From Halorubrum sp. CBA1229 (lineage in GTDB: Archaea > Halobacteriota > Halobacteria > Halobacteriales > Haloferacaceae), in assembly GCF_003721435.2 (NCBI RefSeq), contig NZ_CP054585.1, positions 124,001-188,000 on the forward strand: DNA of 64,000 nt, written 5' to 3'. The notes under the pieces are model-generated. The model was not told where the DNA came from. It did no database searches and worked only from the letters and a program-made list of their open reading frames with translations. The position numbers and the translations under genes were made by a program. Positions 1 through 64,000 of the stretch are shown here, in pieces (position 1 is the stretch's first letter; every line of letters begins with the position of its first letter).

Positions 1-146
1 ACAGGGTGCTCGACGCCCGCGACGAGGCCGACCGGGAGGGCCGCGGGGTGTTCAGCGTCGACGGCGAGATGATCGACGCCCCCCTCGTCGCGCAGGCGGA
101 GCGGATCGTCGAGCGGGCCGCGGCGGCCGGGGTCGATCCGCGGTAG
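1..146 (+). CDS. HpcH/HpaI aldolase / citrate lyase beta family protein, C-terminal end only
   Basis: Only the last 47 or so codons lie in the window, in the frame whose first full codon is at base 3, ending at TAG 144-146. The tail contains FSVDGEMIDAPLV followed by an Ala/Glu/Arg-rich helix. This is the usual C-terminus of the CitE-like (malyl-CoA lyase, citramalyl-CoA lyase) family, where a G.(F)..DG.M(V/I)D.P segment follows the barrel. The catalytic part is off the window, so the exact acyl-CoA substrate cannot be judged. The glutamate dehydrogenase gene follows on the same strand about 100 bp later. From memory, this order is common in haloarchaea. Confidence 0.72.
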   Translation, partial: RVLDARDEADREGRGVFSVDGEMIDAPLVAQAERIVERAAAAGVDPR

Positions 147-243
147 CGACCCGCTCGGACTTCCCGCCGCGTGACGCTTCGCTCTCACCCCGCGGCGAGC
201 GGGGTTCGTCACAATTAACAGCCGGCCCTCGGGAGAGTCGGGT

Positions 244-1497
244 ATGGGAGATCAGACCAATCCGTTCGAGAGTCTCCGCGAGCAGATCGACGACGCCGCG
301 GCGCATCTCGACGCAGACGAGGGGGTCCTCACTCGGTTGAAGAACCCCGAGCGAGTGCTCGAGACCAACCTGACGTTCGAGCTCGACGACGGCTCGCTGG
401 AGACGGTCCGCGCGTACCGGTCGCAGTTCAACGGCGACCGCGGCCCGTACAAGGGCGGGATCCGCTATCACCCGGGCGTCACCCGCGACGAGGTGAAGGC
501 GCTGTCGGGCTGGATGGCGTACAAGTGCGCGGTCGTCGACATCCCCTACGGCGGCGGCAAAGGCGGCATCGCGATCGACCCGAGCGACTACTCGGAGAGC
601 GAGCTGGAGCGGCTGACGCGCTCGTTCGCGGCGGAGCTCCGGCCGCTCATCGGCGAGGACCGCGACATCCCGGCGCCGGACGTCAACACCGGCCAGCGGG
701 AGATGAACTGGATCAAAGACACCTACGAGACGCTGGAGAACACGACCGCGCCGGGCGTCATCACCGGCAAGGCGCTCGACTCTGGCGGCAGCGAGGGCCG
801 CGTCGAGGCCACCGGCCGGTCGGTCGCGCTGTCCGCCCGCGAGGCGTTCGACTGGCTCGACCGCGACATCGCCGGCGCGACGGTCGCGGTGCAGGGGTAC
901 GGTAACGCCGGGTCGGTCGCGGCCGCACTCATCGACGACCTCGGCGGGGACGTGGTGGCCGTCTCCGACTCCTCGGGCGGCGTCCACAACCCCGACGGGT
1001 TCGACCCCCGCGCCGTCAAGGCGCACAAGAACGAGACCGGGTCCGTAGTGGGGTACGACGGCGCCGCGTCGGTCACGAACGACGAGCTGCTGACGCTCGA
1101 CGTCGACCTCCTCGTCCCGGCGGCGCTGGAGAACGCGGTCGACGAGACCCTCGCTCGCGACGTCTCCGCGGACGTGATCGTCGAGGCCGCGAACGGTCCG
1201 CTCACCCCCGACGCGGATGACGTGCTCGCCGAGCGCGATGTGACGGTCGTCCCGGACATCCTCGCGAACGCCGGCGGCGTCACCGTCTCCTACTTCGAGT
1301 GGGTCCAGAACCGCCAGCGGTTCGGCTGGACCGAGGAGCGCGTCAACGAGGAGCTCGAACGCGTGATCGTCGACGCCTTCGACCGGCTGGTCGAGAGCCA
1401 CGAGGCGAACGACGTCAAGAACCTCCGAACGGCGGCCTACGTGGTCGCGATCTCACGAATCGTGAACGCGTACGATCAGGCCGGAAACTGGCCCTGA
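244..1497 (+). CDS. gdhB: Glutamate dehydrogenase (Glu/Leu/Phe/Val dehydrogenase family)
   Basis: Cytoplasmic 417-residue enzyme for reversible oxidative deamination of glutamate to 2-oxoglutarate and ammonium, at the carbon/nitrogen junction. The substrate-binding stretch [11 protein letters not shown] lies at residues 67-77. The catalytic lysine is in PYGGGKGG, about K106. The Rossmann-fold glycine motif GYGNAGS is near residue 218. Length and motif order match hexameric archaeal/bacterial GDH. The ATG at 244 gives the full N-terminal helix and is close behind an AATTAAC AT-rich patch near 213-220, which fits a short or absent leader. A second GDH-family gene begins at 63037 in the same window. 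Which of the two is NAD- or NADP-preferring, or biosynthetic, cannot be told from sequence alone. Confidence 0.95.
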
Positions 1498-1516
1498 CTG
1501 GCCGTACGACGGGTCC

Positions 1517-2233
1517 TCACTCCAGCCGCGCGTTCCGGACCTCGACGTGACCGCGGTCGCCCTCCCACACCGGGTCGCACTCGAACTCGATCCGGCAGTC
1601 CATGTGCGGGCCGTCGACGACGTACGTCTCGAACTCGCCGCCCTCGCCCAGCGGGTGGACGCCGTACTCCTCGCGCAGATCGAGCAGCTCCGCCAGCGCG
1701 TCGGCGTCGTAGCGCCGTCCGAGCCACGACTCGTCGAGCCCGTAGGCGGCGACCTGCACGATTCGGATCTCGAAGCCGGCGTCGAACATCGCCTCCGCGA
1801 GCGCGACCGGGTCCTCGCCCCACAGCGGCGCGAACAGGTCGATCCCGAGCCGGTCGCACATCCCTCGGATCCGGCTGGTCTGGTACTCGCTCTCCACCGC
1901 GCCCGCGGTGACGCCCGCGAGGTCGACGCCATCCGCGGCGGCGATCTCCCGGAGCGCGGCCTCCATCGGCTCCAGTTCGGCGTCGCCCTGCGCGCCCGCG
2001 TCGTCGACGTCGTCCGCGCCGAAGTCGTCCGGCGAGACCTCGACGAGGTCGATCCCGACGCTCTCCGCCGCGAGACCGGCGAGCTCCGTCGCCGGCGTGT
2101 GGTACATGTACGAGTCCCCCGCGGGGTGGACGGTCAGGAGCCGCGAGACGTCGAGTCCCTCCTCGAGGGCGCGGTACAGCGCCCACGAGGAGTCCTTCCC
2201 GCCCGAAAAGAGGCTCACCCAGTCGTCGGTCAT
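1517..2233 (-). CDS. dph6: Diphthine--ammonia ligase (Dph6-type ATP pyrophosphatase)
   Basis: 238-residue adenine-nucleotide alpha-hydrolase family protein. It catalyses the last step of diphthamide formation on translation elongation factor aEF2. The PP-loop motif SGGKDS is at residues 10-15, directly after the start. The frame stays open far upstream of 2233, but that extension is Ser/Arg-rich and not family-like, so the ATG at 2233, six residues before the first conserved strand, is the supported start. The mid-protein stretch with SEYQTSRI and the later GLDESWLGRR match the family's conserved C-terminal half. The gene is convergent with glutamate dehydrogenase, with 19 bp between the stops, and divergent from the cystathionine enzyme gene. 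Confidence 0.9.
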   Translation of the reverse strand: MTDDWVSLFSGGKDSSWALYRALEEGLDVSRLLTVHPAGDSYMYHTPATELAGLAAESVGIDLVEVSPDDFGADDVDDAGAQGDAELEPMEAALREIAAADGVDLAGVTAGAVESEYQTSRIRGMCDRLGIDLFAPLWGEDPVALAEAMFDAGFEIRIVQVAAYGLDESWLGRRYDADALAELLDLREEYGVHPLGEGGEFETYVVDGPHMDCRIEFECDPVWEGDRGHVEVRNARLE

Positions 2234-2361
2234 TAGCGGGGAGACGCCCGGAGCGCTTAAATTGTCGACGGTCCGGGTTGACGACCGTCGACTGACGGGC
2301 ACCGGACGCGTCGATTCGTCGATCGAGAGCCGATATCCCCGAGAGTTATCCGGCGAATGGG

Positions 2362-2382
2362 TATTATTAATGAAAAATAATA
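2362..2382. promoter_or_regulatory. AT-rich inverted repeat in the divergent dph6 / cystathionine-enzyme promoter region
   Basis: TATTATT (2362-2368) and AATAATA (2376-2382) form a perfect 7-bp inverted repeat with a 7-nt spacer, inside the most AT-rich stretch of the 181-bp divergent region and about 33 bp before the start at 2415. It may be the TATA element, an operator overlapping it, or both. Confidence 0.45.
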
Positions 2383-2414
2383 AGATATTAGCGACGGTGG
2401 GTTGGAGTCCGCGT

Positions 2415-3656
2415 ATGGAAGACCGATCGGAGCCGACGTTTGACACGCTCACCGTTTCCGAAGGCGAGGAGCCGTTCGGCAACGGCAGCGAGGCGGGCGA
2501 CGTCGTCTCGCCGATTCACCTGGCGTCGACGTTCGCCCTGCCGGGCCTCGATACCGAGATGCGACTGGAGGACGTGGACCCGGCCGCCGGCGAGTTCGTC
2601 TACGGCCGGCTGTCGAACCCGACCCGGCACGCGCTGGAGACGCGACTGGCCGCGCTCGAAGGCGGCGCTCACGGCGCCGCCTTCGCCTCGGGCACCGCGG
2701 CGATTTTCACCACGCTGCTCGCCGGTGTGACTCCCGGCGATCACGTCGTCGCCTTCGAGGACCTGTACGCCGGTACCCGCCGGATGCTCAACGACGTCTT
2801 TCAGACGCGTCTCAACGTCGACGTCACGTACGTCGACGCGACGGACACGGAGAACGTGGCCGCCGCGCTCCGCGAAGAGACCGCCGCCGTCTGGATGGAG
2901 TCGCCGACGAACCCCAAACTCGCGCTGTGTGACATCGCCGGCATCGCCGAACTGGTCGCGGACCGAGACGTGATGTTCGGCGTGGACAACACGTTCGCGA
3001 GCCCGTACTTTCAGCGGCCGCTCGAACTGGGTGCCGACGTCGTCGCGCACAGCACGACGAAGTACCTCAACGGGCATTCCGACGCCATCGCCGGCGCGGT
3101 TGTCACCGACGACGACGCGCTGGCCGAGGAGATTCGGTTCCTACAGCAAGTCGGCGTGGGCGCTGTCAGCGGCCCGTTCGACAGTTACCTCGTGTTACGC
3201 GGCATGAAGACGCTCGCCGCTCGCATGGAGAGACACGAGGCGAACGCGATGGCCGTCGCCGAGTTCCTCGACGAACGGCCGGAGGTGACCGACGTGTACT
3301 ACCCCGGCTTGCCGAACCACCCGGACCACGAGCTCGCCCGTGAACAGATGTCCGGCTTCGGCGGGATCCTCTCGTTCGAACTCGACGGATCCATCGACGA
3401 CGCGAAGCGGTTCGTCGAGGCGTTGACGGAGTTCACCCTCGCGGTCTCGGTCGGTGGCGTCGAGAGTCTGATCGAGCTCCCGGCGGCGATGACTCACGAA
3501 CCGCTCTCACCGGCGGAACGAGAAGCGCTCGGGATTTCGGACACGCTCCTCCGCGTTTCGGTCGGTATCGAAGGGATCGACGACCTGATCGCGGACTTAA
3601 AACGAGGATTCGACGCGACGGGCCGTCGTGCGACCCCGCCGTCGACTGACCACTGA
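2415..3656 (+). CDS. Cystathionine gamma-synthase / gamma-lyase family PLP enzyme
   Basis: 413-residue Cys/Met metabolism PLP-dependent enzyme (trans-sulfuration family), cytoplasmic. The PLP lysine is K216 in STTKYLNGHSD, the family's diagnostic site. The conserved YGRLSNPTR and MESPTNP segments are also present. The C-terminal SVGGVESLIELP is the usual small-domain motif. Family members catalyse cystathionine formation or cleavage, O-acetylhomoserine sulfhydrylation or methionine gamma-elimination, and sequence alone does not settle which. The long upstream open frame is antisense to dph6 and is not coding, so the ATG at 2415 is used. It follows an AT-rich TATA-like block about 35 bp upstream. 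Confidence 0.9.
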   Translation: MEDRSEPTFDTLTVSEGEEPFGNGSEAGDVVSPIHLASTFALPGLDTEMRLEDVDPAAGEFVYGRLSNPTRHALETRLAALEGGAHGAAFASGTAAIFTTLLAGVTPGDHVVAFEDLYAGTRRMLNDVFQTRLNVDVTYVDATDTENVAAALREETAAVWMESPTNPKLALCDIAGIAELVADRDVMFGVDNTFASPYFQRPLELGADVVAHSTTKYLNGHSDAIAGAVVTDDDALAEEIRFLQQVGVGAVSGPFDSYLVLRGMKTLAARMERHEANAMAVAEFLDERPEVTDVYYPGLPNHPDHELAREQMSGFGGILSFELDGSIDDAKRFVEALTEFTLAVSVGGVESLIELPAAMTHEPLSPAEREALGISDTLLRVSVGIEGIDDLIADLKRGFDATGRRATPPSTDH

Positions 3657-3682
3657 CGCCGAGCGAGGTCGTGGCGTCGGGC

Positions 3683-4252
3683 TCAGTCCGAGATGAACTC
3701 GTTGTCGCGCCAGTTGACGCCGCCGTCGCCGTCGCCGGCCCCCTGCGGGCTCTCGACGACCTCGATGCTCGCGGGACGCGGCTCACCCTCGACGATCCGC
3801 GTCGCTTCGAGCTCGTCGTCCTCCTCGGTGATGGCGGTCAGCGTCCCCTTCTCGGAGAGCTGCGCCAGCTCGCGGAGCACGAGGAACATGGGGTACTGGA
3901 GCGCGGAGTTCTGGAGGACGGTCTCGCGGTCGCCCTTGAAGCAGGCGAACTCGACGAGCTCGGAGGGGATCTCCTCCTCCTCGTCGTCCATCCACTGCGG
4001 GCCGCCGGCGCGGGGCGGCTCCTCCTCCCAGACGCGCGTCTCCGTGACTGACGCCTTCAGCTGGGCGGTCGGCGTGTACTTGCTGATCGACTCGTCGTCG
4101 GACAGGGCCTTGATGATGAGGGTGTTGTTTCGACGCGTGATATCGATGTCGTCGATCTCCGGCGGGAGGTCGGGGTCTTCTTCGAAGTACGTCTCCACGT
4201 CTTCGAGTGGCAGTTCGAGCGTCGAATGAAGTCTGAACACGCGGCCTGTCAT
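3683..4252 (-). CDS. Conserved haloarchaeal protein of unknown function (DUF7110-like)
   Basis: 189-residue acidic soluble protein starting MTGRVFRLHSTLELPLEDV. No signal peptide, membrane segment or catalytic motif is visible. The N-terminal half is a predicted alpha/beta domain. It is followed by an acidic Glu/Asp-rich linker after VWEEEPPR and a region resembling a small helical domain (FKGDRETVLQNSALQ...LRELAQLSEKG) that could be a winged-helix fold. I believe this is the haloarchaeal family DUF7110, from memory and unverified. The ATG at 4252 was preferred over an upstream in-frame ATG at 4363 because the extension is low-complexity Ala/Val. A TATA-like ATATAAAC lies about 80 bp upstream, implying a leader of about 50 nt. 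Confidence 0.75.
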   Translation of the reverse strand: MTGRVFRLHSTLELPLEDVETYFEEDPDLPPEIDDIDITRRNNTLIIKALSDDESISKYTPTAQLKASVTETRVWEEEPPRAGGPQWMDDEEEEIPSELVEFACFKGDRETVLQNSALQYPMFLVLRELAQLSEKGTLTAITEEDDELEATRIVEGEPRPASIEVVESPQGAGDGDGGVNWRDNEFISD

Positions 4253-4400
4253 TGTTGATTGGGTGAGATGGGTCGAGACGGTCGGCACGGCGGCAGCGGC
4301 AACGGCTGCACGTGAGTTATCTAGGCACCGTAGGTTTATATGGCCTGCCCTTCGACTCATCAAGTTCGGGCGTCGCTCCGGTCGATAAGGCGACGACGGC

Positions 4401-4745
4401 CTACTCGGCGCCGAGCTCGGCCGCCAGCTCGCCGCGCTCGTCCAGCTCCGCGAGCACGTCGCTGCCGCCGACGAACTCGCCGTCGACGAACGTCTGTGGG
4501 ATGGTCTCCCACCCGCTCTCGGCCTCCAGCGCCTCGCGGTAGTGGTCCAGCGCGGGCAGCACGTCGACAGTCTCGAACTCCTCGACGTGCTTGCCGATCA
4601 GCTCGACGGCGCGCTGCGAGTAGCCGCACTGGGGCATCAGCCGGTTCCCCTTCATGAACAGGACCACGTCGTTGTCGGCGATCGTCTGCTGAACGCGGTT
4701 CTCGATCTCGTCCGGCTCCGCCTCGGATTCGGGCTGGAACGTCAT
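4401..4745 (-). CDS. Monothiol glutaredoxin (Grx4/GrxD-like)
   Basis: 114-residue thioredoxin-fold protein. The active site CGYS, with one cysteine at C40, sits in MKGNRLMPQCGYS. This matches the monothiol glutaredoxin signature in which a KG dipeptide precedes the MPxCGFS loop. The following WETIPQTFVDGEFVGGSD contains the cis-proline and the GG.D glutathione-binding motif. Members bind and transfer 2Fe-2S clusters or act in redox repair. Haloarchaea use gamma-glutamylcysteine rather than glutathione, so that may be the natural ligand (inference). An in-frame ATG upstream at 4844 would add a basic, non-family segment, so the start is 4745. The gene sits between the DUF7110-like gene and gfcR, all on the minus strand. 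Confidence 0.88.
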   Translation of the reverse strand: MTFQPESEAEPDEIENRVQQTIADNDVVLFMKGNRLMPQCGYSQRAVELIGKHVEEFETVDVLPALDHYREALEAESGWETIPQTFVDGEFVGGSDVLAELDERGELAAELGAE

Positions 4746-4856
4746 GGGCGTCGGTACGCGCCGCCGCGGCAAATGGGTTCCGCACGGGACGGCGTCGCTT
4801 CGGCGGCGCGACATCCCGGCGTCGGCGTCGTCAGTGGGACCCACGGGCCGGTCGCC

Positions 4857-5489
4857 CTACTCGTCGCGGTCGACGCGGACGACGTCCACGAGCGAGTACA
4901 CCGGCACGTCGTCGATCTCGTCGTACCCCATCTTGTCAACGAGCACGACGCAGGCGACGGGCTCGCCGCCCTGTTCGCGGATCGCGTTGATCGACTCCCG
5001 CATCGTCGTCCCCGAGGTGATGATGTCGTCGACGACGTAGCAGTCGCGGTCGCGGATCGCCGCGAAGTTGCGCGAGAAGCCGCCGCCGTGCTCGTCGATG
5101 TCGCCCTCCTCCCACTGGTGTTTCGCGGGGGCGTACGTGCCGAGGTCGGTGTCGAGCTTGTTCGCGACCGCGGTGGCGAGCGGCGCGCCGGCCTTCTCGA
5201 TGCCGACGGTGAGGTCCACGTCCTCGCCCTGCTTGGCGAGCAGGTCGGCCATCGCGCTCGCGGCGTATTGGAGCCGCGTCGAGTCGCGTCCCAGCGCCGA
5301 CCAGTCGACGTGGATGTCGGCGGTCGACCCGGTCGCGGTCGCGGTCGCGGCGTCGTTGCCGCCGCCGCGCTCGACGAGCCAGCTCGCGGTCTCCCGGGAG
5401 ACGTTCAGCTCGTCGGCGATCTCGCCCTTCGAGAGCCCCCGCTCCGCCAGCTCCGCCGCGCTGTCTATCAGGTCGTCAACGTTCTTCAT
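4857..5489 (-). CDS. gfcR: GfcR-type transcriptional regulator (HTH plus phosphoribosyltransferase-like domain)
   Basis: 210 residues. The N-terminal helix-turn-helix is at residues 15-42 (GLSKGEIADELNVSRETASWLV). The type I PRTase fold carries the PRPP loop VVDDIITSGTT at 152-162. Such proteins were once annotated as orotate phosphoribosyltransferase PyrE2. In Haloferax volcanii the homologue was shown to be the regulator GfcR, which activates semi-phosphorylative Entner-Doudoroff and lower glycolysis genes (established knowledge). The fused HTH and the neighbour, glucose dehydrogenase, support the regulator reading. The gene overlaps the upstream glucose dehydrogenase by 14 bp and is surely co-transcribed with it. 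The ATG at 5489 places the HTH at the very N-terminus. Confidence 0.9.
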   Translation of the reverse strand: MKNVDDLIDSAAELAERGLSKGEIADELNVSRETASWLVERGGGNDAATATATGSTADIHVDWSALGRDSTRLQYAASAMADLLAKQGEDVDLTVGIEKAGAPLATAVANKLDTDLGTYAPAKHQWEEGDIDEHGGGFSRNFAAIRDRDCYVVDDIITSGTTMRESINAIREQGGEPVACVVLVDKMGYDEIDDVPVYSLVDVVRVDRDE

Positions 5490-6546
5490 ACGAGTCGAAT
5501 TCGACCGCCGTTTTAATAGTCGTGTCGTCATCCGCGAAGGCGGCCTCGAACTCGTCGAGCCCGTACACGCCGGTGACGAGGTCGTCGATGAACCCGTCGG
5601 AGAACCGCGACAGCGAGTCGACCGCGGCCTCGAAGTGCTCGTAGCCGGAGTTGACGCTGCCGACGAGCGCCTTGTTGTGCAGGACGAACTCCCGGTGGAG
5701 GCGGCCGCCGTCGATCTCGAACTCCCAGTCGCCCGGCACGCCGAGCAGGGCACCGACCCCGTTGGGAGCGAGCGCCTCGATGGTCTCGAAGGCGTGGGGC
5801 GCGTAGCCGGTCGCCTCGAAGACGAAGTCCATCGGCTCGTACGCCTCCGGCACCGACGGGACCGGCGTCTCGTTGGAGTTGACGTACGTAGCGCCCAGCG
5901 ACTCGATGATATCGATCGTCGGGTCGGGTCGCTCGCGGCGGCCGAGACAGTAGATCCGGTCGAACTCCTCGTCGAGCGTCGCGACCGTCAGCAGGCCGAG
6001 CGAACCGTTGCCGAGCACCAGCGCGGACTCGGGCTCCCAGTGGAACGCCGACCGGCTGGCGAACGCGTGCTCGATCGCCTTCTCCGCGATGGAGATCGGC
6101 TCGACGAGGAACCCCCACTCGGCGAGGGCGGGCGGGATCTCCACGAGGAACTCAGCCGGGCTGGTGAAGTACTCGGCCATGAAGCCGTGCGCGCCGACGA
6201 TGCCGCGCTCGTGGTACTCGCCGTCCGGCGCCATGTCGGGTTCGCCGCGCGCGAAGTACTCGTTCGCGCCGTTGGGCGGGCGCCGGACCGTCGGCACGAC
6301 CACGTCGCCGACCTCGAAGGGCGTGTCGTTCGGGTCCGCGACGACGCCGACCGCCTCGTGACCCAGCACGAGGTGGTCCTCTCCCTCGGGTGCGCCCCCG
6401 TGCCCGCCGTCGATGACCTCGTGATCCGTTCCGTCGACCCCGACCCGGAGCGTCCGGACGAGCGCCTCCCCGGGCGCCGGCTCCGGTCGCGGCTTCTCCG
6501 TCACGACCGGTTCGTCGGTCCCCTCGTACACGGCGATCGCGTTCAT
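5476..6546 (-). CDS. gdh: Glucose 1-dehydrogenase, zinc-dependent MDR type
   Basis: 356-residue medium-chain dehydrogenase that oxidises beta-D-glucose to gluconolactone, the first step of the haloarchaeal semi-phosphorylative Entner-Doudoroff route. The zinc ligand region shows D38 (VGVDGTDHEV) and H63-E64 (LGHEAVG). An Asp in place of the usual Cys is the hallmark of the Haloferax mediterranei enzyme. The nucleotide-binding motif VLGNGSLG is near residues 184-191. The ATG at 6546 is preceded by a TATA-like AATAAAAG about 37-45 bp upstream. The gene heads a two-gene unit with gfcR, which overlaps it by 14 bp. Confidence 0.94.
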   Translation of the reverse strand: MNAIAVYEGTDEPVVTEKPRPEPAPGEALVRTLRVGVDGTDHEVIDGGHGGAPEGEDHLVLGHEAVGVVADPNDTPFEVGDVVVPTVRRPPNGANEYFARGEPDMAPDGEYHERGIVGAHGFMAEYFTSPAEFLVEIPPALAEWGFLVEPISIAEKAIEHAFASRSAFHWEPESALVLGNGSLGLLTVATLDEEFDRIYCLGRRERPDPTIDIIESLGATYVNSNETPVPSVPEAYEPMDFVFEATGYAPHAFETIEALAPNGVGALLGVPGDWEFEIDGGRLHREFVLHNKALVGSVNSGYEHFEAAVDSLSRFSDGFIDDLVTGVYGLDEFEAAFADDDTTIKTAVEFDSYEER

Positions 6547-6652
6547 ACACGGACCGACGTGGTCAGCCACCAAAAGATTTCTTTTATTCTGAGTAAACAC
6601 TGGAGCCCGCCTGACCGCGGGTTTTTCCTCCTCGTCGCTCGGATGAGCGCCC

Positions 6653-7471
6653 GTGTGCACGCTCACCCTGGCCTGGCGCGCGTTCGGCGACGCGCCGGTC
6701 GCGCTCGCCGCCAACCGCGACGAGGCGCTCGACAGGCGGGCCGACCCGCCGGCCGTCCGCGAGCCCGCCGGCGGCGACGGCGGCCGGTACGTCGCCCCGC
6801 GCGACGCGGAGGCCGGCGGGACGTGGATCGGCCTCTCTGAGGCCGGCGTCGCCGTCGCGGTCACGAACCGCTGGCTGGGCGCCGACCGCGAGGGGGACCG
6901 CTCCAGGGGGCTCCTCGTGCGGGACTGCCTCGAATCGAACTCCGCCGAGGCCGCGGTGCGGAACGTCGAGCGCGACCTCGAGACCCGGTCGTACGACGGA
7001 TTCAACCTCGTGCTCGCGGACGACGCCGCCGCGTTCTGCCTCTCGTACGACGGCGGCCTCGCGGTCACGCGGCTCGATCCCGGCGTCCACGTGATTGGCA
7101 ACGTCGGCGGCGTGGTGAACGGCGGCGAGCGGTTCGCGGTCCCGGACCGCCGGCGGGAGTTCGGCGCGGAGCGCGCCGACAGCGCTCGCCGAATCGCCGC
7201 CGAACTGGTGCCCGAACCCGGGGAGACGAGCGAGGCGTGGCTCGACCGCGCGAGCGGTGTTCTCGCCGACCACGAGTACGGCGCCTGCCTCCACGGCGAC
7301 GGGTTCGGGACGCGGTCGTTCACCCGGATCCGGACGACCGCCGACCCGGAGACCGCTCCCGAGTTCGCGTACGCCGACGGCCCACCGTGCGAGACGCCCG
7401 CGGAGCCGGTGTCGCTGCCGCCGGAGTTCGGCGGCGGAGCGACGGACGCCGAGGACGGGACGAACGAGTGA
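6653..7471 (+). CDS. NRDE-family protein (TANGO2-like)
   Basis: 272-residue cytoplasmic protein with the family's diagnostic N-terminus MCTLTLAWR, the ANRDE motif shortly after, and a GTW..L...G segment. The start is GTG at 6653, because Cys2 immediately after the initiator is invariant in the family and no in-frame ATG lies nearby. The fold is an N-terminal-nucleophile-like alpha-beta-beta-alpha fold, and TANGO2 members have been linked to haem or acyl-lipid handling in other organisms. The function in archaea is unknown. The last residues are acidic, as usual for haloarchaea. The HTH gene follows on the same strand 73 bp later. Confidence 0.85.
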   Translation: MCTLTLAWRAFGDAPVALAANRDEALDRRADPPAVREPAGGDGGRYVAPRDAEAGGTWIGLSEAGVAVAVTNRWLGADREGDRSRGLLVRDCLESNSAEAAVRNVERDLETRSYDGFNLVLADDAAAFCLSYDGGLAVTRLDPGVHVIGNVGGVVNGGERFAVPDRRREFGAERADSARRIAAELVPEPGETSEAWLDRASGVLADHEYGACLHGDGFGTRSFTRIRTTADPETAPEFAYADGPPCETPAEPVSLPPEFGGGATDAEDGTNE

Positions 7472-7544
7472 GCCCGTCGCGCCCGGAGGGGCCGCGACGG
7501 GACGGAAAGCCAGTTTTAAGCGAGTCGCGGGCTGGTGTTCGACC

Positions 7545-7898
7545 ATGAGCGTGTCCGAACTCGAGGCCGAGCTGTCGGAGGACGAGCGCGCCGGCCTCGA
7601 CCTCATCCGCGAGACCGGTGGCATCCACCAGAGCGACTTCTGGAAGGAACTCGACGTCTCCTCGCGCAAGGGGAGCCGCATCGCGGAAGCGTTGGAGGAC
7701 TCGGGGCTCATCCAGCGGTCCGACACCGTCTACGACGGGCACAACACGTACTACTTGGAGCCCGCGCCCCGCGACCTCGACTTCTCGCTGCTGATGGCCG
7801 GCGACATGCTGTCGCCGTTCATCGGCGAGGAGGAGGTCGACGCGCAGGCCGACGCCTTCTCGCAGTGGATGATGAACCTCGCGTACGAGGAGTACTGA
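7545..7898 (+). CDS. Small winged-helix (MarR-like) transcriptional regulator
   Basis: 117-residue acidic protein. Residues 14-65 form a classical winged helix-turn-helix: DLIRETGGIHQSDFWKEL, then SSRKGSRIAEALEDSGLI as recognition helix, then the wing RSDTVYDGHNTYYLEP. The C-terminal half is a short helical tail that probably dimerises. It has no membrane segment or ligand domain. Small haloarchaeal HTH proteins of this type are numerous and mostly uncharacterised. The ATG at 7545 sits behind a TATA-like TTTTAAG at 7515-7521, about 25-30 bp upstream, consistent with leaderless transcription. The longer open frame upstream overlaps the NRDE gene in another frame and is not coding. Confidence 0.8.
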   Translation: MSVSELEAELSEDERAGLDLIRETGGIHQSDFWKELDVSSRKGSRIAEALEDSGLIQRSDTVYDGHNTYYLEPAPRDLDFSLLMAGDMLSPFIGEEEVDAQADAFSQWMMNLAYEEY

Positions 7899-7954
7899 GC
7901 CCCGCAGCGTCGAGACGGTCGCACCGCATCGAGGTCGTCACGCGTCTCGTGCGG

Positions 7955-8224
7955 TCACGCCGTCTCGCCGACCTCGTCTCGGACCGTGACGTAAATGAGT
8001 AGCCCGAGCAGCCCGGGGACGAGCCCGAACAGGAACAGCAGCCCGATACCGACTCCCCACTGCCAGGCCCAGTCGCTCCCGCGGGACTTTGCGTCTCGGT
8101 ACACCCATCGACCGACGAGGCCGAAGGCGAGCAGCAGGATGACGAGGAGGATGAGCAGCTCGGGGCCACCGGGCACCTGTAGCGGTTGGAGGGACACACC
8201 CGAACCGGGGGGCGGTCCGGACAT
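7955..8224 (-). CDS. Small two-transmembrane-segment protein of unknown function
   Basis: 89-residue protein with two hydrophobic helices (about residues 22-40 and 59-79), joined by a short basic loop containing YRDAKSRGSDWAWQW. A charged tail follows. The loop sequence Y.DA..RG.....W recurs in small haloarchaeal membrane proteins whose role is unknown. The ATG at 8224 is chosen. A GTG four codons further upstream (8236) would also be in frame but overlaps the likely TATA/start region. The gene lies between the HTH regulator and the end of the antiporter operon. It is on the operon's strand but separated by about 100 bp, so it may have its own promoter. Confidence 0.62.
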   Translation of the reverse strand: MSGPPPGSGVSLQPLQVPGGPELLILLVILLLAFGLVGRWVYRDAKSRGSDWAWQWGVGIGLLFLFGLVPGLLGLLIYVTVRDEVGETA

Positions 8225-8325
8225 AAATTTTCTCACCCGGATTAAATCGGTCTCAGTGACGACCGATCTCCCTCAGATGGCGTCTGAAAAACGGGAGTTC
8301 AGCGAACCCGATTGGTAAATCCCGC

Positions 8326-10116
8326 TCAGGCGAGCAGGAACGCGAACAACGCGACGCCGGCCGCGAGCGTCAGGATGAGGACGCTCCGGCCGATTCCCGT
8401 CCGGATCTCGACGTCGACGCCGAGCGACGAGACGGCCGCCCGCGGGTGCATCGCGGTCCGCTTGATGCCGGCGACCAGCCGCATCACGGCGCGGTCGACG
8501 GCGGCCCACAGCTCCGTGACGCCCCAGATCGTCCCCCGACCGAGGTAGAACGCGGCCGGGTACGTCACCGCGTCGACGTCGCGCATGTGGTGGGCGAGCC
8601 AGCCGAGCGGTCGCTTCAGCGCGAAGAAGCCGACGAAGCCGGTCACGAGCAGCGCCGCGCTCTCGGTCAGATGGCTCTCGCTGTACGGCTTGAAGTAGAC
8701 GTCCTCGCTGAGGATGATCTCCGTGAACGGCATCAGCTCGATCAGCTGGGTGTAGAACACCCCGAAGAAGATACAAGCGCCGCCCGCGAGCACCATGCCG
8801 GCGGTCTGGAACGGGGTGGCGTCCTTCGGCGACAGCGTCGCCGACCCGTGGAAGAACATGTAGTAGCCGAGCTTGATGAACGACATGAACGTCCCGACGC
8901 CGCCGAGGATCAGCAGCCACCAGAGGAGCCCGCTGTCCAACAGGAGCACGTAGTTGTGGACCTCGTGGGCGGAGTCGATCACCATCCCCTTCGAGATGAA
9001 CCCGTTGAACCCCGGGACGGCGGTAATCGAGGCCGCGCCGACGACGTAGAGGAGGAAGGCAACGGGCATCTCCCGCCAGAGCCCGCCCATGTCCCGGATG
9101 TCCTCGACGCCGGTGCGGTAGATCACCACGCCGACGGTCATGAACAGGAGGCTCTTGTACAGCACGTTGTTGAACAGGTGCGCGAAGCCGCCGGTGACGG
9201 CGAACTCGCCGACGTACGTCGCGAGCCCGAACCCGGCCAGCATGTAGCCGAGCTGCGCCTGGATGTGGTACGAGAGGAGCCGGCGCGGGTCGTACTGCAG
9301 CAGCGCGAAGAACGCGCCGTAGACGGCCATGAACCCGCCGAGGTACGCGAGCCACATGCCGCCCTCGGGGAACGTCCGGTACATCACGTACGCCGCCGTC
9401 TTCGTGGTGAACACGGAGAGGAACACCGACGCCGCCACGTGCGGGCGCGGGTAGGTGTCCGGCAGCCACGTGTGCAGGAAGATGAACCCGCAGTTGACGC
9501 CGACGCCGATCGCCGCGAGCAGCGTCGCGCTGGCGTGGATCCCGGTCGTCGACGAGAACAGGAAGATCTCGGCGGTCGGCACGGCGCCGATCATCGACGC
9601 GCCGTGGACGACGACCGCGCCGAGGAAGAACGTCCCCCCGATCCCGTGGAACAGCGCGTAGCGGTAGCCGGCCCGCACCGCCGCGCCGCCGTACTGCCAC
9701 ACCAGCAGGGTGCTGGTGACGGCCATCAGCTCCCAGAAGAAGATCAGGGTGAGCCAGTCGCCGGCGTAGATCGTCCCGAGCGTCGAGGAGACGTACACCA
9801 GCGCGAACGCGGTCACCCACTTCGGGGCCTCCGTGCCGTACGCGTACAGCACCGCCGCCGTCGCGAGGAACCCGACGACGACGCCCATCAGCAGGGAGAA
9901 CTGGTCGACGTTGAACAGGACCACGTCGAAGCCGAACAGCTGCGTCGCGAGGTGGGTTCCCGTGCCGCCGTCGCCGAGCAGCACCGCCTGCGCGAAGGCG
10001 AACGCCGTCGCCAGCGCGGCCGCCGCGTGGCCGGCCCGACGCGGGAGCCCGAGCACGAGGAACGCCGCCGCCGCGAGCACGACGTACGGCGGGAGCGAGG
10101 TGAGGACTGCGTTCAT
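8326..10116 (-). CDS. Mrp-type antiporter, third MrpD/NuoL-like proton-translocating subunit (D3)
   Basis: 596-residue integral membrane protein of the proton-translocating antiporter-like family (Proton_antipo_M), with at least 14 hydrophobic segments. The lipid-embedded glutamate of the family lies in FFWELMAVTS, the discontinuous helix is marked by HTWLPDTYPRPHVAAS, and the downstream lysine/histidine helices are in YDPRRLLSYHIQAQLGYM and HLFNNVLYKSLLF. It is the last gene of the nine-gene operon and overlaps the preceding gene by ATGA (10113-10116). It could be the NuoL/MrpA N-terminal equivalent, since the operon's MrpA-like gene is a short C-terminal type. Na+ versus K+ specificity cannot be read. 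Confidence 0.88.
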   Translation of the reverse strand: MNAVLTSLPPYVVLAAAAFLVLGLPRRAGHAAAALATAFAFAQAVLLGDGGTGTHLATQLFGFDVVLFNVDQFSLLMGVVVGFLATAAVLYAYGTEAPKWVTAFALVYVSSTLGTIYAGDWLTLIFFWELMAVTSTLLVWQYGGAAVRAGYRYALFHGIGGTFFLGAVVVHGASMIGAVPTAEIFLFSSTTGIHASATLLAAIGVGVNCGFIFLHTWLPDTYPRPHVAASVFLSVFTTKTAAYVMYRTFPEGGMWLAYLGGFMAVYGAFFALLQYDPRRLLSYHIQAQLGYMLAGFGLATYVGEFAVTGGFAHLFNNVLYKSLLFMTVGVVIYRTGVEDIRDMGGLWREMPVAFLLYVVGAASITAVPGFNGFISKGMVIDSAHEVHNYVLLLDSGLLWWLLILGGVGTFMSFIKLGYYMFFHGSATLSPKDATPFQTAGMVLAGGACIFFGVFYTQLIELMPFTEIILSEDVYFKPYSESHLTESAALLVTGFVGFFALKRPLGWLAHHMRDVDAVTYPAAFYLGRGTIWGVTELWAAVDRAVMRLVAGIKRTAMHPRAAVSSLGVDVEIRTGIGRSVLILTLAAGVALFAFLLA

Positions 10117-12281
10117 GGGCGCATCGCCTCCTCGGGGAGCCGCGTGTCGACGATGAGCTCGATCAGCTCCAGGAAGCCCATCTCGTAGGGGATCACGCCG
10201 AGCAGCACCGCGAGGCTCATCGCGGTGAGGATCGGCCCGAGCGTGAACCACGACGACTCGCGCCCGCGGAGGGCGTCGAGTCCGTCGATGTGTCGCCAGC
10301 CGCCCGCGGGCGGGCCGCCGGCGTGGCCGTGGTCATCGTGTGCGCCCTCGTGTCCGTTGTGTGCGCCTTCGTGTCCATCGCCGTGACCCTCCTCGTCGCT
10401 GTGGCCGGTTCCAGCGTCAGCGCCGTCGTCGGTCGTGCGGTCCTCCGCGTCGTCGTCGCCGCGTCCGACCCCGAAGGGCACGGCCGCGTCGGAGGGTCGC
10501 GAGTCGACCGCGTAATCCCCGGTGTCGACGCGCTCGGCCGGCTCGGAGAAGTCGCGGTCGCTCGTGTTGAAGTCCGGCCGGACGACGCCCTCCTCGTCGG
10601 TCGGGAGGTCGTCGAGCTCCGCGTCGGGGATGTCGGAGTCGTCGGGAACGTCGGCGTCGCCGGCGGGGCCCGCCGGGTCCGCGTCAGCCGGCGAGTCGCC
10701 CTCGGCGCTCTCGACGACGTCGTCGATGGCGGCCTCGTCGGCGTTGGTGTCCGTTTCCGCATCGGCGTCGCCGGTGTCCTCGTCCTCGGGTCGGCCCCCG
10801 TCGGTGGCCGCGTCGTCACCTGCGCGGCCCCCGTCGGTCGCCGGCAGCGTCGACCGCGACTCCCCGCCCATCCGGAAGTCGACGAGCGGCTTCGCGTCGT
10901 GGGCGTCCTCCGCCTCGAAGAAGGCGGTGTAGATCACCGGCCAGAAGTAGGCGATGTTGAGCACGCCCGAGAGCAGCAGCGCGCCGGCGAGGTAGTAGGC
11001 GATCGGGGTGAGCTCGGCGCCCATCCGGATCCCGCCGATCAGCATGTAGTACTTGCTGACGAACCCGGCGAGCAGCGGGATGCCGGCCATCCCGAGCGAG
11101 GCCACCGTGAACGCCCCCATCGTCAGGGGCATCCGCTTGCCGATCCCCGCCATTTCCGAGATGTAGTCGGTGTGCGTCGAGACGTGGAGGTTCCCCGCGC
11201 AGAAGAACAGGGTGAGCTTCATGAACGCGTGCGCCGGGATGTGCAGCAGCGCGCCGACGAGCCCGTACCAGCCGAACAGCCCGAGCCCGAGGATGATGTA
11301 GCTCAGCTGACTCACCGTCGAGTAGGCGAGCCGCTGTTTCAGGTGGTCCTTCCGCAGAGCGATGATCGAGGCCGCGGTCAGCGTGATCGCCCCGATGGTT
11401 GAGAGGACGAGTCCGGCCGAGAAGCCGAAGGGGAGCGAGAGGTTGAAGACGAGCTCCGGGCCGAACACGTCGAGGACGACCCGCGAGACGCCGAACGCCC
11501 CGGACTTGACGACCGCGACCGCGTGGAGGAGCCCGGAGACCGGCGTCGGCGCGACCATCGCCTCGGGGAGCCACTGGTGGAGCGGCATGATCCCGGCCTT
11601 CACGCCGAACCCGATCGCGAGGAGGAAGAACGCGAGCATCGCGAGGCCGGGGTCGGCGTTCGCCAGCTCCTGAATCCCGCCGGCCGTGAACGAGACGTTG
11701 CCGGCGATCAGGTAGACGAGGGCGGTCCCGGCGAGCACGAGCACGCCGCCGCCGAACATCGTGTACGCGAGGTACTTCCGGCCGGCCGAGCGCGCCTCCG
11801 CCGTCTCGTCGTGGGCGACGAGCGGGTACGTCGCGATCGAGAGGATCTCGTAGAAGACGAAGATCGTCACGAGGTTGCCCGCGAACGCGATCCCCATCGT
11901 CGCCGACAGCGACACCGCGAACGCGGCGAAGTACCGGGTCTGGTTCGTCTCGTCGTTACCGCGCATGTACCCGATGCTGTAGAACGACGTGACGATCCAC
12001 AGGCCGCTGGCGAGGAACGCGAACAGCATGCCGAGCGCGTCGGCGCGGAGCGCGAACTCGATTCCGGGGAGGAACGCCCCGAGCGACCACTCGAAGACGG
12101 CGCCGTCGAGGACGGCCGGGAGCATCGAGGCGACGATCGCGAACTTCGCGACGGCCGCGACGAGCGTCCACCCCTCGCGGACGTTCGGCGAGCGGTGCGA
12201 CGCGACGATGAAGAACGCCGCGACGAACGAGACGAGGACGGCCAGTAGGGGTCGTGGGTCAGAGACGAGAGCGTCAGTCAT
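10113..12281 (-). CDS. Mrp-type antiporter subunit D2 with a long acidic, His-rich hydrophilic insertion
   Basis: 722-residue MrpD/NuoN-like subunit. The N-terminal 450 residues hold the antiporter core, including VFYEILSIATYPL (glutamate helix), GFGVKAGIMPLHQWLPEA (lysine helix) and LKQRLAYSTVSQLSY. It is then interrupted by about 220 hydrophilic residues (roughly 455-673), made of Asp, Glu, Gly, Ala and Thr with a His cluster near 624-654. A last transmembrane helix (677-700) and a short tail follow. The insertion is encoded at about 10262-10915 and is not part of the standard fold. The start ATG at 12281 overlaps the stop of the previous gene by 4 bp, and the end overlaps D3 by 4 bp, so the genes are tightly co-translated. 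Confidence 0.87.
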   Translation of the reverse strand: MTDALVSDPRPLLAVLVSFVAAFFIVASHRSPNVREGWTLVAAVAKFAIVASMLPAVLDGAVFEWSLGAFLPGIEFALRADALGMLFAFLASGLWIVTSFYSIGYMRGNDETNQTRYFAAFAVSLSATMGIAFAGNLVTIFVFYEILSIATYPLVAHDETAEARSAGRKYLAYTMFGGGVLVLAGTALVYLIAGNVSFTAGGIQELANADPGLAMLAFFLLAIGFGVKAGIMPLHQWLPEAMVAPTPVSGLLHAVAVVKSGAFGVSRVVLDVFGPELVFNLSLPFGFSAGLVLSTIGAITLTAASIIALRKDHLKQRLAYSTVSQLSYIILGLGLFGWYGLVGALLHIPAHAFMKLTLFFCAGNLHVSTHTDYISEMAGIGKRMPLTMGAFTVASLGMAGIPLLAGFVSKYYMLIGGIRMGAELTPIAYYLAGALLLSGVLNIAYFWPVIYTAFFEAEDAHDAKPLVDFRMGGESRSTLPATDGGRAGDDAATDGGRPEDEDTGDADAETDTNADEAAIDDVVESAEGDSPADADPAGPAGDADVPDDSDIPDAELDDLPTDEEGVVRPDFNTSDRDFSEPAERVDTGDYAVDSRPSDAAVPFGVGRGDDDAEDRTTDDGADAGTGHSDEEGHGDGHEGAHNGHEGAHDDHGHAGGPPAGGWRHIDGLDALRGRESSWFTLGPILTAMSLAVLLGVIPYEMGFLELIELIVDTRLPEEAMRP

Positions 12282-13930
12282 GCGAACACCTCCGTGAGGA
12301 ACGGACCGAACCACTCGGCCAGCGCGAAGCCGGCGAAGCCGAGCGAAACCGTGACGAGCGTCGTGACGAGGAGCACCGCCAGCGACGCGGGCGGTACCCG
12401 GTCGGGGACCAGCGAGGGCCGCGGCGCGCCCTCCACGGGCGCGACCGGCGCGGCCGCACCCGTATCGTTGGCCGCCGGGTCGTCATCGCGACCGCCGTCG
12501 GCGGCCACTCCGGCCGGGTCGTCGCCCGCGCCGCCCGCGGAGTCATCGCCGTGGCCGGCCGCCGCGTCGTCGCCGTGGCCGCCCGAGAGCCCGACGCCGG
12601 CGAAGTAGAACCGCTCGATCAGGCGCGCGACGTACGACAGCGTGAACAGGGTGCTGACGAAGATCACGGCGGCGACCGCGATCCCGGCCGGCCCGGCGCC
12701 GGCCATGCTGGACTCGACCGCGCCGACGCCGATGTACCACTTGCCGAGGAAGCCGACCGACGGCGGGATGCCGACGAGTCCTAAGCCGAGCAGGGCGATC
12801 GCGCCGGCCGTGAACGGCGCCTCGCGGGCGGCGCTCGCGGCGTCCTCGATCCGGCGGACGCCGTAGCCGAGCGCGAGGGTGCCGACCCCGAGGAAGAGCC
12901 CGAACTTCAGCAGGCCGTGGCCGATGAGGTGGACGATCCCCCCGAGCAGCGCGGTCTCGTTCGCGAGCGCGATCGCGGCCCCGATCATCCCGAACTGCGC
13001 GACCGAGGAGTAGGCGAACATCCGCTTGAGGTCGGACTGCATCGCCGCGAGCACCGAGCCGGCGAGGATCGACGTCCCGGAGACGACGAGCATCGCCGTC
13101 GTGATCGCGTCGTTCGCGGCGAGGAAATCGACCGTGAAGACGGTGTACGTCACCCGGATCAGCGCGTACGCGCTCGTCGTCGACACGAGCGCGGCCACGA
13201 CCGCCGTGACGGCGTCCGGCGCGCGCTGGTAGGCGTCCGGCTGCCAGGTGTGGACCGGGAATAAGGCGATCTTCAGCGCGAGCCCGGCGACGATCAGCGC
13301 GTAGCTCGCCTGGATCAGCGGGTCGCCGTACCCCGCCTGCGCGAGGATCTGCTCGCGCATGTCGACCATGTTCAGCGTCCCCGTCGCGAGGAACGCGTAG
13401 CCGACGCCGACGAGGTATAACGAGGCGCCCACCGTCCCGACCACGAGGTACTTCAGCGAGGCGTAGGCGCTCGCTCCGGAGCGGTCGGCCGCGATGAGCG
13501 CGTACGTCGTGATCCCGACGATCTCGAGGAAGACGAACATGTTGAACAGGTCGCCGGTGAGCGCCATCCCCGAGAGCCCGCCGACCAGCAGCAGGTAGGC
13601 GCTGTAAAATGGGTTCCCGCGCGGGCCGGCCACGCGCGAGAACGCGAGCGTCCCCAGCGAGACGACCGCGATCAGCACGAGCACCGCGGCCGACAGCTGA
13701 TCGGCCACCAGCTCGATCCCGATCGGCGGCTGGTACGTGCCGACCGCGTGGTCGAACTGGCCGCCGATCGCGACTTCGGCGGCGATCGCGGCCGCGATAC
13801 CGACCACCGCGGTCGTCGCGACCGCCGCGATCGGCCACCCCACGTCGTCGAACCACAGGCCGAGCGCGATCGGCAGGGTGGCCGCCACGATCGGGACGGC
13901 GATCGCCAGCGGGAGGAGCACGTCAGTCAT
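12278..13930 (-). CDS. mnhD: Mrp/Mnh antiporter subunit D
   Basis: 550-residue membrane protein closest of the three paralogues to canonical MrpD. Conserved elements are LTGDLFNMFVFLEIVGI (membrane glutamate helix), LALKIALFPVHTWQPDAYQRAP (broken helix with lysine) and SDLKRMFAYSSVAQFGM (second lysine helix). It ends with a hydrophilic Gly/Asp/Ala-rich loop (near residues 440-495) before the last transmembrane helix. In Mrp complexes this subunit carries one of the proton or cation paths. It overlaps mnhC by 8 bp (13923-13930) and D2 by 4 bp. Confidence 0.92.
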   Translation of the reverse strand: MTDVLLPLAIAVPIVAATLPIALGLWFDDVGWPIAAVATTAVVGIAAAIAAEVAIGGQFDHAVGTYQPPIGIELVADQLSAAVLVLIAVVSLGTLAFSRVAGPRGNPFYSAYLLLVGGLSGMALTGDLFNMFVFLEIVGITTYALIAADRSGASAYASLKYLVVGTVGASLYLVGVGYAFLATGTLNMVDMREQILAQAGYGDPLIQASYALIVAGLALKIALFPVHTWQPDAYQRAPDAVTAVVAALVSTTSAYALIRVTYTVFTVDFLAANDAITTAMLVVSGTSILAGSVLAAMQSDLKRMFAYSSVAQFGMIGAAIALANETALLGGIVHLIGHGLLKFGLFLGVGTLALGYGVRRIEDAASAAREAPFTAGAIALLGLGLVGIPPSVGFLGKWYIGVGAVESSMAGAGPAGIAVAAVIFVSTLFTLSYVARLIERFYFAGVGLSGGHGDDAAAGHGDDSAGGAGDDPAGVAADGGRDDDPAANDTGAAAPVAPVEGAPRPSLVPDRVPPASLAVLLVTTLVTVSLGFAGFALAEWFGPFLTEVFA

Positions 13931-14423
13931 CGCTCACACCCCCGTCGGTCGCGGGGTCGTCGCCCTCGGCCGTCGGGCCGGCGGGGAGCGACCCCTCGTC
14001 CCGCATCAGTTCGCGGAGCGTGTCGGTGCGGAGCGTCCCGTACTCGTCGTAGATGCGGATGCAGAGCGCGAGCCCCACCGCGGTGAGGCTCACACCGACG
14101 ACGATGGCGGTGAGCACGATCACGTGCGGGAGCGGGCTGACGAACGTCCCGGTCTCCGCCTCGCCGGAGCCGAGGATCGGGATCGCGCCGCCTTCGACGT
14201 ACGCCGAGGCGATGAACAGCAAGAATATCGCCGTCTGGAACAGGTTGAGTCCGATGATCTTCTTCACGAGGTGTGGGTTGGCTATCATCATGTAGAGGCC
14301 GACGCAGAGCAGCAGCGCGAACGTGAGGTAGGCGTGTCTCGTCGCGAATATCTCGAACGCACCCGCGGACGCGACGATGGCGTCGGTTCCGGCGGACGCG
14401 ACGACGGACGCGACGCTCGTCAT
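13923..14423 (-). CDS. mnhC: Mrp/Mnh antiporter subunit C (NuoK-like)
   Basis: 166-residue protein with three membrane helices in the NuoK/MnhC pattern. The first is YLTFALLLCVGLYMMI, the second includes KKIIGLNLFQTAIFLLFI with the family's GLxLxxxAxxL signature, and the third is HVIVLTAIVVGVSLTAVGLAL. The C-terminus is an acidic cytoplasmic tail typical of haloarchaeal versions. The N-terminal 25 residues are Ser/Ala-rich and may be partly dispensable, but the ATG at 14423 overlaps the mnhB stop by 4 bp, which supports it as the true start. Confidence 0.92.
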   Translation of the reverse strand: MTSVASVVASAGTDAIVASAGAFEIFATRHAYLTFALLLCVGLYMMIANPHLVKKIIGLNLFQTAIFLLFIASAYVEGGAIPILGSGEAETGTFVSPLPHVIVLTAIVVGVSLTAVGLALCIRIYDEYGTLRTDTLRELMRDEGSLPAGPTAEGDDPATDGGVSDD

Positions 14424-15118
14424 CGCTCACCCCCGTCGGCGACCGCAGTGCGGTCCGATTCCGGCGCGTCGGGGTCGTCCGCGGCCTCGTCGGCGTCGTC
14501 CTCGGCGGACCCGGTGTCGCCGAAGCCGCTCCCGTCGGAGTCGAACCCGCTCGCGAGCAGGAAGAACAGCCCCATGAGCACGCCGCTCACGATGGCCGCG
14601 ATGCCGAAGATCTCGACGCTCTCTAACCCGTACTTCACCGGGATCGGCAGCAGGTCGTACTGGAGGAACGCGCCGCCGCGCGCGACCGGGATCAGTCCGA
14701 TGCCGGCGAACGCCAGCGCGCCGCCGACCGCGAGCGCGACGACGACGGTGTTCGCGAGCCACTCGCGAGTCGCCTCGATCCCGAACGCGAACGCGATCAT
14801 GAACACGACGGCGGCCATGATCGCGCCGCCTTGGAACCCACCGCCGGGCGATCCGGCGCCGTGGAAGGTGATGAACAGGCCGTACGTGAACGCGAACGGC
14901 GCCACGATCTTCACCGTCGGCATGATCACCTGGCTCTCCGTGTACGGGATCTCCCGACGCCGCTCGGAGTCGGGTCGCCCGGACCGGGAGTCCGCCCGGC
15001 GGGGCGGGGCGTCGTCCGTGTCGACTGCATCGCCCGGGTCGCCGTCGACGGGAGGCTCTTCCGTACCGGGATCGTCGGCGCCGCCGACGGGGTCGTCCCC
15101 GGGACGAGTGTCGCTCAT
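14420..15118 (-). CDS. mnhB: Mrp/Mnh antiporter subunit B
   Basis: 232-residue MnhB-family membrane protein. After a hydrophilic N-terminus of about 60 residues rich in Asp, Pro and Arg comes the MnhB domain with four helices. It shows PFAFTYGLFITFHGAGSPGGGFQGGAI, whose FHG..SPGGGFQGG is the family signature, and the last helix ends LMGLFFLLASGF. The C-terminal tail is strongly acidic. The ATG at 15118 overlaps the previous gene by 4 bp. The N-terminal hydrophilic extension is longer than in bacterial MrpB, where the first helix comes almost at once. Confidence 0.92.
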   Translation of the reverse strand: MSDTRPGDDPVGGADDPGTEEPPVDGDPGDAVDTDDAPPRRADSRSGRPDSERRREIPYTESQVIMPTVKIVAPFAFTYGLFITFHGAGSPGGGFQGGAIMAAVVFMIAFAFGIEATREWLANTVVVALAVGGALAFAGIGLIPVARGGAFLQYDLLPIPVKYGLESVEIFGIAAIVSGVLMGLFFLLASGFDSDGSGFGDTGSAEDDADEAADDPDAPESDRTAVADGGER

Positions 15119-15714
15119 GCGAACACCTCCCGGTGGAGCACGATGAGCGCCGCGATCCCGCCGGCGAAGACGACGACCGCCTCGCCGAAGGTGTCGAACC
15201 CCCGGAACGCCGCCAGCACGGCCATCACCGAGTTCTCGACGCCGGTCTGCGCGTACGACTCGCGGAGGTACCACTGGCTCACCTCCGGGTTCGACCACAC
15301 CGCCGCGTCGGGCGAGCCCACCGCCGGGATGTCCCCCATCGTGAGCAGCAGCCCGCCGAACAGCAGCCCGACCGCGCCGACCGCCGGGAGGTTCACCGAC
15401 TCCAAGGCGACGTCGTGGTCGATCCGGGTCGTCTTCGCGAGGGTTAGGAGGAGCAGGACGGTGGTCACGCCGGCGGAGATCGCCGCCTCCGTCAGCGCCA
15501 CGTCCGGCGCGCGGTAGAAGGTGTACAGCGCGGCCATCCCGAGGCTGTACGCGCCGAACACGATGACCGCCGCGAGCACGTCCCGCGCGAGGGCGGTCGC
15601 GAGCGCGGTCAACACGACGAACGCGAGCAGGCCTCCCTCGACGGCGGTAACCTGTGCGACGGCGGGGGCCGCCCCTGCGGTGGCCGACGAGCCGACGGAC
15701 GTCGCGCCGATCAT
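15115..15714 (-). CDS. MbhD/MbhE-like subunit (C-terminal MrpA equivalent)
   Basis: 199-residue membrane protein made of two parts. The N-terminal part is a DUF4040/MbhD-type domain with VFGAYSLGMAALYTFYRAPDVALTEAAI, where A.DVA.TEA is the family mark. The C-terminal part is MbhE-like with NSVMAVLAAFRGFDTFGEAVVVF. In bacterial MrpA these two pieces form the C-terminus of a large NuoL-containing protein. Here they stand alone, so the NuoL-like part of MrpA must be supplied by one of the three separate MrpD-like subunits. The start ATG at 15714 overlaps mnhG by 4 bp, and the end overlaps mnhB by 4 bp. Confidence 0.88.
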   Translation of the reverse strand: MIGATSVGSSATAGAAPAVAQVTAVEGGLLAFVVLTALATALARDVLAAVIVFGAYSLGMAALYTFYRAPDVALTEAAISAGVTTVLLLLTLAKTTRIDHDVALESVNLPAVGAVGLLFGGLLLTMGDIPAVGSPDAAVWSNPEVSQWYLRESYAQTGVENSVMAVLAAFRGFDTFGEAVVVFAGGIAALIVLHREVFA

Positions 15715-16049
15715 CGGCGGTCGTCCCCCTCGGTCCACGGCACGATCCCCTCCTCGAAGGCCGCCCGGCTGATGGCGTGGGCGGCCGTCGGGTTCGTCAC
15801 GAAGATGAAGAACAACAGGAGCACCGTCTTGACGCCGGCGCCCTCCAGACCGATGGCCAGCGCCACGGCGGCGAGCCCGAAGCCGGCGCCGAGCGTGTCC
15901 GCCTGCGAGGCGGTGTGCGCCCGCGAGTAGACGTCGGGGAGCCGGAGCACGCCGGTCATCGAGACGAAGGTGAAGAACAGCCCGAGCAGCGTGAACGCGA
16001 CGATCAGCCCGACGCGGATCGCCCCGAGCGGTCCGAGCGTCTCGATCAC
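15711..16049 (-). CDS. mnhG: Mrp/Mnh antiporter subunit G
   Basis: 112-residue MnhG/PhaG-family protein with three transmembrane helices. The signature GVLRLPDVYSRAHTASQADTLG falls between helices 1 and 2, with the family's R.PD.Y.R.H...K..TLG pattern having A-D in place of K. The last helix ends in FIFVTNPTAAHAISRAA, which is also characteristic. Length is normal for the family. It overlaps both neighbours by 4 bp (15711-15714 and 16046-16049). Confidence 0.93.
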   Translation of the reverse strand: MIETLGPLGAIRVGLIVAFTLLGLFFTFVSMTGVLRLPDVYSRAHTASQADTLGAGFGLAAVALAIGLEGAGVKTVLLLFFIFVTNPTAAHAISRAAFEEGIVPWTEGDDRR

Positions 16050-16351
16050 AGCACACCACCCCGCTCGACCGTGAACTTCGAGATGGCGATCGCCATCAGG
16101 AAGTTCAACAGCGCGTACACTAAGGCGATGTCGAGGAACGTCGGCTCCGAGAGCGCCGCGGCCAGGATCGCGAGGATGACGACGGTGTTCGTCCCGAGGA
16201 CGTTCACCGCGAGCACCCGGTCCTGCATGGTCGGGCCCTTCACCGCCCGGTACAGCATGCCGATCGCGAGCACGGCGAGTCCGGCGGCCGCGAACAGCAG
16301 GAAGTCACCGACCGTGTAGCCGGCGGCGACCGTGGCGTCGACGAGCGTCAT
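16046..16351 (-). CDS. mnhF: Mrp/Mnh antiporter subunit F
   Basis: 101-residue MnhF/PhaF-family protein with three hydrophobic helices. The conserved R..KGPT..DR..A.N..G sequence is present as YRAVKGPTMQDRVLAVNVLG, and a DIALVYALLNFL helix follows. This is a compact, full-length member. It overlaps mnhE and mnhG by 4 bp each. MrpF is needed for assembly of the bacterial complexes but has no known catalytic residue. Confidence 0.93.
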   Translation of the reverse strand: MTLVDATVAAGYTVGDFLLFAAAGLAVLAIGMLYRAVKGPTMQDRVLAVNVLGTNTVVILAILAAALSEPTFLDIALVYALLNFLMAIAISKFTVERGGVL

Positions 16352-17607
16352 TCGCCGCTCACCTCCGCGTCGTTCGCGTCCTCGCCGATGTCGCTCTCCG
16401 GCGACGCTTCAGCGGCGGGCTCGCCGCCGTCGGCGGCGGCGATGGGCAGCTCCTCGGTCGCGTCGGGGCCCTGCAGAATGGCGTGATCGCCGCGCTCGCG
16501 CGGCGTCGGCAGCCGGGCCGCCGAACGGCCGTAGTAGACGAAGCGCGTCCACCGCTCCAGCGAGCCGTCGAACAGGCCCTCGCGGGCCCACGGGACCAAC
16601 GAGTGGACGTACAGGTCGCTGTCGCGGGCGCGGACCGTCAGCGTTCCCGGGGTCAGCGTGATCGAGTTCGCGAGCGTCATCACCGGGAGCCCGCTGCCGA
16701 CGATCACGCTGACGCGGTTCAGCGTCGGCTCGATCGGGAGCCGCGGGTCGAGTATCACGCGAGCGACCACCAGGTTCGCCACGATGATCTCGTACAGCAG
16801 GACGGGGATGTATATCGCGCCACGGACCAGGCGTTGGGGCGTCCGCGGGATCGACGGGTCGGCGTCGAAGCTGATCCGCGAGAGGGTGATCGAGACGATC
16901 GCCGCGGTCGCGACGCCCGTCACCCAGTCGAACCAGTAGAGGGGGTCGCCGAGCACGAAGTAGAAGGCGAGCGAGAGCCCGAACATCGCCGCGAACCGCA
17001 CGCCCGTCGCCTCGCTCCGGAGCCGCTCCGGTCGGGTCGGTCGCCCCACCGGCGCCGTCTGGACGGTCAGCGGGGTGTTCGAGAGCGCGAACTCCAGCGG
17101 CTGGAGCAGCGTCGTGTTGCCGACCGGGGTGTACTCCGGATCGAGCAGGACCGTGTCGGCGCCGTGCTCCTCGGCGTACTCGGCGAGCGCCTCGACGTAG
17201 TCGTCCGGACCGAACAGGTACTCGTCGCCGCCGATCAGCGCCGACGCGATCGTCACGCCGACGCCGGCGTCTCCGGTGTCGCCGTCGGCGTCGTCGAGGT
17301 CCGCCTCGGCCCACGCGACCACCCGTTCGAGGACGCGCCGGGCCTCGGCGGTGCGGTCGTCGGAGCCGGGGTCGCCGTCGCGCCACGAGGCGATCTCCAC
17401 GAAGTGGATCGCGGAGAACTCGCCGCCGACCGCGGCCTCCACGACGTGCGCGACCGTCGCGCGGAGCGTCGGTGACGGTTCGACGGGGACGACGACCGTC
17501 GACCGGGGCTCCGCGCCGGTGTCGCCGTCGGCATCGTCGACACCGTCGGCCGCGACGCTCCCGTCAGCGTCGTCGCTGTCGTCGCCGGCGTCGTCGGCGT
17601 CAGTCAC
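16348..17607 (-). CDS. mnhE: Mrp/Mnh antiporter subunit E fused to an N-terminal universal-stress-protein-like domain
   Basis: 419 residues, much longer than a bacterial MrpE (about 160). Residues 1-30 are an acidic leader. Residues about 35-190 form an alpha/beta domain like UspA, starting RSTVVVPVEPSPTLRATVAH and ending in a strand-rich HGADTVLLDPEYTP...NTPLTVQT. The MnhE domain follows (about 200-350) with hydrophobic helices and ARDSDLYVHSLV. The GTG at 17607 is preferred over a GTG at 17616, because a strong GGAGGTG Shine-Dalgarno (17614-17620 on the plus-strand map) lies six bases before 17607 and would overlap the other start. This is the first gene of the nine-gene operon. Confidence 0.88.
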   Translation of the reverse strand: MTDADDAGDDSDDADGSVAADGVDDADGDTGAEPRSTVVVPVEPSPTLRATVAHVVEAAVGGEFSAIHFVEIASWRDGDPGSDDRTAEARRVLERVVAWAEADLDDADGDTGDAGVGVTIASALIGGDEYLFGPDDYVEALAEYAEEHGADTVLLDPEYTPVGNTTLLQPLEFALSNTPLTVQTAPVGRPTRPERLRSEATGVRFAAMFGLSLAFYFVLGDPLYWFDWVTGVATAAIVSITLSRISFDADPSIPRTPQRLVRGAIYIPVLLYEIIVANLVVARVILDPRLPIEPTLNRVSVIVGSGLPVMTLANSITLTPGTLTVRARDSDLYVHSLVPWAREGLFDGSLERWTRFVYYGRSAARLPTPRERGDHAILQGPDATEELPIAAADGGEPAAEASPESDIGEDANDAEVSGE

Positions 17608-17613
17608 CCACCA

Positions 17614-17620
17614 CACCTCC
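17614..17620 (-). promoter_or_regulatory. Shine-Dalgarno site of the antiporter operon's first gene
   Basis: On the minus strand the sequence reads GGAGGTG, six bases before the GTG at 17607. It is unusually complete for this window, where most first genes appear leaderless, and it decides the start of mnhE between two in-frame GTG codons. Confidence 0.7.
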
Positions 17621-17756
17621 GACGGGTTCGGGTTCGACCGTCTCTGTGCACATGGGTATCTCTACCCGGATCCTTTCCCTACCGCCTCAAAACAGTTTGT
17701 ATCCCAGCCGATATCGAACGGACCGACCGCGCCGCCGTCGCAGCGAGTGAGGGCCG

Positions 17757-18932
17757 CTACGCCGTCGGCTCCCGCCCGAGCGCGGCCGCGAGCCGGTCGG
17801 CGATCCGCCCGGCGACGACGTCTTTCGAGCCGACCGCCTCCTCCGGCTCGGTCCCCTCGGCGCCCACGAGGAGCACGCGCGTCTCGTCGTCGCCCATCAC
17901 GCTCGCGTCGTTGGCGACGACGAACGCGAGGTCGACACGGTCGCGGATCCGCTCGGCCTCCGCGACCATCGCGTCGTCATCGCCCGACGTCTCGGCCTTG
18001 AACCCGACGATCGGCAGGTCCGGGTACGCCTCCCGCACCGAGTCGATGAGCTTCGGCGTGGGCCGGAGGTCCACGGAGAGCGGCGACCCCGACCGGATCT
18101 TCTGGTCGACGGCGTCGGCGGTGAAGTCGGAGATGGCCGCCGCCGAGACCAGCGCGTCCGCCGTGGCCGCCGTCTGCCGGCACGCCCGCATCATCTCGTC
18201 GGCGGTCTCGACCGCGACGACGTCGGCGTAGGGGACGTCCGGGCCGTCCTGTACGAGCGTCACCTTCGCGCCCCGGACGTACAGCGCGCGGGCGACCGCA
18301 CGGCCGGTCTTCCCGGACGCCCGGTTCGTGAGGATGCGGATCGGGTCGATGCGCTCCTTCGTCGCGCCCGCGGTGACGACGACGTGCGCGCCAGAGAGCG
18401 AGTTCGGGGTCGTCGCGCGGGCGACCTCGGTGACGATCTCGGGCTCGGCGGCGATCTTCGCCTTCCCCTCCTCGATCCGGGGGTCCGCGAACGTCACGCC
18501 CCACGCCTCCAGCCGGTCGAGCGCCTCCAGCACGCCCGGGTGGTCGTACATCGGTTCGTGCATCGCCGGCGCCATCACCACGGGCATTCCCGCCCCGAGC
18601 GCGGTCGTCGCGCAGGTCGTCACGGGCGTGTCGTCCACGGCGGCCGCGATCTTCCCCGCGGTGTTCGCGGTCGCGGGCGCGAGCAGCAGCACGTCGGCCC
18701 ACCCCTCGCGGCCGCAGAGCTCCACGTGCTCGACATCGCCGGTGATCTCGGTGACGACGGGCTCGTCGGTCGCGAAGTCGACCGCCCACGGATGGACGAT
18801 GTTCGTCGCCGCCGGGGACATGACGGCGCGGACGCTGGCGCCGTGCCGGCGCAGCTCGTGAGCGAGTTCGACGACCTTCACCGCCGCGATGCTCCCCGAG
18901 ACGCCGAGCGCGACGTTGACCCCCTCTAGCAT
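17757..18932 (-). CDS. coaBC: Bifunctional phosphopantothenoylcysteine decarboxylase / phosphopantothenate--cysteine ligase
   Basis: 391-residue coenzyme A biosynthesis enzyme. The N-terminal CoaC flavoprotein domain (about 1-170) begins VNVALGVSGSIAAVKVVEL, with the FMN-binding SGSIAA motif and APATANT. Its substrate loop reads APAMHEPMYD, where the usual PAMN has His for Asn. The CoaB ligase domain (about 183-391) begins HVVVTAGATKERIDPIR.LTNRASGKTG, the classical GGT.E.ID.VR.I.N.SSGKMG equivalent, with a later AAISDF. CoaC makes 4'-phosphopantetheine by decarboxylation, and CoaB joins cysteine to 4'-phosphopantothenate. A TATA-like CTTATAAG lies about 30 bp upstream of the ATG at 18932, consistent with leaderless transcription. 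Confidence 0.94.
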   Translation of the reverse strand: MLEGVNVALGVSGSIAAVKVVELAHELRRHGASVRAVMSPAATNIVHPWAVDFATDEPVVTEITGDVEHVELCGREGWADVLLLAPATANTAGKIAAAVDDTPVTTCATTALGAGMPVVMAPAMHEPMYDHPGVLEALDRLEAWGVTFADPRIEEGKAKIAAEPEIVTEVARATTPNSLSGAHVVVTAGATKERIDPIRILTNRASGKTGRAVARALYVRGAKVTLVQDGPDVPYADVVAVETADEMMRACRQTAATADALVSAAAISDFTADAVDQKIRSGSPLSVDLRPTPKLIDSVREAYPDLPIVGFKAETSGDDDAMVAEAERIRDRVDLAFVVANDASVMGDDETRVLLVGAEGTEPEEAVGSKDVVAGRIADRLAAALGREPTA

Positions 18933-19160
18933 TACCGAGACCGTTCCGCCCCCGGCGGCTTATAAGATGCCGTTGCGGAAGGGGTGCGGGGACACCCCCT
19001 CGATGCGTCTCTGCGAGGGTGATTTATAAATCGATCTGCGGTGGCGCGTGCCTGCGAGGCCGCATTAGCGGCCGAGCAGCGCGCGCGAGGGAGTCGCGAA
19101 CGGAGTGAGCGACGAGGCTGGGGAGGCGTGAGGAGCGGTGCTGTGCGGGTGGGTGGGACT

Positions 19161-19187
19161 CAAAGCCCCAGCCGAGAGGCGGGCGCA
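19161..19187 (+). repeat. Left arm of 27-bp perfect inverted repeat
   Basis: The arm begins CAAAGCCCCAGCCGAGAGG. Its exact reverse complement is at 19254-19280, with a 66-nt spacer. A transcript on either strand would form a very stable 27-bp stem. Confidence 0.95.
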
Positions 19188-19253
19188 GGCGACGTAAGCA
19201 CCGCAACGAGGGAGCGAACGAAGTGAGCGACCGAGTGAGGAGCACAGCGAGCG

Positions 19254-19280
19254 TGCGCCCGCCTCTCGGCTGGGGCTTTG
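19254..19280 (-). repeat. Right arm of 27-bp perfect inverted repeat
   Basis: Reverse complement of 19161-19187 without mismatch. The spacer 19188-19253 carries one GAGCGAACGAAGTGAGCGA quasi-palindrome, so a smaller hairpin could form in the loop. Confidence 0.95.
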
Positions 19281-19467
19281 GAGGTGTTCTCCGTCGATCC
19301 GTTATTAACGGTTTATAAGTAAACGGTTGGAGCTCCAGAGGCGTCCACCGCCGATCCGTCGTCGACAACGAATAACGAACGACGTCCTCGACGCTCTCGC
19401 GCTCAAACCCCGCGTCCACCTCGTATCGACCGAACCTATTCGGGCGTCGCTCCCGAACACCGACTCG

Positions 19468-20139
19468 ATGAAGGTGGGGCTCATCTCGGACGTCCACGCG
19501 AACCTCCCGGCGCTCGAAGCGGTCCTCGACGACATGCCCGCGGTCGACCGGATCGTCTGCGCCGGCGACGTGATCGGGTACAACCCGTGGCCGGCCGAGT
19601 GCGTCGAGCGCGTGCGCGACGTCGCGGTGAAGACGGTCAGGGGGAACCACGATCGCACGGTCGAGTCACCGGAGCGCTACCGCGCCAACCGCATGGCCGA
19701 AGCGGGGCTCGAACACGCGAAGACGACCCTCTCCGAGGACCAACTCGCGTGGCTCGACGGGCTCCCGCGCGCCGAGACGTTCGCGGGCGGACGGTACCTG
19801 CTCGTCCACTCGCACCCCGCGGCCGAGCGCGAGGACGCCTACGTCTACCCCGAGGAGTTCCCGAATCTGGACCGCCACATGGGCGAGTACGACGGGATCG
19901 TCCTCGGGCACACGCACGTGCAGGGGAAGCGGTCCGTCGCCGGCGGGGTGGTCGTCAATCCCGGCAGCGTCGGGCAGCCGCGGGACGGCGACCCGGACGC
20001 GGGGTACGCCGTGCTGGACACGGCGACGGACGAGGTCGCGCTCGAACGCGTCGCGTACGACGTCGACCGCGTGAGCGAGGCGGTCGCCGAGGCCGGGCTC
20101 CCGGAGCGAACCGCCGCGCGGCTTTATAAGGGCGAGTGA
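19468..20139 (+). CDS. Metallophosphoesterase (YfcE/MJ0936-type phosphodiesterase)
   Basis: 223-residue calcineurin-like phosphoesterase with all metal-binding motifs in order: DVHAN (residues 8-12), GDVIGYN, GNHD, HSHP and GHTHVQ. It matches the small archaeal/bacterial phosphodiesterases (YfcE, MJ0936) that hydrolyse phosphodiester bonds with Mn or Ni, whose physiological substrate is unknown. The open frame extends further upstream to 19327, but the ATG at 19468 places the first strand MKVGLISDVHAN at the N-terminus as in homologues. A weak TATA-like CCTATTC is about 30 bp upstream. It is cytoplasmic, with no signal. Confidence 0.9.
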   Translation: MKVGLISDVHANLPALEAVLDDMPAVDRIVCAGDVIGYNPWPAECVERVRDVAVKTVRGNHDRTVESPERYRANRMAEAGLEHAKTTLSEDQLAWLDGLPRAETFAGGRYLLVHSHPAAEREDAYVYPEEFPNLDRHMGEYDGIVLGHTHVQGKRSVAGGVVVNPGSVGQPRDGDPDAGYAVLDTATDEVALERVAYDVDRVSEAVAEAGLPERTAARLYKGE

Positions 20140-20185
20140 GCGCGGGGACCGGACGGGCGTCGCGCCGGAGCTCCCTCGCCCCGGA

Positions 20186-20509
20186 TCACGGCCAGAGTCC
20201 GAGGAGGAGCAGGACGTTCCGCGCGGCGGTCGCCAGCGAGAGGAGGCCGACGCCGGCGCACATCAGCGTCGCGACGAGCCGCCGGGTTCCCCCCGCGACG
20301 GCGACGGGGATCCCGATGACGACCATCCCGGCGGCCTTGGTGAGGAGCATCCCGGGGACGAGTCCGAAGGCCGCGATGAACGCGCCGCCGACGGGAGAGC
20401 CCTCGACGTACTGGCCGCCGCCGATCGCGACGTACGTGGAGGCCACGTCGGCGGCGACCCCGACGGCGAGGAGGGCGAGCGCGGCGGCGAGTCGCGATGG
20501 CACTGCCAC
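20186..20509 (-). CDS. Small four-helix membrane protein (DUF5658-like)
   Basis: 107 residues, almost entirely hydrophobic, with about four transmembrane helices. The motif DVASTYVAIGGGQYVEGSPVGG lies between helices 1 and 2. A D..STY....G...EGNP-like loop is the feature I associate with the haloarchaeal DUF5658 membrane family (memory, unverified). There is no plausible ATG. The GTG at 20509 (VAVPSRL...) or the GTG at 20503 is used, while the longer open frame to 20623 adds a Pro/Arg-rich non-membrane segment that overlaps the promoter of the divergent TrxR-like gene. The function is unknown. Confidence 0.65.
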   Translation of the reverse strand: MAVPSRLAAALALLAVGVAADVASTYVAIGGGQYVEGSPVGGAFIAAFGLVPGMLLTKAAGMVVIGIPVAVAGGTRRLVATLMCAGVGLLSLATAARNVLLLLGLWP

Positions 20510-20652
20510 ACCGGAGGCGGTGAACCGTAATAAGCTTCCGGGGGACCCGCGGAACCGGGGGACGCGACCCCGGTACGCGCCGCCTCTCGGGGTGGCCGCG
20601 GACCGCGCACAGCACGATTCCATTTAAACCGATGCGTCGCGTACGATCGGTA

Positions 20653-21732
20653 ATGAGTTCGTCCGACGACGAGTACGAGATCGCTGTGGTCGGCGGCGGG
20701 CCGGCCGGGTTGACGACCGCGCTGTACGGGGCCCGACTGGGCCACGAGACCGTGCTGATCGACCGCGGCGGCGGTCGCGCGGCGATGATGGCCGACACGC
20801 ACAACGTGATCGGCGTCACCGAGGACGTCTCCGGCAACGAGTTCCTCGCGACCGGCCGCGAGCAGGTCCAGTCGTACGGCGGGACCTACGAGCGCGGCTT
20901 CGTCACCGACGCCGTCGAGACCGAGGACGGCCGCTTCCGGCTGACGACGAACGACGCCGAGTTCGTCGCGGACCGCGTCGTGTTCGCGACCGGCTTCTCC
21001 GACGAGCGCCCGGACCCGCCGCTCCCGCGGACGGGGAAGGGGCTCCACTACTGCCTCCACTGCGACGCCTACATGTTCGTCGACGAGCCGGTGTACGTGA
21101 TGGGCCACGGCGAGGCGGCCGCCCACGTCGCGATGATCATGCTCAACGTGACCGACGACGTGGACCTGTTGACCCGCGGCGTTGAGCCGACGTGGAGCGA
21201 GGAGACGGCGGCCCAGCTTGAGGCGCACCCGGTGGACATCGTCCACGAGGACGTGGCGGGCGTCGAGAACGACCCCGACTCCGGCTGGCTGGCGGCGCTG
21301 GAGTTCGAGGACGGCACCCGCCGCGAGTACCGCGGCGGCTTCCCGATGTACGGCTCCGACTACAACACCGCCTTGGCCGAGGGGCTCGGCTGCGACCTCA
21401 CCGAGAGCGGCGAGGTCGACGTCGACAACCACGGGCGCACCAGCGTCGACGGCGTGTACGCGGTCGGCGACCTCACACCGGGCCACAACCAGGTACCCGT
21501 CGCGATGGGCCAGGGCGCGAAGGCCGGGCTCGCGATCCACAAGGAGATCCGCGAGTTCCCGCGCCCGACCGAGGAGATCGCCCGCGACGGCGCCGTCGAC
21601 GCCGACGAGGTGCCCGCCATCTCCCCCGAGCTCATGGCGACGGCGGTCGCCCACGAGGGCCACGCCGGCGGCCCGCGAGAGGAGGCGAACCGCCGGGGCG
21701 AGCCCGAGGCGCCCGCGGCCGACGACGACTGA
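20653..21732 (+). CDS. Thioredoxin-reductase-like FAD/NAD(P)-dependent oxidoreductase
   Basis: 359-residue pyridine nucleotide-disulfide oxidoreductase. The FAD-binding motif is VVGGGPAGLTTALYGARLG near residues 10-28, the redox-active CLHC sits in HYCLHCDAYMF (near residue 139), and the C-terminal FAD motif is VDGVYAVGDLTPG. The layout is that of thioredoxin reductase, though the CxxC is CLHC rather than CATC and the NAD(P) loop MGHGEAAAHVA is GxGxxA-like. It probably reduces a thioredoxin-like partner. The ATG at 20653 follows a TATA-like CATTTAAACC about 25-30 bp upstream and removes a short basic extension. The acidic C-terminus is typical of halophiles. Confidence 0.87.
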   Translation: MSSSDDEYEIAVVGGGPAGLTTALYGARLGHETVLIDRGGGRAAMMADTHNVIGVTEDVSGNEFLATGREQVQSYGGTYERGFVTDAVETEDGRFRLTTNDAEFVADRVVFATGFSDERPDPPLPRTGKGLHYCLHCDAYMFVDEPVYVMGHGEAAAHVAMIMLNVTDDVDLLTRGVEPTWSEETAAQLEAHPVDIVHEDVAGVENDPDSGWLAALEFEDGTRREYRGGFPMYGSDYNTALAEGLGCDLTESGEVDVDNHGRTSVDGVYAVGDLTPGHNQVPVAMGQGAKAGLAIHKEIREFPRPTEEIARDGAVDADEVPAISPELMATAVAHEGHAGGPREEANRRGEPEAPAADDD

Positions 21733-21824
21733 GCCGAGACGGATCGAGGTCCGGGACGGGTCGACACCCGCTCCGAGGACCGCGATACCGGCCGTTTTTT
21801 GATCCGCTGTGTTCGACTGTCGGT

Positions 21825-22595
21825 ATGGGAACGATCGACGCGGACTTCACCGGGGAGACGGTCGTGGTCACGGGCGGGTCGAGCGGGATCGGCCGCGCGG
21901 TCGCGACGGGATTCGGCGACGCCGGCGCGACCGTGATCAACGCCGACGTCCGGGCGGCGCCGAAGGACGTCGACGCCGAGACGCCCACGCACGAGGCGAT
22001 CGAGGAGCGCGGCGGGACCGCCGCGTTCGTCGAGACCGACGTCTCCGAGCCGACGCAGATCGAGTCGGTCATCGAGGCGGCCCGCGAGTTCGGCGGGGTC
22101 GACGTGATGGTGAACAACGCGGGCGTCCACCGCAGCCTCGCGTTCCTCGACGTCGCCCCGGAGGACTTCGATTTTGTCCACGGCGTCAACCTCAGGGGCG
22201 CGTTCTTCGGCACGCAGCTGGCCGCCAAGGACATGATCGACCGCGGCGTCGAGGGGGCGATCGTGAACACGTCGTCGACGACGGCCGAACGCGCGGAACC
22301 GAACCACTCCCACTACGCGGCGACGAAGGGGGGCATCCAGATGCTCACGCGAAGCGCGGCGCTCGAACTCGACGAGCACGGGATCCGGGTGAACGCGGTC
22401 GCGCCGGGACCGATCGCCACCGAGATTCGAGAGGGATGGGCCGAGGAGGCGCGCGACATCGACGCCGGCGGCGGGCTCCCGTCTCGCGCCGGCAGGCCCG
22501 CCGACCTCCCCGGCGCGTACCTCTACCTCGCCTCCGAGGACGCGAGCTACGTGACCGGTGAGACGGTGTGGGTCGACGGCGGGGCGAGTCTGTAG
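21825..22595 (+). CDS. Short-chain dehydrogenase/reductase (SDR)
   Basis: 256-residue classical SDR. The NAD(P)-binding TGGSSGIG motif is near residues 15-22, with NNAG at about 93-96. The catalytic Ser is in NTSSTTAERAE and the YxxxK in YAATKGG. The C-terminal YLASEDASYVTGETVWVDGG is standard. The adjacent acidic residue after the second strand (INADVR) suggests NAD rather than NADP preference, which is an inference. The substrate is unknown; relatives include glucose and 3-oxoacyl reductases. The gene lies 92 bp after the TrxR-like gene, from which a GCCGTTTTTTG T-tract separates it, so it probably has its own promoter. Confidence 0.9.
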   Translation: MGTIDADFTGETVVVTGGSSGIGRAVATGFGDAGATVINADVRAAPKDVDAETPTHEAIEERGGTAAFVETDVSEPTQIESVIEAAREFGGVDVMVNNAGVHRSLAFLDVAPEDFDFVHGVNLRGAFFGTQLAAKDMIDRGVEGAIVNTSSTTAERAEPNHSHYAATKGGIQMLTRSAALELDEHGIRVNAVAPGPIATEIREGWAEEARDIDAGGGLPSRAGRPADLPGAYLYLASEDASYVTGETVWVDGGASL

Positions 22596-22633
22596 GGGGC
22601 GACTGTAGTATTTAAACCCCTCTCGGCGATTCC

Positions 22634-22800
22634 TCTCACTTCGTTCGAGAAATGCGCCGGTCGGGACTCCCGCGAGCGAACGGCGTGAGCGAGCGAGTGT
22701 ACGGGCGGCGCACTCCCTGCAGTCGTGCGCCGCCCGGGATTTGAACCGGAATCAGACGTGCTCGCTCGCTGCGCGCGACTGATAGGGTTCAAATCCCGCT
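22634..22800 (-). repeat. tRNA-Gly 3'-end echo unit (downstream of tRNA-Gly)
   Basis: Downstream of tRNA-Gly on its own strand lies a second, partial copy of the tRNA 3' end with its flank. Positions 22725-22749 repeat the T-arm and acceptor 3' strand of the tRNA (22892 onward) with one substitution and one indel in 25 bases. CGGGACTCCCGCGAGCG is repeated exactly at 22662-22678 and 22837-22853. The period is about 167-175 bp. The unit lacks the D- and anticodon arms, so it is not a tRNA gene. Confidence 0.8.
22702..22736. repeat. Hairpin including the echoed acceptor strand
   Basis: 12-bp perfect inverted repeat (CGGGCGGCGCAC, 22702-22713; GTGCGCCGCCCG, 22725-22736) around an 11-nt loop TCCCTGCAGTC. 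Confidence 0.9.
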
Positions 22801-22868
22801 CTGTATTTTCCGAGCGAAGCGAGAAAAATCGCCGGCCGGGACTCCCGCGAGCGCAGCGAGCGGGAGGT

Positions 22869-22903
22869 CGGCCGGCGCACGACCGTAGGGAGTGCGCCGG
22901 CCG
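22869..22903. repeat. Hairpin overlapping the 3' end of tRNA-Gly
   Basis: 12-bp perfect inverted repeat (22869-22880 and 22892-22903) around an 11-nt loop. The right arm is the acceptor 3' strand of the tRNA plus flanking bases, so the downstream trailer can pair with the tRNA's own 3' end before processing. Confidence 0.9.
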
Positions 22904-22963
22904 GGATTTGAACCCGGGCCATGAGCTTGGAAGGCTCAGGTCCTACCACTAGACCACCGGCGC
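22893..22963 (-). tRNA. tRNA-Gly (anticodon UCC)
   Basis: On the minus strand a complete 71-nt cloverleaf can be drawn. The acceptor GCGCCGG pairs with CCGGCGC, with discriminator A. The D-arm is GTCT/GGAC. The anticodon stem TGAGC/GCTCA carries loop CTTCCAA (anticodon TCC). The variable loop is TGGC. The T-arm is CCGGG-TTCAAAT-CCCGG. No intron and no encoded CCA. A TATA-like GTTTATCAG lies about 50 bp upstream. Confidence 0.97.
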
Positions 22964-23158
22964 GCATGGGTGCGTCCGTCGCTGACGCATCTACACGTAG
23001 GCCGAACGGTTCTGATAAACGTTCCGTGTCTCGACGACGAGGAGACGATCGCCGCCGAACGCGGCGCCTGTCGGCGCGAGAGGGTATCTCGTTGGGTGTT
23101 CGGGGAGAAGTCGGGACCGGTGCCAAGAGAAGGTAAGAGCGGTGCCGAGAGCGGCGGC

Positions 23159-23743
23159 CTAGACGATAGTGAACTGGTTGGTGACCGTGGTCTCGAGGTC
23201 GATCTCCTCGCCGCCCTCGATGTGGACCTCGTACTCGTAGTCGCCCGGGTCGGTGTCCTCGTCGGTCACGATCTTCGAGCCCCACGTCGCGCGGTCCCAG
23301 GCCTCGTGGGCGCCTTCCCAGTTGAGTTCGAGCGGGCCGTAGTCCGCGTCGGGGAATTCGACGACGACCGAGTCGATCGCGTCGGCGCCCAGCGGGTCGC
23401 CCGTCTCGGGGTCGAAGATGCCGACGTGGAGACCGACCTCCATCCCGGCCGAGAACCGCCCGATGCTGGCGCAGTCCTCGCCCTCGCCGTCACCGCCCGA
23501 TTCGTTGCCCGACGTCCCGTTGGTCGTGTTGCCGGTCGTCGTCGTCTCGTTGGTGACGGTCGGCTCGCCGTCGTCGGGCTCGACGCCGGGGTCGGTGATG
23601 TACGTGCAACCCGCGAGACTGACCGAGGCCCAAGTGGCCGCACCCGCCGCGACCAGACGGCGACGTGACACCGGTGAGTCGGCCGCCTCCGACGACTCGG
23701 TGGAGGTCTTGTCGGTCGGCTCCGAAGACTGGTCTCGATTCAT
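23159..23743 (-). CDS. Secreted Tat lipoprotein with one beta-sandwich-like module
   Basis: 194 residues. The N-terminus has a twin-arginine signal SRRRLVAAGAATWASVSLAGC with lipobox LAGC (Cys about 46), then a Thr/Asn/Gly-rich linker rich in N-glycosylation-type NxT/S sites. It carries one copy of a module that begins CASIGRFSAGMEVGLHVGIFDPETG and ends TVTNQFTIV. The same module occurs twice in the divergently transcribed neighbour at 23846, so the two are paralogues. The protein is probably anchored on the outer face of the membrane. The function is unknown, and a ligand-binding or cell-surface role is only inferred. A TATATAA box (23767-23774) lies about 25 bp before the ATG at 23743. Confidence 0.82.
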   Translation of the reverse strand: MNRDQSSEPTDKTSTESSEAADSPVSRRRLVAAGAATWASVSLAGCTYITDPGVEPDDGEPTVTNETTTTGNTTNGTSGNESGGDGEGEDCASIGRFSAGMEVGLHVGIFDPETGDPLGADAIDSVVVEFPDADYGPLELNWEGAHEAWDRATWGSKIVTDEDTDPGDYEYEVHIEGGEEIDLETTVTNQFTIV

Positions 23744-23765
23744 ACTGGCACATTATCACCGGACA

Positions 23766-23774
23766 CTATATAAA
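23766..23774 (-). promoter_or_regulatory. TATA box of the minus-strand lipoprotein gene
   Basis: CTATATAAA/TTTATATAG lies 24-31 bp before the ATG at 23743, fitting leaderless transcription. Confidence 0.6.
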
Positions 23775-23812
23775 TGCAAACACCGGTTACTAGCTTCGCG
23801 AGAACCGGGGGG

Positions 23813-23825
23813 ATATTTATATATT
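23813..23825 (+). promoter_or_regulatory. TATA box of the plus-strand lipoprotein gene
   Basis: ATATTTATATATT is centred about 27 bp before the ATG at 23846. Together with the opposite box at 23766 it defines a 102-bp divergent promoter region. Confidence 0.6.
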
Positions 23826-23845
23826 GCCGTTAAGACAATCCGAGT

Positions 23846-24832
23846 ATGGTATCCGACAGACGGCAGGCTAGCAAGGCCGACTCACAGCAGACGAGTGCCA
23901 GCGATTCAGGGACGGCGTCGACGACGCGTCGGCGGCTGTTAGCCACCGGCGCGGCGACGTGGGCGACGGTCGGGCTGGCCGGTTGTATGGGCGGCGACGA
24001 CGGCGGTGACGGGTCCGACGGCGAGGACGGCTCCGCCGACGCACAGAACTTCGTCGTAACTGCCGAGACCGGCGCGGGATCCGAAGGCGTACCCGAAACC
24101 GCGGGCTTCATTTCGGCGTGTTCGGCGAGTCGGCGCTTCGTGCCGGGGATGCAGGTCGTCTTCTACGTGGGCATCTTCGACCCCGAGACGGGCGAGCAGC
24201 TCACCGACGAGGACCTCGGCAGCGTGGTCGTCAACGTCGAAGGGGTCCAGGAAGTCGAACTGGGTTGGGCCGGCGACGACGAGGAGAACCCGGCCGACGA
24301 GTGGGGCGGCTCGTTCGTCCTGCCGGGGGACATCGAGACCGGTTCGTACTCGTACACGGTCGAGGTCAGCAACGGCGACGACAACTACCAGACGGTGGGT
24401 ATCCTCGAGGACTCCTTCGAGGTCATCGAGCAGTCGAACCCGACCAACTACGTCGTCACGACCGAGACGTGGTGGAACAACCAGTCGCCCGAGGGGACGA
24501 ACTTCGTCGGGAGCTGCGCCCCCGAGCGCCAGTTCACCCAAGACATGGACGTCACGTTCGTCATCGGCGTCTACGACGGCTCGAGCGGCGAGATCGTCGG
24601 CAGCGACACCCTCGACTCCGTGACGATCGAATCGACCGATGGCGCGTTCGACCCGATCGAGCTGTCGTGGAACGAGGGCGGCGAGGACTCCGAACCGCAG
24701 TGGTCCGGCACGCTTGATACCGCGGATCTGTCGCCTGCGGCCTACGGCTACGAGGTCGTCGTCACCAACGGCGACGCCAACTACTACAACGTCGGTATCG
24801 CGTCGAACCAGTTCACGATCATCGAACTGTAA
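23846..24832 (+). CDS. Secreted Tat lipoprotein with two tandem copies of the same module
   Basis: 328 residues. The twin-arginine signal TRRRLLATGAATWATVGLAGC has a lipobox Cys near 47, followed by a Gly/Asp linker and two modules (about 69-194 and 202-328). Each begins with a strand ending in (A/V)V.(A/T)ET, then a conserved Cys (SACSASRRFVPGM; GSCAPERQFTQDM), then VGIFDPETGE / IGVYDGSSGE, and ends (D)(S/Q)F..IE. The single-module paralogue is the divergent gene at 23159. The pattern is that of repeated beta-sandwich domains. It is probably exported folded by Tat and lipid-anchored. No enzymatic motif is visible and the function is unknown. Confidence 0.83.
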   Translation: MVSDRRQASKADSQQTSASDSGTASTTRRRLLATGAATWATVGLAGCMGGDDGGDGSDGEDGSADAQNFVVTAETGAGSEGVPETAGFISACSASRRFVPGMQVVFYVGIFDPETGEQLTDEDLGSVVVNVEGVQEVELGWAGDDEENPADEWGGSFVLPGDIETGSYSYTVEVSNGDDNYQTVGILEDSFEVIEQSNPTNYVVTTETWWNNQSPEGTNFVGSCAPERQFTQDMDVTFVIGVYDGSSGEIVGSDTLDSVTIESTDGAFDPIELSWNEGGEDSEPQWSGTLDTADLSPAAYGYEVVVTNGDANYYNVGIASNQFTIIEL

Positions 24833-24883
24833 GGCCGCCGCCGACGCGGTTCCGGAACCGGTTTTTATACCGAACACACAGTC

Positions 24884-25474
24884 ATGAACCACAACAACAC
24901 GCAGTCATCCGGCGGGAACGCTACCGAATCGGCAGACGCGGCGTCAGCCGACGCGGAGCCAGTCGACGCGGACGAACACGGCGAGGGCGGCGCGGAGATC
25001 GACGCCGAGGCGGCCGACGGGACGCTGCGGTTTTCGGACTCGGTCGCCGTCGAGACGACTCCCGAGCAGCTCTGGTCCACGATCTCGGACCCGGCGACGC
25101 TGACCGAGTGCGTGCCGGGCGCGGAGTCGATCGAGCGCGTCTCCGAGCGGAAGTACACCGTCGAGATCACGCGGGGGGTGAGCCACCTCACCGTCTCGCT
25201 GTCGGGGGAGGCCGAGTTCGTCGAGATGAACCCGCCCGACACCGTGGTGACGAGCGCCACGGCCTTCGACTCGAAGACGGGGAGCGACTTCGACATCCTC
25301 GCAGGGATGGAGATCCAGCCGACCGACGACGGGGGGGCCGAGCTTGCCTACACCGCCGAGGTGTCGATCAGCGGCGGGGTCGGGACGATGAGCCCGCGGA
25401 TCCTCCGGCCGATCGTCAACCGCGACATCGAGACCTACTTCGGGAACGTCAAATCGGCCGTCGAAGGCGAGTAG
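24884..25474 (+). CDS. CoxG-like SRPBCC-fold protein
   Basis: 196 residues. An acidic unstructured N-terminus (about 1-45) precedes a CoxG/SRPBCC domain. This has TPEQLWSTISDPATLTECVPGAESIE, the family's V...W..L.DP..L..C.PG pattern, and a C-terminal GTMSPRILRPIVNRDIETYF helix. CoxG proteins help anchor carbon monoxide dehydrogenase or form small-molecule-binding cups beside molybdenum hydroxylases. No coxSML-type genes occur in this window, so here it is an orphan and may instead bind a hydrophobic ligand or quinone of the neighbouring catabolic genes (inference). TTTTTATACC about 20 bp upstream of the ATG is a good TATA box. Confidence 0.82.
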   Translation: MNHNNTQSSGGNATESADAASADAEPVDADEHGEGGAEIDAEAADGTLRFSDSVAVETTPEQLWSTISDPATLTECVPGAESIERVSERKYTVEITRGVSHLTVSLSGEAEFVEMNPPDTVVTSATAFDSKTGSDFDILAGMEIQPTDDGGAELAYTAEVSISGGVGTMSPRILRPIVNRDIETYFGNVKSAVEGE

Positions 25475-25600
25475 CGGCCGCTCGTCGCGGTTTCGGCGGC
25501 CCGTCGCGAGCGGTCGACCGTCACTCGCGGTCCCGACCGCCGCCGTCCGTGTCGGACCGTTTGGCAGACGTATTTGTATCCGCAAATGAATGGACACCTA

Positions 25601-26260
25601 ATGGCAACCGATCCGACCGACGCGTTCGACGAGATCTCCGAGTACGATTCGACCGCCCTCTTCAAGCCGAAGGTAGTGGCGTTGGTCGTCTCCGAGGGCG
25701 AGGAGCGGGGCCCGAACCTCATGACCGCTTCGTGGTGGATGTTGGCCGGTTACAACCCGTTTCGCTATCTCCTCGCCGTGAGCCACAAGACGCTGACCCA
25801 CGAGCTCATCGAGGAGAGCCAAGAGTTCGTGTTGGCCTCGCCCTCGACGGAGATGATCGACGCGCTGACGCTGTCGGGCATGGTCAGCGGTCGAGACATC
25901 GACAAGATCGAACACCTAGACATGGAGACGGTGCCGGGGCAGTCGGTCGACGTGCCGCTGTTGGCCGACGCCGCCGGTAATATCGAGTGTTCGGTGATGG
26001 AGTCGTTCGAGTTCATGGACTGCACCTACTACTTCGGCGAGGTCGAACACGCCTACGTCACCCCCGGTGGAATGGACGGCCGGCTCCTGTCGCCGGACGC
26101 CGACGTGCTGGCCTACATGGGCAGCGACTGGGGCGAAGAGGAGACCAAGACCAAGTACCGCTACTACGCCGACATCACCGCCGACTCGATCAAGCGGTTC
26201 CCCGGCGACGAGGTCGTCGACTCCCTGCCGCCCGAGCTCCAAGCGCAGTTCGACGATTGA
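25601..26260 (+). CDS. Flavin-reductase-like FMN-binding protein
   Basis: 219 residues (ATG 25601; an ATG at 25586 is an alternative). It has the split-barrel flavin reductase pattern: LFKPKVVALVVSEGEERGPNLMTASWWMLAGYNPFRYLLAVSHKTLTHELI, equivalent to the family's P.PV..V.T....G..N...A.......P......S.......T...I. A C-terminal half with TYYFGEVEHAYV follows. Members reduce or bind FMN or act with oxygenases. In this neighbourhood it could supply reduced FMN, which UbiX uses to make prenyl-FMN, though that link is inference only. TATTTGTAT lies about 25 bp before 25601, supporting that start. Confidence 0.8.
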   Translation: MATDPTDAFDEISEYDSTALFKPKVVALVVSEGEERGPNLMTASWWMLAGYNPFRYLLAVSHKTLTHELIEESQEFVLASPSTEMIDALTLSGMVSGRDIDKIEHLDMETVPGQSVDVPLLADAAGNIECSVMESFEFMDCTYYFGEVEHAYVTPGGMDGRLLSPDADVLAYMGSDWGEEETKTKYRYYADITADSIKRFPGDEVVDSLPPELQAQFDD

Positions 26261-26266
26261 GGCGGC

Positions 26267-26833
26267 TCACCACAGCGCCGTCGACCGCTGGATGACGAAG
26301 TGCGGCTCGTCGGCGTCCTCGTCGCCGAAGAGGAACGAGAGGAACGACAGCGAGTACCGGTGGCCCGCGATGTCGATGGCGTGTCCGTCGGCGGCGTCGA
26401 ACCGGTCGGCGTAGCGCGCGATGGTGTCGCGATGGACTTGGAGGCCGTACTGCCGCCGAAGTGTTCGCTCGCAAGCGGTCGGCGACTCGTCGGCGGCGTG
26501 GAACAGACAGAGGTCGACGACCGGCTTGGCGTAGGCACAGCCCTCGTAGAACAGCGCCGAGAGGTCGCCCTGAAACGACCGCCCGCAGTCGAGACACTCG
26601 TACTGCTGGACGTCGACGCCGACATCTTCGATCCCCTCGGCGGTGACCAACCGCGCGATCGTCTTCGGCTCGTTCTGATAGCCGTTCTTCCGCCGGTCGT
26701 CCGACCCGCAGTTCGGACAGGGCCGCGGCTCGCCCCGGCGCTCGTCGGCGACCTGCCGGAGCTCCTCGTGGATCGCGTTGACGAACAGCGGGGAGACGAC
26801 CGGATCGAACGACTTCTCGTCTGGGCCTCGCAT
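26267..26833 (-). CDS. Zinc-ribbon / helix-turn-helix protein resembling a transposase N-terminus (putative regulator)
   Basis: 188 residues. A zinc ribbon has knuckles CPNCGSDD near residues 39-46 and YECLDCGRSF near 78-87. A helix-turn-helix near 118-140 reads ACERTLRRQYGLQVHRDTIARYADRF. This is the order at the N-terminus of IS-type DDE transposases in archaea, but the protein stops after a short C-terminal segment and has no catalytic domain. It is not obviously truncated by a frameshift, and no remnant is visible beyond the stop at 26267. It may be a domesticated regulator of the divergent ABC transporter operon. Three CACGTTAT motifs lie in the region between them. Confidence 0.68.
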   Translation of the reverse strand: MRGPDEKSFDPVVSPLFVNAIHEELRQVADERRGEPRPCPNCGSDDRRKNGYQNEPKTIARLVTAEGIEDVGVDVQQYECLDCGRSFQGDLSALFYEGCAYAKPVVDLCLFHAADESPTACERTLRRQYGLQVHRDTIARYADRFDAADGHAIDIAGHRYSLSFLSFLFGDEDADEPHFVIQRSTALW

Positions 26834-26865
26834 ACGGTCCCGTTGGCCCCCGTCGGTATGAAGCT

Positions 26866-26931
26866 CACGTTATTATTCGATGTTCAAAATCACGTTATTA
26901 AGCAAACTATCGTCCCCCAATACCACGTTAT
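26866..26931. promoter_or_regulatory. Triplicated CACGTTAT motif, candidate operator
   Basis: CACGTTATTA at 26866-26875 and again at 26891-26900, then CACGTTATCG at 26924-26933. The spacings are 25 and 33 bp in an AT-rich stretch between the divergent zinc-ribbon/HTH gene and the ABC transporter operon. Confidence 0.5.
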
Positions 26932-26975
26932 CGTTCGTATCCAGAAGGTCAGGAAGTAGAAAAACACGGAAGCAA

Positions 26976-26983
26976 TTTATATA
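26976..26983 (+). promoter_or_regulatory. TATA box of the ABC transporter operon
   Basis: TTTATATA is centred about 25 bp before the ATG at 27004, fitting a leaderless transcript. Confidence 0.6.
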
Positions 26984-27003
26984 TCGGTGATCGAACTGGA
27001 TCC

Positions 27004-28245
27004 ATGCGCAACGAGAGGTCCGCCAGCGGGACGCTGGACGAGGAGAGAGACGGAACGCAGTCGGGTCACCACCGGTCGGCCTCTCGCCGGACGTTCCTCA
27101 CCGCCGGGGCCGCGGTGTCGGCCGCGGCGGTCGCCGGCTGTCTCGGCGGGGGCGAAGCCGAATCGGCGGAAGGGCCGGAGCCGCCGTGGACGACAGAAGA
27201 GCTGGCCGAACAGGTCGACGACGGCGCGACGATCAACGTCTACGCCTCGACCGGCGCGGATCAGGAGTGGTACGACCTCGTCGACGTGATCAACGACGAA
27301 TTCGGGACCTCCATCGAACCGAGCGTCTTCGCCACTAACGGCAACGACCTGACCCAGCGCTTCGTGCAGGAGCGGCAGGCCGGAAACGACACGGCCGACG
27401 TGTTGAGCAGCCCGACCGGCATCGACGACGACATGCTGGTCACGGCTCGCGAGGAGAGCAAGGAGGCCGCCCTCGACATCGGACGGAAGTACTTCGAGTG
27501 GGACCTCGACCAGAAGTTCTGGTTCAACGACGTGCTCGAGGACGTCCAGCAGTACCCCTTCTACGTCACCGGCTACAACGGCGGTCCCGGGCTGACGATG
27601 CCGATTAACGAGGACGTGTTCGCCGACCGGGGACTGGACGTGCCGAGCACCTACAACGACCTCCTCGACGACCAGTACGAGGGGATGGAGGTCGCGATAT
27701 CGAGCGCCTATATCGCCTCCGACATGGTCGGCTGGATCGTTAGACACAACGCCGCAGAGACGGAGCTGACCGAGACGGAGTGGGCACAGCAGCTTCGGGA
27801 CCACCTCAGCTACACGGGCGTCAGTTCACACACGGCCGGAACGCGGGAGGTCCGCGACGGCAACGTCCCGCTGATGCTCTACAACTGGCCGACGGTGATC
27901 GCACCGTTCACCGGTGAGGACTCCCCGCTGACCGGGATCTTCCCCGAGGACGTCCCCGCCTTCATGAACGGCAGTCCGATCGCCATCAACAAGGAGGCCC
28001 CGAACCCGTGGGTCGCGCGGTTCTTCCTCAGCGCAACGCTCGAAGAGTCGGTCCAGCGCCGGATGATAAACGACGTCGAACGACAGATCCCCTGCCGGCT
28101 GGACCTCGACTACTCGGCCCAGGACCCCGATCCCTACACGGAAAAGCGGTTGAACTCCGACTACGAGGCGGTCGAGTTCTGGGACGAGTGGCGGAACTCC
28201 ACGGTCGGCCAAAAAGTGAAGGACGCCGGTGCGTTCGATATCTAA
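27004..28245 (+). CDS. ABC transporter solute-binding lipoprotein, iron(III)/thiamine/spermidine-type fold
   Basis: 413 residues. The Tat signal SRRTFLTAGAAVSAAAVAGC has a lipobox Cys near 40. It is followed by a type-2 periplasmic-binding protein, INVYASTGADQEWYDLVDVINDEFG, the ATI.VYSS...E....L...FE pattern of the FbpA/AfuA/PotD superfamily. The protein would be lipid-anchored on the cell surface and hand substrate to the permease at 29502. Superfamily members bind Fe3+, thiamine, phosphonates, polyamines or carboxylates, so the ligand is not settled. The neighbouring decarboxylase genes make an organic acid at least as likely as iron. It is separated from the ATPase gene by a 150-bp repeat-containing gap. 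Confidence 0.87.
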   Translation: MRNERSASGTLDEERDGTQSGHHRSASRRTFLTAGAAVSAAAVAGCLGGGEAESAEGPEPPWTTEELAEQVDDGATINVYASTGADQEWYDLVDVINDEFGTSIEPSVFATNGNDLTQRFVQERQAGNDTADVLSSPTGIDDDMLVTAREESKEAALDIGRKYFEWDLDQKFWFNDVLEDVQQYPFYVTGYNGGPGLTMPINEDVFADRGLDVPSTYNDLLDDQYEGMEVAISSAYIASDMVGWIVRHNAAETELTETEWAQQLRDHLSYTGVSSHTAGTREVRDGNVPLMLYNWPTVIAPFTGEDSPLTGIFPEDVPAFMNGSPIAINKEAPNPWVARFFLSATLEESVQRRMINDVERQIPCRLDLDYSAQDPDPYTEKRLNSDYEAVEFWDEWRNSTVGQKVKDAGAFDI

Positions 28246-28281
28246 CGTCGTGGCGTTCCCCACGGGGGCTCCCCCGTCCCG

Positions 28282-28386
28282 CCAGACGCGGCGTCCGACC
28301 GACGAAACACGGCATCCGCTTCACACGACACGGCACCCACTCCACGCAACACGGCACCCGCCCCACGCAACACGGCACCCGCCCCA
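28282..28386. repeat. Tandem 21-bp repeats upstream of the ABC ATPase gene
   Basis: Five contiguous 21-bp units start at 28282, 28303, 28324, 28345 and 28366. The last two (CGCAACACGGCACCCGCCCCA) are identical, and the earlier ones diverge progressively. The array ends 9 bp before the ATG at 28396. Confidence 0.85.
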
Positions 28387-28395
28387 CACAACACC

Positions 28396-29505
28396 ATGAC
28401 GACCGAACCACAGTTGTCGGTACGCGGGATCACGAAGCGGTTCGGGAGCGCGTTCGAACTCTCGGCGACCGACCTGACGGTCGGCGACGACGAGATCGTC
28501 GCCCTGCTCGGTCCCTCGGGCTGTGGCAAGACGACGATACTCCGGTGTATCGCCGGCGTCGAGACCCCCGACAGCGGCAGCGTCGAGATCGGCGGCCGGG
28601 TGGTCGACTCGCCCGAGGTCTCGGCGCCGCCGGAGGAGCGCAACGTCGGGATGGTGTACCAGAACTACGCGATCTGGCCCCACAAGACCGTCTACGAGAA
28701 CGTCGTCTTCCCGCTCGAACACGCCTCTCACGGAATTCCGGAGTCGGAGTACGACGAGCGCGTCGCGGAGATGCTCGAGCTGATGGAGATCCCGGAGCTG
28801 GCCGACAAACCGGCGACCGATCTCAGCGGCGGCCAGCAGCAGCGGACGGCGCTGGCCCGCGCGCTCGTCTACGAGCCGGATCTCCTGTTGATGGACGAGC
28901 CGCTGAGCAACCTCGACAGGGAGCTGCGCAAACAGATGCGCTACGAGCTACAGCGGCTCCAGCACGAACTCAGCGTGAGCATCCTGTACGTGACCCACGA
29001 CCAGGAGGAGGCGTTCTACCTGGCCGACCGGGTGATCATCCTCCACGAGGGCCGGGTGGTCGAGCGCGGCAGCCCCGAGGAGCTCTACGAGTCGCCGAAA
29101 TCGGCGTTCACGCGCCGGTTTATCGGCGCTCGCAACCCGTTCAACGGTCGGATCGAGGTCGATGGCTCCGGCGGCCGAATCCTCACTACCGACTTCCTCG
29201 ACGTGGAGCTGACGTCGACCAACTACATGTCCAACGGGGAGGGTCCGGGCGAGGTGTCCTGTTTCCTCCGCCCGGAGGACGTCAGTATCTGCGAGAACGG
29301 CGACAGTCCGGGGCGGGTCGCCCTCCAGGGAACGGTCGTCGCCGAGGGAATTCTCGGCGACCGCTACGAGGTGACGGTGGGATTCGACGACACTGACACC
29401 GAGCTCACCGTCCACTGCGGGGAGTATCGAAACCTCTCGCGGGGCGATCGGCTGGACCTCCGGGTCGACCCGGCGGCGATACAGGTGTACAGGAACGAGA
29501 CATGA
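28396..29505 (+). CDS. ABC transporter ATP-binding protein (FbpC/PotA type)
   Basis: 369 residues. Walker A is GPSGCGKTT near 38-46, the Q-loop is in VYQNYAIWPHKTVYEN, the signature is LSGGQQQR, Walker B is LLLMDEPLSNLD and the switch histidine is in YVTHDQEEAF. The C-terminal third is a TOBE-type domain (about 245-369) as in MalK/PotA/FbpC subfamily ATPases. It energises the importer with the permease next door, whose ATG overlaps this gene's stop (ATGA at 29502-29505). The start at 28396 lies directly after a 21-bp tandem repeat array, and no Shine-Dalgarno is visible. Confidence 0.93.
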   Translation: MTTEPQLSVRGITKRFGSAFELSATDLTVGDDEIVALLGPSGCGKTTILRCIAGVETPDSGSVEIGGRVVDSPEVSAPPEERNVGMVYQNYAIWPHKTVYENVVFPLEHASHGIPESEYDERVAEMLELMEIPELADKPATDLSGGQQQRTALARALVYEPDLLLMDEPLSNLDRELRKQMRYELQRLQHELSVSILYVTHDQEEAFYLADRVIILHEGRVVERGSPEELYESPKSAFTRRFIGARNPFNGRIEVDGSGGRILTTDFLDVELTSTNYMSNGEGPGEVSCFLRPEDVSICENGDSPGRVALQGTVVAEGILGDRYEVTVGFDDTDTELTVHCGEYRNLSRGDRLDLRVDPAAIQVYRNET

Positions 29506-31298
29506 GCTCGAAGCGCTCGCCCGCCGAGGCGGTGGCGGCTCGCCTCGGCTCGCTTCCGGACCGCCTCGGCGCCTACTGGGCCGGGCGAGAGCTGCCGAAG
29601 CGGCTGGTGCTCGGCGGGATCGTCCTCGTCGTTGCGCTGCTGACGGTGGTCCCGCTGGTGTTCCTGCTGTGGACCAGCGTCTGGTCCGGCTACCCGGGCG
29701 AGTTCGCCGGGGAGCTGACCCTCGACAACTTCGCGGCGGTCTACCTCGGTGACTTCTTCCCGATCGTCGAACTGGTGATCAACTCGCTGACGATCGCCGT
29801 CGGGATGACCGCGACGGGGATGGCGTTCGGACTCGGTGCCGCGTGGCTGTTCGTCCGGACGGACCTCCCGACGAAAGGCGAGATGGAGCTGGTGCTGTTG
29901 TCCTGTCAGGCGATCCCGGGCTACGTGTACGCGATAATGTACGTGACGACCTACGGCTCGGACAACGGGCTCGTCACGGCCGCGATCGAGGCGACACTCG
30001 GCATCGAACAGCTCCCGATCGACATCTACAGCCCGTGGGGGATCGCCTTCATCGCGGGGATCAACGTCGTGCCGACGTTCTACCTCCTGACGGTGCCCGC
30101 GCTGCAGAACATGGACCCGATGCTCGAGGAGGTGAGCCGGATCCACGGGGCGAGTATGCTCGCGACGATCCGGTCGATCAGCTTCCCGCTCATCAAGCCC
30201 GCGATCCTCTCGGCGACGATCGTCATCTTCCTCTACGGGCTCGGCGAGTTCGCCGTCGTCTCCATTCTCGGGACGAAAAACGGCTTCGACGTGTTCTCGA
30301 CGGCGATCCTCTCGGCGATCAACGGCCGGTTCCCGCCCGGATACGGCGAGGCCGCCGCCCTGTCGTGTCTGCTGTTGGTCGTGATGTTGGTCTTCGTCTG
30401 GTACTACCGACAGGTGACCGCGCGCAAGGAGTCGTTCATGACGTTCACGGGGCGTCGACACCGGAGCCACGTGTGGAGCCTGGGCCGCTGGCGGTGGCCG
30501 CTGGCGCTCGCGCTCTGGGGCGGCCTGTTTTTCATCTGGGTGTTCCCGATCCTCGTGTTGCTCGTGGTGTCGGTCCACGAGACGTGGTACGGGCGGCTGG
30601 ACCCCGCGGCGCTGACGTTGGACAACTACTACCTGGCGGTCACCGACCCGAACATCCAACAGGCGTTCACCAACAGCCTGCTGGTTGCCGTCGGCGGAGC
30701 GACGCTCGGCACGGTGCTGGTCGTCGGGACGGCGTACTACACCGAACGGACCGACGGCCGGCTCCGCGGCGTCGTCGACTTCCTGACGCTGACCCCGCTC
30801 GCGGTGCCGGGGATCATCATCGGCGCGGGGCTGCTGTTCACGTTCCTGTGGGTCGGCAACGTCCACCCGGTGGTCGACCTCTACGGAACGCTGGCGATCA
30901 TCATCGTCGGCTGCGTCGTCGTCTTCCTGCCGGTCTCCTCGCGGATCGCCGTCGGGAACATCGTCCAGATCCACTCGGACCTCGAGGAGGCCGCCCGGAT
31001 CTCCGGAGCGACGTGGCTCGGGCAGATGCGGGAGATATTCCTGCCGCTGTTCAAGAACACGACGGTCGTTATCTGGTTTTTCCTCGCGATGCACGTCATC
31101 CAGCTGCTGTCGATCCCGCTTATCACCTACACCTCCGATACCGTCGTCATTCCCGTCCGGCTCTACCAGCTGTACATGTACGAACCGGGTATCGCGCTCG
31201 TGGCCGCGATCTCCTCGATCTTCATCCTGCTGACGGTCGGCTCGCTGCTCGGCCTGCGGCGGGTGGGAGTCACGTTCTACGAACTCGGCGAGCGCTGA
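29502..31298 (+). CDS. ABC transporter permease with two fused membrane domains (FbpB type)
   Basis: 598 residues with about 12 transmembrane helices in two homologous halves (roughly 35-300 and 325-590). Each carries an EAA-type cytoplasmic loop: EEVSRIHGASMLATIRSISFPLIKP in the first half and EEAARISGATWLGQMREIFLPLFK in the second. The internally duplicated layout is that of FbpB/ThiP/PhnV-like permeases serving the iron/thiamine/phosphonate transporters. It is translationally coupled to the ATPase gene by a 4-bp overlap and ends 16 bp before the convergent binding-fold gene at 31315. Confidence 0.92.
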   Translation: MSSKRSPAEAVAARLGSLPDRLGAYWAGRELPKRLVLGGIVLVVALLTVVPLVFLLWTSVWSGYPGEFAGELTLDNFAAVYLGDFFPIVELVINSLTIAVGMTATGMAFGLGAAWLFVRTDLPTKGEMELVLLSCQAIPGYVYAIMYVTTYGSDNGLVTAAIEATLGIEQLPIDIYSPWGIAFIAGINVVPTFYLLTVPALQNMDPMLEEVSRIHGASMLATIRSISFPLIKPAILSATIVIFLYGLGEFAVVSILGTKNGFDVFSTAILSAINGRFPPGYGEAAALSCLLLVVMLVFVWYYRQVTARKESFMTFTGRRHRSHVWSLGRWRWPLALALWGGLFFIWVFPILVLLVVSVHETWYGRLDPAALTLDNYYLAVTDPNIQQAFTNSLLVAVGGATLGTVLVVGTAYYTERTDGRLRGVVDFLTLTPLAVPGIIIGAGLLFTFLWVGNVHPVVDLYGTLAIIIVGCVVVFLPVSSRIAVGNIVQIHSDLEEAARISGATWLGQMREIFLPLFKNTTVVIWFFLAMHVIQLLSIPLITYTSDTVVIPVRLYQLYMYEPGIALVAAISSIFILLTVGSLLGLRRVGVTFYELGER

Positions 31299-31314
31299 GC
31301 CGCCCGCGGCCTAT

Positions 31315-32328
31315 TTATAAAGTGGACTCGACGAACAGGCGCTCGAGCGGGTACGGCTCGGGGATGAGACCGTGGTCGGCGGCGTACCGCTGGAGCGTCG
31401 AGAGGGCGGTCCGATTCCCGTCGGTGAGGCCGTACTCCCACGGGTTCTCGCCCAGCACCTCCCGTTGGTGTTCGACGTACTGGTTCGCCCACGCGAGGGG
31501 AGTCCACCGGGGCGCCATCAGTCGGTCCATACAGGTCTCTAGCGACCGTTCGAAGGCCTCGTACAGCTTGTTCGCGGCCCACGGGTACCGATCGAGGACC
31601 TCGTCGCTGAGGACGACGGTGTGCATCGGCGGGAAGATCCCCGTCTCTCGGAAGTAGTCGGCCTCGACGGCCCGGGAGTCCTCGACCACCCGTTCGAGCT
31701 CGACGTCCGTCGGCCGCCGTTTCTCCCGACGCAGCTGGTCGTGTCGCCCGCCGGTGTAGCGGCCGTCGAGCGGGGCCGTGGCGAAGGCGGCGTCGATCTC
31801 GCCGGCGGCGAGCATCGCCGCGAGCGCGGAGGTCGCGCTCCCCTCCCGGTGATCGTGGACGACGTCGAACCGCTCGGGAACGTCGACGGGGACGATGTCG
31901 CCCTCGGACTTCGTCGTGTGCCACGTGATCGTCTCGAGGTCGACGCCGTAGCGCTCGCCGACGATCCCGCGCTGCCAGACCGCGGTCGTCGTCTGCCAGT
32001 GAATCAGGCCGACGTCTTTGTGCTCTAGCTCCGAGAGGCCGAACTCGTCGTCGGCGCGCCGGTAGATGAACGCGTGACGGAATTTCCGATAGGGGAACAC
32101 CGGAATCGCGGTGAAGGGGTGGTTCCCCTCGTGGGCCCGCGACGCGAGGTACGACCCCAGCGACAGCTCGCAGGCGTCGAACTCCCCGTGGCGGACCATC
32201 CGTTCGAACCGCTCGGGGTTGTGGTAGTCGACCAGGTGGAGGTCGATCCCCTCCGGTTCGATCTCACCGGTCCACAGCGGGCGCGTCCAGTCGTAGTTCG
32301 TACACGCGAGGGTGAGGTCGATCGTCAT
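31315..32328 (-). CDS. Dihydroxyphthalate-decarboxylase-like / type-2 binding-fold protein, paralogue 1
   Basis: 337 residues with no signal peptide. The start MTIDLTLACTNYDWTRPLWTG, then EPEGIDL, RMVRHGEFDACELSLGSYLA, FTAIPVFPYRKFRHAFIY and VGLIHWQTTTAVWQRGIV match the family annotated as 4,5-dihydroxyphthalate decarboxylase (Pht5/DHPD), which has a type-2 periplasmic-binding fold. Established DHPD members remove a carboxylate from dihydroxyphthalate in aerobic phthalate breakdown. Family annotation is loose and many members are only substrate-binding. It is a close paralogue of the gene at 35733 (most N-terminal motifs shared). It is divergent from ubiD, with 102 bp between the starts. Confidence 0.78.
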   Translation of the reverse strand: MTIDLTLACTNYDWTRPLWTGEIEPEGIDLHLVDYHNPERFERMVRHGEFDACELSLGSYLASRAHEGNHPFTAIPVFPYRKFRHAFIYRRADDEFGLSELEHKDVGLIHWQTTTAVWQRGIVGERYGVDLETITWHTTKSEGDIVPVDVPERFDVVHDHREGSATSALAAMLAAGEIDAAFATAPLDGRYTGGRHDQLRREKRRPTDVELERVVEDSRAVEADYFRETGIFPPMHTVVLSDEVLDRYPWAANKLYEAFERSLETCMDRLMAPRWTPLAWANQYVEHQREVLGENPWEYGLTDGNRTALSTLQRYAADHGLIPEPYPLERLFVESTL

Positions 32329-32430
32329 CGTGTGGCTCGTAGGAGGACGTGCGAAACCTCGTTCGGTAAACCTGTCGGTCAGTGGAAATCCGACAGGACG
32401 TTTATGATGACGGTTGGCGAACGACCTGAC

Positions 32431-33858
32431 ATGAGAGACCTCCGCGAATTCGTCCGCGCCATCGAGGACCGCGGCCAGCTCGAACGGGTGCCGGGCGCCG
32501 ACCTCGATCTGGAGATCGGCGGCGTCTCGTCGCTCGCCCGACAGGACGCGCTCGACACGGCCCTGCTGTTCGAGGACATCGAGGGGACGCGCCCCGGCGC
32601 GCGCGTACTGACGAACGCCGTCGACACCCCGCTGCAGGTGACGCTGGCGCTCGGCCACGAGCCCACCAACGACATCCGCGAGGCGGTGGTCGCACAGAAG
32701 GAGCGGGCCGCGGAGATGGAGACGCGGCCGGTCGAGACCGTCGACGACGGGCCGGTCCTCGAGAACGTCCAGCGGGGCGGCGAGGTCGACCTCACCGAGT
32801 TCGCCGCGCCGACGTGGCACGCCCACGACGGCGGTCCCTACATCGGGACCGGCGACGTCGTCATCACCGAACACGCCGAGGAGGACGACCGGAACGCCGG
32901 GACCTACCGGGTGCAGGTCCACGGGCCGAAGACCGCGACGCTCAACATCCGTCCCGGCCGGGACGGCGACCGCCACCGGCAGTCCTACTTCGAGCGCGGC
33001 GAGCCGTTCCCCGCGGTCGTCTCCCTCGGCCACCAGCCGGACCTGTTCATGGCCGCCAACCAGCGGTTCCCCGCGCACGTCGACGAGCTGGAGTACGTGA
33101 GCGCCCAGCGAGACCGACCCCTCGAAACGGTCGAGGGAGAGGCGACCGGCCTCCCGTTCCCGGCCCGGTCCGAACTCGTCATCGAGGGGACGGTCCACCC
33201 CGACGCCGAGGAGATCACCGAGGGACCGTTCGGCGAGTGGACCGGCTACTACGGCGCTGGAGAGACCCAGCAGCGACCGTTCGAGATCGACCGGATCTAC
33301 CACCGGAACGACCCGATCGTGCTGGCGTACAACAACGTCCCGATGACCGCCACCGCGATGTCGACGATCCGGTCGGGGGCCCAGCTGTGGCACCAGTTGG
33401 AGGACGCCGGGATCACCGGGATCGACGAGGTGACGACGATCTTCCCGGGGATCTGGTTCCAGGTCGTCTCCATCGAACAGCAGTACGCCGGACACAGCAC
33501 GCAGGTCGGGATGCAGGCCATGTCGCTCCCGTCGGGCGTCTGGGAGGGCCGCATCACGATCGTCGTCGACGAGGACGTCGACGTCTACGACCTCGCGGAG
33601 GTCCTGTGGGCGACCGTCAGCCGGTGCGACCCCGCCGAGGACCTCACGGTCATCGAGAACTGCGTGAGCTCGCGGATCAATCCCCGGATGTCCCCCGAGC
33701 AGACGGCCTCCGGCGACCACACCAAGAGCCGGATGCTGCTCGACGCGACGAAACCCTATCACTGGAAGGGGGAGTTCCCCGAGGACACCCGGATCGACCC
33801 CGAGCTCGAGGCCGAACTCAGGACCGCGTACGCCGAGCTGCTGTCGACCGGCGAGTGA
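32431..33858 (+). CDS. ubiD: UbiD-family prenyl-FMN-dependent decarboxylase
   Basis: 475 residues. It begins MRDLREFVRAIEDRGQLERV, then TYRVQVHGPKTATLNIRPGRDGDRHRQSYFERGEPFPAVVSLG (prenyl-FMN/Mn-binding region), EITEGPFGEWTGYYG with the conserved active-site glutamate, and the C-terminal VTSRINP-like SRINPRMSPEQ. The family carries out reversible decarboxylation of aromatic or alpha,beta-unsaturated acids with the cofactor made by UbiX, whose gene is at 35135 on the same strand. The haloarchaeal menaquinone route also uses UbiD homologues, but the surrounding ABC importer and DHPD-like genes point to a catabolic substrate (inference). Start 32431 is preferred over 32407, with a TTTATGA box 25-30 bp upstream. 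Confidence 0.9.
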   Translation: MRDLREFVRAIEDRGQLERVPGADLDLEIGGVSSLARQDALDTALLFEDIEGTRPGARVLTNAVDTPLQVTLALGHEPTNDIREAVVAQKERAAEMETRPVETVDDGPVLENVQRGGEVDLTEFAAPTWHAHDGGPYIGTGDVVITEHAEEDDRNAGTYRVQVHGPKTATLNIRPGRDGDRHRQSYFERGEPFPAVVSLGHQPDLFMAANQRFPAHVDELEYVSAQRDRPLETVEGEATGLPFPARSELVIEGTVHPDAEEITEGPFGEWTGYYGAGETQQRPFEIDRIYHRNDPIVLAYNNVPMTATAMSTIRSGAQLWHQLEDAGITGIDEVTTIFPGIWFQVVSIEQQYAGHSTQVGMQAMSLPSGVWEGRITIVVDEDVDVYDLAEVLWATVSRCDPAEDLTVIENCVSSRINPRMSPEQTASGDHTKSRMLLDATKPYHWKGEFPEDTRIDPELEAELRTAYAELLSTGE

Positions 33859-33874
33859 CCCGGTAGCGAACGGG

Positions 33875-34570
33875 TCAGTCGAGGGTTTCGAGCGTCGACA
33901 CCACGTCGTCGAGCGGGGTGACGTCGGCGTAGCGCAGGTCCATGTCGAACAGCGCGACCTCGTGGGTGGCCGTCGTGACCCCGGCGACGCACTCTTGGGG
34001 GACGATCGTCCGGAAGTTGCTCGAGTGGCCGTCGACGACCGTGGCCCGCACGCAGCCGCTGGTGTTCGTCCCGCAGACGACGAGCGTGTCGATCCCGTAG
34101 TGGTGGAGCAGGTTCGAGAGGTGGGTGTCGAAGAAGGCGCTGGCCCGCGGCTTCTCGACGACGTGATCGCTCTCGGCGGGTTCGACCGCGGGCGGGAACC
34201 GATCGAGCTTCTCGACCCACTCCTCGTGGCTCGCCGTCCGCTCCGACCGCTCGGGACCGCGGTCGGTGCCCGGCGCCGCCTTGATCGGGACCGGGTAGCC
34301 GGGCGGGAACGCCCCTCGACCGGCCGGGACCGCGTGGAACACGGGCACGTCCGCGGCCCGCGCCGTCTCCAGTAGTCGGGCGGTGGACTCGACGACGTCC
34401 TCGCCGGTCCGCCGCTCCTCGACGAACGCCACCATCATGTCGACGACGAGGACCGCCGGGTTCTCCCCCCAGCCCACCCGGTTCCCGTACCGCGGCTGGG
34501 ACTCGACGTACTCCCGATCCGACTCCGGAACGATCTCCGGGAGGTACAGCTCCGAGTTCTCGCGGCTCAT
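33875..34570 (-). CDS. Isochorismatase-family cysteine hydrolase
   Basis: 231 residues. The catalytic triad of the family is complete: Asp in AVLVVDMMVAFVEE (near residue 44), Lys in HVVEKPRASAFFDTHL, and Cys in VVCGTNTSGCVRATVVDG. The cis-peptide NTS before GCV is also typical. Members hydrolyse amides (N-carbamoylsarcosine, maleamate, nicotinamide, ureidoacrylate) or isochorismate. Length and the N-terminal extension before the first strand resemble the N-carbamoylsarcosine amidohydrolase/maleamate-type branch (inference). It is convergent with ubiD (16 bp between stops) and followed on the same strand, upstream, by the VOC gene. Confidence 0.88.
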   Translation of the reverse strand: MSRENSELYLPEIVPESDREYVESQPRYGNRVGWGENPAVLVVDMMVAFVEERRTGEDVVESTARLLETARAADVPVFHAVPAGRGAFPPGYPVPIKAAPGTDRGPERSERTASHEEWVEKLDRFPPAVEPAESDHVVEKPRASAFFDTHLSNLLHHYGIDTLVVCGTNTSGCVRATVVDGHSSNFRTIVPQECVAGVTTATHEVALFDMDLRYADVTPLDDVVSTLETLD

Positions 34571-34618
34571 ATCGGCCCGTCGACCCGCGGATCGAACAAC
34601 GTGTCGGTTCCGGGCGAG

Positions 34619-35017
34619 TCAGTCGCCCGCCGGTCGGAGTTCGAGGACGTAGCCGTCGGGGTCGCGGGCGAGGAACATCCGACCGCCCCACGGGACCTCC
34701 CGCGGCTCGATCAGCGGCTCGCCCGGTTCGCCCTCGAGCGCGGTCGACATCCGCTCGTAGAGCTCGTCGAGGGGCTCGTCGACGGCGAGGACGACGATTC
34801 CGCCCTCGCCGCGGCGGCCGGCCGGCGGCGAGAGTCCGAACGCCTCCAGCGTCTCGGGGTCGAAATCGGCCTGGATCTTCAGCTCGCACGCGCCGGTCTC
34901 GTAGGCGACGCTGGCGTCGCCGACCCGTCGCGGCTCCAGTCCGAGGGCCGTTTCGTAGAACTCCCGTGCGGTCGAGAGGTCGGCGCTCAACAGAAACAGC
35001 TGGCTGAGCTCGGTCAT
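34619..35017 (-). CDS. VOC (glyoxalase/bleomycin-resistance/dioxygenase) superfamily protein
   Basis: 132 residues forming one VOC unit: FLLSADLSTAREFYETALGLEPRRVGDASVAYETGACELKI, then RMFLARDPDGYVLEL, the standard F..DPDGN..EL ending. A second metal ligand pattern (E at the last strand, with E/H in the first) is plausible but cannot be assigned with certainty. Members include ring-cleaving dioxygenases, glyoxalases, epimerases and binding proteins. At one module it would act as a dimer. The ATG at 35017 is used, because the upstream extension of the frame overlaps the promoter region of ubiX. It probably forms a unit with the isochorismatase-type gene 48 bp downstream. Confidence 0.84.
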   Translation of the reverse strand: MTELSQLFLLSADLSTAREFYETALGLEPRRVGDASVAYETGACELKIQADFDPETLEAFGLSPPAGRRGEGGIVVLAVDEPLDELYERMSTALEGEPGEPLIEPREVPWGGRMFLARDPDGYVLELRPAGD

Positions 35018-35134
35018 GGCCGACGGATCGTCCCCGGCGTAAATAAGCACCCGACAGTCCCCGCACCCGGGGAACCCGGCGTAAGTGATTACTGCGAAGG
35101 GGGAGTTCACCACGCACGGAGTTGTCTTCTATCC

Positions 35135-35701
35135 ATGACAGACCGGGTGATCGTCGGTGTGACGGGAGCGACCGGGCAGGCCTACGCGGTCTCCGCGCTC
35201 GAGCTGTTAGACCGGACGGACGTCGACGTCCATCTGATCGTCTCGGACGCCGCCAGGGTCACGCTGCGCCAAGAGACGGACTACGCCGTCGGCGACCTGC
35301 TGGAGCTCGGTGACACCGTCCACGACATCGACAACATCGGGGCGAAGACGGCCAGCGGCTCGTTCCGGACGGCCGGGATGCTGATCACGCCGTGTTCCAT
35401 GAAGACGCTGGCCGCGATCGCTCACGGCTACAGCGGGAACCTCATCACGCGCTCGGCCGACGTGACGCTCAAGGAGCGCCGGCCGCTGGTGTTGATGCCG
35501 CGGGAGTCGCCGTTCAACCGCATCCACCTCGAGAACATGCTGACCGTGACCGACGCGGGCGGGATCGTCGTCCCGCCGTTCCCCTCGTTCTACCAGCGGC
35601 CGGACTCCGTCGAGGAGATGGTCGACACGACGATGAAGCGGGCGCTCTCCCAGCTCGGCGTCGACCTCGAACACGACGAGTGGGACGGCGTGGGCGCTTG
35701 A
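35135..35701 (+). CDS. ubiX: UbiX-family flavin prenyltransferase
   Basis: 188 residues. The N-terminus VIVGVTGATGQAYAVSALELL carries the flavoprotein G.TGA.G...A loop. It is followed by CSMKTLAAIAHGYSGNLITRSADVTLKERRPLVLMPRESPFNRIHLENM, which contains the conserved PCSM(K/N)T, the R-A-D..LKE and the PRE.P motifs of flavin prenyltransferases. The enzyme joins dimethylallyl phosphate to reduced FMN to give the prenyl-FMN cofactor of UbiD. Presence of ubiD 1.3 kb upstream on the same strand makes a dedicated decarboxylase/cofactor pair. The ATG at 35135 is leader-short, since the promoter of the divergent VOC gene lies within the preceding 118 bp. Confidence 0.93.
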   Translation: MTDRVIVGVTGATGQAYAVSALELLDRTDVDVHLIVSDAARVTLRQETDYAVGDLLELGDTVHDIDNIGAKTASGSFRTAGMLITPCSMKTLAAIAHGYSGNLITRSADVTLKERRPLVLMPRESPFNRIHLENMLTVTDAGGIVVPPFPSFYQRPDSVEEMVDTTMKRALSQLGVDLEHDEWDGVGA

Positions 35702-35732
35702 GGCCCTCGGGCGGCGCTACCGCCGGAGGCCG

Positions 35733-36704
35733 TCACGCGAAGTAGGGCGTGTCGAGGTGGTCGGTCGCGAACAGCGTTTCGAGGTCGTACCGCTCGTCGG
35801 CGACCCCCTGGCGGACGGCGTAGTCGATCAGCGTCTCCAGCGTCGTGACGTTCTCCTCGGTGAGCCCGTACTCCCACGGGTCCTCGCCCATGACCGCGCG
35901 CTGCTCGTCGGCGTGGATATCGGCCCAGACGAGCGGGAGGTCGCGGGGGCGGTCGAGAGTCGACAGCCCGGTCTCCTTGGCCCGTTCGAAGGCGTCGTAG
36001 AGGTTCTGGACGATCCACGGCTCCGCCTCGAGCAGGCGGTCGTCGACGACGATCGCGTGCATGATCGGGAAGATCGACGTCTCGCGGAAGTACTCCTGTT
36101 CGACCGACTTGACGTCGTCGAACAGCCGCTCCGCGTTCGCACCGTCAAGGTCGATCGGATGGAACACCGCGTCGAGCTCGCCGCACTCGAGCATCTCCGT
36201 CAGCATGCCGACCATCGACTCCTGGTGATCGAGGTACTCGACGTCGTACCGGTCCGGCACGTCGACGTCGACGATCTCGGAGCCGCCGGCGACCCACTCG
36301 ATCGACGAGAGGTCGACGCCGTACCGGTCCGCGAGGATCCCGCGCTGCCAGATACCGGTCGTCGTCTGCCAGTTGACGATCCCGACCCGCTTACCGTCGA
36401 GGTCGCCGATCGAGTCGATCCCCGCGTCGGTTCGCTTGTACATGTACGAGTGACGGAACTTGCGGAACGGGAAGACGGGGATCGCCGTGAACGGGTAGCG
36501 GTCGGGGTCGCTCCGAGTGGCGAGGTACGTGCCCATCGAGAGCTCGCAGGCGTCGAACTCGCGACCGTGGACCATCCGCGAGAAGCGGGTCGGGTTCGGG
36601 TAGTCGACGGCCGTCAGGGCTACCCCCTCCGGCTCGACGCGACCGTCCCAGAGCGGCTCGGTCCAGGCGTAGTCGTGACAGGCCAGCGTGAGGTCCAGCG
36701 TCAT
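35733..36704 (-). CDS. Dihydroxyphthalate-decarboxylase-like / type-2 binding-fold protein, paralogue 2
   Basis: 323 residues, no signal peptide. It shows the same block order as the protein at 31315: LDLTLACHDYAWTEPLWDG, EPEGVAL, RMVHGREFDACELSMGTYLA, FTAIPVFPFRKFRHSYMY, VGIVNWQTTTGIWQRGIL and ENPWEYGL-like EDPWEYGL. The two are clearly recent paralogues and share most residues in these blocks. A split of roles (one enzyme, one ligand sensor, or two substrates) is possible but unproven. It is convergent with ubiX (31 bp between stops) and lies downstream of the Ig-like gene on the same strand, separated by a 131-bp stretch with GC-rich tandem repeats. Confidence 0.78.
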   Translation of the reverse strand: MTLDLTLACHDYAWTEPLWDGRVEPEGVALTAVDYPNPTRFSRMVHGREFDACELSMGTYLATRSDPDRYPFTAIPVFPFRKFRHSYMYKRTDAGIDSIGDLDGKRVGIVNWQTTTGIWQRGILADRYGVDLSSIEWVAGGSEIVDVDVPDRYDVEYLDHQESMVGMLTEMLECGELDAVFHPIDLDGANAERLFDDVKSVEQEYFRETSIFPIMHAIVVDDRLLEAEPWIVQNLYDAFERAKETGLSTLDRPRDLPLVWADIHADEQRAVMGEDPWEYGLTEENVTTLETLIDYAVRQGVADERYDLETLFATDHLDTPYFA

Positions 36705-36740
36705 GGGTTATAAATCGAACGGCGAGCGGTTTGCAGTTCC

Positions 36741-36808
36741 GGTCGGCGGGCGAGCGGTTCGCGGTTCGCGGTCGGCGGGCGAGCGGTTCGCGGTCGGCGG
36801 GCGAGCGG
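36741..36808. repeat. GC-rich direct repeats between the Ig-like gene and paralogue 2
   Basis: Three exact copies of GGTCGGCGGGCGAGCGG at 36741-36757, 36770-36786 and 36792-36808 (periods 29 and 22 bp), with GCGGTTC in between. No open frame or hairpin-plus-T-tract is evident. Confidence 0.85.
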
Positions 36809-36835
36809 CCGAGGGGATAGCGGGGGTCGACCGGC

Positions 36836-38278
36836 TTACTCCTCGATCTTGAACGCCATGTGGAAGGCGGGCAGCGGCCGGATCGGGTGGTTGTCGAGGT
36901 ACGACAGGTGGGGTCGGAGCTCGAACTCCGGCTCCTCCTCCTCCATCTCGAAGATCATCGGGACGGCGTCGATGAAGTGCCAGCCGGGCTCGCCGGTCGC
37001 CGGCAGCTCGAGGCGGACGGTCCCGCCGCCGTCGTCGTCGGTCAGCCCGCAGACGTAGCCAAGCGGCTTGTTGTCGTAGAGGAAGTACGGGGCGTTCTCG
37101 TACACCGGCCAGCCGACGCCCGAGAGCTCGATCTCGATCGTCGTCCCGACGGGGCCGCTGGTCGGCGTGAACGTCTCGATCGAGGGCTGCATCATGAAGC
37201 CGGTGACCGCGATCTCGCGGCCGTCGACCGCGGCCGTGATCGGCCGAGTGGAGCCCTCGCCCTTCGGGATCGTGAACTCCGTCTGGAACGCGCCGTCGTC
37301 GTCTGTCGTGACCGTCGGGAGTATGTCCGGCTTCGGCTCCGGCGTGATCGGGACCCCCTTGACGCGGTGGCCCTCGTGGCGGTACCAGATCAGGTCGACC
37401 TCCTCGTTCGGCGGGAAGTTCTCGCCGGTGATGAACGCCGAGGTGCCGGGCTGGCCCGAAGACGGCGAGATCGACAGCTCGGCGTCGGTCTCCTCGTCGA
37501 TCTCCGGGTAGTGAATGCTGATCGGGTTCTCGTCGAGCTGCTCGTCGAGCCACGCCGTCTGCGGCTCGCCCTCGGGCTCGGTGACCTCGACGGTCCACTG
37601 CGACTGCCGCCCGTCGGCGACCGGACCGTACGGCGACTGGGTGTTGTTCTGGAGGTACGGCACGCCGCGGTAGTTGCGCCACACCTGCAGGACGTGTTTG
37701 CCTACGGGGCCGGCCGCGCGGATACGGGCGGTCGCGGTGCCGCGGTTCATCACGCCCGTCATGAAGCCCACGTTGCCGTTGTCCCACGCGACCTGGTAGT
37801 TGTTGGTGACGACGTTCGGCCCGATCCCGTAGCCGGTGATCGTGAAGAAGTCGCCGAGGGGGACCTCGGTGCTGTCGATCTCGAAGTGCGGGAGGATCGT
37901 GAACGTCGCCGTGGCGACCGTCGACTCCCCGTCGACGACCTCGATCCGGTGTTCGCCGCCGTAGTCCTGAGCGACGGTCCACTCCTCGTCGAACTCCCCC
38001 GACCCGTCGGTCGTGACGGTGGCGATGGTCTCCGTCCGGGGGTGGTACTGCGGGCCGACGACCTCGTTCGCCTTGAGGACGCCCCAGCGGCCGTCGCTCG
38101 TCTTCCACTTGATCTCGTAGCGCTCGTTGGCCGGGAAGTTCCTACCCTTAAAAGTGATCGAGTCGCCGACGTACCCCTCTTGGTCGCTGACGACCAGCGT
38201 CCCCGAGGAGTCACTCCCGCGTCGGTGTCCCTGGAGCGTCTCTTCGAGGTCCGATGATATCGCCGAGTCTTTCGCCAT
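36836..38278 (-). CDS. Multi-domain Ig-like (IPT/TIG-type) protein without signal peptide
   Basis: 480 residues containing about four beta-sandwich repeats: about 27-125 (GYVGDSITFKGRNFPANERYEIKW), about 128-240 (VPLGDFFTITGYGIGPN), about 270-365 (GQPGTSAFITGENFPPNEEVDLIWY) and about 366-450 (GPVGTTIEIELSGVGWP). The G..G....I.G..FP.....L.W phrase is the IPT/TIG-like or filamin-like pattern seen in secreted or surface proteins. The N-terminus MAKDSAISSDLEETLQGHRR has no Sec or Tat signal and no hydrophobic helix, and no C-terminal anchor is seen. So it is either cytosolic or exported by another route. The function is unknown. The gene is divergent from the DoxX gene. A TTTATTAAAT TATA box lies about 25 bp before the start. 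Confidence 0.75.
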   Translation of the reverse strand: MAKDSAISSDLEETLQGHRRGSDSSGTLVVSDQEGYVGDSITFKGRNFPANERYEIKWKTSDGRWGVLKANEVVGPQYHPRTETIATVTTDGSGEFDEEWTVAQDYGGEHRIEVVDGESTVATATFTILPHFEIDSTEVPLGDFFTITGYGIGPNVVTNNYQVAWDNGNVGFMTGVMNRGTATARIRAAGPVGKHVLQVWRNYRGVPYLQNNTQSPYGPVADGRQSQWTVEVTEPEGEPQTAWLDEQLDENPISIHYPEIDEETDAELSISPSSGQPGTSAFITGENFPPNEEVDLIWYRHEGHRVKGVPITPEPKPDILPTVTTDDDGAFQTEFTIPKGEGSTRPITAAVDGREIAVTGFMMQPSIETFTPTSGPVGTTIEIELSGVGWPVYENAPYFLYDNKPLGYVCGLTDDDGGGTVRLELPATGEPGWHFIDAVPMIFEMEEEEPEFELRPHLSYLDNHPIRPLPAFHMAFKIEE

Positions 38279-38310
38279 ATACGCTCCCTCAACGGCGTGA
38301 TTTAATAAAT

Positions 38311-38349
38311 CTGGCCAGGCATTCCCAGCCAGTGGAACGCTGTCGTTCC
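38311..38349. promoter_or_regulatory. Palindromes in the divergent Ig-like / DoxX promoter region
   Basis: CTGGCCAG at 38311-38318 is a perfect palindrome. GGAACG (38334-38339) and CGTTCC (38344-38349) form a 6-bp inverted repeat around CTGT. Both sit between the two divergent starts and could be operators. Confidence 0.4.
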
Positions 38350-38415
38350 CGGAAGGTTCTCACGAAGTGAAAAAAAGAGATCAACCTTATTGAGAGGGAC
38401 ACAGACGATTCACGT

Positions 38416-38940
38416 ATGTCGTCGAAGACTGCGTCATCCAAACTGTTCGGCCGCGACGTCGAGTTCACGTACTCGGAGCGGTGGATCGCCCAGGCGCTGT
38501 TCGTGTTACGGCTGATGATGGGCTGGGTGTTCTTCTACGCCGGGATCGTGAAGGTCATCGACCCGAACTGGAGCGCCCGGCCGTTCCTGCTCAACGTCGA
38601 CCCGGCGAACCCGCTGGTCGACGTGTGGGTGGCGATGGCCGACTGGGTGTGGCTGCTGACCCCGCTCAATCAGGTCGGCCTGACGCTCGTCGGGCTCGCA
38701 CTCCTCGCCGGCGCGTTCGTACGGCTGAGCGCCTTCTTCGGGGCGATGATGATGCTGTTCTACTGGGCGTCGGCGTACCCCTTCGCGGACGCGATCTTCA
38801 TCGACTTCCACCTGATCTACGCGTTCCTGCTGTTCCTGCTGGGCGCGGCGGGTGCCGGTCGCATCCTGGGGCTCGATCAGTGGATCGAGGACTTGGAGAT
38901 CGTCGAGAACAACCCGCGGCTCACCCTGTTCCTCGGGTAG
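38416..38940 (+). CDS. DoxX-family membrane protein
   Basis: 174 residues with four to five transmembrane helices: LFVLRLMMGWVFFYAGIVKVIDP, LVGLALLAGAFVRLSAFFGAMMML and YAFLLFLLGAAGAGRILGLDQW. The R...G..F...G..K and the C-terminal D-W motif are those of DoxX/DoxD proteins. DoxD was described as the small subunit of thiosulfate:quinone oxidoreductase, but most DoxX proteins are quinone-interacting membrane proteins of unknown function. Its position at the end of the decarboxylase cluster suggests it may connect a redox step of that pathway to the quinone pool (inference). It is divergent from the Ig-like gene. Confidence 0.85.
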   Translation: MSSKTASSKLFGRDVEFTYSERWIAQALFVLRLMMGWVFFYAGIVKVIDPNWSARPFLLNVDPANPLVDVWVAMADWVWLLTPLNQVGLTLVGLALLAGAFVRLSAFFGAMMMLFYWASAYPFADAIFIDFHLIYAFLLFLLGAAGAGRILGLDQWIEDLEIVENNPRLTLFLG

Positions 38941-38974
38941 GTCGCGCCGGAGCGCACCCGGCGCGGCGGTCGGT

Positions 38975-39613
38975 TCAGTCGCTCGAAGCGGTGACGGTCG
39001 CGTAACAGTTCCCGCTCGACACGTCGAACTCGACGACGTCGAGCGCGCTTTCCTCGAGGTCCGTCTCGAACTCCTCCGGCGAGTAGATGTGGTAGTACCG
39101 CGGGACGGTCTCGCCGCCCGGGAGCGTCCAGTCGACGGTCGTGTCGAACCCCTCCTCGCGGTCGAAGCGGTCGTGAGCGGTGCTCCACGCGCTCACGAGC
39201 GCCGCCCCGCCCGGCGCGAGGACTCTGGCGAGCTCGTCGAGGCTCCCGACGCGGGCGGCCCGTGGCGAGAGGTGATGCAGCGTGGCGACGTACGTCGCGA
39301 GCCCGACCGCGTCGTCGGCTACCGGGAGGGCGGCGGCGTCGCCGTGAACGAGGTCGACCGCCTCGTCGAAGCCGCGCTCGCGGGCCCGCGTCGCCGCCTC
39401 GCGCAGGAGCTCACGGCTCAGGTCGACTCCCACGACCGACGCGGCGTGCTCCGCGAGCAGCTCCGCGTGGCGGCCGTTGCCGCAGCCGACGTCGAGCGCG
39501 CGCGTCGCCGAGCGCCCCGCCAGGAACGACTCGACCTCCGGCCACGCGTACTCGCGGGTCTTCGCGAAGTGCGCGGCGATGCGGTCGTACGTCGACTGCG
39601 GGTCCGTCTCCAT
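38975..39613 (-). CDS. Class I SAM-dependent methyltransferase
   Basis: 212 residues with a Rossmann-fold methyltransferase core: motif I ALDVGCGNGRHAELLA near 38-53, then GVDLSRELLREA, motif II region VHGDAAALPVADDAVGLATYVATLHHL, and a C-terminal half with tyrosine-rich PRYYHIYSPEEFE. It is typical of the UbiE/SmtA-like group, and of the ALKBH8/Trm9-like tRNA methyltransferases, where the phrase ...RYYHIYS..E.. is common. The tRNA wobble-uridine methyltransferase reading is therefore tempting but unproven. It sits between the DoxX gene, which is convergent, and the pilus genes. The ATG at 39613 is used. Confidence 0.8.
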   Translation of the reverse strand: METDPQSTYDRIAAHFAKTREYAWPEVESFLAGRSATRALDVGCGNGRHAELLAEHAASVVGVDLSRELLREAATRARERGFDEAVDLVHGDAAALPVADDAVGLATYVATLHHLSPRAARVGSLDELARVLAPGGAALVSAWSTAHDRFDREEGFDTTVDWTLPGGETVPRYYHIYSPEEFETDLEESALDVVEFDVSSGNCYATVTASSD

Positions 39614-39683
39614 GCCCGACGGTCGGCGTCGAGCGACATAGCTCCGGTGGACCGCGGTCGCGCGGGAGCGGTCCGCCGGCGCC

Positions 39684-41819
39684 TCAGAGCCGAGCGATGA
39701 CGAAGAAGGTGACGAGCGTCAGCGCGAGGAGGACGACAACGTGTTTCACGCCGTCCTTGACCGACCCCTCGCCGAGCTGGCCGGCGACGAGGCCGGAACA
39801 GACCGCTTGCACGGCCGCGGCGTGGAAGAACAGCTGCTCGTAGGCGAACGAGTCGATCTCCCCGAGCCCGTCGGTGATCCCGGTCGGCCCGCTCGGCGCG
39901 CCGGGGACCTCGCTCGCGCCGCCGGCGCCCGAGACCGCGGCCTCCTCGACGGCCGGGATGAAGGAGACGGACAGCGAGGCGATGATCCCGAGGAAGACGA
40001 GGAAGGAGATGTAGATCACGATGAGATACGTGAGCATGACCTGGCGGCGCTCGCGCCGGAGCGACCACGTCGCGCGCGACTCGTCGGCGGCGATCCGGAG
40101 GACGGGTCCGATGTCGCCGCTCGCGTGCATCGCGTTCGTCACCAGCGCCACGGCGCGGGAGGTCATCGGCGACCGGACCCGGCGCTCCAGCCGGCGGAGC
40201 GCGGTGCTCACGTCGGCGCCCCAGTCGATGTCGCGCCGGGTGCGTTTCAGGTCGTCCGTCAGCGCCGCCAGGTTCGAGTCGGCGACCCGGCGGACGCTCC
40301 CGACGACCGAGGTGCCGGCCTCGTTGACGCTCGCGAGCCGGTCGAGGAGGTCGGGCACCGCCGACTCGATCCGCCGGACCCGTCGCTTCCGGACCTCGTA
40401 GACGACCGCGTAGACCGCGAGGACGAGCGCGGTCGCGACGACGATCGGCGTCTCGACCTGCGCGACCATCTCGGTCGGCGGCCCGAGCGTGATCGGGAAG
40501 ACGAAGACGAGTAGCCCGAGGACCGCGAGCGGCACCGTCGCGAGGAACGAGGTCCACGGCGCCGCGACCACGCTCTCGACGGGCGACGCCGCCCACTCGC
40601 GCAGCCGCTGGAGCCGGTCGTAGGCCCGCAGTCGCTCCCGGCTGGCGGCCCACTCGTCTCGCCCGGTCCCGCTCTCGACGCCGCCGTCCGCCGCGACGCT
40701 CGGAGCGCCGCCGTCGCCGGCGAAGTCGTCACCGGTCGGGCCGTTCCCGACCGCCTCGGACATGTCGACGTCCTCCGTCCCGCCGACGCCCTGCGTCACG
40801 CTGTCGACGTAGACGACGAACCCGAACGTCGCGAGCGGGACGCCGAGGTAGACGACGACGCGGAGCAGCGGGAGCGTGTCCTCCAACACGAGCCCGATGA
40901 CGACGAGGATGGTGATGAAAAAGAGGGGGCCGGCGACCAGCGCCGTGACGTACGCCTCCGCGAACGTCGAGAGCAGCTCCAGGTAGCGCTCCTGTTTCGA
41001 CTCGGCCTCCTCCTGGTACAGCTCGTACTGGTCGGCGAGGAACGACGAGATGGACTGGCCGGTGCCGAGGACGGACGCGAGGTTCTCGGAGAAGTCGGCG
41101 AGGTCGTCGCTCGGCGTCCGGCGCGCGGTGCGCTGGAGCGCCGTCAGCGCGTCCGTGCCGAACGCGTTCATGTCGCGGACGGCGACCGACAGCTCCGTGG
41201 CCGCCTCGCCGTACACGGCCTCGTTCTCCGCGAGCGTGTCCATCACCCGCGGGAACGCCATCCCCGACCGCGAGAGCGCGTACATGAACGCGACCGTCCG
41301 CGGGAGGGTGGCGTCGATCTCGGCCCCCCGGGCGTGTGCCCGCTGGCGGAGCAGCTCCCACCGGCCGTAGTAGGTCCCGACCGCGAGCGCGGAGCCGAGG
41401 GTCGCCGAGGCGAAGGTCAACAGGAGGAACAGCTGTGGGAGGGTGAGCGACCCGATCCCCGCGACGCCGGCGAGGAAGGAGAGCGAGGCCGGCAGCGCCG
41501 CGCGGACCGCCGCCTCGCCCACGTCGAGCGCGGAGATGAGCGCGGCGGCCGCGTACACCCCGAGGACGCTGCCGGCGACCCCGAGGACCCCCGCGTACAG
41601 CAGCGTCCGGGAGGCGTACGCGCGGTGCGTGCCGGCGACGTGGGCGGCGCGCATCAGGTCGCGCTGGCGCCGTTTGCGGGGCCCCTCCTCGGCGACGTCG
41701 TCGCCGAACAGCGACAGCGCGAGCCGAGTGACGAACAGGTCGGCGCGGCGGTCGACGGCCGGGAGCAGCAGCGCCAGACACAGCCCCAGCGCGGCGAAGA
41801 GGGGGATCGAGGCGATCAT
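39684..41819 (-). CDS. pilC: Type IV pilus / T2SS-F-family membrane assembly protein (PilC-like)
   Basis: 711 residues with two T2SSF-type domains, each flanked by membrane helices. The first is around residues 185-305 with SGMAFPRVMDTLAENEAVYG..., the second around 485-600 with LASVNEAGTSVVGSVRRVADSNL. There are about nine transmembrane segments in all, and a hydrophilic Asp/Gly-rich loop near 345-385. It corresponds to the haloarchaeal PilC/TadC-like inner-membrane platform protein, larger than bacterial PilC because it carries duplicated domains. The start overlaps the pilB stop by 4 bp (41816-41819), so the pair is translationally coupled. No pilin gene or prepilin peptidase is adjacent in this window. 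Confidence 0.87.
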   Translation of the reverse strand: MIASIPLFAALGLCLALLLPAVDRRADLFVTRLALSLFGDDVAEEGPRKRRQRDLMRAAHVAGTHRAYASRTLLYAGVLGVAGSVLGVYAAAALISALDVGEAAVRAALPASLSFLAGVAGIGSLTLPQLFLLLTFASATLGSALAVGTYYGRWELLRQRAHARGAEIDATLPRTVAFMYALSRSGMAFPRVMDTLAENEAVYGEAATELSVAVRDMNAFGTDALTALQRTARRTPSDDLADFSENLASVLGTGQSISSFLADQYELYQEEAESKQERYLELLSTFAEAYVTALVAGPLFFITILVVIGLVLEDTLPLLRVVVYLGVPLATFGFVVYVDSVTQGVGGTEDVDMSEAVGNGPTGDDFAGDGGAPSVAADGGVESGTGRDEWAASRERLRAYDRLQRLREWAASPVESVVAAPWTSFLATVPLAVLGLLVFVFPITLGPPTEMVAQVETPIVVATALVLAVYAVVYEVRKRRVRRIESAVPDLLDRLASVNEAGTSVVGSVRRVADSNLAALTDDLKRTRRDIDWGADVSTALRRLERRVRSPMTSRAVALVTNAMHASGDIGPVLRIAADESRATWSLRRERRQVMLTYLIVIYISFLVFLGIIASLSVSFIPAVEEAAVSGAGGASEVPGAPSGPTGITDGLGEIDSFAYEQLFFHAAAVQAVCSGLVAGQLGEGSVKDGVKHVVVLLALTLVTFFVIARL

Positions 41820-43525
41820 TCCGGCGTCTCTCCGCCCCTCGACGACCCACCGCGGGCCGGGCTCCGCCCGTCGTCCGACACGGTCGCCTCGGCCGGCACG
41901 GCGGCCCCCTCCGCGTCGGCCGCCCGGTCCTCCAACCGGTCCATCACGCGGTCGGAGTCGGCGTAGTACTCGTTGACGAGGGCCGTGAACGTCCGATAGT
42001 CGGTGATCCCGAGCTCGCGGAGCAGCTGCAGGAACCGCTCGCGGCGCCGGATCTCGCGGAGCAGCTCGGAGCGGGACCAGCCCCGGTCGTCGGCGATCTC
42101 CGCCATGAGCGACGAGTCGTTGCGGGTGAACTCGTCGGCCTCCGCGTCCCAGTCGAACGCCGAGGAGTAGTCGAGCTCGCCGGTGCGCTGGTCGATGCCG
42201 CCGATCTCGCCGATCGTCTTCGCGCGCCTGACGCGCTGGTCGCCGGAGCGGGTCAGCGTCTGGATCGACAGCATGTCGAGCGACTGCACCATCGCGCGCG
42301 GCACGTTGATCGGCTCGTTCTCCAGCCGGTTGATCACCGTCTCGATCGAGTCGGCGTGCATCGTCGAGAAGGTGGTGTGGCCGGTGTTCATCGCCTGGAA
42401 CAGCGTGATCGCCTCCTCGCCGCGCACCTCGCCGACGACGATGTACTCGGGGCGGTGGCGCAGCGCCGAGCGGAGCAGGTCGTACATGTCGATGTCGGTC
42501 CCCTCGTAGCGGCGCTCGCGGGTGACCGAGGAGAGCCAGTTGTCGTGGTATAAGGAGAGCTCGCGGGTGTCCTCGATGGTGAGCACCTTCGCGCGCGGCG
42601 GGATGAACATCGACACCGCGTTCATCGAGGTGGTCTTCCCGGAGGCGGTGCCGCCGGCGAAGATGAGGCTCTTGTTGTGCTCGATACAGAGCCAGAAGTA
42701 CGCCATCTGCTCGACCGAGAACGTGCCGTACTCCACGAGGTCGATCGGCGTGAACGGGTCCTCGGCGTACTGGCGGATCGTGAACGCGGAGCCGCGGGGC
42801 GTCACCTCCTCGCCGAGCGCGAGCTCGGCGCGGGAGCCGTCCGGCAGCGTCGTCTCCACGATCGGGTCGCCGACGGAGACGTGGCGCCCGGACTGCTGGG
42901 CGAGCCGGATGACGTAGTTGTCGAGCTCCCCCTTCGCGAAGGAGACGTTCGTTTCGATGTCGGTGTAGTCGTCGTGGTAGACGAAGATCGGGAGGTCGTA
43001 CCCGTCACAGGAGACGTCCTCGATGTGGCGGTCGTTGAGGAGGGGGTCGACCTTCCCGTAGCCGCGGAAGTCGCGGTAGAGGTAGTACGCCAGCGCGTGG
43101 AACGTCGCCATCCCGGCGTCGACGCCGTACCCCTCGAGCAGTCCCCGCAGCTCCTCGCGGAGCGTCTCCTCGTCGGTCTTGCCGGTCCCCTCGCGGTACA
43201 GCAGGGGGTCGCGGATGTCGTCGACGACGCGGTCGAGGAGGTCGCGCTCGAACTCGTCGAGCTCCGGCTCGACCGCGTAGTACCGGTGTTCGCTCTCCGC
43301 GTCGTCGTAGGCGATCACGACGTACGCGTACGGGGCGTTCACCCAGTAGCGGTCGACCTCGCGCTCGCCGTCCGGAACGGAGAAGGAGGCGAGCGGCCCG
43401 TCCTCGCCCGGCCGGAACGGGCGGACGTCGAGCGCCGACCCCTGCAGCATCTCCCACGTCCGCGAGAGCCGTCGCCGGAGGGTCTCGAAGCGGTCTCCGG
43501 CGTCCTCGCGCGCGTCACTCGCCAT
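41816..43525 (-). CDS. pilB: Type II/IV secretion-system ATPase for pilus assembly (PilB-like)
   Basis: 569 residues. Walker A is GGTASGKTTS near 288-297, the Asp box is LTIEDTRELSL, Walker B is RHRPEYIVVGEVRGEEA, and the His box is NTGHTTFSTMHADS. The N-terminal about 200 residues form the domain that contacts PilC, including DPLLNDRHIEDVSCDG. The acidic C-terminal tail after residue 540 is disordered. ATP hydrolysis by the hexamer drives pilin extraction and polymerisation. The long open frame upstream of 43525 overlaps the opposite-strand gene at 43688 and is not coding. It forms a two-gene unit with pilC. Confidence 0.92.
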   Translation of the reverse strand: MASDAREDAGDRFETLRRRLSRTWEMLQGSALDVRPFRPGEDGPLASFSVPDGEREVDRYWVNAPYAYVVIAYDDAESEHRYYAVEPELDEFERDLLDRVVDDIRDPLLYREGTGKTDEETLREELRGLLEGYGVDAGMATFHALAYYLYRDFRGYGKVDPLLNDRHIEDVSCDGYDLPIFVYHDDYTDIETNVSFAKGELDNYVIRLAQQSGRHVSVGDPIVETTLPDGSRAELALGEEVTPRGSAFTIRQYAEDPFTPIDLVEYGTFSVEQMAYFWLCIEHNKSLIFAGGTASGKTTSMNAVSMFIPPRAKVLTIEDTRELSLYHDNWLSSVTRERRYEGTDIDMYDLLRSALRHRPEYIVVGEVRGEEAITLFQAMNTGHTTFSTMHADSIETVINRLENEPINVPRAMVQSLDMLSIQTLTRSGDQRVRRAKTIGEIGGIDQRTGELDYSSAFDWDAEADEFTRNDSSLMAEIADDRGWSRSELLREIRRRERFLQLLRELGITDYRTFTALVNEYYADSDRVMDRLEDRAADAEGAAVPAEATVSDDGRSPARGGSSRGGETPE

Positions 43526-43687
43526 CTCGTTACGAGGGCGTATGCGGCGTGGCGGTTTAAATTCCACCGGGTAATTATCAGCCGCGAGTCCGGGCCGAAC
43601 GCGCGGCGTCTCCCGCCGTCTCGACCGTCCAGTCGCGGATCCGCCCGTTACGTTGATAGGTGCCGACCGCAAAGGAGACGATAGGCA

Positions 43688-44149
43688 ATGCGGCGTGACT
43701 ACTTCGAACTGACCGTCGAGGGCGTCGGGGACGACGCCGACGACCGGGCGACGCCCCTGGTCCGGATCGATTTCCACGGGCCGGAGGGACTGCTGCGCGA
43801 CCGGCTCTCGGACACGGACGGCGACCTGCTCGAGGCCGCCGAGATCGACGTGGCGTTCCGGCTCCGGGAGCCGCTCGCGGACGCCGACGACCCGGAGGGT
43901 GTGGTCGGCGTGACGAACCGATACACCGGGGACTTCGTCCTCGAGCTCAACGAGACAGCCACGGACGTACTCCCCTTCATCCACGCCGCACGCGACTCGG
44001 CCGGCGACGAGGACGCCCGCTACCGCGTCGAGATCGACGTCGACGGCGAGCGGCTCGTCTCGTACGACAAGGACACGTTCCTCGTGTACGACCACGAGGG
44101 GAACCTCCTCCGCAGCGAGAGCCTGATCCCTTCCGGCGTGGAACTGTAG
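43688..44149 (+). CDS. Conserved haloarchaeal protein (DUF5793-like)
   Basis: 153-residue acidic soluble protein. It begins MRRDYFELTVEGV, the N-terminus I associate with haloarchaeal DUF5793 (memory, unverified). It has a predicted beta-rich fold: RIDFHGPEGLLRDRL, GDLLEAAEIDVAFRL, TNRYTGDFVLELNET and VEIDVDGERLVSYDKDTFLVYDHEGNLLRSESLIPSGVEL. No catalytic motif, signal peptide or membrane helix is visible. It stands alone between the divergent pilB gene and the convergent SAM hydroxide adenosyltransferase gene. The intergenic part before the start holds the pilB promoter and little else. Confidence 0.72.
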   Translation: MRRDYFELTVEGVGDDADDRATPLVRIDFHGPEGLLRDRLSDTDGDLLEAAEIDVAFRLREPLADADDPEGVVGVTNRYTGDFVLELNETATDVLPFIHAARDSAGDEDARYRVEIDVDGERLVSYDKDTFLVYDHEGNLLRSESLIPSGVEL

Positions 44150-44182
44150 CGCAGCCCCGGCTTCTCCCGTTCTCGCGACCGG

Positions 44183-45055
44183 CTAGATGCTCACGTTGTC
44201 GCCGACCAGCCGCACGTCGTCGCCCGGCCGCAGGTCGAACGCCCCGTCGCCGCGGCCGTCGTTGACGTCGCACTCCACGTAGCCGTGGCTCCCGACGGTG
44301 ACGAGGCGGTCGCCGGGGTCGACCGCGCCGAACGTCTCCGCGACGGGGGTCAGCTCCTCGTTGACCCGGATCCAGTCGCTGCCGCGGACCAGCTCGCCCG
44401 GGACGTTCGTGACGACGTTGCCGAACCGGTCGATCACGAGCACCTCGCCGTCGACGGCGACGGGGTCGCCGTCCGCGTCGCGCTCGACTGTCGGCTCGGG
44501 GAACGCGATGTCGACGGGGTCGGCCGCAGGCGAGAGGTCGTCCATCGATTCGAGCGCGGCCGCGACCCCCTCGGGGCCCGCGGTCGCGGGCCCGTCGTCG
44601 AACCGCGCGCGGATCCGCGCCGCGACCGGGGCGAACACGTCGCGGCCGTGGAACGTCTGGCTCGCGGGCTCGTCGATGTCGACGACGAACGCCTCCACGT
44701 CGGGGGCGGCGTCAGGTTCCTCGTCCGCCGCCGGCTCCCCGGCCGCCGCGGCCTCCTCGGCGAGGGCCCGCGCGGGCGGCATCGCGAGCCCGTTGTCGGG
44801 CGCGACGAGCACGTGCGAGCCGGCGCGGACGACGAGGGCGTCGCGGCCGGTGCCGACGCCGGGGTCGATGACGGCGCAGTGGACGGCCGGCGGGAACTCC
44901 GGGAGGACGAACCGCAGCCAGAAGGCGGCCGCCCGCGGGTCCCCGCGCGGGAGGTCGTGAGCGACGTCGATCATCTCGGCGTCCGTGTGCCGACGGATCA
45001 CTCCCTTCATCGCGGCCGGATACGGCGAGCCGAAGTCGGACGTGAGCGTAATCAC
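44183..45055 (-). CDS. SAM hydroxide adenosyltransferase (DUF62 family)
   Basis: 290 residues with the DUF62 layout. The N-terminal domain begins MITLTSDFGSPYPAAMKGVI (TSDFG.....Y...MKG is the family motif), followed by AVIDPGVGTGRDALVVRAGSHVLVAPDNGL. The C-terminal beta-barrel has VIDRFGNVVTNVP. These enzymes hydrolyse S-adenosylmethionine to adenosine and methionine (the fluorinase relatives) and may limit unwanted methylation (established family knowledge). An acidic Ala/Glu-rich insertion near 100-120 is haloarchaeal. The start is GTG at 45055. It overlaps nothing, and the NMN adenylyltransferase gene ends 40 bp upstream on the same strand, so the two may be co-transcribed. Confidence 0.9.
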   Translation of the reverse strand: MITLTSDFGSPYPAAMKGVIRRHTDAEMIDVAHDLPRGDPRAAAFWLRFVLPEFPPAVHCAVIDPGVGTGRDALVVRAGSHVLVAPDNGLAMPPARALAEEAAAAGEPAADEEPDAAPDVEAFVVDIDEPASQTFHGRDVFAPVAARIRARFDDGPATAGPEGVAAALESMDDLSPAADPVDIAFPEPTVERDADGDPVAVDGEVLVIDRFGNVVTNVPGELVRGSDWIRVNEELTPVAETFGAVDPGDRLVTVGSHGYVECDVNDGRGDGAFDLRPGDDVRLVGDNVSI

Positions 45056-45094
45056 GAGCGATCCGCGGTCCGGCTGGCTCTTAAAAGGCGGCGA

Positions 45095-45625
45095 CTACGC
45101 GTCCATCGGCGGCTCGCCGTTCGTGTCGGTCTCGGCGATCCGGCGGATGCGCTCGACGCCGTCGACCTCTCGGATCACGTCGATGACGGCCTCCGGGACG
45201 AGCGCCTCCCAGTCGTGGCCGTGGATCATCCGCTCGCGCAGCTCCGTCCCCTCCAGCACGTCGCGGCGGAACATGGGAGAGCCGCGCACCTCGACGCCGG
45301 CCTCCTCGAACAGCCGGACGACGAGCGGGTTGTTCGAGTAGGCCACGTCGAACCGCGGGGTCATGCTCTGGACGTGGCTCACCCACACGGAGTTGCGGTC
45401 GAGGTCCTCGATGGGGACCACATAGGTGGTGATGTCGAGGTGCTCGACCGCCTTCGTCACCATCATCACGCGCTCGCCGGCCGTGAACGGGTTCCGGGTG
45501 GTGTGGGAGTCGCCGGCGGAGCCGATCCCCAAGACGACCTCGTCGGTCTCCTCGGCAATCTCCTCGATCATATGCAGATGGCCGTCGTGAAACGGCTGAT
45601 ACCGCCCGATATAGAACCCGCGCAT
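45095..45625 (-). CDS. Nicotinamide-nucleotide adenylyltransferase, archaeal type
   Basis: 176 residues. The nucleotidyltransferase motif GRYQPFHDGHL (GRF.P.H.GH) lies near residues 6-16, followed by GIGSAGDSHTTRNPFTAGERVMM and, near the C-terminus, RGSPMFRRDVLEGTELRERM (the archaeal ISGT(E)IR.RM region). The enzyme makes NAD from NMN and ATP. The ATG at 45625 is used rather than 45649, because the catalytic strand MRGFYIGRYQPFH begins there. A TTTATAAAC TATA box (45650-45658) lies 25-33 bp upstream, fitting a leaderless start at 45625. Confidence 0.93.
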   Translation of the reverse strand: MRGFYIGRYQPFHDGHLHMIEEIAEETDEVVLGIGSAGDSHTTRNPFTAGERVMMVTKAVEHLDITTYVVPIEDLDRNSVWVSHVQSMTPRFDVAYSNNPLVVRLFEEAGVEVRGSPMFRRDVLEGTELRERMIHGHDWEALVPEAVIDVIREVDGVERIRRIAETDTNGEPPMDA

Positions 45626-45795
45626 GGATTCACGTTGGGCGGCCAGCATTTATAAACCCCATGGGAGTGCTCGAACGGCAATATCGTGGGCTCTAAGCGC
45701 TCTTGGCGGCGTTTCGCTGTATCCAGTCGCATCGCCCGCGGGGAGAAAGTATATCAGTAGCCGACCCTTCGTTTTTCCTAGCGATACCCGATTCT

Positions 45796-48105
45796 ATGAG
45801 CAACGAAAAGGACGCGAACGACCCGCCGACCGAGGACCCCGAGCACCCGGACGAGACCGGCCCCGGGGCCTCGGACTCGGCGGGGAACGGCGAGGACGCC
45901 CCCGACGACGTCGCTCCCGACGACGCCGCCCGCGCGCCCGACGAGACCATCCCAGCCGACGAGGATGAGACGGTCGATGCGGCCGGGGAGTCGGCAGACA
46001 GCGAGGGGTCGGCAGACGGCGAGGAGCCGGCCGAGGTCTGGGACGACGGGATCGTCGTCGACGACGGTCCGGATCCGGACGACGCCGGAGCGGGCCGCGG
46101 GGACGATAGCGATATCACCCCCGAGGGCGTCACCGAACAGAGCGAGGACGGCGACATCGACGAGCTCGGGAGCTCCGTCGAGGTCGAGGGTGCCGAGATC
46201 GAAGAGGACCCGGACGAGGACGACCTCCTCGGGGGACTCAAGATCGACACCACCGCCGAACTCGAGATCCCCGACCGCCTCGTCGATCAGGTGATCGGGC
46301 AGGAGCACGCCCGCGACGTGATCATCAAGGCGGCCAAGCAGCGCCGCCACGTGATGATGATCGGCTCGCCCGGGACCGGGAAGTCGATGCTCGCGAAGGC
46401 GATGTCGGAACTGCTCCCGAAAGAGGAGCTGCAGGACGTCCTCGTCTACCACAACCCGGACGACGGCAACAAGCCGAAGGTCCGGACGGTGCCGGCGGGG
46501 AAGGGCGACCAGATCGTCGACGCGCACCGCGAGGAGGCGCGCAAGCGCAACCAGATGCGGTCGCTGTTGATGTGGATCATCATCGCCGTCGTGCTGGGCT
46601 ACGCGCTCATCATCGTCGGCCAGATCCTCGTCGGCATCATCGCCGCCGGGGTCGTCTACCTCGTCTTCCGCTACCTCAACCGCGGCTCCGACGCGATGAT
46701 CCCGAACCTGTTGGTGAACAACGGCGACACGAAGACGGCGCCGTTCCGCGACGCGACCGGCGCGCACGCCGGTGCGCTGCTCGGCGACGTCCGGCACGAC
46801 CCGTTCCAGTCCGGCGGGATGGAGACGCCCAGCCACGACCGCGTCGAGGCCGGGGCCATCCACAAGGCGAACAAGGGCGTGCTGTTCATCGACGAGATCA
46901 ACACACTCGACATCCGCAGCCAGCAGCACCTCATGACGGCGATCCAGGAGGGCGAGTTCTCGATCACGGGCCAGTCCGAGCGCTCCTCGGGCGCGATGGT
47001 CCAGACCGAGCCCGTCCCGACCGACTTCGTCATGATCGCGGCCGGGAACCTCGACGCGATGGAGAACATGCACCCGGCGCTCCGGAGCCGTATCAAGGGG
47101 TACGGCTACGAGGTGTACATGGAGGACACCATCGAGGACACCCCGGAGATGCGCCGGAAGTACGTCCGGTTCATCGCCCAAGAGGTCGCGAAGGACGGCC
47201 GCCTGCCGGAGTTCACGGCCGAGGCCGTCGAGGAGATCATCCTCGAGGCCAAGCGCCGCTCCGGCCGGAAGGGCCACCTCACGCTGAAGATGCGGAACCT
47301 CGGCGGGATGGTCCGCGTCGCCGGCGACATCGCCCGCGGCGAGGACGCCGAGATGACCACCCGCGAGCACGTGCTGCAGGCGAAGGGGCGCTCGCGCTCC
47401 ATCGAACAGCAGCTCGCGGACGACTTCATCGAGCGCCGGAAGGACTACGAGCTGCAGGTCTCCGACGGCTACGTCGTCGGCCGCGTCAACGGCCTCGCCG
47501 TGATGGGCGAGGACTCCGGGATCATGCTCCCGGTGATGGCCGAGGTCGCCCCCTCGCAGGGGCCCGGCGAAGTGATCGCCACGGGCCAGCTGAAGGAGAT
47601 GGCCCAGGAGTCGGTGTCGAACGTCTCCGCGATCATCAAGAAGTTCTCCGACGAGAACATCTCGGAGATGGACATCCACATCCAGTTCGTGCAGGCGGGC
47701 CAGCAGGGCGTCGACGGCGACTCCGCGTCCATCACGGTCGCGACCGCCGTCATCTCCGCGCTAGAGGACGTCGGCGTCGACCAGAGCCTCGCGATGACCG
47801 GCTCGCTGTCGGTGCGGGGCGACGTGCTCCCCGTCGGCGGCGTGACCCACAAGATTGAGGCGGCCGCGAAGGCCGGCTGCACCCGGGTCATCATCCCGCA
47901 GGCGAACGAGCAGGACGTGATGATCGAAGACGAGTACAAGGAGATGGTCGAGATCATTCCGGTCTCGCACATCAGCGAGGTGCTCGACATCGCCTTAGAG
48001 GGCGAGGCCGAGAAGGACTCGCTCGTCTCCCGGCTCAAGTCGATCACCGGCTCGGCCCTGAAGGAGGGGAACGTCTCCGGTCCCTCCAGCCCGAGCCCGC
48101 AGTAA
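45796..48105 (+). CDS. lonB: Membrane-anchored ATP-dependent protease LonB
   Basis: 769 residues. The first 150 or so residues are a very acidic extension. The AAA+ domain has Walker A GSPGTGKSM near 190 and KGVLFIDEINTL. Two adjacent transmembrane helices at about 255-295 (LLMWIIIAVVLGYALIIVG; ILVGIIAAGVVYLVF) are inserted in the ATPase module, the diagnostic archaeal LonB layout. The C-terminal protease domain has catalytic Ser643 (GDSAS) and Lys686 (VTHKIEAA), 43 residues apart as expected. In Haloferax LonB is essential and degrades phytoene synthase among others (established). The start ATG follows the TATA-like AAGTATATC (about 45745) by about 50 bp. Confidence 0.96.
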   Translation: MSNEKDANDPPTEDPEHPDETGPGASDSAGNGEDAPDDVAPDDAARAPDETIPADEDETVDAAGESADSEGSADGEEPAEVWDDGIVVDDGPDPDDAGAGRGDDSDITPEGVTEQSEDGDIDELGSSVEVEGAEIEEDPDEDDLLGGLKIDTTAELEIPDRLVDQVIGQEHARDVIIKAAKQRRHVMMIGSPGTGKSMLAKAMSELLPKEELQDVLVYHNPDDGNKPKVRTVPAGKGDQIVDAHREEARKRNQMRSLLMWIIIAVVLGYALIIVGQILVGIIAAGVVYLVFRYLNRGSDAMIPNLLVNNGDTKTAPFRDATGAHAGALLGDVRHDPFQSGGMETPSHDRVEAGAIHKANKGVLFIDEINTLDIRSQQHLMTAIQEGEFSITGQSERSSGAMVQTEPVPTDFVMIAAGNLDAMENMHPALRSRIKGYGYEVYMEDTIEDTPEMRRKYVRFIAQEVAKDGRLPEFTAEAVEEIILEAKRRSGRKGHLTLKMRNLGGMVRVAGDIARGEDAEMTTREHVLQAKGRSRSIEQQLADDFIERRKDYELQVSDGYVVGRVNGLAVMGEDSGIMLPVMAEVAPSQGPGEVIATGQLKEMAQESVSNVSAIIKKFSDENISEMDIHIQFVQAGQQGVDGDSASITVATAVISALEDVGVDQSLAMTGSLSVRGDVLPVGGVTHKIEAAAKAGCTRVIIPQANEQDVMIEDEYKEMVEIIPVSHISEVLDIALEGEAEKDSLVSRLKSITGSALKEGNVSGPSSPSPQ

Positions 48106-48121
48106 GACCCGCGTCCACCCG

Positions 48122-49060
48122 ATGCCCGACTGGGCGGCGTTCGCGGCCGCGACCGTCGCCCTGACGCTGCTGCTTCTCTATTTTACCCGGCGCTCCCAGC
48201 GCCTGCTGGAGCGGGCGCGGATCGTCGACTCCCGGGGCGACGTCGACTCCCGAGGTGATATCGTCGACGCCGGCCGCGACGCAAGGGTCGAGAGCGGTGA
48301 CGCCGAGAGCGACGGCCCCCAAGGAGATAACGCCGAGAGCGACGACATCGAGGGCAGTGGCATCGAAGGCGGTAGCCCCGAGGGAGATGACGCCGAGGGC
48401 GGAGACACCGAGAGCGACCGCCTCGACGGCCACCCGCCCGACGACCGCCCGGTGCTCACGACGCGGTTGCTTCTGGCCAACGCCGCGACGTCGCAGGCGG
48501 CCGGGCTCGCCGTCCTCGCGGCGGTCGCGTGGTGGACCGCGGTGCCGGCGGCGGCGTTCGGAATTGCCGGGCCACATCCGACGCTCGGTGCGTCGGGAGT
48601 CGCGTCGCTCGGAGTCCCCGGCGTCGTCGCCCTCGGCGTCGCCGCCGGAGCGGTCCTCGCCGCGGGCAACGAGGCGGCCGCGCGGCTCGGGTCGCGGGTC
48701 GGCCTCGCGCCCTCGGATCGACTCCGCGCGGCGATGGCTCCCGGGACGGCCGGCGAGTGGGTCCTGCTGCTCGGCGTCGCGCTCCCGGTCGTCGCGGTCT
48801 TCGAGGAGGCGCTCTTCCGCGGCGCGCTGGTGGGCGCGCTTGCGGTCGGGTTCGCGGTCGAGCCGTGGCTTCTCGCGGTCGTCTCCTCGGTCGCCTTCGG
48901 GCTCGGACACGGGGCGCAGGGGCGACTCGGGATCGTCGTCGCCGGCGCGCTCGGGCTGGCGCTCGCGGGGCTGTTCGTCGCCACCGGGAGCCTCCTCGTC
49001 CCCGTCGTCGCCCACTACGTCGTCAACGCCGCCGAGTTCGCCGTTCACGAGCGGTCGTAG
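48122..49060 (+). CDS. CPBP-family intramembrane glutamic/metallo-protease
   Basis: 312 residues with about eight transmembrane helices. The N-terminal helix is followed by an acidic low-complexity insertion (about 38-103) built from near-repeats of GDDAE, GDTES and GDNAESD. The protease domain has motif 1 EEALFRGALVGA (EExxxR), motif 2 FGLGHGAQG (FxxxH) and the terminal VAHYVVNAAEF (HxxxN). The family includes CAAX prenyl endopeptidases and bacteriocin-resistance proteins. Here the substrate is unknown. The gene starts 17 bp after lonB and is probably in the same transcription unit, a pairing that may reflect shared membrane-protein quality control (inference). Confidence 0.86.
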   Translation: MPDWAAFAAATVALTLLLLYFTRRSQRLLERARIVDSRGDVDSRGDIVDAGRDARVESGDAESDGPQGDNAESDDIEGSGIEGGSPEGDDAEGGDTESDRLDGHPPDDRPVLTTRLLLANAATSQAAGLAVLAAVAWWTAVPAAAFGIAGPHPTLGASGVASLGVPGVVALGVAAGAVLAAGNEAAARLGSRVGLAPSDRLRAAMAPGTAGEWVLLLGVALPVVAVFEEALFRGALVGALAVGFAVEPWLLAVVSSVAFGLGHGAQGRLGIVVAGALGLALAGLFVATGSLLVPVVAHYVVNAAEFAVHERS

Positions 49061-49121
49061 CGGGTCCCGCGGTCAGAAGCGCCCCGCCCCCTTTTTATTC
49101 CACCGGGACAAACGACGGACG

Positions 49122-49904
49122 ATGAGCGGGAAACCGACCGTCGGCGAGTACATGACCCGCGACGTCGAGACCGTGAGCCCCGACGAGACGGTCGGCGAGG
49201 TCGCGCAGCGGATGGCCGAGAGCGACGGCCACAACGGGTTCCCCGTCACGCAGGGTCGGACCGTCGAGGGGTTCGTCGCGGCCGCCGACCTGCTGCTCGC
49301 CGACGACGAGTCGCCCGTGTTCACCGTGATGTCGGACGACCTCATCGTCGCGCACCCGGACATGAAGGTGACCGACGCCGCACGGGTCATCCTCCGCTCC
49401 GGGATCCAGCGGCTGCCCGTCGTCGACGACGCCGACAACCTCGTTGGGATCATCTCGAACACGGACGTGGTCCGGTCGCAGATCGAGCGCGCCACGCCGA
49501 GCAAGGTGGGGAAGCTGATGCGGACGCTCGAACAGATCCACGGCGTCGCCCTCGACGAGGAGCGCCGGGAGGTCCGCCTCACCAACCTGATCCCGACGCA
49601 GGCGCGGGTGTACGCCGACGAGCTGGAGGGTCGCCAGTACGAGCTGGAGCGAGGACTCGCGGAGCCGCTCGTCGTCATCGACAACGGCGGCACGCTCCAC
49701 CTCGCCGACGGTCACCACCGAGTGATGGCGGCCCACGAGGCGGGCATCGAGACGATGGACGCGTACGTGATCGTGCCAGAGCGCGCGGTCGATCTCGGGA
49801 TGGCCCAGACCGCCGAGAAGGAGGGGTTACACGACATCACCGACATCGAGATCGTCGACTACGCGCGCCACCCCCTCGTGGAGACAACGAAGCGGCTGCA
49901 GTGA
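49122..49904 (+). CDS. CBS-domain protein with ParB-like C-terminal domain
   Basis: 260 residues. Two CBS motifs fill residues 1-128: VGEYMTRDVETVSPDETVGEVAQRM and VMSDDLIVAHPDMKVTDAARVILRSGIQRLPVVDDADNLVGIISNTD. The second half has LIPTQARVYADELEGRQYELERGLAEPLVVIDNGGTLHLADGHHRVMAA, whose DGHHR with P.VV... is the ParB/sulfiredoxin-type nuclease-like pattern. The CBS pair probably binds adenosine nucleotides as a regulatory module. Such CBS-ParB fusions are found in many haloarchaea and are uncharacterised. A TTTTTATTC TATA box lies about 28 bp before the ATG. Confidence 0.85.
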   Translation: MSGKPTVGEYMTRDVETVSPDETVGEVAQRMAESDGHNGFPVTQGRTVEGFVAAADLLLADDESPVFTVMSDDLIVAHPDMKVTDAARVILRSGIQRLPVVDDADNLVGIISNTDVVRSQIERATPSKVGKLMRTLEQIHGVALDEERREVRLTNLIPTQARVYADELEGRQYELERGLAEPLVVIDNGGTLHLADGHHRVMAAHEAGIETMDAYVIVPERAVDLGMAQTAEKEGLHDITDIEIVDYARHPLVETTKRLQ

Positions 49905-49980
49905 CCGGGAAACGCGGACCGAAGGCGTCTGCGGTCCGCGACGGGTGGGGTTTTATGTAATCAGACGGAAATGTATCGGT

Positions 49981-50226
49981 ATGGGATCACGTATCCGACG
50001 CGCACTCTCCCGGGCAACGCTCGCCGCGGTCGGCGCGGCCGCCGGCGGTTGGGCCGGCGGACTGATCAGTCGGCAGGCCGCGAGCAGCGGCGCCGCCCTC
50101 GGCGCGTTCGCCGGCGCGACTGTCGCGGACGTTCGCTCCGATCCGGGCGGCTTCCTCGCGGCCCTCCGGTCGGACGAGGACGACGAGGCGCTCGACGCGG
50201 CCGACGACGCGCCGAGCGCGCAGTGA
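49981..50226 (+). CDS. Small protein with Gly/Ala-rich membrane-like helix
   Basis: 81 residues. The basic N-terminus MGSRIRRALSR precedes a Gly/Ala-rich stretch (about 13-48: AAVGAAAGGWAGGLISRQAASSGAALGAFAGATVADV) that could form a glycine-zipper hairpin in the membrane. The tail after residue 50 is acidic and ends DDAPSAQ. It is not similar to any family I recognise. ATG 49981 is preferred over the in-frame ATG at 49945, as the upstream GTTTTATGTAATC patch is the likely TATA box. It is followed by nop5 after 74 bp. Confidence 0.6.
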   Translation: MGSRIRRALSRATLAAVGAAAGGWAGGLISRQAASSGAALGAFAGATVADVRSDPGGFLAALRSDEDDEALDAADDAPSAQ

Positions 50227-50300
50227 GGCGGCCGCCGGCCACCCCGCCCCCCGTGGCCGTTCGGGAACGCCTATACGACGGGAACGAGTAGCCGCCGGTA

Positions 50301-51206
50301 ATGACCGACACCGACGCCGACGCGGGCTGGTTCGCGGACCCCGCCGACGAGGCGGCCGGGCGCGACGCGGCCGCCGCCCGCGACCGGATCGCGAACGGAG
50401 AGGCGGATCGGCCCCGCGACTGGCCGGCGCTCGCCGTCGAGACCGGGTTCGCCGACTCGACCGAGGAGTACTACGACCGGCTTCACGAGGCGACTGTGGC
50501 GGCGACCCGCGCGACCGTCCGCGAGCGCGAGCGCGCCGACGACCAGCAGCTGATCCACGCCGTGCGGGCGATGGACGACTGCGAGCGCACCGCCAACGAG
50601 CTGGCCGAGCGCGCCGCCGAGTGGGCGGGGAGCCTGTTCGACGACGCCGAACCGGGGATCGAGGGCGCCCGCGCGGTGGCGGCGCGAGAGCCCGACACCG
50701 AACTGGAGCGCCGGGCCGTGTCGCTCGCGGAGCGCGTCGTCGGGCTCGCCGCCGAGCGCGACGCCCTCGCCGAGACGATCGACCGGATCGCGCCCGCGGT
50801 CGCGCCGAACCTCGCCGAGATGGCCGGCCCGGAGCTCGCGGCGCGGCTGATCGCGCTCGCCGGCGGGCTGGAGTCGCTCGCGAAGAAGCCCTCCGGCACC
50901 GTGCAGGTGCTCGGCGCGGAGGACGCGCTGTTCGCGCACCTCTCGGGGCGCGCGCCCTCGCCGAAACACGGGATCATCTACACGCACGACTACGTCCGGA
51001 ACACCCGCCCCGAAGATCGGGGATCGGCCGCCAGGGCGCTGGCCGGGAAGCTGACGCTCGCGGCCCGCGTCGACCACTACGCGGGGGAGCGCCGGGAGAC
51101 CCTCCACGCGGAGCTCCGCGAGCGGATGGCGACGATCCGAGCGCGGGCGGAGGCCGACAGCGCGGCGGACCGCGACGCCGACGGCGACGCGGAGGGCAAC
51201 GCGTGA
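50301..51206 (+). CDS. nop5: Nop5/Nop56/Nop58-family rRNA-processing protein
   Basis: 301 residues with the archaeal Nop5 layout. A short N-terminal domain is followed by the coiled coil. The C-terminal Nop domain has APNLAEMAGPELAARLIALAGGLESLAKKPSGTVQVLGAEDALFAHL, in which GA..ALF.HL is the diagnostic family motif. A helical tail (RGSAARALAGKLTLAARVDHYAGE) ends the protein. It scaffolds the C/D-box RNP that guides 2'-O-methylation of rRNA with L7Ae and fibrillarin. The fibrillarin gene follows at once and its GTG start overlaps this gene's TGA (51203-51206). Confidence 0.95.
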   Translation: MTDTDADAGWFADPADEAAGRDAAAARDRIANGEADRPRDWPALAVETGFADSTEEYYDRLHEATVAATRATVRERERADDQQLIHAVRAMDDCERTANELAERAAEWAGSLFDDAEPGIEGARAVAAREPDTELERRAVSLAERVVGLAAERDALAETIDRIAPAVAPNLAEMAGPELAARLIALAGGLESLAKKPSGTVQVLGAEDALFAHLSGRAPSPKHGIIYTHDYVRNTRPEDRGSAARALAGKLTLAARVDHYAGERRETLHAELRERMATIRARAEADSAADRDADGDAEGNA

Positions 51207-51841
51207 GCGACTCCGACCTGCCGGCCGGCGTCGAACGCCGCGAGATCGCCGGCGAGACGCGGCTGGCGACGCGCGGGCCCCCCGTGTACGGCGAGCCGAC
51301 CGCCGACGGCTGGCGGGCGTGGGACCCCGAGCGCTCGAAGCTCGGCGGGATGTTCGAGCTCGGCCTCGACACCGGCCTGAGCGGGGGCGAGACGGTGCTT
51401 TATTTGGGGGCGGCCAGCGGAACGACCGTCAGCCACGTCGCCGACTTCGCGGGGCCGACCTACGCGGTCGAGTTCGCCCCGCGCCCCGCCCGCGACCTCC
51501 TCGACGCCGCCGAGCCGCGCGACCGACTGTTCCCGCTGTTGAAGGACGCCCGGAAGCCGGAGACGTACGCGCACGTCGTGGAGGCCGACGTCGACGCGAT
51601 CGTGCAGGACGTCGCGACGCGGGGACAGGCGACCGTGGCGGCACGGAACGCCCGGTTCCTCGCCGAGGACGGGCGGCTACTGCTCGCGGTGAAGGCGCGC
51701 AGCGAGGACGCCACCGCGGAGCCGAGCGACGTGTTCGCGGCCGCGCTCGACGAGCTCCGCGAGACGTACGAGATCCTAGCGACGCAACGTCTCGACCGGT
51801 ACCACGAGGACCACCTCGGCGTCGTCGCGACGCCGCGCTGA
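51203..51841 (+). CDS. flpA: Fibrillarin-like rRNA/tRNA 2'-O-methyltransferase
   Basis: 212 residues beginning with GTG at 51203. The fibrillarin signature is visible: TVLYLGAASGTTVSHVADF (motif I, near 68-86), YAVEFAPRPARDLL (acidic motif with the usual VE-F.P), PLLKDARKPETY and VVEADVDAIVQDVATRGQ. The N-terminal RAWDPERSKLGGMF is the fibrillarin W.P.RSK..A.. signature. It is the catalytic subunit of the C/D-box RNP. The start overlaps nop5 by 4 bp (GTGA), so the two are translationally coupled, a common archaeal pairing. The methyl donor is SAM. Confidence 0.95.
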   Translation: MSDSDLPAGVERREIAGETRLATRGPPVYGEPTADGWRAWDPERSKLGGMFELGLDTGLSGGETVLYLGAASGTTVSHVADFAGPTYAVEFAPRPARDLLDAAEPRDRLFPLLKDARKPETYAHVVEADVDAIVQDVATRGQATVAARNARFLAEDGRLLLAVKARSEDATAEPSDVFAAALDELRETYEILATQRLDRYHEDHLGVVATPR

Positions 51842-51905
51842 CGGGTCGGCGGTGACACGGGAAGAGGACGGTCACGCCGCGGTTCCGGGAACCCCCCGGA
51901 TCCGC

Positions 51906-52214
51906 CTACCACGTCGGCGGCGAGAAGCCGGCGTCTTTTAAGATGGGCTTCCAGCGCTTCTGGACGGAGAGCCGGGAGACGCCCATCGCGTCGGCGACGG
52001 CGGACTGCGAGCGCTCCTGCCCGCGGATCAGCGCGGCGGCGTAGAGGCTGGCGGCGGCCGCGACGCGCTTCCCGCGCTCGTCGTCCGGCGCTCGCGACAG
52101 GAACAGGTCCGTCGCCGTCGAGAGCGCCTCCTCGTCGAGGTCGAGCGTCGCGCACGCGTCGTCGAGCCGGTCGATCCACGCCGCGTTGTCGACGCGATCG
52201 CTCGCTCGATACAT
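51906..52214 (-). CDS. TFB-like single-cyclin-repeat transcription factor
   Basis: 102-residue protein carrying only one TFIIB-type cyclin repeat: LDDACATLDLDEEALSTATDLFLSRAPDDERGKRVAAAASLYAAALIRGQERSQSAVADAMGVSRLSVQKRWKPIL. The last part is the repeat's DNA-contacting helix pair with recognition helix SRLSVQKRW. There is no zinc ribbon or B-finger, so it cannot recruit RNA polymerase by itself. Haloarchaea have several full-length TFBs. Such short single-repeat proteins are probably regulators or TFB competitors (inference). It is divergent from the endonuclease III gene. Confidence 0.8.
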   Translation of the reverse strand: MYRASDRVDNAAWIDRLDDACATLDLDEEALSTATDLFLSRAPDDERGKRVAAAASLYAAALIRGQERSQSAVADAMGVSRLSVQKRWKPILKDAGFSPPTW

Positions 52215-52369
52215 ACCCGTCTCTTGAGCGGTACGGTATAAAAAGGCCGCGCGAGGGGCACCGCCGATCGGGGGTTCGAGCGAGCCCGGGGGCGGGGCGG
52301 CTGGCGTCGAGGGGCGGGGGCGATCGCCCCGTCCGTCGCCCTGAAGTCCGCGCCGCCCGTACCGCGGGT

Positions 52370-53071
52370 ATGTCCACGCAAGCGTGGGACGAGACGCGGG
52401 TGCGCGAGCTGCACGACGACCTGGTGGCGCTGTACGAGCCGGTGGACCGCGTCGCCGAGCACGGCGCCGACCCGACCGCCGAGCCCGGCGAGGGCGTGCG
52501 CCAGCTGGTGACGACGATCCTCTCGCAGAACGTCGCCGACGCGAACACGAGCCGCGCGACGGAGGCGCTGTTCGACCGCTACGACGACTTCGCGGCCATC
52601 GAGGCCGCCGACCACGACGAGCTGGCCGAGACGATCCGCGTGGCGGGGCTCGCCGACCAGAAGGCCGCGCGTATCCAGCGCGCGCTCGCAGCCATCCGCG
52701 AGGAGACCGGCGGCGCCTACTCGCTGGCGTTCCTCGACGCGATGGCGACCGCTGACGCGAAAGAGTGGCTCACGGCGATCAAAGGCGTCGGCCCGAAGAC
52801 CGCTAGCGTCGTCTTGAACTTCCACTTCGGCAAGCCGACGATGGCGGTCGACACCCACGTCGAGCGCGTCTCGAAGCGCTTCGGGCTCGTCCCGGCGTCG
52901 GCCTCGAATCAGGCCGCCCACGACGCCCTCGACGGGCTGGTGCCCGACGAGCTGATCTACCCGCTCCACGTCCTGTTGATCCGCCACGGTCGGACGCACT
53001 GCTCGGCGCGGGGCGCCGACTGCGACAACCCCGTCTGCGAGCGCTACTGCGACTGCGCGTTCTGCGCGTGA
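52370..53071 (+). CDS. nth: Endonuclease III-type DNA glycosylase/AP lyase
   Basis: 233 residues of the HhH-GPD superfamily. The helix-hairpin-helix is AIKGVGPKTASVVLNF with the catalytic lysine position (PKTA), followed by AVDTHVERVSKRFG with the catalytic aspartate. TTILSQNVADANTSRATEALF matches the family's LS.QT.D. N-terminal phrase. The C-terminus carries a Cys-rich cluster (C.ARGADCDNPVCERYCDCAFC) where Nth has its 4Fe-4S cluster, though spacing differs from the E. coli C-X6-C-X2-C-X5-C. It excises oxidised pyrimidines in base excision repair. The ATG at 52370 starts about 155 bp from the divergent TFB-like gene. Confidence 0.92.
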   Translation: MSTQAWDETRVRELHDDLVALYEPVDRVAEHGADPTAEPGEGVRQLVTTILSQNVADANTSRATEALFDRYDDFAAIEAADHDELAETIRVAGLADQKAARIQRALAAIREETGGAYSLAFLDAMATADAKEWLTAIKGVGPKTASVVLNFHFGKPTMAVDTHVERVSKRFGLVPASASNQAAHDALDGLVPDELIYPLHVLLIRHGRTHCSARGADCDNPVCERYCDCAFCA

Positions 53072-53128
53072 GGACGAGCCCGCGCGTGAGGCGAGCGCCT
53101 ATACTCGTCCGCCGATAGGGACACACCC

Positions 53129-53701
53129 ATGCACGCGCAGATCGGCGAGGTCCTGAGCGCAGTCCGGTGGGTCGACGGCCTCGCGGCCGAGTTCGTCGCC
53201 GCGATCCGAACGCCGTTCCTGACCGAGATGATGACGTCGATGACGGGGCTCGGCTCCGTCACGGCCGGCGTCGTGTTCGTCGGCCTCTTCTACCTCGCCG
53301 GCTGGCGCGAGGAGTTCGTCAAGGGCGTCGTCGCGCTCTCGCTGCTCGGGATCGTCGTCTGGGCGCTGATGACGCTCGTCGAGCGCCCGTTCCCGCCGAA
53401 CCCGATCTGCGTGACCGAGGGCGACGCCGGGACCACGAGCTCGTTCCCCTCCGGCCACTCGGCCGCGGTGACGGCCTACGCAGGGATCGCGTGGAACTCC
53501 GACGAGCTCCCCTTCGCGGTCGCCGCCGGCTTCGCCGGGCTGATCTCCTTCTCGCGGATCTACCTCGGCACGCACTACCTCTCGGACACCCTCTTCGGGA
53601 TCGGGCTCGGGATCGCCGCCGTGCTGTTCGCGGAGTGGCTCCTCGGCCGCGTCGGCGAGGAGGCGGTGCTCGATCGGCTCCCGTTCGAGGCGGACATCTG
53701 A
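53129..53701 (+). CDS. PAP2-family membrane phosphatase
   Basis: 190 residues with six transmembrane helices. The phosphatase motifs are present, with ERPFPPN in place of the first K..RP block, FPSGHSAAVT (PSGH) and SRIYLGTHYLSD (SR....H...D). This is the phosphatidic-acid-phosphatase/undecaprenyl-pyrophosphatase-type active site. The first motif lacks the lysine of KxxxxxxRP. Haloarchaeal homologues are annotated as phosphoesterase PA-phosphatase related, and dolichol-phosphate or polyprenyl-diphosphate recycling is a reasonable but unproven role. The gene begins 57 bp after nth on the same strand. Confidence 0.87.
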   Translation: MHAQIGEVLSAVRWVDGLAAEFVAAIRTPFLTEMMTSMTGLGSVTAGVVFVGLFYLAGWREEFVKGVVALSLLGIVVWALMTLVERPFPPNPICVTEGDAGTTSSFPSGHSAAVTAYAGIAWNSDELPFAVAAGFAGLISFSRIYLGTHYLSDTLFGIGLGIAAVLFAEWLLGRVGEEAVLDRLPFEADI

Positions 53702-53811
53702 CTCGACGCCCGTCGGAACCCCCCGCGAGGTCGGCCCGGCACGATCCTCCTCCGAGCGATGGGAGCCGAGGGCGCGGAACATTTATCGGATCGAAGTCAG
53801 TCGCTTCGCGC

Positions 53812-54024
53812 ATGCCCGGTCGCTCGTCGAACTCCCCGCTCGGCAGGGCCGTCGGCCTCGTCGTCGCCGGCCTCGCAGTCGCCCTCTTCGCGCTGAACCG
53901 GTGGACCGGTCTGAACGTTCCGTACGGCTACGACTCGGGAAGCGACGCGTTGTTTCTCGTGGGAGCGGCCGTCGCCGCCGTCGCCGTCGCCATCGGCGGG
54001 TACCGGTACCTCTCCGGGAAGTGA
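53812..54024 (+). CDS. Small two-helix membrane protein, haloarchaeal
   Basis: 70 residues. Two transmembrane helices (about 10-27, AVGLVVAGLAVALFALN, and 44-63, DALFLVGAAVAAVAVAIGGYRYL) flank a hydrophilic loop GLNVPYGYDSGS. The family is unrecognised. The ATG at 53812 is preceded by ATTTATCGG at about 53781-53789, i.e. about 25-30 bp upstream, which looks like the TATA box, so it is probably leaderless. It ends shortly before the AT-rich region that leads to the tRNA-Leu gene. Confidence 0.62.
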   Translation: MPGRSSNSPLGRAVGLVVAGLAVALFALNRWTGLNVPYGYDSGSDALFLVGAAVAAVAVAIGGYRYLSGK

Positions 54025-54248
54025 GGATGGCGACGAGGCCGGCGCCGGTATTTAAAAAGATCCGAACGCGAACGTCGGTATCGCATAACGCTACGCCGTG
54101 GATTACTTTTAAACAAACAAGGTGAGACACCCGCGATACCAGCACGATCACGAGATACGAAATGGCTATAAGCGAGCGCAAAATATGCGCACACGGCGCG
54201 TTAGAGCCCTTGTGGTTGGCGATTAAGTGGCTCTGACCGCAAGAATAA
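54025..54248. other. Intergenic region with the tRNA-Leu promoter
   Basis: No convincing protein frame. AT-rich patches GTATTTAAAAAG (about 54049-54060) and ACTTTTAAAC (about 54106-54115) look like TATA-type elements. A GCGATTAAG patch about 25 bp before the tRNA start is the best candidate for its own TATA box. Confidence 0.5.
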
Positions 54249-54333
54249 GCGCGGGTTGCCGAGCCAGGCCAAAGGCGTAGCGCTTAGGACGCTATCCCGT
54301 AGGGGTCCGCCGGTTCGAATCCGGTCCCGCGCA
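54249..54333 (+). tRNA. tRNA-Leu (anticodon UAG), no intron
   Basis: Complete class II cloverleaf of 85 nt. The acceptor GCGCGGG pairs with CCCGCGC, with discriminator A. The D-arm is GCCG...GGC. The anticodon stem TAGCG/CGCTA carries loop CTTAGGA, giving anticodon TAG. A long variable arm TCCCGTAGGGGTCC follows. The T-arm is GCCGG-TTCGAAT-CCGGT (one G-U pair). No CCA is encoded. It is followed by two echoes of its 3' end. Confidence 0.97.
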
Positions 54334-54421
54334 TGAGCGAACGAAGTGAGCGAAGAGCAGGAGCGGATTTGAGCCCAGCGAGAAAGGCGCAGCGAACGGA
54401 GTGAGCGAGCATTTCTCGCCT

Positions 54422-54445
54422 CGGTTCGAATCCGGTCCCGCGCAT
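54422..54445 (+). repeat. First exact 24-nt copy of the tRNA-Leu 3' end
   Basis: The 24 bases from the T-arm through the discriminator and one base beyond (54311-54334 in the tRNA) recur without mismatch, exactly 111 bp downstream. Confidence 0.97.
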
Positions 54446-54496
54446 ACTGCCTCGAACAAACGTGAGAGCCATGTATGCGCGGAGGATTCGAATCCT

Positions 54497-54530
54497 ACCA
54501 GACGCGCGCAGCGAAGCGAGCACGTCTGGT
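54497..54530 (+). repeat. Hairpin of the tRNA echo element (Leu locus)
   Basis: ACCAGACG (54497-54504) and CGTCTGGT (54523-54530) form a perfect 8-bp stem around an 18-nt loop CGCGCAGCGAAGCGAGCA. It lies between an inverted T-arm-like GGATTCGAATCC (54484-54495) and the second echo. The same core occurs on the minus strand at 22751-22783 beside tRNA-Gly. Confidence 0.85.
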
Positions 54531-54532
54531 TT

Positions 54533-54556
54533 CGGTTCGAATCCGGTCCCGCGCAT
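54533..54556 (+). repeat. Second exact 24-nt copy of the tRNA-Leu 3' end
   Basis: Identical to 54311-54334 and 54422-54445, again at exactly 111 bp. Each echo is separated from the previous copy by 87 unrelated-looking bases that keep the same length. Confidence 0.97.
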
Positions 54557-54777
54557 GCCTCTCCGAGCACTTCGCGAGGAGAGGCATCGCGACTGAGAGA
54601 CGGACGTGGCTGCCACGTACTTGCGTTTTGTTCCCAAGATCACTCACAATCGAAGGAGAAAAACGAGTCAGTCCCACGTTCCGAACCTCGCCGCCGGGCG
54701 CGCCGGATCGCTCCGAGAGCCCTCGTCCGATGACGGGCGTTCGAGCGGATACTTGATGTGTGAAGCGGCGGTCTCGC

Positions 54778-55125
54778 CTATTTTTCGAGCTTCTCGCGTC
54801 GGGCCTCGAACTCCTCGTCGGTGAGCTCCCCGCGGGCGTACGCCGCTCGGAGCTCCGCTATCGCGGGGTCCTGTGCCGTCTCCCGTTCGCCCAAGCGCCG
54901 GAAGAGGAGATAGCCGCCGACGACGATCACGAGGAGGAAGCTGAACGGGACGAGCATCCCGACGAACGGCCACCAGCCGCCCGTGCTACCGTACTGGCCC
55001 ATCACACCCCCGTAACCCATCATCCCGCCGAACCCCAGTCCCATCATGAGCAATGGGAGGAGGGCGAAGGCGCCGAAAATTAGGATCAGGATGGTCGTTG
55101 CGTCAAGTCGATCGCCGGAAGACAT
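54778..55125 (-). CDS. SHOCT-domain small membrane protein
   Basis: 115 residues. Two transmembrane helices (about 10-30, ILILIFGAFALLPLLMMGLGFGG, and 52-75, WPFVGMLVPFSFLLVIVVGGYLLF) are separated by a Gly/Met/Tyr-rich loop MMGYGGVMGQYGS. A C-terminal SHOCT helix pair reads AIAELRAAYARGELTDEEFEARREKLEK. SHOCT proteins of this type are widespread and probably act in membrane-protein oligomerisation. No specific function is known. The Met-rich loop could bind copper, which is an idea only. The DUF302 gene ends 6 bp upstream on the same strand, so the two form an operon. DUF302 and SHOCT genes often occur together. Confidence 0.87.
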   Translation of the reverse strand: MSSGDRLDATTILILIFGAFALLPLLMMGLGFGGMMGYGGVMGQYGSTGGWWPFVGMLVPFSFLLVIVVGGYLLFRRLGERETAQDPAIAELRAAYARGELTDEEFEARREKLEK

Positions 55126-55131
55126 CGGATA

Positions 55132-55548
55132 TCAGTCCTCCGAGACGGATTCGAACTCGCCCGCAACGGCCGCCAAGACGCGATCGATTCGCTCGGTGAC
55201 CTCGGCCCCGATCGGGTCGAGAGCGTCGTTGTCGGCGATCGCGAGCAGCCGCTTCGGATCGACCGCGCTCACCACGACGTCCCCCTCGTCGCTCTCGTAG
55301 ACGATGACGTTGCAGGGCAAGAGCGCGCCGAGTTCGATCTCCTCGGTCAGTCCGTCGTGTGCCAGCGGGGGGTTACACGCGCCGAGGATCCGATACTGAC
55401 GGAACTCCTCGCCGAGCTTCGCTTCGAGCGTCGCCTGGATGTCGATGTCGCTGAGGACGCCGAATCCCTCGTCGCCGAGGGCGGCGATCGTCGCGTCGAC
55501 GACGGCGTCGAACTCACCGGTGACTGCCGTCTCTCTTGTGTACTCCAT
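55132..55548 (-). CDS. DUF302-domain protein
   Basis: 138 residues. The DUF302 fold is recognisable by VDATIAALGDEGFGVLSDIDIQATLEAKLGEEFRQYRILGACNPPLAHDGL, with the ACNP motif, and LGALLPCNVIVYE with the LPCN motif. These two cysteine-containing motifs (CNP and PCN) are the family signature and could bind a metal or a sulfur species. No signal peptide. It is co-transcribed with the SHOCT protein. DUF302 proteins are frequently linked with sulfur or sulfide-quinone metabolism in other prokaryotes (association only). Confidence 0.9.
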   Translation of the reverse strand: MEYTRETAVTGEFDAVVDATIAALGDEGFGVLSDIDIQATLEAKLGEEFRQYRILGACNPPLAHDGLTEEIELGALLPCNVIVYESDEGDVVVSAVDPKRLLAIADNDALDPIGAEVTERIDRVLAAVAGEFESVSED

Positions 55549-55776
55549 GAACTACTACACGCCGGTGCCGTGGTTAAGGGTTTGGTCCGGCGGTCGAGAG
55601 AGGCCACGCTCGCACCCACCCCGGAGTCGACGAGGACCATGCCGAGCGAGTCGACGGGGACCATACCGATCGAAACAAGAGCGAAGCGAGAGGGCAAAGA
55701 GAAACGATATTCGTGTACACTGTCATGGATTGCTGGTTGCACCAATCCTATGTGGGCGTGTCGTATCGGTTGTCCC

Positions 55777-57138
55777 ATGGCGGGACCGCCGATCCACGAC
55801 TTGCACTTCGCGGAGGAACCGAGCGTCGATAACGTTCCCGGGCCGAACTCGCGGCGCCTCCTCGACAGACAGGAAGCGATCGACAGCAGCGCGGTCGCGT
55901 ACCCGAACGACATCCCGCTCGCGTTCGAGGAGGGGAAGGGCGCGACCCTGAAGGACGCGGACGGGAACCTCTTCCTCGACTTCTTCGCCGGCATCGGCGT
56001 CTACAACGTCGGCCACGCGAACCCGTACGTCAACGAGGGGGTCCACGAGCAGATCGACAAGCTCACCCACTCGGTCGATTTCCCGACGGAGCCCCGGCTC
56101 GACCTCATCGACAAGCTCGACGACATCGCGCCCGGGAGCCTCGCCGGCAACAGCCGCTTCGTCTTCGGCGGTCCCACCGGCAGCGACGCCGTCGAGGCGT
56201 CGATCAAGCTCGCGAAGTACAACACGGGCGGCAACGGCCTGCTCGCGTTCCGGAACTCCTACCACGGGGCAACGACCGGCGCGATGAGCATCACGTCGAA
56301 CAAGAAGTTCAAGAAGCCGTACGCGCCGCTCCTCCCCGACGTGGTGCACGCGCCGTTCCCGTATCCCTTCCGCGAGGGTCGGGGGCCCGAGGAGTCGGTC
56401 GACCGCGCGCTCGAGGAGGTCAGGGCGATCGTCGAGGAGCCGTACGGGGGCCTCACGGACCCGGCGGGCATCTTCGTCGAGCCCATCCAAGGCGAGGGCG
56501 GCGTCGTCGTCCCGCCGGAGGGGTTCCTCTCGGGACTGCGCGAGATCGCCGACGAGAACGACCTCCCGCTGGTGTTCGACGAGATCCAGGTCGGAATGGG
56601 GCGCACCGGCGAGTGGTGGGCGTCCGAGCACTACGACGTGACGCCGGACGTGATGACGACCGCGAAGGCGCTCGGCGGCAACGGCCAGCCGCTGTCGGGG
56701 ACGATGTACCACGAGGACCTCGACACGTGGGGGTCGGGCGACCACGCGGGCACCTACCGGGGGCACGTCCCCGCGATGGTCGGCGGGCTGCGCGCGATCG
56801 AGTACATCCAGTCGCACGACCTGCTCGATCACGCGACGGAGGTCGGCACGTGGATCCGCGACCGCCTCCGCGACGCGGGCGAGGGCGACCCGGGGCTCGG
56901 ACAGGTCCGCGGCAAGGGGCTGTTCGTCGGCGCCGAGTTCGTCGACGCGAGCGGCGAGCCCGACGACGACCGCGTCGACGCGATTCAGGAGTACTGCTAC
57001 GAGCACGGCGTCCTCGTCTGGACGGCGGGCCAGTACGGCAACGTCGTCCGGCTGCTGCCCCCGCTCGTCCTGACGCAGCGACAGGCTGAGGTCGGGACCG
57101 AAGTCATCGCGGACGCGATCGAAGCGACCGCCGAGTAG
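55777..57138 (+). CDS. Class III (ornithine/4-aminobutyrate-type) PLP aminotransferase
   Basis: 453 residues. The family's motifs are in order: FLDFFAGIGVYNVGHANP, RFVFGGPTGSDAVEASIKLA, NSYHGATTGAMSITSNKKFKK, EPIQGEGGVVVPPEGFL, LVFDEIQVGMGRTGEWWASEHY and VMTTAKALGGNGQPLSGTM with the PLP-binding lysine. This class uses omega-amino donors such as 4-aminobutyrate, ornithine, 2,4-diaminobutyrate or beta-alanine, and the substrate cannot be named from the sequence. It may act with the M24 protein at 61778, since ectoine breakdown ends in diaminobutyrate transamination, but the two genes are 4.6 kb apart. ATG 55777 replaces a long upstream frame that overlaps the DUF302 gene antisense. Confidence 0.88.
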   Translation: MAGPPIHDLHFAEEPSVDNVPGPNSRRLLDRQEAIDSSAVAYPNDIPLAFEEGKGATLKDADGNLFLDFFAGIGVYNVGHANPYVNEGVHEQIDKLTHSVDFPTEPRLDLIDKLDDIAPGSLAGNSRFVFGGPTGSDAVEASIKLAKYNTGGNGLLAFRNSYHGATTGAMSITSNKKFKKPYAPLLPDVVHAPFPYPFREGRGPEESVDRALEEVRAIVEEPYGGLTDPAGIFVEPIQGEGGVVVPPEGFLSGLREIADENDLPLVFDEIQVGMGRTGEWWASEHYDVTPDVMTTAKALGGNGQPLSGTMYHEDLDTWGSGDHAGTYRGHVPAMVGGLRAIEYIQSHDLLDHATEVGTWIRDRLRDAGEGDPGLGQVRGKGLFVGAEFVDASGEPDDDRVDAIQEYCYEHGVLVWTAGQYGNVVRLLPPLVLTQRQAEVGTEVIADAIEATAE

Positions 57139-57359
57139 CGGCTCGCGGCGCCGGTGAACTACACCGCATCTGGTACATCGATTTCGTTCACAGTCACTAC
57201 GGGGAACTCACGGCCCACCGCGAGCGCCGCGCTCCCGTGATCGCTCCGTCCCCGACTCGCTCCGTCGTCGCCCGAGACGCCGCCGTTCGATCGACCGCCG
57301 TTCTCATACTGCGGGACTATGACTATCGTTTGTTACAGTTGCGCGTTCGACTCTCGGCT

Positions 57360-58040
57360 ATGCCCGGGCTTGATGAAACATCCGTGACGGAACTGCAGCG
57401 GTTGCTTGCGGACGTGGAGTCGAAGAGCGCGGCGCAGCAGTTAATGGCCGCTATCGCTTCCAAACAGGGGCTCACTGCGGACGAGATCGTCCGGTGGTTC
57501 GGGTTCGACCGCGAGGACGTCGACGAGTGGTTCGCGGCGTTCAGGTCTAAACCGGTCGAGGAGGTTATCGACGAGGTCGAACGGTTCGAACTGCCCGGCC
57601 GGCGCGCGAAACCGTTCGTCCGGGTCCCGAATCTGGCCCGGGTCTCCTTCCTCAACTACGAGGTCATCGAGGACCACGGATGGGACGTCGACGATGAGAA
57701 CCTGTTCGCGAAAGCTTCGAAGGCGGACCTCGACGCCGAGGATTACGGCCGAATCGCGGTCGAGGAAGGCGAGTCGATCCTCGAGGCGGCCGAAGACCGC
57801 GGGTTCGACTGGCCGTACGCCTGTCGCGGCGGGGCCTGCTCGAACTGCGCGGTGCTCGTCAAAAACGGTGAGATCGCGATGCCCGGCCAGCAGATCCTCC
57901 CCGAGTCGGCCCTCGAACGGGGCGCGCGGCTCACCTGCGTCGGCGTCCCGGCGACCGAACAGGTCGACATCATTTATAACGCCAAGTCCATCGACTTCCT
58001 CGACGAGCTCCGCCTGCCCGCGGCGCAGTTCGAAGGGTAA
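57360..58040 (+). CDS. [2Fe-2S] ferredoxin with N-terminal helical domain
   Basis: 226 residues. The N-terminal about 95 residues are helical, with SAAQQLMAAIASKQGLTADEIVRWFGFDREDVDEWFAAF, a short HTH-like pair. The plant-type ferredoxin domain (about 130-220) has the cluster-binding pattern CRGGACSNCAVLVKNG, with the fourth cysteine in LTCVGVPATEQ. Haloarchaeal ferredoxins of this length carry electrons for 2-oxoacid oxidoreductases, nitrate reductase and aldehyde ferredoxin oxidoreductase. An AOR gene lies at 59883. The N-terminal domain is an unusual extension. The ATG at 57360 follows a GACTATGACTATCG AT-richer patch. Confidence 0.9.
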   Translation: MPGLDETSVTELQRLLADVESKSAAQQLMAAIASKQGLTADEIVRWFGFDREDVDEWFAAFRSKPVEEVIDEVERFELPGRRAKPFVRVPNLARVSFLNYEVIEDHGWDVDDENLFAKASKADLDAEDYGRIAVEEGESILEAAEDRGFDWPYACRGGACSNCAVLVKNGEIAMPGQQILPESALERGARLTCVGVPATEQVDIIYNAKSIDFLDELRLPAAQFEG

Positions 58041-58168
58041 CTCGCCGCTAACGAAGCGGCGCGCGGTCACGTCCGGTTCGCTGAAGGCAGGGATTGAGCT
58101 CGGCAGCGCGGCGAATCCGGGGCGAACAGAGTTTAATACCGCTGCGTGTCTACTATTTTGGAGAGTAA

Positions 58169-58726
58169 ATGGAAGAACTCGACTCTGTTTTGAAAAAGTA
58201 CGCCACCAGTCAGGATCTCATGGACCAGATCCGATACGTTGCCGAGACGTTGAGTATGGAATTCGAGAAGTGGGACGACCAGTACGTGAGCGGTCCCAGT
58301 CTGTACTTTCTGCTCGTTGCCGAAACTGATTTCGAGGAGTACACCGACCCGCTCGGCGAGAACATCTGGCCGACCGATCGGTGTAAGATCGTACTCGACT
58401 CGCCCGAGGCGTTTCGGCGAGTCGCCGAAGACGTCGCGTTCAGCCGGGACGGCGCTATCATCGTGACCGGGGACGGGACGATCCAACGACAGATGGTTCG
58501 GGTTCGGAGCCCCAACCGCGCGGAGGTGCCGGCGGTCGAAGAGCTCGAATACCCCGACTGGATGGGGACCAAACACATGAGCGCGCTTGAAACGTCGCTC
58601 CGAAAGAACGTCCTGTGGGCGGTCACGCTCAGCGAAGAGGACGGCCGCGTCACCACGTATCTCGACGGCACGTATCAGGACTACCCCCGCGAGGAGATCG
58701 GCGGCCGGTGGCGACCCGACCCGTAG
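58169..58726 (+). CDS. DisA_N-like (diadenylate cyclase-fold) protein
   Basis: 185 residues. The C-terminal 110 residues follow the DisA_N pattern: FSRDGAIIVTGDGTIQRQM (conserved DGA near 93-95), then GTKHMSALETSLRKNVLWAVTLSEEDGRVTTYLDG, which parallels the diadenylate cyclase GTRHRAA...A..VSEE.G.I......G. The canonical RHR is changed to KHM, so catalytic competence is in doubt. The N-terminal 60 residues are not similar to CdaA or DisA, but a helix-rich domain precedes. Haloarchaea have the cyclase DacZ, and this may be that protein or a paralogue. The ATG at 58169 has TTTAATACC about 30 bp upstream. Confidence 0.75.
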   Translation: MEELDSVLKKYATSQDLMDQIRYVAETLSMEFEKWDDQYVSGPSLYFLLVAETDFEEYTDPLGENIWPTDRCKIVLDSPEAFRRVAEDVAFSRDGAIIVTGDGTIQRQMVRVRSPNRAEVPAVEELEYPDWMGTKHMSALETSLRKNVLWAVTLSEEDGRVTTYLDGTYQDYPREEIGGRWRPDP

Positions 58727-58997
58727 TGCCGTCTTCGGCAGCCGTCCGCGGTGCTGAACCGGTCGCTCGCGGCGGCGAACCGCAGCCGCGTGTGTTTACA
58801 GGCGATCAAAACAGCCGTCGAACGACCCGAAACGCAGGCGCGCTGGACGCGGCGGTGATCGATCGCGATACTGGAGAGTTGTCGGCGGCGCTGCATACAG
58901 CGAACAGCGGCAGTACGCGACACGCGTTCGGTTCGCGCTGACGCCGCTCAGACCGCCGACGTCTCGCGACCGCTCTTCAGAACAGGAGCGCGGAAGA

Positions 58998-59120
58998 TTA
59001 GGAACGCAGCCACGTCAGCAGGCGGGCGGCCGGGCTGGTCACTGCCTCGAGGTCCTCGGGTCGCGGGGAGTCTTTCAGTCGCGCGGGGCCACTTTCGAGA
59101 TTCGACGTGTTGGTCGCCAT
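58998..59120 (-). CDS. Candidate 40-residue small protein
   Basis: A 40-codon frame begins at the ATG at 59120, MATNTSNLESGPARLKD, then SPRPEDLEAVTSPAARLLTWLRS and stop. It is preceded by an AT-rich promoter-like region (59121-59215, with ATAATTTG and TAACGTA) unlike the surrounding GC-rich DNA, and haloarchaea have many such short genes. Codon use ends in G/C at third positions as in neighbours. No homologue is known to me, so this is a candidate only. The rest of the 58727-59355 gap shows no other supported feature. Confidence 0.45.
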   Translation of the reverse strand: MATNTSNLESGPARLKDSPRPEDLEAVTSPAARLLTWLRS

Positions 59121-59355
59121 TACAACAACAAATTATGGACGTACAGTGAAAAACGACTCGGATTGTTAACGTATTCTCTCAAAAAGTACGTTATGTATTG
59201 TTATAATCATCACTATCGTTGCGGATCGGATTCGCGGTGGGCGGCGCGCGGCGAACGCTGAACTGAGGTGCGCGGAGGGTCAGTCCGAATTCCCGGAAAC
59301 GTCTCACCGTAGCCGAGTAGGAACGTTGACGGGCTCAAGGGGAGAGGGAAGAGCC

Positions 59356-59640
59356 ATGAGTCCGACCGTCCACGAACTTCGAAACGCGATCCGAGCGGCG
59401 ACAGGTCGCTTCGAACGAGAAATCGACGCGTCGTTCACGAAAGAGGAGCTACGAGCGATCTGTGAGGCACTCGGAACCGATGTCGACGAGACGGGGCGAC
59501 CGTCAACATCGCAGATGCGCCGGCTCATCCGGGCGCACGTCGGCATCGCGGAATCGCCGGAAGCGGCCGACGACTCAACCTTCCGGAAGCCGGATCTCCA
59601 AGCGATTGCTGACGGAGTCGGAGCACCGTACGAACCGTAG
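59356..59640 (+). CDS. Small acidic protein of unknown function
   Basis: 94 residues, MSPTVHELRNAIRAATGRFEREIDASFTKEELRAICEALG..., apparently helical throughout. Two short similar helices recur: SFTKEELRAICEALGTDVDETGRPSTSQMRRLIRAHVG and STFRKPDLQAIADGVG. The pattern K.EL.AI...LG resembles SAP-like or regulator tails but is too weak to assign. No membrane segment. The ATG at 59356 was chosen because an earlier in-frame codon is preceded by no promoter-like element. The gene is alone and convergent with the AOR gene. Confidence 0.55.
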   Translation: MSPTVHELRNAIRAATGRFEREIDASFTKEELRAICEALGTDVDETGRPSTSQMRRLIRAHVGIAESPEAADDSTFRKPDLQAIADGVGAPYEP

Positions 59641-59882
59641 CCGCCAGTTGCCCGATAAATCCGGCTGCCGCGGTTCCCGACCCGACGCCCCGAGCGAAGT
59701 CGCCTCCTCCTGGCCGATTCGCGTCCCGTGTCTCGCACGGTGATCGCCGCATCGCTTTCGCGAGTCAGACCGCGCAGCGAGCGATACGGACCGTCAGCGG
59801 TCGGCCGTCGCACGCTGTGTTCTATCGAGAGTTTAGATGCTCAACGGGCTCCAGATCACCGGATCCGACCGGCGCGGTCGCC

Positions 59883-61550
59883 CTACGCCGGGAGCGCCGA
59901 CTCGGGCACCGTGCCGTCCGCGTTCCACCCGCGGAGCTCGTAGTACGAGTCGATAGCGTCGTCGAGTCCGGGGAGCTCCTCGGCGTACGGGAGGCGGTCG
60001 TCGTCGCCGTCGATCCCGCGCTGATTGTTGAAGTGGCGCTCCAGCGTTACCGTCCGCGCGCCCGCCGCGAGCAGCTCGTCGAAGTCGGCGTCGAACAGCA
60101 GCTCGTAGCGCTCGGGCGTCATGAAGTCCCGGGAGAACTTACAGACCACGCCGCTGTCGTTGAGCGCCATCAGGTTCTCGCGCTGGATGAGGCGCTCCGC
60201 TTTCCCCTCGAAGCCCGCGGGCTCCATCGCCTCCTCTTCCTCGACTAAGGGGTACTCCACGGAGTAGAACGTCGCGTACATGTGGTCGGCGCCGCGGTTG
60301 GCGACGGCGTACGAGAGCGCCTGTCCGTGGAGGAGCCGCCCCTCGTGGGCCGCGAAGTCCATGTTCTTCACCGACCAGTTCCCGACGCCGAGCTGCTCGT
60401 GGATCCGGCCGATCCCCTCCGCGAGCGTGTCGCCGACCCCGTCGCGGTGGGCGGTCTTCTCGACGAGGTCCCAGATAAGCTCGCGGTTGCCGAACTCGTC
60501 TTCGGCGTCGAGGTACGCGGCGATCGTGTTGCCCGCGGAGATCGCGTCGAGGCCGTACTCGTCGCACAGGCGGTTCGACTCCATCACGTCGACGATGTCG
60601 TCGACCCCCGAGTTCGAGCCGAACGCCATCGCCACCTCGAACTCGGGGCCCTCGGTCTCGACGCCGCGTTCCTCGTCGCGGGTCGGGAGCTTGCAGGCGA
60701 ACGCGCACGCCGAGCAGGTCCCCTTCTTGTACTTCTTGTCGGCGACGGCGGCGCCGTTGATCCCCTCGACCCCCTCGAAGGAGCGCTCCGAGAAGTAGTA
60801 CGACGGCAGCCCGTCCATCTCGTTCGCGAGGTCCATCACGGCCACCGTCCCCTGCTCTTTCATGATGTGGTCCTCGGTGGCGGCCTCGCGGTGGATATCG
60901 TTCGCGGTCGCGTCGATCGAGACCTCGGGCGCCGAGTCGCCCCCGAACGTGACGGCCTTGACGTTCTTCGAGCCGAGCACCGCGCCCAGCCCGCCGCGGC
61001 CGAACGCGCGCTCCTCGGTCGTCATGATCGACGCGAACCGGACCGCGTGCTCGCCCGCGGGACCGATCACGGCCGTCTGCTCGCTGGAGAGGTCGTGTTC
61101 GTCCGCCAGATAGCCCGTGGTCTCCGGGACGGTCGCCCCGGCGAGGTCGGGCACCGGCTCGACCTCGACCCCGTCGTCGCGCACGTGGACGACGACCAGC
61201 TCGTCGCTCGCGCCCGCCAGCTCGATCGCACCGTACCCCGTCGCCGCGAGGTGACGCGAGACGAAGCCGCCGGCGTTCGACGAGAGCAGCCCGTCGGTCA
61301 GCGGCGACAGCGCGGTGCAGTTCGTCCGCCCCGTGAAGCTCATCTGGGACGCCTGCATCGGCCCGGTGGTGAACACCGCGCGGTTCTCGGAACCGAGCGG
61401 GTCCGCGTCGAACGGGATCCGCTCGTGGGCGAGCCGCGTCGCCACGCCCCGCCCGCCGATGTATCGCTCCTGGACCTCCGTGATGTCGGTTTCTGACGTC
61501 GTCCGCTCGCCGACGTCGATCGACAGCAGCGGCCCGGTGCTGTGAAGCAT
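59883..61550 (-). CDS. Aldehyde ferredoxin oxidoreductase family tungsten/molybdenum enzyme
   Basis: 555 residues of the AOR family. Motifs are the N-terminal RYIGGRGVATRL, GRTNCTALSPLT, AFGRGGLGAVLGSKNVKAV (pterin-binding region) and the 4Fe-4S binding cysteines CSACAFAC near 275, with the fourth in SGVVCKFSRDF. Members use a tungstopterin to oxidise aldehydes to acids with ferredoxin, and the 2Fe-2S ferredoxin at 57360 is a possible partner. Haloarchaeal AORs are uncharacterised as to aldehyde. The start ATG at 61550 is followed by LHSTGPLLSIDVGERTTS, the family's first strand. It is divergent from the M24 gene, with 227 bp between starts. Confidence 0.93.
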   Translation of the reverse strand: MLHSTGPLLSIDVGERTTSETDITEVQERYIGGRGVATRLAHERIPFDADPLGSENRAVFTTGPMQASQMSFTGRTNCTALSPLTDGLLSSNAGGFVSRHLAATGYGAIELAGASDELVVVHVRDDGVEVEPVPDLAGATVPETTGYLADEHDLSSEQTAVIGPAGEHAVRFASIMTTEERAFGRGGLGAVLGSKNVKAVTFGGDSAPEVSIDATANDIHREAATEDHIMKEQGTVAVMDLANEMDGLPSYYFSERSFEGVEGINGAAVADKKYKKGTCSACAFACKLPTRDEERGVETEGPEFEVAMAFGSNSGVDDIVDVMESNRLCDEYGLDAISAGNTIAAYLDAEDEFGNRELIWDLVEKTAHRDGVGDTLAEGIGRIHEQLGVGNWSVKNMDFAAHEGRLLHGQALSYAVANRGADHMYATFYSVEYPLVEEEEAMEPAGFEGKAERLIQRENLMALNDSGVVCKFSRDFMTPERYELLFDADFDELLAAGARTVTLERHFNNQRGIDGDDDRLPYAEELPGLDDAIDSYYELRGWNADGTVPESALPA

Positions 61551-61777
61551 GTCCGATCATCCGTGAAGGCGGTACAAAAAACCGAGCCAAGCCGGAGAAG
61601 CTGCGGGTTTCAAGCGCTCTCGTCCGGTCTCACGAGACGGCTCCCGGGGCGTCTGAGCGGCGCTTCGGAGTGAATTCGCGGGATGCGCGGGGTAAATCGT
61701 ACACAGTATCTGTTTTTAATGTACACGATAAATTTATACTGTTGCTGGCTAATCGGCTTCGTAGACGTTCCGTTACC

Positions 61778-62959
61778 ATGCCACGGGAACACATCTTCGA
61801 CGAGACCGAGTACGAGCGGCGGGTGGCTCGGACGAAAGAACGGTTGCGCGAGCGGGAGCTCGACGCGATCGTCGTCAGCGACCCGGCGAACATGAACTAC
61901 CTGACCGGCTACGACGGCTGGTCGTTTTACGTCCACCAGGCGGTCGTGGTCACGCCCGACCGCGACGAGCCGATCTGGATCGGCCGCGACATGGACGGCG
62001 ACGGCGCGCGGGCGACGACCCACCTCGCCGAGGAGAGCATCCGCGCGTACAGCGACGACCACGTGCAGTCGCCGCGCGACCTCCACCCGATGGACTACGT
62101 CGCGGGCGTCCTCGAGGAACTGGGCGTCGCGGACGGGCGCGTCGGGTTAGAGATGGACGCCGCCTACTTCACCGCGAAGTCGTACACGCGGCTGCAGGGG
62201 AACCTCCCGGACGCCGAGTTCGCGGACACGACGCTGCTCGTCGGCTGGCTCCGGATCAAGAAGTCCGACCAGGAGCTGGAGTACATGCGGCAGGCCGCGC
62301 GGATCTCCGAGAACGCGATGCGGGCGGGCCTCGACGCGGTCGGTGAGGGCGTCCCGGAGTACGAGGTCGCCTCCGCCATCTACCAGCAGCTGATCGACGG
62401 GACCGACGAGTACGGCGGCGACTACCCGGCGATCGTCCCGCTGATGCCGTCGGGCGACCACACCGGGACCCCGCACCTCACGTGGACGGACCGGCGCTAC
62501 GAGGACGGCGACCCGGTGATCATCGAGCTCTCGGGCTGTCGCCATCGCTACCACTCACCGCTGGCGCGGACCACCTTCGTCGGCGAGCCGCCCGCCGAGC
62601 TTCAAGAGACCGCGGACATCGTCGTGGAGGGCCTGGAGGCGGCGTTAGACGCCGCGGAGCCCGGCGTCAAATGCTCGGCCGTCGAGGAGGCGTGGCGCAC
62701 GACCATCGAGCAGTACGGCCTCGAGAAGGAGGACCGCATCGGCTACTCGATGGGGCTCGGCTACCCGCCGGACTGGGGCGAGCACACCGCGAGCATCCGC
62801 CCGGGCGACGACACTGTCCTCGAGGAGAACATGACGTTCCACATGATCCCCGGCATCTGGACCGACGAGATTGGCATGGAGATCAGCGAGACGTTCCGCG
62901 TCACCTCCACCGGCGCGGAGACGCTGGCCGACTTCCCCCGCGAGCTGTTCACGACCTGA
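61778..62959 (+). CDS. Creatinase/ectoine-hydrolase-like M24-fold protein
   Basis: 393 residues. The C-terminal pita-bread fold has [25 protein letters not shown]. Metalloproteases of family M24 have two Asp ligands there, and here they are absent, as in creatinase and the ectoine hydrolase DoeA/EutD. The N-terminal Creatinase_N domain covers about 1-150, and the C-terminal [25 protein letters not shown] has the family's E..ETF. Length fits DoeA (about 400). DoeA opens ectoine to N-acetyl-2,4-diaminobutyrate. The assignment here rests on this non-metal pattern and is not proved. The ATG at 61778 is used over an upstream frame. Confidence 0.75.
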
Positions 62960-63036
62960 CCGGGTTCCGACCGCGCCGCGCTACCCAAGCTACCACACCG
63001 CGCTGCCAAGCCGACCGAACCACGACACCCCGACCC

Positions 63037-64000
63037 ATGAACACGACACCCACCGTCGACGACGAACCGGCAGAAGAGGAGTCAGAATCGACGCTCACCA
63101 CCGCGCGCAAGCAGCTCGAGCGCGCGGCGACCAACGTCGACGTCGATCCCGCGATCGTCGAGCGTCTCAAACACCCCACGCGGGTCCAGCAGGTCTCCGT
63201 CCCCCTCGAACGGGAGGACGGAACCGTCGAGGTGTTCACCGGCTACCGCGCCCAGCACGACGACGTCCGCGGCCCGTACAAAGGCGGGCTCCGGTATCAC
63301 CCGGAGGTCACCGCCGCGGAGTGCACCGGTCTCTCGATGTGGATGACCTGGAAGTGCGCCGTGATGGACCTCCCGTTCGGCGGCGGAAAAGGCGGGATCG
63401 CGGTCGACCCCAAATCCCTGACCGACGACGAGCGCGAGCGGCTCACCCGGCGGTTCGCGGAGGAGCTGCGCGACGTCGTCGGACCGACGAAGGACGTGCC
63501 CGCGCCCGACATGGGGACCGACGCCCAGACGATGGCGTGGTTCATGGACGCCTACTCGATGCAGCAGGGCGAGACGATCCCAGGCGTCGTCACCGGGAAG
63601 CCGCCAGTCATCGGCGGGTCGTACGGCCGCGAGGCGGCGCCGGGGCGGTCGACGGCCATCGCCGCGCGCGAGGCCGTCGGCTACTACGACCGCGACCTCG
63701 CGGAGACGACCGTCGCGGTGCAGGGGTTCGGCTCCGTCGGCGCCAACGCGGCCCGGCTGCTGGACGACTGGGGCGCGACCGTCGTCGCCGTCAGCGACGT
63801 GAACGGCGCGATCTACGACCCGGACGGGCTCGACACGCACGACGTTCCCACGCACGAGGAGGAGCCCGAGGCGGTGCTCACCCACGAGGCGCCGGAGACG
63901 CTGTCGAACGAGGCGGTCCTCGAACTCGACGTTGACGTGCTGATCCCCGCCGCTGTCGGCAACGTGATCACCGCGAGCAACGCCGACGCCGTCGACGCCG
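63037..64000 (+). CDS. Glutamate dehydrogenase, second paralogue (3' end beyond the window)
   Basis: Partial; 321 codons are visible from the ATG at 63037 to the end of the window. The N-terminus is acidic (about 25 residues), then the GDH catalytic domain with [25 protein letters not shown] (active-site lysine in GGGKGG) and [17 protein letters not shown], and the Rossmann motif [17 protein letters not shown]. It differs from the GDH at 244 in its longer N-terminus and in many substitutions, so it is a paralogue rather than a recent copy. Family knowledge: haloarchaea often have two or more GDHs with different coenzyme use. The start follows a 77-bp gap after the M24 gene on the same strand. 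Confidence 0.93.

Follow-up and report, generated by a model that had tools for sequence, protein, structure and literature searches.

Tandem gene-free hairpin units with tRNA-matched ends behind haloarchaeal tRNA genes

Tandem units that contain no gene, and whose ends match the tRNA gene that they follow, are spread over the haloarchaea. They follow a large proportion of the sampled tRNA genes, and they turn over between related species. The 3' ends of tRNA genes are well-known targets of integration, mainly for gene-carrying elements; the arrays described here suggest a so far undescribed form of tRNA-targeted integration, at the T-loop. We see about an even chance that these non-coding hairpin cassettes accumulate in tandem behind tRNA genes by site-specific recombination at that loop.

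Arrays behind tRNA-Leu and tRNA-Gly in the window

The window is a stretch of 64,000 nucleotides from Halorubrum sp. CBA1229 (contig NZ_CP054585.1, positions 124,001 to 188,000), and positions given below without further reference are those of the window. A unit consists, in this order, of tRNA bases 54-73, a module A, an inverted T-arm, a hairpin module B and then bases 54-73 again (hereafter, the echo); its typical length is about 70-130 bp. In an array, the units follow one another between the T-loop of the tRNA and a last echo. Module A is often a hairpin and mostly specific to one tRNA, and module B is formed by hairpins common to different tRNAs.

The tRNA-Leu(TAG) gene (54249..54333, plus strand; detected by ARAGORN, and by Rfam RF00005 with 48.4 bits), whose positions 54-73, from the T-loop to the 3' end, are found at 54314-54333, has two units downstream, both on the plus strand apart from their inverted T-arms. 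The first of these, which the first-pass annotation had missed and which lies exactly 111 bp upstream of the second, begins with a module A of type A1 (TGAGCGAACGAAGTGAGCGAAGAGCAGGAGC; 54334..54364) that recurs at orthologous Leu loci of other species, followed by an inverted T-arm (GGATTTGAGCC; 54365..54375, minus strand) and by module B (CAGCGAGAAAGG-core-CATTTCTCGCCTC) plus GG (54376..54424, with the core at 54388-54411), which folds with the flanking T-sites. Echo 1 extends from 54423 to 54444, and 54425..54444 is an exact copy of tRNA positions 54-73. In the second unit, a module A (TACTGCCTCGAAC..GCGCGGA; 54445..54483) of a type also present in L120, L125, L126 and L129 precedes an inverted T-arm (GGATTCGAATCC; 54484..54495, minus strand) and a module B (TACCAGACG-core-CGTCTGGTTTCGG; 54496..54535) whose stem covaries across species; the stem strands are ACCAGACG (54497-54504) and CGTCTGGT (54523-54530), around CGCGCAGCGAAGCGAGCA (54505-54522). 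Echo 2 (54534-54555) again includes an exact copy of tRNA positions 54-73 (54536..54555). The two echoes thus start 111 bp apart, at 54423 and 54534, the same spacing as from the gene to the first echo, and the intervening hairpins differ. Behind echo 2 a lone module A (TGCCTCTCCGAGCACTTCGCGAGGAGAGGCATCGCGA; 54556..54592, plus strand), of the type seen in L115, L117 and L119 and with neither an inverted T nor a module B behind it, is likely to be the remnant of a third unit.

The array of tRNA-Gly(TCC) (22892..22963, minus strand; positions 54-73 at 22912-22893) lies wholly on the minus strand and runs, after the gene, through a short echo from position 60, a full unit and a second short echo; the two short echoes were absent from the first-pass annotation. 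The first short unit (22829..22880), of the class 2 defined below, is formed by an inverted acceptor, GTGCGCCGGCCG (22880-22869), a hairpin and the echo TCCCGGCCGGCGA (22841-22829), which starts from position 60. In the full unit, the inverted T-arm GGGATTTGAACCC (22785..22797) is followed by module B (TATCAGTCG-core-CGTCTGATTCCGG; 22746..22784), which includes ATCAGTCG (22783-22776), CGCGCAGCGAGCGAGCA (22775-22759) and CGTCTGAT (22758-22751), and by an echo (22747-22726) in which 22745-22726 matches tRNA-Gly positions 54-73 with one mismatch. The second short unit (22653..22713), also of class 2, repeats the order of inverted acceptor (22713-22702), hairpin and echo (TCCCGACCGGCGCA; 22666-22653).

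The first-pass annotation had assigned the Leu and Gly echo regions to one family of elements on the ground of a shared hairpin core with ends matched to the local tRNA. The strings that it quoted from both loci are present where it had placed them, and the two regions do belong to one family, in which a near-constant hairpin core stands between two copies of the local tRNA's T-arm, one inverted and one direct. The core pattern was found three times in the window, against 0.07 expected, and T-arm strings of the form GGTTCRAATCC (at most one mismatch) 12 times, against 2.1 expected. At the three full units of the window the inverted T-arm, the hairpin and the following T-arm were folded, as DNA and as RNA on the tRNA strand, into one long hairpin. 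The z-scores were -3.1, -3.8 and -5.9 for DNA (Leu unit 1, Leu unit 2 and Gly, respectively), with none of 200 shuffles folding as well, and -4.6, -5.9 and -6.0 for RNA.

Hairpin tips of the haloarchaea in general (e.g., at window positions 54507-54522 and 54388-54411) have sequences like GCGAAGC and ACGGAGT between GA/GA steps and can be read as mirror repeats (GAGCGAAGCGAG). Tandem sheared G.A pairs together with a GNA loop make a very stable DNA fold, and the tips could form tandem sheared G.A pairs closed by such a loop.

Repeat edges coincide with the edges of the T-loop

The edges of the repeats were read from 248 tRNA loci. Echoes of class 1 (n = 227) open with position 54, where the T-loop begins: their identity to the gene is 16, 49 and 39% at positions 49-51, which is background, and 96-100% at positions 54-73, the latter figure partly by construction since these echoes were found via positions 61-73, which does not apply to the edges. 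The agreement with the gene at positions 52-53 mainly reflects the GG that is usual there. In class 2 (n = 97) the echo opens at 60/61, where the T-loop ends and the 3' stem begins. At the other end, the match to the gene breaks off at position 73, the mature 3' end, with an identity of about 40% from +2 on. Positions 54 and 60 are thus the two edges of the 7-nt T-loop. A better conservation of the T-loop than of the acceptor part of the echo appeared with one filter but not with a neutral one, and was discarded.

Module B is diverse, with 142 distinct principal stems in 213 unique modules, and yet particular mismatches are kept, above all the T.T mismatch in AGTCG/CGTCT, whose context is preserved in 40 + 6 cases. 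Stems that vary while particular mismatches persist are the pattern of selection on a folded strand, and argue against the mere mutational correction of a palindrome.

Arrays are widespread in the haloarchaea

With an echo defined as a copy of the last 20 bases of a tRNA, with no or one mismatch, at most 330 bp downstream, about 18 of the roughly 46 chromosomal tRNAs covered in the genome of the window are followed by an echo of their own tail: Ala-GGC, Asp, Gly-CCC, Gly-TCC, His, Leu-CAA, Leu-TAA (two), Leu-TAG (two), Lys-TTT, Phe, Pro-TGG, three Ser, Tyr, Val-TAC and Val-CAC. Upstream of most of these echoes lie an inverted T-arm and a hairpin. Pairs of mutually inverted T-loops, 30-60 bases apart, occur at nine places in the genome, seven of which are units (reversed control, 0), and the same pattern was found in 36 of 39 relatives, representing 14 of 17 genera (control, 0); in other classes of the phylum, a related T-loop pattern was seen at chance level only.

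The genome-wide search also bore on the proposal that copies of the core lie next to tRNA genes. This held for the core with a T-site. The bare core could not be kept as a marker, or as the definition, of the family: many tRNA units have other hairpins, and 14 of 20 loose matches to the core in the genome are not at tRNAs, whereas six are, at five tRNAs. Of these 14, seven fall in a structured repeat of about 300 bp that is dispersed over the genome and three in another repeat, and four are apparent chance matches in coding sequence. The dispersed repeat has at least seven copies (L009, L010, L012, L015, L016, L017 and L018; C1 near 722.7, 852.6, 1449.3, 1723.1, 1734.8, 2245.0 and 2250.9 kb), each behind a TTTATAA-like box; it is heavily structured when folded as RNA, shares the AGTCGCAGCCCG..CGGAACGTCT hairpin with the tRNA units and gave no Rfam match in the two copies tested (L009 and L012).

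Run against all contigs of GTDB, which cover about 85,000 prokaryotic species, the exact core pattern TTYGAAYCCTRYCAGTCGCGCGCAGCG matched at 71 loci, all haloarchaeal by name except for one contig binned as a hypersaline Bacteroidetes MAG, and this hairpin family spans at least 13 tRNA types. A tRNA on the same strand lies at most 1.2 kb upstream of 60 of 74 core sites, against 7% of random positions; for seven of the 14 sites without one, the fetched DNA starts too close upstream to allow a judgement. Another sample, of 96 pattern sites, had 86 located at most 900 bp downstream of a same-strand tRNA, and in nearly all of these 86 the purine-rich strand is the tRNA strand.

Three other origins were considered and set aside. 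For a viral or phage carrier there was no true match: phages gave none, 14 exact 16-mer matches in viral_contigs, which lacked a T-site in the context shown, are apparently due to chance, and a second hairpin pattern gave none. As to a known RNA family, only tRNA scored above the cut-off of Rfam 15 in the loci tested (L001, L003, L009, L012 and L119). CRISPR or spacer insertion was rejected because what is inserted belongs to one definite family of hairpins, whose ends match the tRNA.

The T-arm copies follow the host tRNA

That the outer ends of the element follow the adjacent tRNA, as the first-pass annotation had proposed from two loci, was confirmed in the independent set of 71 loci found through the core. 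The loop of the echo is that of the tRNA in 50 of 50 cases, and the inverted copy fits the variable base 57 of the tRNA in 57 of 59, for which 5000 permutations gave a mean of 32 and a maximum of 45. In a first sample, from the genus Halorubrum, the inverted loop was identical to that of the gene in 51 of 71 cases (permutation mean, 28.8). Across 43 Halobacteriales genomes, the loop base is identical in both T-arm copies at 265 of 297 sites, against 161 expected if the copies were independent; the 297 sites come from 23 genera, but their sequences are related and a p-value is not to be taken literally. Together, these sequence comparisons show that the T-arm copies fit the host tRNA and that the hairpin moves between tRNAs. 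They do not distinguish between the two mechanisms suggested in the first-pass annotation, a mobile unit that copies its target and one that the adjacent tRNA gene repeatedly corrects; some arrays show a third pattern, in which the new loop base is in the gene and the ancestral one in the echo downstream.

Turnover of units between related species

At tRNA-Leu(TAG) orthologues in 30 genomes of the genus, the arrays range from zero to three or more units, and the A and B module types reassort. Arrays differ even between loci with both flanks conserved, and the junctions are at T-sites. L104, with one unit, and L116, with three, have their flanks and a decayed last echo in common; L115, L121 and L127 share both flanks and have different arrays; and in L128 module A is joined via GGATTCGAATCC to the flank, at a point where L126 has two units. 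In L121 the loop of the gene reads TTCAAAT and that of the first echo TTCGAAT, with the base of most relatives, as expected if an incoming unit had replaced the 3' end of the gene and displaced the original downstream. The sequences show that units are gained, lost and exchanged between species, a turnover that is visible in such comparisons, from which its rate and chemistry cannot be read.

On a plasmid of Haloarcula halophila (NZ_CP119561), a 69-bp unit, made up of a small hairpin, a partial inverted T-site and a type I hairpin, splits a tRNA-Cys(GCA) gene exactly at 53|54 (L176:2927-3070). When the flanks are joined, a regular tRNA-Cys is recognized by ARAGORN. The 3' end is not restored, and the split gene is presumably inactive unless its RNA loses the insert. 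The same plasmid carries a cluster of tRNA genes (L176, 237156-243214; 23 genes in the fetched stretch) followed by a gene for a TROVE-domain (Ro60-like) protein; the sequence downstream of a tRNA cluster in the genome of the window (C1:314.0-316.1 kb) looks similar to that of the plasmid cluster, and pieces of such clusters are found on other haloarchaeal plasmids.

Possible origin of the arrays

In the recombination reading, a recombinase, most simply one of the tyrosine type, would cross over at the T-loop, with the 7-bp loop as the overlap and the T-stems as the arms. The tRNA 3' end brought by the incoming unit would restore the gene, the original 3' end would be displaced to the far side and become the echo, and the starts of the echoes, at 54 and 60, would mark the two sides of the 7-bp overlap. 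For tyrosine recombinases, the overlap is often a 7-bp tRNA loop, with the stems serving as arms; the T stem-loop is among the attB regions known in archaea, and the IntSSV1 cuts border a tRNA loop (PMC8371274). Nine tyrosine recombinase domains (PF00589) above the Pfam cut-off are encoded in the genome, none of them in the window. Counting against recombination, the arrays have no linked recombinase gene, neither a free circular nor a viral form turned up, and the two inverted T-sites around module A would permit its inversion, yet modules hardly ever occur inverted. Larger islands at the same tRNAs have longer tRNA repeats, from the anticodon arm on, so that the integrases known here may also cross over elsewhere; for this reason, the att sites of large islands were rejected as the origin of the echoes. 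Such longer repeats, which begin at the anticodon arm and continue up to the 3' end, are present on the same contig, tens of kb from the gene, in several genomes (G039, G006, G003, G044, G021 and G047 for tRNA-Leu; G015, G010, G007 and G011 for tRNA-Gly), as expected for larger integrated islands.

By analogy with the attC sites of integrons, and with less assurance, the substrate of such a recombinase may be a folded single strand. Folding of the inverted T, hairpin B and following T would recreate a single double-stranded T-arm that has a spacer left unpaired and a tip that varies, and would account for the match of the inverted copy to the T-loop, the covariation of the stem and the fixed polarity. 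Ordinary double-stranded attP sites do not account for an inverted copy with a covarying, polar hairpin, which would fit a folded site of the attC type. We regard the folded single-strand site as a lead only, since its boxes are not those of attC and the units have no gene. The evidence on the strand is mixed as well, because mismatches in the T-sites, read on the tRNA strand, are C.A in 24 cases and T.G in 3, whereas those in module B stems, in unique contexts, are G.T in 7 cases and A.C in 3.

The 24 to 3 excess of C.A over T.G is opposite to what RNA pairing would leave, and so bears on an RNA role, in which the arrays would be transcribed with the tRNA as structured 3' trailers or small RNAs, with hairpins selected as RNA and with variation from exchange with other tRNA loci, by ordinary homologous recombination and by gene conversion. 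We regard this as unlikely. Strong hairpin covariation with conserved mismatches, a polarity fixed relative to the tRNA and the presence of the AGTCGC..CGTCT motif in the dispersed, heavily folding element after TTTATAA-like boxes all speak for it, as do T-runs, which are slightly commoner after the last echo (38 of 172) than directly after the gene (22 of 172), although this difference is weak. An RNA role would, however, leave unexplained the repeat edges at T-loop positions 54 and 60; the presence of units is erratic, from none to three or more at one tRNA in related species; and the echoes lack a matching 5' strand of the T-stem, so that no tRNA-like fold results.

T-arms are near-palindromic in all life, and template switching at such a sequence during replication, by slippage and quasi-palindrome correction, could make and equalize copies with no dedicated enzyme, an origin that we find quite unlikely. 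It would agree with the alternation of inverted and direct copies, each copied from the local tRNA, with near-identical hairpins that change in concert at both ends, and with the Gly inverted copy, which in L155 and L159 reaches as far as the discriminator base (TGCGCCAAGGGGTTTGAACCC). Yet it offers no source for hairpin B, which belongs to a family shared by the haloarchaeal core loci and their tRNA types; it leaves conserved stem mismatches (T.T, C.A and G.A) uncorrected; and within the phylum the above-chance pattern is confined to haloarchaea.

Non-autonomous elements of the IS200/IS605 (PATE-like) kind, inserted as single-stranded hairpin DNA beside a T-loop target oligonucleotide, are improbable: haloarchaea are rich in PATEs, which have near-terminal palindromes and no transposase gene, and the fixed polarity and the hairpins at both unit ends (A and B) fit single-strand transposition, but PATEs are described as being without target duplication (PMC3119063), and copies that vary with a host tRNA are not one of their features. 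The present units each have a direct repeat of a 20-bp tRNA tail, and their T-arm copies do vary in this way.

An RNA role and template switching are the main alternatives to recombination at the T-loop, and neither covers, all at once, the repeat edges, the sharing of hairpins and the turnover. A more specific form of the recombination reading, a haloarchaeal cassette-array system anchored in tRNA genes, with a recombinase that acts on a folded strand recreating the T-arm of one tRNA, is possible but doubtful. If true, the identity of bases between cassette and tRNA would set the target, and the system would be a second, independent and archaeal-native analogue of the integron principle.

Comparison with known systems

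The arrays resemble the integrative elements of tRNA genes (SSV1, pT26-2 and SNJ2 types) in that the insertion is flanked by directly repeated copies of the tRNA 3' end and the gene is restored (PMC8371274), and in that orthologous loci exist with and without the insertion, here with conserved flanks. Unlike those elements, the haloarchaeal units are about 100 bp long, too short to encode an integrase, stand in tandem at numerous tRNAs of a genome, and include an inverted copy of the T-arm as well as a hairpin that covaries. They raise the question of which enzyme, if any, moves DNA that contains just its own recombination site.

Tandem repeats that contain a copy of the tRNA 3' end reportedly also lie behind the Escherichia coli tyrT gene (tyrT/rtT), at one locus and with longer units; we know of no inverted T-arm with a covarying hairpin there. 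The PATEs of Haloquadratum are likewise short, palindromic, transposase-less and haloarchaeal, and the units share their palindromes near both ends, modules A and B often being hairpins; tRNA-tail repeats of the present kind are not described in the accessible portion of that report (PMC3119063). In Haloferax gibbonsii LR2-5, 11 partial tRNAs, several of them directly beside a full copy, are probably the same phenomenon, but no unit structure, hairpin, inverted T-arm or turnover is described for them in the part of the genome report available (PMC7921747). No description of such arrays was found in the main texts of the open-licence papers searched, and an earlier account elsewhere is possible.

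The arrays share with integron attC arrays the tandem cassettes at one anchor, recombination regions that are imperfect palindromes in which the end boxes are inverted, a spacer is unpaired and the tip varies, and the fixed polarity (PMC8946536); a report on archaeal integrons does not mention haloarchaea (PMC9668308). The three full units of the window fold in this attC-like manner, with an imperfect palindrome, an unpaired spacer and a variable tip. In contrast to integron cassettes, those of haloarchaea have no gene, the interval between T-sites being too short for one, and their anchor is a tRNA T-loop instead of attI. The end boxes of attC are RYYYAAC/GTTRRRY, and those of the haloarchaeal units are TTYGAAC/GTTCRAA, in which the base after GTT is C and not a purine. 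The arrays constitute a natural, base-resolved record of recombination at the T-loop and a marker for strain typing, and, if a folded single strand is the substrate, they would be an archaeal parallel to the recombination of attC sites in integrons.
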